This document shows positions 1 to 12,874 of a DNA stretch of 12,874 nt, one piece after another. Origin of the DNA: a bacterium (GTDB lineage Bacteria; JAMCPX01); assembly GCA_021792615.1 (NCBI GenBank), contig JAJYUJ010000051.1, forward strand, positions 1-12,874, read 5' to 3'. The notes beneath the pieces were generated by a model that had not been told where the DNA came from, did not search any database, and was given only the letters and a program-made list of their open reading frames with translations. Each line of letters opens with the position of its first letter. The stretch's first letter is position 1. Both the position numbers and the translations under genes were made by a program.

Positions 1-234
1 ACAAGCGATCCTCGGCGTTCAGAACTTGAAAAGCTTGTCAAAGCAGCCGGTCTCTGGGAGCAGTTTTCAAAACTTGATACAGGTGAGTTATTAAGGTTTA
101 TGGAATCCGATAATGAAAACAAGGCATTAATTGAAAAAATAAAACAGTTCACAAACAAAGAAGAAAGCATAACAGTAAACAGACCAAAGGTGTTGAAGAA
201 AGAAGGAGGGGGCGAGAATGTTAAAAGCAGATAA
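1..234 (+). CDS. C-terminal fragment of an unrecognised protein (5' end outside window)
   Basis: Frame 1 is open from the first base to a TAA at 232-234 and gives the last 77 residues of a protein whose start lies to the left. The fragment is hydrophilic and probably helical, with many Lys, Glu and Asn residues. It includes a stretch reading GLWEQFSKLDTGELLRFME and ends in a basic, Gly-rich tail. I see no catalytic motif, membrane segment or recognisable domain. The frame overlaps the next gene (ATG at 218) by 17 nt, and the ribosome binding site of that gene lies inside this frame, so the two are very likely co-transcribed and translationally coupled. Family unknown. It is probably a partner of the nuclease-fold protein that follows, judging only from position. 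Confidence 0.6.
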   Translation, partial: TSDPRRSELEKLVKAAGLWEQFSKLDTGELLRFMESDNENKALIEKIKQFTNKEESITVNRPKVLKKEGGGENVKSR

Positions 235-1030
235 ACATGGTAAATTCCCTTTAGAAGCTGATATAGAAGATGTTCTTACATCCGTTGTTTTTGGATCGTT
301 ATGTTATCTTGATGATACAGAGAATTCTATTGGTCTATGCTTACTCAAGGATTTTCTTGTAAAAGCATGGTTCGATTGTAAGGGTAAGGAGAATAAAACA
401 TTTATTAAAATAGTTGGAGAGATTCAAAGTGTTGAATACAAATTCTGGCCAGCCCTTGGTGGGAAAGAGCCTGACCTTATTATTGAATGTCATGGTAATA
501 ATAGCCAGCAATGGACACTGATAATAGAAGCAAAGTACGGAGCACCAAAAAGTGGAACTGGTGATGAATCTGAAAGCGATTCCGATAATTCTGATGGAGA
601 ATCTACAGAATATTATGATCAACTTGCAGATTATTATAGCTTTCAGAAAAAGAAACATGCTGAAGGTGAATTATATCTTCTTTATGTCACGCATCATACA
701 ACATTTCCAACAAATGATATGAAATCATCTTTAGATAAACTAAACAAACAGAATGATCATAATGCAGATGATAGGCTTGGCTGGTTACCATGGAGAGAAC
801 TTTCTCCTCTAATTCAAGAGGAGATTGATAAAGGGCGTAACAATGAACATAGAGGAAAGGCTGCTCTCCTTGAAGATTTATATGCGTATCTTACAAAACG
901 TGGACTTGCGCCTTTCACAGGAGAATGGGGAAGCAGGATGGGAGTACAACTCCAGCCATTACCTAAAAAACCAGATATAATATTTTATGCAAACATGGAA
1001 AACAATAAAGGAGGTCAAAATGGAAGATAA
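218..1030 (+). CDS. PD-(D/E)XK nuclease-superfamily protein
   Basis: A 270-residue protein with the layout of a PD-(D/E)XK (restriction-endonuclease-like) fold. An N-terminal helix carries Glu13/Glu17. Then EPDLIIE gives Asp86, and LIIEAKYG gives the E-x-K pair Glu104/Lys106. A YYDQLADYY helix (around 132-140, Gln135) resembles the Q motif seen after the core in this superfamily. Between Lys106 and that helix lies an acidic Ser/Asp/Glu-rich stretch (about 112-131), probably a flexible loop. The start is supported by a strong GGAGG-type Shine-Dalgarno sequence about 8 nt upstream. The gene overlaps the preceding frame by 17 nt and the following gene by 11 nt. In the superfamily these residues bind metal and cut DNA or RNA; the substrate here cannot be read from sequence. 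A restriction or defence role is an inference from the fold, AT-rich composition and unknown partners. No helicase or methylase is visible in the window. Confidence 0.72.
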   Translation: MLKADKHGKFPLEADIEDVLTSVVFGSLCYLDDTENSIGLCLLKDFLVKAWFDCKGKENKTFIKIVGEIQSVEYKFWPALGGKEPDLIIECHGNNSQQWTLIIEAKYGAPKSGTGDESESDSDNSDGESTEYYDQLADYYSFQKKKHAEGELYLLYVTHHTTFPTNDMKSSLDKLNKQNDHNADDRLGWLPWRELSPLIQEEIDKGRNNEHRGKAALLEDLYAYLTKRGLAPFTGEWGSRMGVQLQPLPKKPDIIFYANMENNKGGQNGR

Positions 1031-1664
1031 AAATAATACAACGAGAACGGCTTCAGATGAACAAGAGCACATGATAAATGTTTTTGAATGGGTTCAGGGA
1101 ATATACGACGAAGCTAAAAAACTTTTAGAGGATACTGTAAAATACTTTCAAGATGGCAAAAGAATTCTTATGGTAAAAAATCCACCTATAGAGGAGTTAG
1201 GCGGTGGTTGTCCTTATACTTATATGCTTGCACAATACCTTGCTATAGGGTCAGACAAAATTGAAACGGACAAGATTGGCGTAATAGGTGTAAGCTTGCT
1301 TGATAAAAACAATAAGCCTTTCCCTCGTATAGTATTGGGAAGTATAAAACTTAAAGAAAGTATGAATATAGAAACTTGGCAGAAGAAAAAAAAGAGCGGA
1401 TGGCGTGCACAATATTTATTGTTAGATTGTATCCATAGCGAAAAGTTTGACGAGAAAAATGTGTTTATTAAGCCTTCCAAAATAGAAGGAACGGTATGCG
1501 GTCATAAAGTTGCTTCAGAATCCTTTACCCATGTGCCACTTGCGAGCATTAACAGTCTTGATACTCTCCATTGTCTCCTTGATAAGGCCACACCATTCTT
1601 TCAAAAAGGTGAAGAAACAGATGATCTAAAGGTAAAAATCACCGAGCTACGAGAGATAAAGTGA
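1020..1664 (+). CDS. Hypothetical protein, third gene of the nuclease operon
   Basis: A 214-residue protein that I do not recognise. The ATG at 1020 is preferred over an in-frame ATG at 987 because AAAGGAGG lies at 1007-1014 with 5 nt spacing; this makes the gene overlap the nuclease gene by 11 nt. It is soluble, with no signal peptide or membrane helix. Visible parts are a polar N-terminus, a helix rich in Glu and Lys (about 15-45), a Gly-rich turn (GGGCPYTYMLAQYLAIG, about 64-80), alternating hydrophobic strands (IGVIGVSLLD, FPRIVLGSIKL), a Lys-run near WQKKKKSGWRAQYLLLDCIH, and a mixed C-terminal part. Several Cys and His residues occur but do not form a clear zinc motif. Tight coupling to the nuclease suggests it is a partner, immunity or specificity factor; that is inference only. 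Confidence 0.6.
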   Translation: MEDKNNTTRTASDEQEHMINVFEWVQGIYDEAKKLLEDTVKYFQDGKRILMVKNPPIEELGGGCPYTYMLAQYLAIGSDKIETDKIGVIGVSLLDKNNKPFPRIVLGSIKLKESMNIETWQKKKKSGWRAQYLLLDCIHSEKFDEKNVFIKPSKIEGTVCGHKVASESFTHVPLASINSLDTLHCLLDKATPFFQKGEETDDLKVKITELREIK

Positions 1665-1670
1665 TATAAT
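1662..1670 (+). promoter_or_regulatory. Possible extended -10 promoter
   Basis: TGATATAAT carries a perfect TATAAT (1665-1670) preceded by TG at the extended -10 position. There is no good -35 about 17 nt upstream. It overlaps the stop codon of the upstream gene and lies about 110 nt before the small ORF at 1779, so it could drive that ORF independently. The call is weak because AT-rich DNA yields such boxes by chance. Confidence 0.3.
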
Positions 1671-1778
1671 AATTGAGGAGAGGCATTAAACAGCTTAAGT
1701 CTAAAAGATCAAATTAAACCAAACTGACATACCTCTGTCAATTGCGTGTGATAACCTCGCAAGAAAGGAGGAAGTCAG

Positions 1779-1994
1779 ATGTCATTAAAACAAAAGGTAA
1801 TCTTGACATGCATATTCCCATTGTTGTTTTCTTCATATGCCACAATCAAGGAGAATGTTAAGAATGATGATGTATTATTAAAATCGGAAAGAAACGGGGT
1901 CACGTCTACACATTACACATCCATAGAAAATATGAGAGGAATAGAGGTTAGCCCCTGCATTGGACAGGTTGAAATCATACCGCCCTCGACCTAA
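1779..1994 (+). CDS. Small putative exported peptide, possibly a truncated gene
   Basis: A 71-residue ORF with a strong Shine-Dalgarno (AAAGGAGG at 1764-1771, 7 nt before the ATG). The N-terminus looks like a signal peptide: basic MSLKQK, then a hydrophobic run ILTCIFPLLFSSYA, with a possible signal peptidase I site after SSYA. The mature part would be only about 50 residues. The last roughly 25 residues are encoded by a dispersed repeat that recurs at 2525-2583, so the reading frame may be the 5' remnant of a longer secreted-protein gene whose end was replaced. No homologous family is recognised. The good ribosome binding site argues that it is, or was, translated. Confidence 0.4.
   Translation: MSLKQKVILTCIFPLLFSSYATIKENVKNDDVLLKSERNGVTSTHYTSIENMRGIEVSPCIGQVEIIPPST
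1916..1984 (+). repeat. Dispersed repeat, copy 1
   Basis: Two blocks match copy 2 (2525-2583) in the same order and orientation. CACATCCATAG lies at 1916-1926. A 27-bp block at 1958-1984 contains ATTGGACAGGTTGAAATCAT and differs from copy 2 by one base. The middle is less alike and about 10 nt longer in this copy. The block lies inside the 3' part of the small ORF 1779-1994. Confidence 0.65.
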
Positions 1995-2195
1995 GTTACG
2001 CTTGTGTGCCCGCCTCTTATTTAAGAGGGAGACCGAAGAAAACATACCTCAAACCTTGTTTCTAAGCCAGGAATCAACCCCCCCCCGGCACGATCCTTTT
2101 TAGGAAAAGATAGCAGGTTGAGATAAAAGGGCTGGATTCCCCCGCATCTTGTGCGGGGCAGGCTCCGTCAAGGGCGGAATGATAAAATGTAAACT
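1995..2195. other. Gene-free intergenic stretch with hairpins and a C-tract
   Basis: No coding sequence is supported here. It contains the inverted repeat CCTCTTA-TT-TAAGAGG at 2013-2028, a nine-C run at 2078-2086, and a perfect 7-bp hairpin at 2140-2158. None is followed by a T-run, so none is a clear intrinsic terminator. The make-up suggests accumulated repeat debris. Confidence 0.5.
2140..2158. repeat. GC-rich hairpin CCCCGCA-TCTTG-TGCGGGG
   Basis: A perfect 7-bp inverted repeat with a 5-nt loop. The surrounding GGATTCCCCCGCA...GGCGGAATGA resembles dispersed palindromic intergenic repeats common in deltaproteobacterial-type genomes; that family comparison is from memory. It lies between the small ORF and the 3' end of the ORF6N remnant. 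Confidence 0.5.
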
Positions 2196-2522
2196 TTATT
2201 TGTCCCAGATGAATCCTATCTTTCGATGTTTGGATTCAGGCTGAACCATGAGAGTTTCGATAGCAATTACAAGTGATCTTATTGCCTCATCGTGTGATCC
2301 TACTTTCCGCTCAAGTTCTGCGAGTTTATCTGAGAATTCTTTGTTCATTAAAAGCATCTCACGAAGCTTAATAAAGGCACGCACTACATAAAGGCTAACG
2401 TCTATAGCACGCTTGGTATTTAATATACTTGCTACCATTATGACACCATGTTCTGTAAAAGCATATGGTAGTGCAGTAGAAAATCTCAGATTTGAAAGGT
2501 GGTCACAAATTGTGACCACCTT
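2196..2522 (-). pseudogene. ORF6N-domain protein, N-terminally truncated remnant
   Basis: About 107 residues matching the C-terminal half of ORF6N (phage antirepressor/KilA-N-like) proteins: LPYAFTEHGVIMVASILN, then a VSLYVVRAFIKLREML helix, a coiled-coil-like ELERKV region, and an ending near HRKIGF. Full-length relatives usually have about 90 more N-terminal residues holding the rest of the DNA-binding ORF6N domain. Here the family-like sequence begins at KVVTICDHL, and the frame upstream (LPPVYYGCA..., then TGA at 2574-2576) does not look like the family. The only in-frame start near the edge is a GTG at 2517-2519 without a Shine-Dalgarno, so a functional product is doubtful. Such genes are commonly found on prophages and other mobile elements. 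It is the only minus-strand gene in the window. Confidence 0.7.
2496..2522. repeat. 27-bp perfect palindrome at the broken end of the ORF6N remnant
   Basis: Arms AAGGTGGTCACAA (2496-2508) and TTGTGACCACCTT (2510-2522) are perfectly complementary around one central base. On the minus strand it encodes the KVVTICDHL segment. It could be an operator-like site, a recombination or hairpin breakpoint, or partly a by-product of the conserved amino acids. Confidence 0.75.
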
Positions 2523-2524
2523 GG

Positions 2525-2583
2525 CACATCCATAGTAGACCGGGGGCAGCCCCGGACATTGGACAGGTTGAAATCATAACGCC
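2525..2583 (+). repeat. Dispersed repeat, copy 2
   Basis: Matches copy 1 at CACATCCATAG (2525-2535) and at the 27-bp block 2557-2583 (one mismatch). Between these blocks is a perfect hairpin CCGGGG-GCAG-CCCCGG (2540-2555) that copy 1 has largely lost. Its left edge abuts the point where ORF6N homology stops. Confidence 0.65.
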
Positions 2584-2633
2584 GAGCAATAGGGGTGGGT
2601 AGAGCAAGCCCTGCCCCTGCCTCTCAAACCTGC

Positions 2634-2664
2634 TTGGCAAAAATAGATCCGCTTGTCTTATAAC
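2634..2664 (+). promoter_or_regulatory. Candidate sigma70-type promoter for the riboflavin operon
   Basis: TTGGCA (2634-2639, 5/6 match to the -35 consensus) and TATAAC (2659-2664, 5/6 match to the -10 consensus) are separated by 19 nt, slightly long. Transcription would start near 2671, only about 17 nt before the ribD ATG at 2688. That leaves no room for an FMN riboswitch and little for a Shine-Dalgarno sequence. Confidence 0.4.
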
Positions 2665-2687
2665 AAAAAAGATGCAAAACTTGTCCC

Positions 2688-3788
2688 ATGAAAACCGACT
2701 ATACGCCGTACATGAAGCTTGCCATCAGGCTTGCAAAGAAGGCCGAAGGCATGACATCTCCTAACCCTCTGGTAGGGGCTGTAATTGTTGATCAACAGGG
2801 AAAGATTATCGGCAAAGGATTCCATAAAATGGCAGGTCAGCCGCATGCAGAGGTCATGGCTTTAAGGGACGCGGGCAAGGTACCCTCAGGCAGTACCATG
2901 GTTGTGAACCTTGAGCCGTGCAATCACTTCGGCAGGACACCCCCATGCACACTTGCTCTGAAGCAATCCGGGATCAAAAGGGTTGTTATTGCCAATAAAG
3001 ATCCCAATCCTGGTGTAAAAGGCGGCGGTGCTGCCTATCTTAGAAAAGCGGGTATAGAGGTCATTGACAGCGTATGCCGGCAGGAGGCCGCCCGTTTAAA
3101 CGAGGCGTACTTCAAACATGTAAAAACGTCATTGCCCTTCATCAGTGTGAAGCTTGCCATGAGCCTGGACGGCAGGATCGCTGCGCATGACGGCTCATCA
3201 AAATGGATTACTTCCGAATATTCGAGACGCATTGCACATCAATTAAGAAATACCGTTGATGCCGTTGTCGTTGGCGCCGGTACGATAAAAAAAGACAACC
3301 CGGAACTCACGGTCAGACATGTCAGGTTACGAAGCAGGCCGCTGTACAGGGTTATATTCGACACGCACCTCCGTATGCCGGTTCATGCGAAGGTCGTTGC
3401 AAATCAGAGCGCTGTGTATAAAACCATCATTCTTACGGCAAGCAACAACAATGCACGTGCACGGACTTTCGAACACAGGGGTGCCGAGGTTGTCAGGATA
3501 AGAACCAGCAACGGTATGCTGTCATTGCAGGATGCGTTGAATTTTCTCGGCAAAAGGTTTATGCATATAATGGTTGAAGGCGGCGCAGGATTGGTTGGCA
3601 GCTTTGTGAAGGCAAGACAGGTTGATAAGTTCCATATATTCATCGCACCCAAGATTATCGGTGCTGACGGCATATATCCTTTTCAAGGAGTTTTTTCGAA
3701 GAGTATGAACAATGTTCTCGAGCTGAAAGACGTACAGATAAACACTCACAGCGGTGATTGCCTTTTTCAGGGCTATCCGCGATGGTGA
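2688..3788 (+). CDS. ribD: Bifunctional riboflavin deaminase/reductase RibD
   Basis: A 366-residue enzyme for the second and third steps from GTP: it deaminates diaminohydroxyphosphoribosylaminopyrimidine, then reduces the ribose with NADPH. The N-terminal domain (about 1-145) is a cytidine-deaminase fold with zinc site H53-A-E55 and the PC-x8-PC pair C78/C87 (EPCNHFGRTPPC). The C-terminal reductase domain (about 148-366) has the typical SVKLAMSLDGRIA start, WITSEYSR, VVGAGTIKKDNPELTVR and HIMVEGGAGLVGSF. The length is normal for the family. It is the first gene of the operon. The ATG at 2688 has no clear Shine-Dalgarno, and no other in-frame start is better. The stop is 4 nt before ribE. Confidence 0.95.
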   Translation: MKTDYTPYMKLAIRLAKKAEGMTSPNPLVGAVIVDQQGKIIGKGFHKMAGQPHAEVMALRDAGKVPSGSTMVVNLEPCNHFGRTPPCTLALKQSGIKRVVIANKDPNPGVKGGGAAYLRKAGIEVIDSVCRQEAARLNEAYFKHVKTSLPFISVKLAMSLDGRIAAHDGSSKWITSEYSRRIAHQLRNTVDAVVVGAGTIKKDNPELTVRHVRLRSRPLYRVIFDTHLRMPVHAKVVANQSAVYKTIILTASNNNARARTFEHRGAEVVRIRTSNGMLSLQDALNFLGKRFMHIMVEGGAGLVGSFVKARQVDKFHIFIAPKIIGADGIYPFQGVFSKSMNNVLELKDVQINTHSGDCLFQGYPRW

Positions 3789-3792
3789 CGGC

Positions 3793-4425
3793 ATGTTTAC
3801 AGGATTGATAGAATCTACCGGTATTGTGCATCGCATTGAGAAAAAAGATGCGGGCGCGTTGATTGCCGTCAGGATTGAATCTCTTCCCGGAGCTGGGAAG
3901 GGAGACAGCATTGCCGTAAACGGTGCATGCCTTACCCTGACATCCCTGGTGGACGGCATCTATACATTCGATGTATCATCCGAGACCATGCAGAAGTCGG
4001 CATTTGATCGTGTGAATGCGGGCGATGTTGTTAATATAGAAATGCCGAGAAGGGTTTCCGACATGCTTCATGGGCATATCGTTAACGGTCATATAGACGG
4101 TACTGCGATCGTTACCGGCATACGGTCATCCGGCAAATATCACGTCGTTACATTTGAATTATCCGCAAAAACGCCTTATCTTGTGGAGAAGGGCTTCATA
4201 GCAGTAGACGGGATAAGTGTTACGCCCTATGATGTAAAAGAGCGGATGTTCACCATTTCTGTCATACCCTATACCTACGAACACACGAACCTGAAGGTCA
4301 AGAAATCAGGAGATACGGTTAATATAGAGTTTGATATTATTGCAAAATACGTTGAAAGCATGTTGAATAGAAACACGGGTAATAAGATAACCGAAACATT
4401 TTTAAAAGAGAGAGGATTTGCGTAA
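3793..4425 (+). CDS. ribE: Riboflavin synthase, alpha subunit
   Basis: A 210-residue protein that dismutates two 6,7-dimethyl-8-ribityllumazine molecules into riboflavin plus the pyrimidinedione. It has the hallmark N-terminus MFTGLIEST and two tandem lumazine-binding repeats (about 1-97 and 98-195), including [14 protein letters not shown] in the first and [13 protein letters not shown] leading into the second, with the matching [10 protein letters not shown] later. An in-frame ATG exists 39 nt upstream inside ribD, but the conserved MFTGLIE start fixes the ATG at 3793. The 4-nt gap after ribD suggests translational coupling. The stop TAA overlaps the ribBA ATG by one base (TAATG). The gene is also called ribC in some naming schemes. 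Confidence 0.94.
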
Positions 4426-5630
4426 TGCCCATAATAAGTGTGGAAAAAGCGATAGAAGAAATAAAACAAGGCAAGATGGTGGTTCTCGTTGATGACGAGA
4501 ACAGGGAAAACGAGGGTGATCTTGCCATAGCAGCGGAAAAGGTAACTCCGGATATCATTAATTTCATGGCAACCTACGGCAGGGGGCTTATCTGTCTTTC
4601 CATGACAGAGGAAAGGCTCAGCGAGCTGCAGATATCTTTGATGGTTAATGAAAACACATCGAAATTTGGGACCGCATTTACCGTGTCCATCGACGGAAGA
4701 GAAGGTGTTACAACCGGCATATCGGCATATGACAGGGCGCGAACAATTCAAATTGCAATAGACGGCAATGCAAAACCATGGGACCTTGTCCGGCCGGGGC
4801 ATATCTTCCCGCTTCAGTACAAGAAAGGCGGTGTGCTTGCAAGGGCGGGGCAGACGGAAGGTTCGGTCGATCTGGCCAAGCTCTCCGGCCTCAAACCTGC
4901 AGCGGTCATTTGTGAGATAATGAAGGACGACGGAACAATGGCGAGGATGCCGGATCTCGAGGAGTTTTCTCTTAAACACAACATAGGGATTGTAACCATA
5001 GCGGATATTATTCAATACAGAATGAAACAGGAAAGACTGGTGAAAAAGGTCGCAGAGGCCGATGTCGCGACAGAATTTGGCGGGATTTTTAAGGCGATGG
5101 TATACGAAAACGACCTTGACAACAATCAGCATCTGTTGATGGTTAAGGGTGATGTGAAGACCGGTGAGCCGGTACTGGTCAGGGTCCATTCGGAGTGCGT
5201 TACCGGAGATGTGTTCGGTTCATTGCGGTGCGATTGCGGGAACCAGCTCCATGAAGCCATGAAGATCATAAAAAAAGAGGGCAGGGGTGCAATACTCTAT
5301 TTGAGGCAGGAAGGCAGGGGGATAGGTCTTGCCAACAAGATACTGACCTATAAACTCCAGGATAACGGGCTCGATACCGTCGAGGCAAATCATGCACTCG
5401 GACTGCCAGCAGACCTGAGGGATTATGGTATCGGGGCACAGATACTTGCCGATGCCGGTATAAAGAAAATGAGACTTATGACCAACAACCCCAAAAAGCT
5501 CCATGCGCTTGCAGGCTATGGACTTGAGGTCGTAGAAAGGGTTTCGATAGAGATTGCCCCGAATGACATAAACAAGAGATATTTAAAAACAAAACAGGAC
5601 AAGATGGGGCATATCCTGCATATAAAGTAA
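4425..5630 (+). CDS. ribBA: Bifunctional DHBP synthase / GTP cyclohydrolase II
   Basis: A 401-residue fusion. Residues about 1-200 are 3,4-dihydroxy-2-butanone 4-phosphate synthase (from ribulose 5-phosphate): [11 protein letters not shown] (23-33), the HIFPL segment, and [11 protein letters not shown]. Residues about 205-401 are GTP cyclohydrolase II, the first step from GTP: zinc cysteines C258, C269 and C271 in [17 protein letters not shown], and [10 protein letters not shown]. Both catalytic parts are full length. One oddity is Gln143 (CAG at 4851-4853), which stands where E. coli RibB has metal ligand His153 in the GHTEA motif. I recall the same Gln in some other RibBA proteins, so activity is not excluded. 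Its start overlaps the ribE stop by one base. Confidence 0.95.
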
Positions 5631-5644
5631 GAGAAGGAGGTCAC

Positions 5645-6154
5645 ATGAAGATAATTGAAGGCAGGTTAAAAGGCGAAGGCCTGAAAATCGGCATCGTTGT
5701 AAGCAGGTTCAATCATTTTATAACGGACAGACTTGTTGATGGTGCACTGGATGCGCTGAAGAGGCTCGGCGTAAGAGAGGACGATATCACGCTCGTGAAG
5801 GTTCCCGGCGCCTTTGAGATCCCCCTCTTTGCGAAGGAACTCGCACGCAAGGATCTCAATGCCGTGATTGCACTGAGCGCCATCATCAAAGGCGGGACAT
5901 CTCATTACGAGTATATCGCATCGGAGCTGGCAAAAGGTATTGCGCATGCGTCCCTTGAGCTGGATTTCCCTATTGTTTACGGAGTACTGACTACGGAGTC
6001 GATAGAAGAAGCGATAGAACGGGCGGGTACAAAGCAGGGCAACAAAGGGTATGAGGCTGCGATGACTGCAATCGAACTTGCCAATCTGAAAAAGGAAATG
6101 AATAAAGAGAACAGCGGGAAATGGGAAAAAGAGAAGAAAGAGAAGCGCTCCTGA
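5645..6154 (+). CDS. ribH: 6,7-dimethyl-8-ribityllumazine synthase
   Basis: A 169-residue enzyme that condenses the ribityl pyrimidine with dihydroxybutanone phosphate; in the family it forms pentamers or 60-mers. Diagnostic parts are SRFN (20-23), VPGAFEIP (53-60), and AIIKGGTSHYEY with the catalytic His87, followed by FPIVYGVLTTESIEEAIERAG and the C-terminal GYEAAMTAIELA. The start has a near-perfect AAGGAGGT just upstream (5634-5641), 14 nt after the ribBA stop. The core ends near residue 147; beyond it is a Lys/Glu-rich tail of about 22 residues that reads through the beginning of nusB (34-nt overlap), making it longer than the usual 150-156 residues. Confidence 0.94.
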   Translation: MKIIEGRLKGEGLKIGIVVSRFNHFITDRLVDGALDALKRLGVREDDITLVKVPGAFEIPLFAKELARKDLNAVIALSAIIKGGTSHYEYIASELAKGIAHASLELDFPIVYGVLTTESIEEAIERAGTKQGNKGYEAAMTAIELANLKKEMNKENSGKWEKEKKEKRS

Positions 6155-6519
6155 GGGCATTGTACAGCGTAGACATTCTTGATGACTATGAAGAAGATTC
6201 TGTACGGCTGTTTGCAGGGAGAAACAAGTGGGATCAGGTAACCTTGAACAAGATGCTGGGGATTGTGTCAAAACTTGGTACCATAGATAATTTCATAACG
6301 AAACATCTTAAAAACTGGACTATTGCAAGAATCGCGATCATCGATAAGAGCATATTGAGGCTTGCAATATACGAGCTCATGTTCGAAGCCCAGACACCGA
6401 TGAAAGTCATTATCAACGAAGCAGTGGAGATAGCGAAGAAATACGGCACCAAAGACTCCTTTACTTTTATAAATGCAGTGCTTGATACCATAGCAAAAGA
6501 GATCGGCAGGACAGCGTGA
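6121..6519 (+). CDS. nusB: Transcription antitermination factor NusB
   Basis: A 132-residue all-helical protein that with NusE (S10) binds boxA RNA in rRNA antitermination. It has the typical basic N-terminus (MGKREEREALLRALYSVDI) and the conserved C-terminal half: IARIAIIDKSILRLAIYELMF, TPMKVIINEAVEIAKKYG and FINAVLDTIAKEI. The length is normal. The start lies inside the end of ribH (34-nt overlap); the ribH-nusB order is common in proteobacteria. Its stop overlaps the next start as GTGA. Confidence 0.93.
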   Translation: MGKREEREALLRALYSVDILDDYEEDSVRLFAGRNKWDQVTLNKMLGIVSKLGTIDNFITKHLKNWTIARIAIIDKSILRLAIYELMFEAQTPMKVIINEAVEIAKKYGTKDSFTFINAVLDTIAKEIGRTA

Positions 6520-7070
6520 GTCTTGAGATAAATCTCGATACATCGTTCGATAGAATTTTTCACGAGCCGATCGTACTTTTGCTGTTCGATGAACGGCTTC
6601 CTCTGCACGGGTATCCGGGCATCGTAGACTGGGAACTCTGCGGCGAACTCTCGAGGATGATAGCCGAAAGAAAATTCGAGGGGAAGGAAAAAGCCAGGAT
6701 GATCCTCTATTTGAGAAGTTCCTGTCGTCATGGAAGGAAGGTGCTGGTGTACGGGCTTGGGAAAAAAAACACGTTGACATCGAATAAATTATCGATGCTG
6801 ACGGAAGATCTTTTAGTTGCACTTTCCAATTTATCTTTATACAATGTGGTACACGTTATGCCCTCTCTGTACGATCTCAACTCCGATGTTCAGAGTTTGC
6901 TGGCGGGTGCTGCATACACCATTCTTAAATTTACGTCCGCGGAGGACAGAGAATACAGGTTCTGGCTGATGTGGGACGGTGTATCGCGATCCGATATTGT
7001 TAATTCATTTAAGGGTGCAACCGGTATCTTGCCGGATGCCCCTTTGTCTATAATAGAAAAGGAGGATTGA
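6516..7070 (+). CDS. Stand-alone M17 leucyl aminopeptidase N-terminal-like protein
   Basis: A 184-residue protein starting with GTG at 6516, overlapping the nusB stop in GTGA. The pattern LPLHGYPGIVDWELCGELSRMI followed by a Lys-rich stretch, KVLVYGLG, and an MLTEDLLVALSNL helix resembles the macro-like N-terminal domain of leucyl aminopeptidases (M17) and short relatives found in Deltaproteobacteria. The C-terminal M17 catalytic domain, with its NTDAEGR-type metal site, is absent, so it should not be a peptidase. The C-terminus is a variable stretch that ends 3 nt before the fabH-like gene and carries that gene's Shine-Dalgarno. Function unknown; a regulatory or nucleotide-type ligand role is speculative. 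The family assignment is by pattern recall. Confidence 0.6.
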   Translation: MSLEINLDTSFDRIFHEPIVLLLFDERLPLHGYPGIVDWELCGELSRMIAERKFEGKEKARMILYLRSSCRHGRKVLVYGLGKKNTLTSNKLSMLTEDLLVALSNLSLYNVVHVMPSLYDLNSDVQSLLAGAAYTILKFTSAEDREYRFWLMWDGVSRSDIVNSFKGATGILPDAPLSIIEKED

Positions 7071-7073
7071 AGC

Positions 7074-8069
7074 ATGAAGAAATCTCGTATACTCGGGGTA
7101 GGAAGATATTTACCGGAAAAGATCGTAACAAATTTCGATCTTGAGAAGATGATGGATACAACGGACGAATGGATACGGCAGCGCACCGGCATCGAGCAGC
7201 GCCGGTTCGCGGCCGAGGGTGAAGGTGCCGCACTCATGGGAGCACGGGCAGGGGAAGAGGCCATTAAGAACGCAGGCTTAAAGAAAGGGGATATTGATTT
7301 TATCATTTTTGCGACCTTAAGCCCGGATTACAACTTTCCCGGTTCCGGTGTTTTTGTCCAGGATTTGCTCGGTATTGAGCCCATCGGGGCGCTTGATGTA
7401 CGAAACCAGTGTACGGGGTTCATCTACAGTCTTTCGATAGCAGATCAGTTCATTAAGACCGGGATGTACAAACATATCCTGGTCATCGGATCGGAAGTCC
7501 ATTCCACGGGCAATGAATTTACGACGAGGGGCAGGGATGTTGCCGTGCTCTTTGGAGACGGTGCAGGTGCTGTTGTGGTTGGAGAGAGTGAAGATGAAAA
7601 AAGAGGTATACTTTCAACCCATCTTCATTCAGAGGGGAAGTATGCAAAAGAACTCTGGGTCGAGGCCCCGGCAAGTGTCCTTCACCCGCGGCTGACCCAT
7701 GAGATGCTGGATCAGGGCAGGCATTATCCGAAGATGAACGGGAAGAATGTGTATAAACATGCAGTCACGAGAATGCCGGAGGTAATAATGGAGGCCTTGA
7801 ATGCAAACGGATATAAAGTTTCCGATATAGACCTTCTTGTCCCGCATCAGGCAAACATGAGAATCAATGAATATGTTGCAGGTACGCTCGGCATAGCACC
7901 TGAAAAGGTGGTTCATAATATTCAAAAATACGGGAACACGACAGCTGCTACCATACCGCTGTGTTTCTATGATGCGATCGAGGACGGCAGATTAAAACCG
8001 GGGTCGCTGGTATGTGTTGCGGCATTCGGTGCAGGGTTTACCTGGGCATCATCGTTACTGAGATGGTAG
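7074..8069 (+). CDS. fabH: 3-oxoacyl-ACP synthase III (FabH-like)
   Basis: A 331-residue thiolase-fold condensing enzyme with the KAS III triad Cys113 (RNQCTGF), His258 (VPHQANMRI) and Asn288 (KYGNTTAATIPL). The N-terminal TTDEWIRQRTGIEQRR and the FGDGAGAVVV loop are typical. In FabH this triad condenses acetyl-CoA with malonyl-ACP to start fatty acid synthesis. The sequence around the Cys is NQCTGF rather than AACAGF as in E. coli, and there is a modest insertion around 190-222, so another acyl primer or a paralogous role is possible. No fabD, fabG or acpP is adjacent. The start has AAGGAGG at 7059-7065. The stop overlaps the following rimI start by 7 nt. Confidence 0.88.
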   Translation: MKKSRILGVGRYLPEKIVTNFDLEKMMDTTDEWIRQRTGIEQRRFAAEGEGAALMGARAGEEAIKNAGLKKGDIDFIIFATLSPDYNFPGSGVFVQDLLGIEPIGALDVRNQCTGFIYSLSIADQFIKTGMYKHILVIGSEVHSTGNEFTTRGRDVAVLFGDGAGAVVVGESEDEKRGILSTHLHSEGKYAKELWVEAPASVLHPRLTHEMLDQGRHYPKMNGKNVYKHAVTRMPEVIMEALNANGYKVSDIDLLVPHQANMRINEYVAGTLGIAPEKVVHNIQKYGNTTAATIPLCFYDAIEDGRLKPGSLVCVAAFGAGFTWASSLLRW

Positions 8070-8542
8070 TAGAGAAAATATATTTAGAAAATATTATCTC
8101 TGTCATTATTCGTGACGCGGGCGCGGAGGATCTTGATGCGATTCTTGCGGTTGAGGAATCGTCGTACGTGCAGCCGTGGTCAAGGGACCTTATCGAGGGC
8201 AGCCTGGAAAACCCCAGGGCATTTCATTTCGTCGCCTGTGGCGGTACGGAAAACAACGTTCGTGGATTTATACTGAACCTGCTTCTTGTAGACGAACTCC
8301 ACGTGCTGAACATTGCCGTTGACCCGTCCTTTAGACGGTCCGGTATCGGCAGCAGGCTTCTCGAAACCTCTTTAACTTCAGCGCAGAAGCGCGGTGCGAA
8401 GACGGCGTTCCTTGAGGTGCGGCGTTCCAATATCCAGGCATTGACACTGTATATAAAATATGGATTCAAAGTGATTGGCGTCAGAAGAGGATATTATTCC
8501 GATAACAGGGAAGATGCCCTGGTCATGAAAAAGTCCATGTAA
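8063..8542 (+). CDS. rimI: Ribosomal-protein alanine N-acetyltransferase RimI
   Basis: A GNAT-family protein of 159 residues when started at the ATG at 8063, which overlaps the fabH stop by 7 nt; the longer frame back to 8012 lies inside fabH and is unlikely. RimI-type features are an early IRDAGAEDLDAILAVEES with downstream PWS, the acetyl-CoA loop AVDPSFRRSGIGSRLL (R-x-x-G-x-G), LEVRRSNIQALTLYIKYGFKVIGVRRGYY, and an ending DALVMKK. RimI acetylates the N-terminal Ala of ribosomal protein S18, although relatives may have wider targets. The usual tsaB neighbour is not here. The Shine-Dalgarno is weak, consistent with coupling to fabH. Confidence 0.87.
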   Translation: MVVEKIYLENIISVIIRDAGAEDLDAILAVEESSYVQPWSRDLIEGSLENPRAFHFVACGGTENNVRGFILNLLLVDELHVLNIAVDPSFRRSGIGSRLLETSLTSAQKRGAKTAFLEVRRSNIQALTLYIKYGFKVIGVRRGYYSDNREDALVMKKSM

Positions 8543-8556
8543 GGCGGAATATTCGG

Positions 8557-9339
8557 ATGAAGGTGCAGCTGACACATAACGGTATCGTTACCTCTATCAA
8601 TAAACTAAAAGAGGATTACATCCTGTTATCCGTCACGATAGACGGCAGACCTGCTTTCAGGCCGGGACAATTTATGATGATGCAGGTTTCAGACAGCTAC
8701 GATCCCCTTCTCCTGCGGCCGTTCAGCATACTCGATGAACATAACGGCGAATACAGGTTCTTGATCAAGATCGTCGGAAGAGGCACACGGCTCATCGCGG
8801 ATTTTACCTGCGGCAAAAGCGTGTTTCTCACAGGACCTTTTGGCAATGGTTTTCCGCAGGAGGCCGGAGGACGTGCACTTGTCGCTGCAGGCGGTGTCGG
8901 CATTGCTTCTGTTTATGCCTTTCTCCAGATGCTGCACAAACAGGGTGTTCCGTATGAGTTTATCTATGGGGCGAGGACAAAGAACGAACTGGTCCTGCTT
9001 AACCTGTTAAAGCCGCATCATCCCCTGCTGTCCACGGACGACGGCTCACAGGGGTATCACGGCAGGTTGACGGACATTTTAAAGAGAAAGATCCGTCCGG
9101 AGCATACCGTTTTTGCCTGCGGGCCTATGCCCATGCTTGCGGTCGTTAAAAATATAACTCTTCAACAAAAGGCCGCGTGTTATCTGTCGCTTGAAGCGAG
9201 GATGGCATGCGGTTTCGGGGTTTGCCTCGGGTGTACGATCTTCGATACCAGCGGTAATACAAAAAGGGTATGCAAGGATGGTCCGGTGTTTGAAGCAGGG
9301 GAGGTTTCGTTTGGAAAACAAATTGCGAAAAATCGTTGA
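8557..9339 (+). CDS. pyrK: PyrK-like FAD/2Fe-2S electron transfer subunit
   Basis: A 260-residue ferredoxin-reductase-type flavoprotein. The FAD-binding beta-barrel carries RPFSI (Arg54, Ser57) and KIVGRGT. The NAD-binding domain begins at ALVAAGGVGIASVYAFL and includes the YGAR and FACGPMPML motifs. The C-terminal 2Fe-2S cluster is C218-x4-C223-x2-C226-x12-C239, followed by KDGPVF, as in PyrK, the electron-transfer partner of dihydroorotate dehydrogenase B (PyrDB), which lets that enzyme use NAD+. No pyrD is next to it. A Shine-Dalgarno-like AAGGCGG precedes the ATG, 14 nt after rimI. Related NfnA-type subunits are a less likely alternative because their cysteine region differs. Confidence 0.85.
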   Translation: MKVQLTHNGIVTSINKLKEDYILLSVTIDGRPAFRPGQFMMMQVSDSYDPLLLRPFSILDEHNGEYRFLIKIVGRGTRLIADFTCGKSVFLTGPFGNGFPQEAGGRALVAAGGVGIASVYAFLQMLHKQGVPYEFIYGARTKNELVLLNLLKPHHPLLSTDDGSQGYHGRLTDILKRKIRPEHTVFACGPMPMLAVVKNITLQQKAACYLSLEARMACGFGVCLGCTIFDTSGNTKRVCKDGPVFEAGEVSFGKQIAKNR

Positions 9340-10468
9340 CGCATTGGCCCCTGCGCTTGTGGAACTTTCTCATGACCTGTCCGCACACCCCGAGGTTGCA
9401 CTCGGGGAATACAGGACGAGGGACGTTCTGAGTGAATTCTTACACAGGTACGGCTTCGACCTGCAAAAAGGTGTTGGAGGCCTCAAGACGTCTTTCGTTG
9501 CGAACACCGGGAAAGCACGTCATCCTGCAATCGCATATATAGCGGAGATGGACGCGCTGCCTAACCTGGGTCATGCGTGCGGCCATAATGTCAACAGTGC
9601 CATCAGTGTTGGTGCTGCGGCAGCATTAGCAAAAGCGGCCGGCCCGGACGCCGCGCGTATAGCGGTTATCGGCACGCCTGCGGAAGAGACAGGATATGGA
9701 AAGCCTGTCTTAATTCAGCACGGCGTATTTAAAGCGTATGATGTTGCCATGATGAGCCACGCCTCCACAAAACGCATGAGTTACCGGTACATGCTTGCAT
9801 TAAAAAAGATACGGATCAGGTTCAAAGGCAGGGCGGCACATGCGGCAACGTATCCGGAAGAAGGCAGGGACGCACTATCCGCCCTCATTCTGTCGATAAA
9901 TACCCTCAACAGTATGCGCTCATCGTTCAAGCCGTACATGCGGGCGAACGGCATTATAACGCAGGGCGGCACTGCCCCCAATATCATTCCCGATTTTGCC
10001 GAGGCATATTATTTCATCCGCGCGATAACCATGGACGAACTCGAAGAGCTGATGCAGTGGATAAAAAATGCGGTATATGGAGCTGCAAAGGCAACGGGAA
10101 CCAGGGCCGGGATTACGGAGGAAGGTTACCCGCAGTACCCGTTCTATGTTAATGAAAAGCTTGCAGCCCTCTACTCCCGTGTGCTTGACGATTTACACTT
10201 GAAACAGACGGATGTAAGTCCGTATACGGGAATCGGATCATCGGATATCGGACAGCTATCACACCTGCTTCCCACGCTGCATACCTATACGCCCATAGGG
10301 ACAAATGCACATGTTCACACGCCGGGTTTCAGGAGACTGGCGGTATCGGGCTCCGCAGATGAGGGCATTGCAGAAGGGGCATTGGTGCTTGCATTGACGG
10401 GGTATAGATTGATACGTGAGCCCGGTTTGCTCAAACAGATCAAAAGGTCGCATAAACCCGGTATATGA
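9311..10468 (+). CDS. M20-family amidohydrolase/peptidase
   Basis: A 385-residue metallohydrolase of the M20 (M20D/PM20D2-like) group, which cleaves N-acyl or amide bonds of small substrates. Likely metal ligands are Cys90 and His92 (GHACGHN), Glu126 of the pair E125-E126 (GTPAEETGYG), His150 (MMSHAS) and a C-terminal His in GTNAHVHTPGF (334/336). A dimerisation domain with RAAHAATYPEEGRDAL sits at about 160-275. The chosen start is a TTG at 9311 with GGGGAGG at 9298-9304 and 6 nt spacing; a longer frame from 9191 would lie within the pyrK iron-sulfur region. It overlaps pyrK by 29 nt. AbgB-like aminobenzoyl-glutamate cleavage is one possibility; the substrate is unknown. It is the last gene of the long operon. 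Confidence 0.84.
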   Translation: MENKLRKIVDALAPALVELSHDLSAHPEVALGEYRTRDVLSEFLHRYGFDLQKGVGGLKTSFVANTGKARHPAIAYIAEMDALPNLGHACGHNVNSAISVGAAAALAKAAGPDAARIAVIGTPAEETGYGKPVLIQHGVFKAYDVAMMSHASTKRMSYRYMLALKKIRIRFKGRAAHAATYPEEGRDALSALILSINTLNSMRSSFKPYMRANGIITQGGTAPNIIPDFAEAYYFIRAITMDELEELMQWIKNAVYGAAKATGTRAGITEEGYPQYPFYVNEKLAALYSRVLDDLHLKQTDVSPYTGIGSSDIGQLSHLLPTLHTYTPIGTNAHVHTPGFRRLAVSGSADEGIAEGALVLALTGYRLIREPGLLKQIKRSHKPGI

Positions 10469-10712
10469 TCCGTACGTCTCTAAAAATATATAACCAGAGG
10501 AATATGCATTTTAATGCAAATTTTATTCAACAAATCCCCATGTTTCCCTCCCCCTTGACGGGGAAGGGCGAGGGTGGGGGTGATAAGATGCCGTTTTCAC
10601 CCTCCCCTTTATCCCCTCCCGTCAAGGGAGGGGATACTTTAGGATCCCACACAACTTGTCCGGAGAGCCTGTTCCTTTGGTACTTGCTGTGCGGAATATA
10701 TAAAGGATCGAA
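10469..10712. other. 244-nt gene-free gap between the long operon and the glycan genes
   Basis: It contains a small AT-rich inverted repeat TGCATT-TT-AATGCA (10505-10518) and the large GC-rich inverted repeat at 10546-10633. An apparent ORF across it is low-complexity Pro/Ser/Gly sequence from the repeat and is not a gene. A ribosome binding site for the next gene lies at the end. Confidence 0.6.
10546..10633. repeat. GC-rich imperfect inverted-repeat element
   Basis: Arms of about 37 nt (10546-10583 and 10597-10633) are imperfectly complementary around a 13-nt spacer. Both contain a CCCTTGACGGG-like core, and as RNA they would fold into a long G/C stem. It looks like a dispersed palindromic intergenic repeat of the kind common in many deltaproteobacterial genomes. 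With no T-run, it is not a canonical terminator, but a strong stem at the end of a ten-gene operon could protect 3' ends or slow transcription. Confidence 0.7.
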
Positions 10713-11786
10713 GTGAAAATCCTGCTTGCAACATCTTCGACAGGCTGGAGCGGCGGACAGCACCAGGTCTACCTGCTTGCAAAAGGTTTAAGAGACAGAG
10801 GGCATGCGGTATCGGTTGTAACCTCGTACAACAGCGTGCTTGGCAGGAGGCTTGCATCCGAAGGGTTTGATGTCCGGTACTTCAGGATGAACAAAGAGGC
10901 TGATATCTTTACCATGCTGAAGGTCGGCCGCTTTTTAAGAGAAGGACGGTTCGATATCATCAATGTGCACAGGCCTACGGCCCATACGATTGTCATGATC
11001 GCAAATATGCTGTCCGCGCGTGCACGTTTTTTTGTGACCAGGAGGGTGCCGTACGGCATCCCGTCGAGGATCTCCGCGGAGATAAAGTATGCATGGTTTG
11101 TCGACCGCGTCATCGCAATCTCGCAGGATGTAAAACAGAGTCTTATCGAAACAGGCGTCCGGGCGGGCAACATTGAAGTGATCCCCGATGCTATCGATAG
11201 TGCATATTTTAATCCCCGGGACATTGCACCTGCTCCGGAGCTTGCAAACCGGAAGCCGGTTGTCGGGACTGTCGGGAACGCAAACAAACAAAAGGGGCAT
11301 TATCACTTTCTATCGGCCATTCCTGCTATACTTAAGAAGTATCCCGATGCACTGTTTGTGGATGTTGGTGTGAACGATAATGACAGGGAACTTGTCGAAC
11401 ATGCGGATAACCTCGGTATAAGAAATAAAATCATCTTTGCTGGATTTCAGCAGGACGTAAGGCCGTATCTGAAAGCAATGGACGTGTTCGTGTTCCCTTC
11501 CCTCGTCGAGGGACTCGGCACCTCGCTGCTTGAGGCGATGGCAATGCAAAAGCCGGTCGTCGTCAGCAGGACCGGGGGTATGGTCGATATCATTGCCCAT
11601 GACAAAAACGGTGTTTTTGTGCGGCCGGGATCGCCGGAGGACATAGCGGACGCGGTATGCGGTTTGCTTGATAACGTTCCGCATGCCCTTGAACTCGGAA
11701 GACAGGCCCGCAACAGTGTCGAAGAGGGGTTCTCGGTAGAGGTCGTTACTCAAAAAACAGAGGAGCTTTTTAAATCGGTATTATGA
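10713..11786 (+). CDS. GT-B glycosyltransferase, family 4 type
   Basis: A 357-residue retaining-type glycosyltransferase. The N-terminal Rossmann domain begins MKILLATSSTGWSGGQHQ, the usual acceptor-side start with a Gly-rich loop. A VIAISQDVKQSLIETGV segment and a VIPDAID linker lead to the C-terminal donor domain (VGTVGNANKQKGHYHFLSA). The E-x7-E motif is Glu266/Glu274 (VEGLGTSLLEAMA), typical of GT4. The start is GTG at 10713 with AAAGGA upstream. It ends in ATGA, overlapping the next gene by 4 nt. With a deacetylase following, it probably takes part in assembly of a surface glycan (LPS, capsule or exopolysaccharide). Sugar specificity cannot be read from sequence. Confidence 0.87.
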   Translation: MKILLATSSTGWSGGQHQVYLLAKGLRDRGHAVSVVTSYNSVLGRRLASEGFDVRYFRMNKEADIFTMLKVGRFLREGRFDIINVHRPTAHTIVMIANMLSARARFFVTRRVPYGIPSRISAEIKYAWFVDRVIAISQDVKQSLIETGVRAGNIEVIPDAIDSAYFNPRDIAPAPELANRKPVVGTVGNANKQKGHYHFLSAIPAILKKYPDALFVDVGVNDNDRELVEHADNLGIRNKIIFAGFQQDVRPYLKAMDVFVFPSLVEGLGTSLLEAMAMQKPVVVSRTGGMVDIIAHDKNGVFVRPGSPEDIADAVCGLLDNVPHALELGRQARNSVEEGFSVEVVTQKTEELFKSVL

Positions 11787-12874
11787 TATACACGGCACTT
11801 GCCGCACTCCTGATTGTCGGCATCATCTGGTACCTTGAATTCAGGGCATATTCAATACCGGTACTCTATTACCATCATGTGGAGCCGACGGATCCTGCCC
11901 GTCCCGAGGTGTTCGAAGCACAGATGCAATACCTTGCGGGAAAAGGCTATCATTCGGTATCCTTGAATGAACTTTACGGATTCATGACCGGGAGCAGCCG
12001 GGTTCCAAGGAAGAGTTTTGTCCTGACATTCGATGACGGGTTTTATTGCAATTATCATTATCTTTTACCGATCCTGAAAAAATATCAACTCAAGGCGGCA
12101 GTTTTTGTGGTGACCGGAGTGAGAAAACAGTCTTTGCCTGCACAGCAGCGGGAGCGGTCGAGGGGATATCCGTCAAGGACGGGAGAAAACATGGAATCTG
12201 CGGAACGGTTTGCAACATGGGATGAATTGAATCTCATGATTGCCTCTGGCCTGGTGCAGATAGAGGATCACGGCTTGTTTCACGATCGAGTGTACAGGAG
12301 CGATAAGGTACGCGGGTTCAATACCGGTCTTGAGCCCGACTGGCCGGTATGGGGGGACAAAAGGGCAGGCACCGTGAACTATGAAGCAGGGTCTTCCCTT
12401 GCTTATAAGAATTTTACCGGAGATTATAAACTCAACGAACATCTGGTGAATTTTATCAAAGGCAACAGCCTCGACCCTGCGGACTATACAACGATGGAAG
12501 TGCTGAAAAAAAAGTACCGGGAATATAAGGCCCGCAACACCGTAAAATCCATCTATGAATCGCACGACAATTATCTGCACCGGTGCAGGATGGACATCGA
12601 AAAAAGCCGGAAGTTGCTCGAAGAGCACACGGGTATTTCCCCGGGGTTTTTATGCTTCCCGTGGGGACAGTACAATAAACATATCATCGAGCTCCTGAAA
12701 GCTACCGGGTACCGTGGCGCTGTAACGACAGACAAAGGCGCAAATGTGCGGGGCGGCAACCCCTATAAGATAAAGCGTTTTAAGGTTTATCGATCGAACA
12801 TGGCGTGGTTCAAACGGTATTTTTTTCTCCACAGATCCCGGATACTCGTTACGCTGTACGGACTTTTTTACGGC
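11783..12874 (+). CDS. Membrane-anchored NodB-domain polysaccharide deacetylase (3' end outside window)
   Basis: The frame from the ATG at 11783 stays open for 364 codons to the right edge, so the C-terminus is missing. An N-terminal hydrophobic segment (about residues 3-18, YTALAALLIVGIIW) should anchor it in the inner membrane. It then shows the carbohydrate esterase 4 (NodB) motifs: LYYHHV, TFDDG (Asp84/Asp85), DHGLFH (His163/His167, the H-x3-H metal pair) and FPWG (292-295). About 125 residues separate the His motif from FPWG, much more than in minimal NodB domains, indicating an inserted segment. The enzyme would remove N-acetyl (or O-acetyl) groups from a surface polysaccharide. ATGA overlap with the glycosyltransferase points to co-translation and a shared pathway. 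Confidence 0.85.
   Translation, partial: MIYTALAALLIVGIIWYLEFRAYSIPVLYYHHVEPTDPARPEVFEAQMQYLAGKGYHSVSLNELYGFMTGSSRVPRKSFVLTFDDGFYCNYHYLLPILKKYQLKAAVFVVTGVRKQSLPAQQRERSRGYPSRTGENMESAERFATWDELNLMIASGLVQIEDHGLFHDRVYRSDKVRGFNTGLEPDWPVWGDKRAGTVNYEAGSSLAYKNFTGDYKLNEHLVNFIKGNSLDPADYTTMEVLKKKYREYKARNTVKSIYESHDNYLHRCRMDIEKSRKLLEEHTGISPGFLCFPWGQYNKHIIELLKATGYRGAVTTDKGANVRGGNPYKIKRFKVYRSNMAWFKRYFFLHRSRILVTLYGLFYG

Follow-up and report, generated by a model that had tools for sequence, protein, structure and literature searches.

An inserted five-gene operon with an AAA+ ATPase, a WYL-type regulator and a RecB-like nuclease that fits no named system

The three overlapping genes at the left edge of the window (the whole stretch of DNA analysed, 12,874 nucleotides, which is the entire contig C17 of genome G000) are the tail of a five-gene operon with the order AAA+ ATPase, WYL regulator, RecB-like nuclease, ORF2 and ORF3. 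It is a real and coherent operon, recently inserted in one bacterium, and it fits no named system. We give an even chance to the explanation that this is a WYL-repressed accessory nuclease operon, inducible by phage or DNA damage, and the same even chance to its having been horizontally acquired as an accessory element, which is part of that explanation. The bolder proposal is an undescribed defence system: under the control of a WYL repressor, an AAA+ ATPase would act together with two PD-(D/E)XK nucleases of different kinds, a RecB-like one of the Fe-S type and a restriction-like one, and with the new family ORF3. We put this forward tentatively. The features are as follows (window positions unless C44 or L004 is named).

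C44:3954-3969: palindrome TGACACACCTCTGTCA upstream of the AAA gene, 56 nt before its start, over CTGACA-17-TATGTT
L004:4026-5822, on C44: CDC48-like AAA+ ATPase, 598 aa, 116 nt before the WYL gene
L004:5939-6943, on C44: HTH-WYL-WCX regulator, 334 aa, 12 nt before the nuclease gene
1-234, plus strand: 3' end of the RecB/Cas4-like PD-(D/E)XK nuclease gene, 407 aa, with the remainder on C44 (L004:6956-8071)
218-1030, plus strand: ORF2, 270 aa, probable second PD-(D/E)XK nuclease (D86, E104, K106)
1020-1664, plus strand: ORF3, 214 aa, no homologue found in our searches, strong Shine-Dalgarno AAAGGAGGTCAAA-ATG
1725-1740, plus strand: palindrome TGACATACCTCTGTCA, probable second WYL operator, over the -35 CTGACA (1724-1729), 17 bp before TGTGAT (1747-1752)
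1779-1994, plus strand: ORF4, 71 aa, hydrophobic N-terminus, strong Shine-Dalgarno AAGAAAGGAGG, behind the second palindrome
1950-1984, plus strand: direct repeat of ~35 nt, copy 1, 92% match to copy 2
2548-2583, plus strand: direct repeat, copy 2, 92% match to copy 1
2196-2519, minus strand: N-terminally truncated remnant like ORF6N and phage anti-repressors (PADLOC, PHROG)
1-2642, no strand: in-window part of the 6.7-kb insertion, with homology to the empty site resuming at 2643 (blastn: G005, G002, G001, G004)

The start of the window is a contig end, and its first 126 nt are an exact overlap with the end of contig C44; when the two are joined, a single open frame of 407 aa runs across the overlap. 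The last 7 nt of C44 (L006:8072-8078) read AGATCGG, exactly where the match to the window stops, which we take to be the start of the Illumina adapter, so that this end of C44 is apparently an adapter remnant and an assembly artefact. The join is independently backed by synteny, since in relatives the C44 genes to the left of the operon directly precede ribD, and ribD forms the right side of the window. The extension to the left recovered the first gene, which the earlier note, made from the window's sequence, had called unknown; it is not a housekeeping gene, and its product is a RecB-like PD-(D/E)XK nuclease of the PDDEXK_1 family. The gene edges proposed there (first gene ending at 234, ORF2 at 218-1030, ORF3 at 1020-1664) are correct, as are the overlaps of 17 nt (218-234) and 11 nt (1020-1030), and the AT-richness holds as well (GC of 36% in ORF2 and ORF3 vs 48-49% in ribD, ribBA and fabH). 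The three-gene operon was right in its overlapping genes but incomplete, as two further genes lie upstream on C44, and the RecB-like nuclease, WYL and AAA+ genes are at least as central to it as ORF2. A single transcript would be in keeping with the order of the genes, their overlaps and their ribosome-binding sites; the 116-nt gap between the AAA gene and the WYL gene counts against the best explanation.

The product of the first gene matches Pfam PDDEXK_1 (PF12705) well above the cut-off (E 6.9e-30, 105 bits vs 22). Its motifs are GYIDRLD (137-143), HDYKTS (153-158) and QLALY (172-176), so that the catalytic D...D-x-K and Q-x-x-x-Y motifs are present, together with the four cysteines of the Fe-S pattern (Cys 15/240/243/249). 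Judged by these motifs, the protein is an Fe-S-type RecB/Cas4-like PD-(D/E)XK nuclease with a putative Fe-S cluster. Motifs, cysteine pattern and nearly full length are shared with PDDEXK_1 nucleases that include phage Cas4-family exonucleases, such as that of a Gordonia phage at 23% identity. The best NCBIfam matches were AddB and Cas4, both far under cut-off; a CRISPR Cas4 identity was rejected (TIGR00372, 31.6 bits vs a cut-off of 65), and unlike Cas4 the gene is not beside cas1/cas2 and lies within a WYL/AAA+ operon. Elsewhere, plasmids, phages and genomes contain matches to the RecB-like protein at the level of the general domain.

In ORF2, the Asp86/Glu104/Lys106 triad named earlier is present (EPD86...E104-A-K106, followed by a YYDQLADYY motif), which gives the PD-(D/E)XK form D...ExK with QLADYY downstream. 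ORF2 is a probable PD-(D/E)XK nuclease, with modest family support: Pfam PDDEXK_4 stays under its gathering score (E 0.014, 15.7 bits vs 22.3), and PADLOC PDC-M15A matches the N-terminal part weakly (E 5e-6). This last likeness was not taken as membership in PDC-M15, as the weak match is to ORF2 only and the other operon proteins have none. An apparent relative in a Segatella plasmid locus (L012, with AAA, HAD, PDDEXK_4 and WYL genes) was dropped since 93 of 500 shuffles scored as well as the match of ORF2 to its nuclease (E 0.007). ORF3 had no match in Pfam, PADLOC, NCBIfam or PHROGs, and the single-sequence structure model of ORF2 (mean pLDDT 34) is, like that of ORF3 (34-36 over the two), of no usable confidence. 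No homologue of ORF2 or ORF3 was found in ~1,070 genomes plus plasmids, phages and viral contigs, a weak result because the search had no positive control; the genomes comprised nine of the phylum, 28 and 245 of two other phyla, 397 of Campylobacterota and 395 of the phylum of the Bacteroidetes bacterium G014. The lack of an ORF3 homologue, by which conservation of the gene set might be seen, and the Pfam score of ORF2 under the cut-off both count against the best explanation.

The AAA+ ATPase carries a Walker A GIPGTGKT, a Walker B of the form LLLNEAD and the arginine pair RRF. It shares with IetA, the AAA+ ATPase of IetAS, a core of the broad CDC48-like kind, but membership was rejected, as the IetA profile scores 95.9 bits vs a cut-off of 510, the N-terminal half differs and no IetS protease partner was found in the operon. 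Many Campylobacterota have relatives of near full length, ~30-42% identical, frequently with nuo genes next to them; these nearest relatives are a chromosomal gene without a WYL partner and do not suggest defence, which also counts against the best explanation. Outside Campylobacterota, the relatives frequently adjoin WYL genes. AAA+/WYL pairs of Bacteroidales and Neomarinimicrobiota (L057, L070, L075, L083, L091) resemble ours in having a related AAA+ gene beside a WYL gene, but they have no RecB-like, ORF2 or ORF3 homologues, and some adjoin RtcB genes. A scan of genome contigs with an AAA alignment likewise found AAA relatives and no RecB, ORF2 or ORF3 neighbours. As separate observations, genes for an uncharacterised AAA+ ATPase of the CDC48-like kind, with NEAD in its Walker B, are common on Campylobacterota chromosomes close to the nuo operon (L016, L025, L027, L034, L054), and the Bacteroidales relatives in L070, L084 and L086 have WYL and RtcB RNA-ligase genes nearby, a hint that the AAA/WYL pair is also associated with RNA-repair operons.

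The regulator shows Pfam HTH_11 (1.1e-6), WYL (3e-18) and WCX (3.9e-19) domains. The palindrome TGACAYACCTCTGTCA has two matches at up to one mismatch in the 2.54-Mb assembly, one before the AAA gene and one after ORF3, while the reversed pattern used as a control has none and simple arithmetic for a pattern with 15 fixed bases gives a chance expectation of ~0.005. The second copy lies 60 nt past the ORF3 stop and 38 nt ahead of ORF4, a third copy precedes the AAA homologue in the congener G005, and in all three CTGACA stands 17 bp from a -10-like hexamer. The two sites of G000 differ outside the palindrome, so they are not a recent duplication. One-mismatch matches in G006 and in G005:C106 were rejected as operators, both being inside coding genes. 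The palindrome is likely the WYL operator, and WYL regulation of the operon is strongly suggested. ORF4, whose 3' end runs into the repeat at 1950-1984, may be a truncated gene and a truncated member of the WYL regulon.

CapW and BrxR are known as repressors of defence operons, CBASS and BREX among them, that act via palindromic promoter sites (PMC9122588, PMC9122601). The present operon shares with theirs an HTH-WYL-WCX regulator within a defence-like set, a palindromic site at the promoter and patchy, accessory occurrence. It differs in having no CBASS or BREX core genes, its effectors being the RecB-like nuclease, ORF2, ORF3 and the AAA+ ATPase, and in the position of the palindrome, which lies over the -35, while CapW sites overlap the -10 and the BrxR site is downstream of the -10.

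To hypothesize, the WYL protein would bind the palindrome over the -35 box and keep the operon off, until phage infection or DNA damage yields a ligand that would release it (PafBC and DriD suggest fragments of nucleic acid, by analogy). The AAA+ ATPase would then remodel or load a complex, and invading DNA would be degraded by ORF2 and the RecB-like nuclease. What the sequence shows directly is the genes and how they join, the motifs, the insertion and the positions of the two palindromes; that the palindromes act as operators, what the inducer is, that a complex forms, that DNA is the target and that the operon serves defence are all points that we infer.

The insertion in G000 is ~6.7 kb long, from C44:3873 to window position 2642. 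The empty site is seen in G005, G002, G001 and G004, where ribD comes directly after the lipoprotein gene; in G004 the flanks are 93-95% identical and ~24 nt separate the two genes. Searches of eight relatives gave no RecB-like, ORF2 or ORF3 gene, an absence that is not certain in the five whose assemblies are incomplete (80-87%). In G005, a congener, contig C381 (L112:1-876) breaks off inside an AAA gene that is 87% identical and likewise has the palindrome at its promoter; as this fragment is in a different neighbourhood, at least the AAA gene has occupied two sites in the genus. By eye, the fragment adjoins a possible PIN-type toxin-antitoxin pair.

The main rival, which we hold to be improbable though by less than the others, is a DNA-damage-response or recombination-repair operon, in which the WYL protein would sense single-stranded DNA and induce the AAA+ ATPase and a RecB-like exonuclease that process ends of the cell's own DNA. 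The WYL regulators PafBC, DriD and SiwR govern DNA-damage responses (PMC11804915, PMC12340889, PMC10693628). RecB/AddB/Cas4-type nucleases act in repair, with AddB and Cas4 the best NCBIfam matches here, far under cut-off, and Campylobacterota carry the AAA relative as a regular gene of the chromosome. The operon, however, was inserted in one lineage and is missing from this site in close relatives, and core repair genes are seldom so patchy; moreover, ORF2 resembles restriction-type nucleases.

The same insertion holds the ORF6N anti-repressor remnant reported earlier, which is real (PADLOC PDC-S05, E 3.5e-21, with the first ~68 profile positions absent; PHROG anti-repressor, E 3.4e-6), as are the nearby repeats, and PHROG exonuclease families match the RecB-like protein (E 1.1e-29), as does the Gordonia phage exonuclease. 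This would suit a remnant of a phage or mobile element, whose genes served the element's own replication, recombination or anti-defence. Such an origin seems rather unlikely to us, as the insertion showed no recombinase, integrase, structural, replication or complete mobile-element gene, searches of phages, plasmids and viral contigs gave no close relatives, and the promoter/operator arrangement is intact. Least likely, and very doubtful, is a chance assemblage from successive insertions, with at most WYL, RecB, ORF2 and ORF3 functional together: the AAA gene stands 116 nt apart and is found alone elsewhere, and ORF4 and ORF6N look like debris, but the genes overlap with strong ribosome-binding sites and the operator pair marks both ends of the block.

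The WYL-repressed accessory nuclease operon is the reading that we prefer, and the earlier proposal of an accessory nuclease operon outside any named system gains from the insertion absent in relatives, the second nuclease, the AAA+ ATPase and the WYL regulator, although its defence role is still an inference. What speaks for defence is the set of genes, their patchy occurrence and the kind of regulator, and none of these is proof; moreover, none of the genes is a member of a system with demonstrated phage resistance. The literature search, with most subscription papers and preprints outside its scope, found no description of the gene set. With one complete operon copy and one AAA fragment in a congener, the weight of the case is limited. 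If the operon serves defence, it provides a new effector set for WYL-controlled immune operons and a concrete, testable operator, and ORF3 adds an orphan protein from a sparsely sampled phylum; if it serves the DNA-damage response, WYL-controlled repair is extended to that phylum.

Elsewhere in the window, an ORF of 184 aa between nusB and fabH (6516-7070) looks by eye like a stand-alone N-terminal domain of leucyl aminopeptidase, and an intergenic repeat at 10490-10660 gives, on either strand, a proline/glycine-rich ORF that is spurious.
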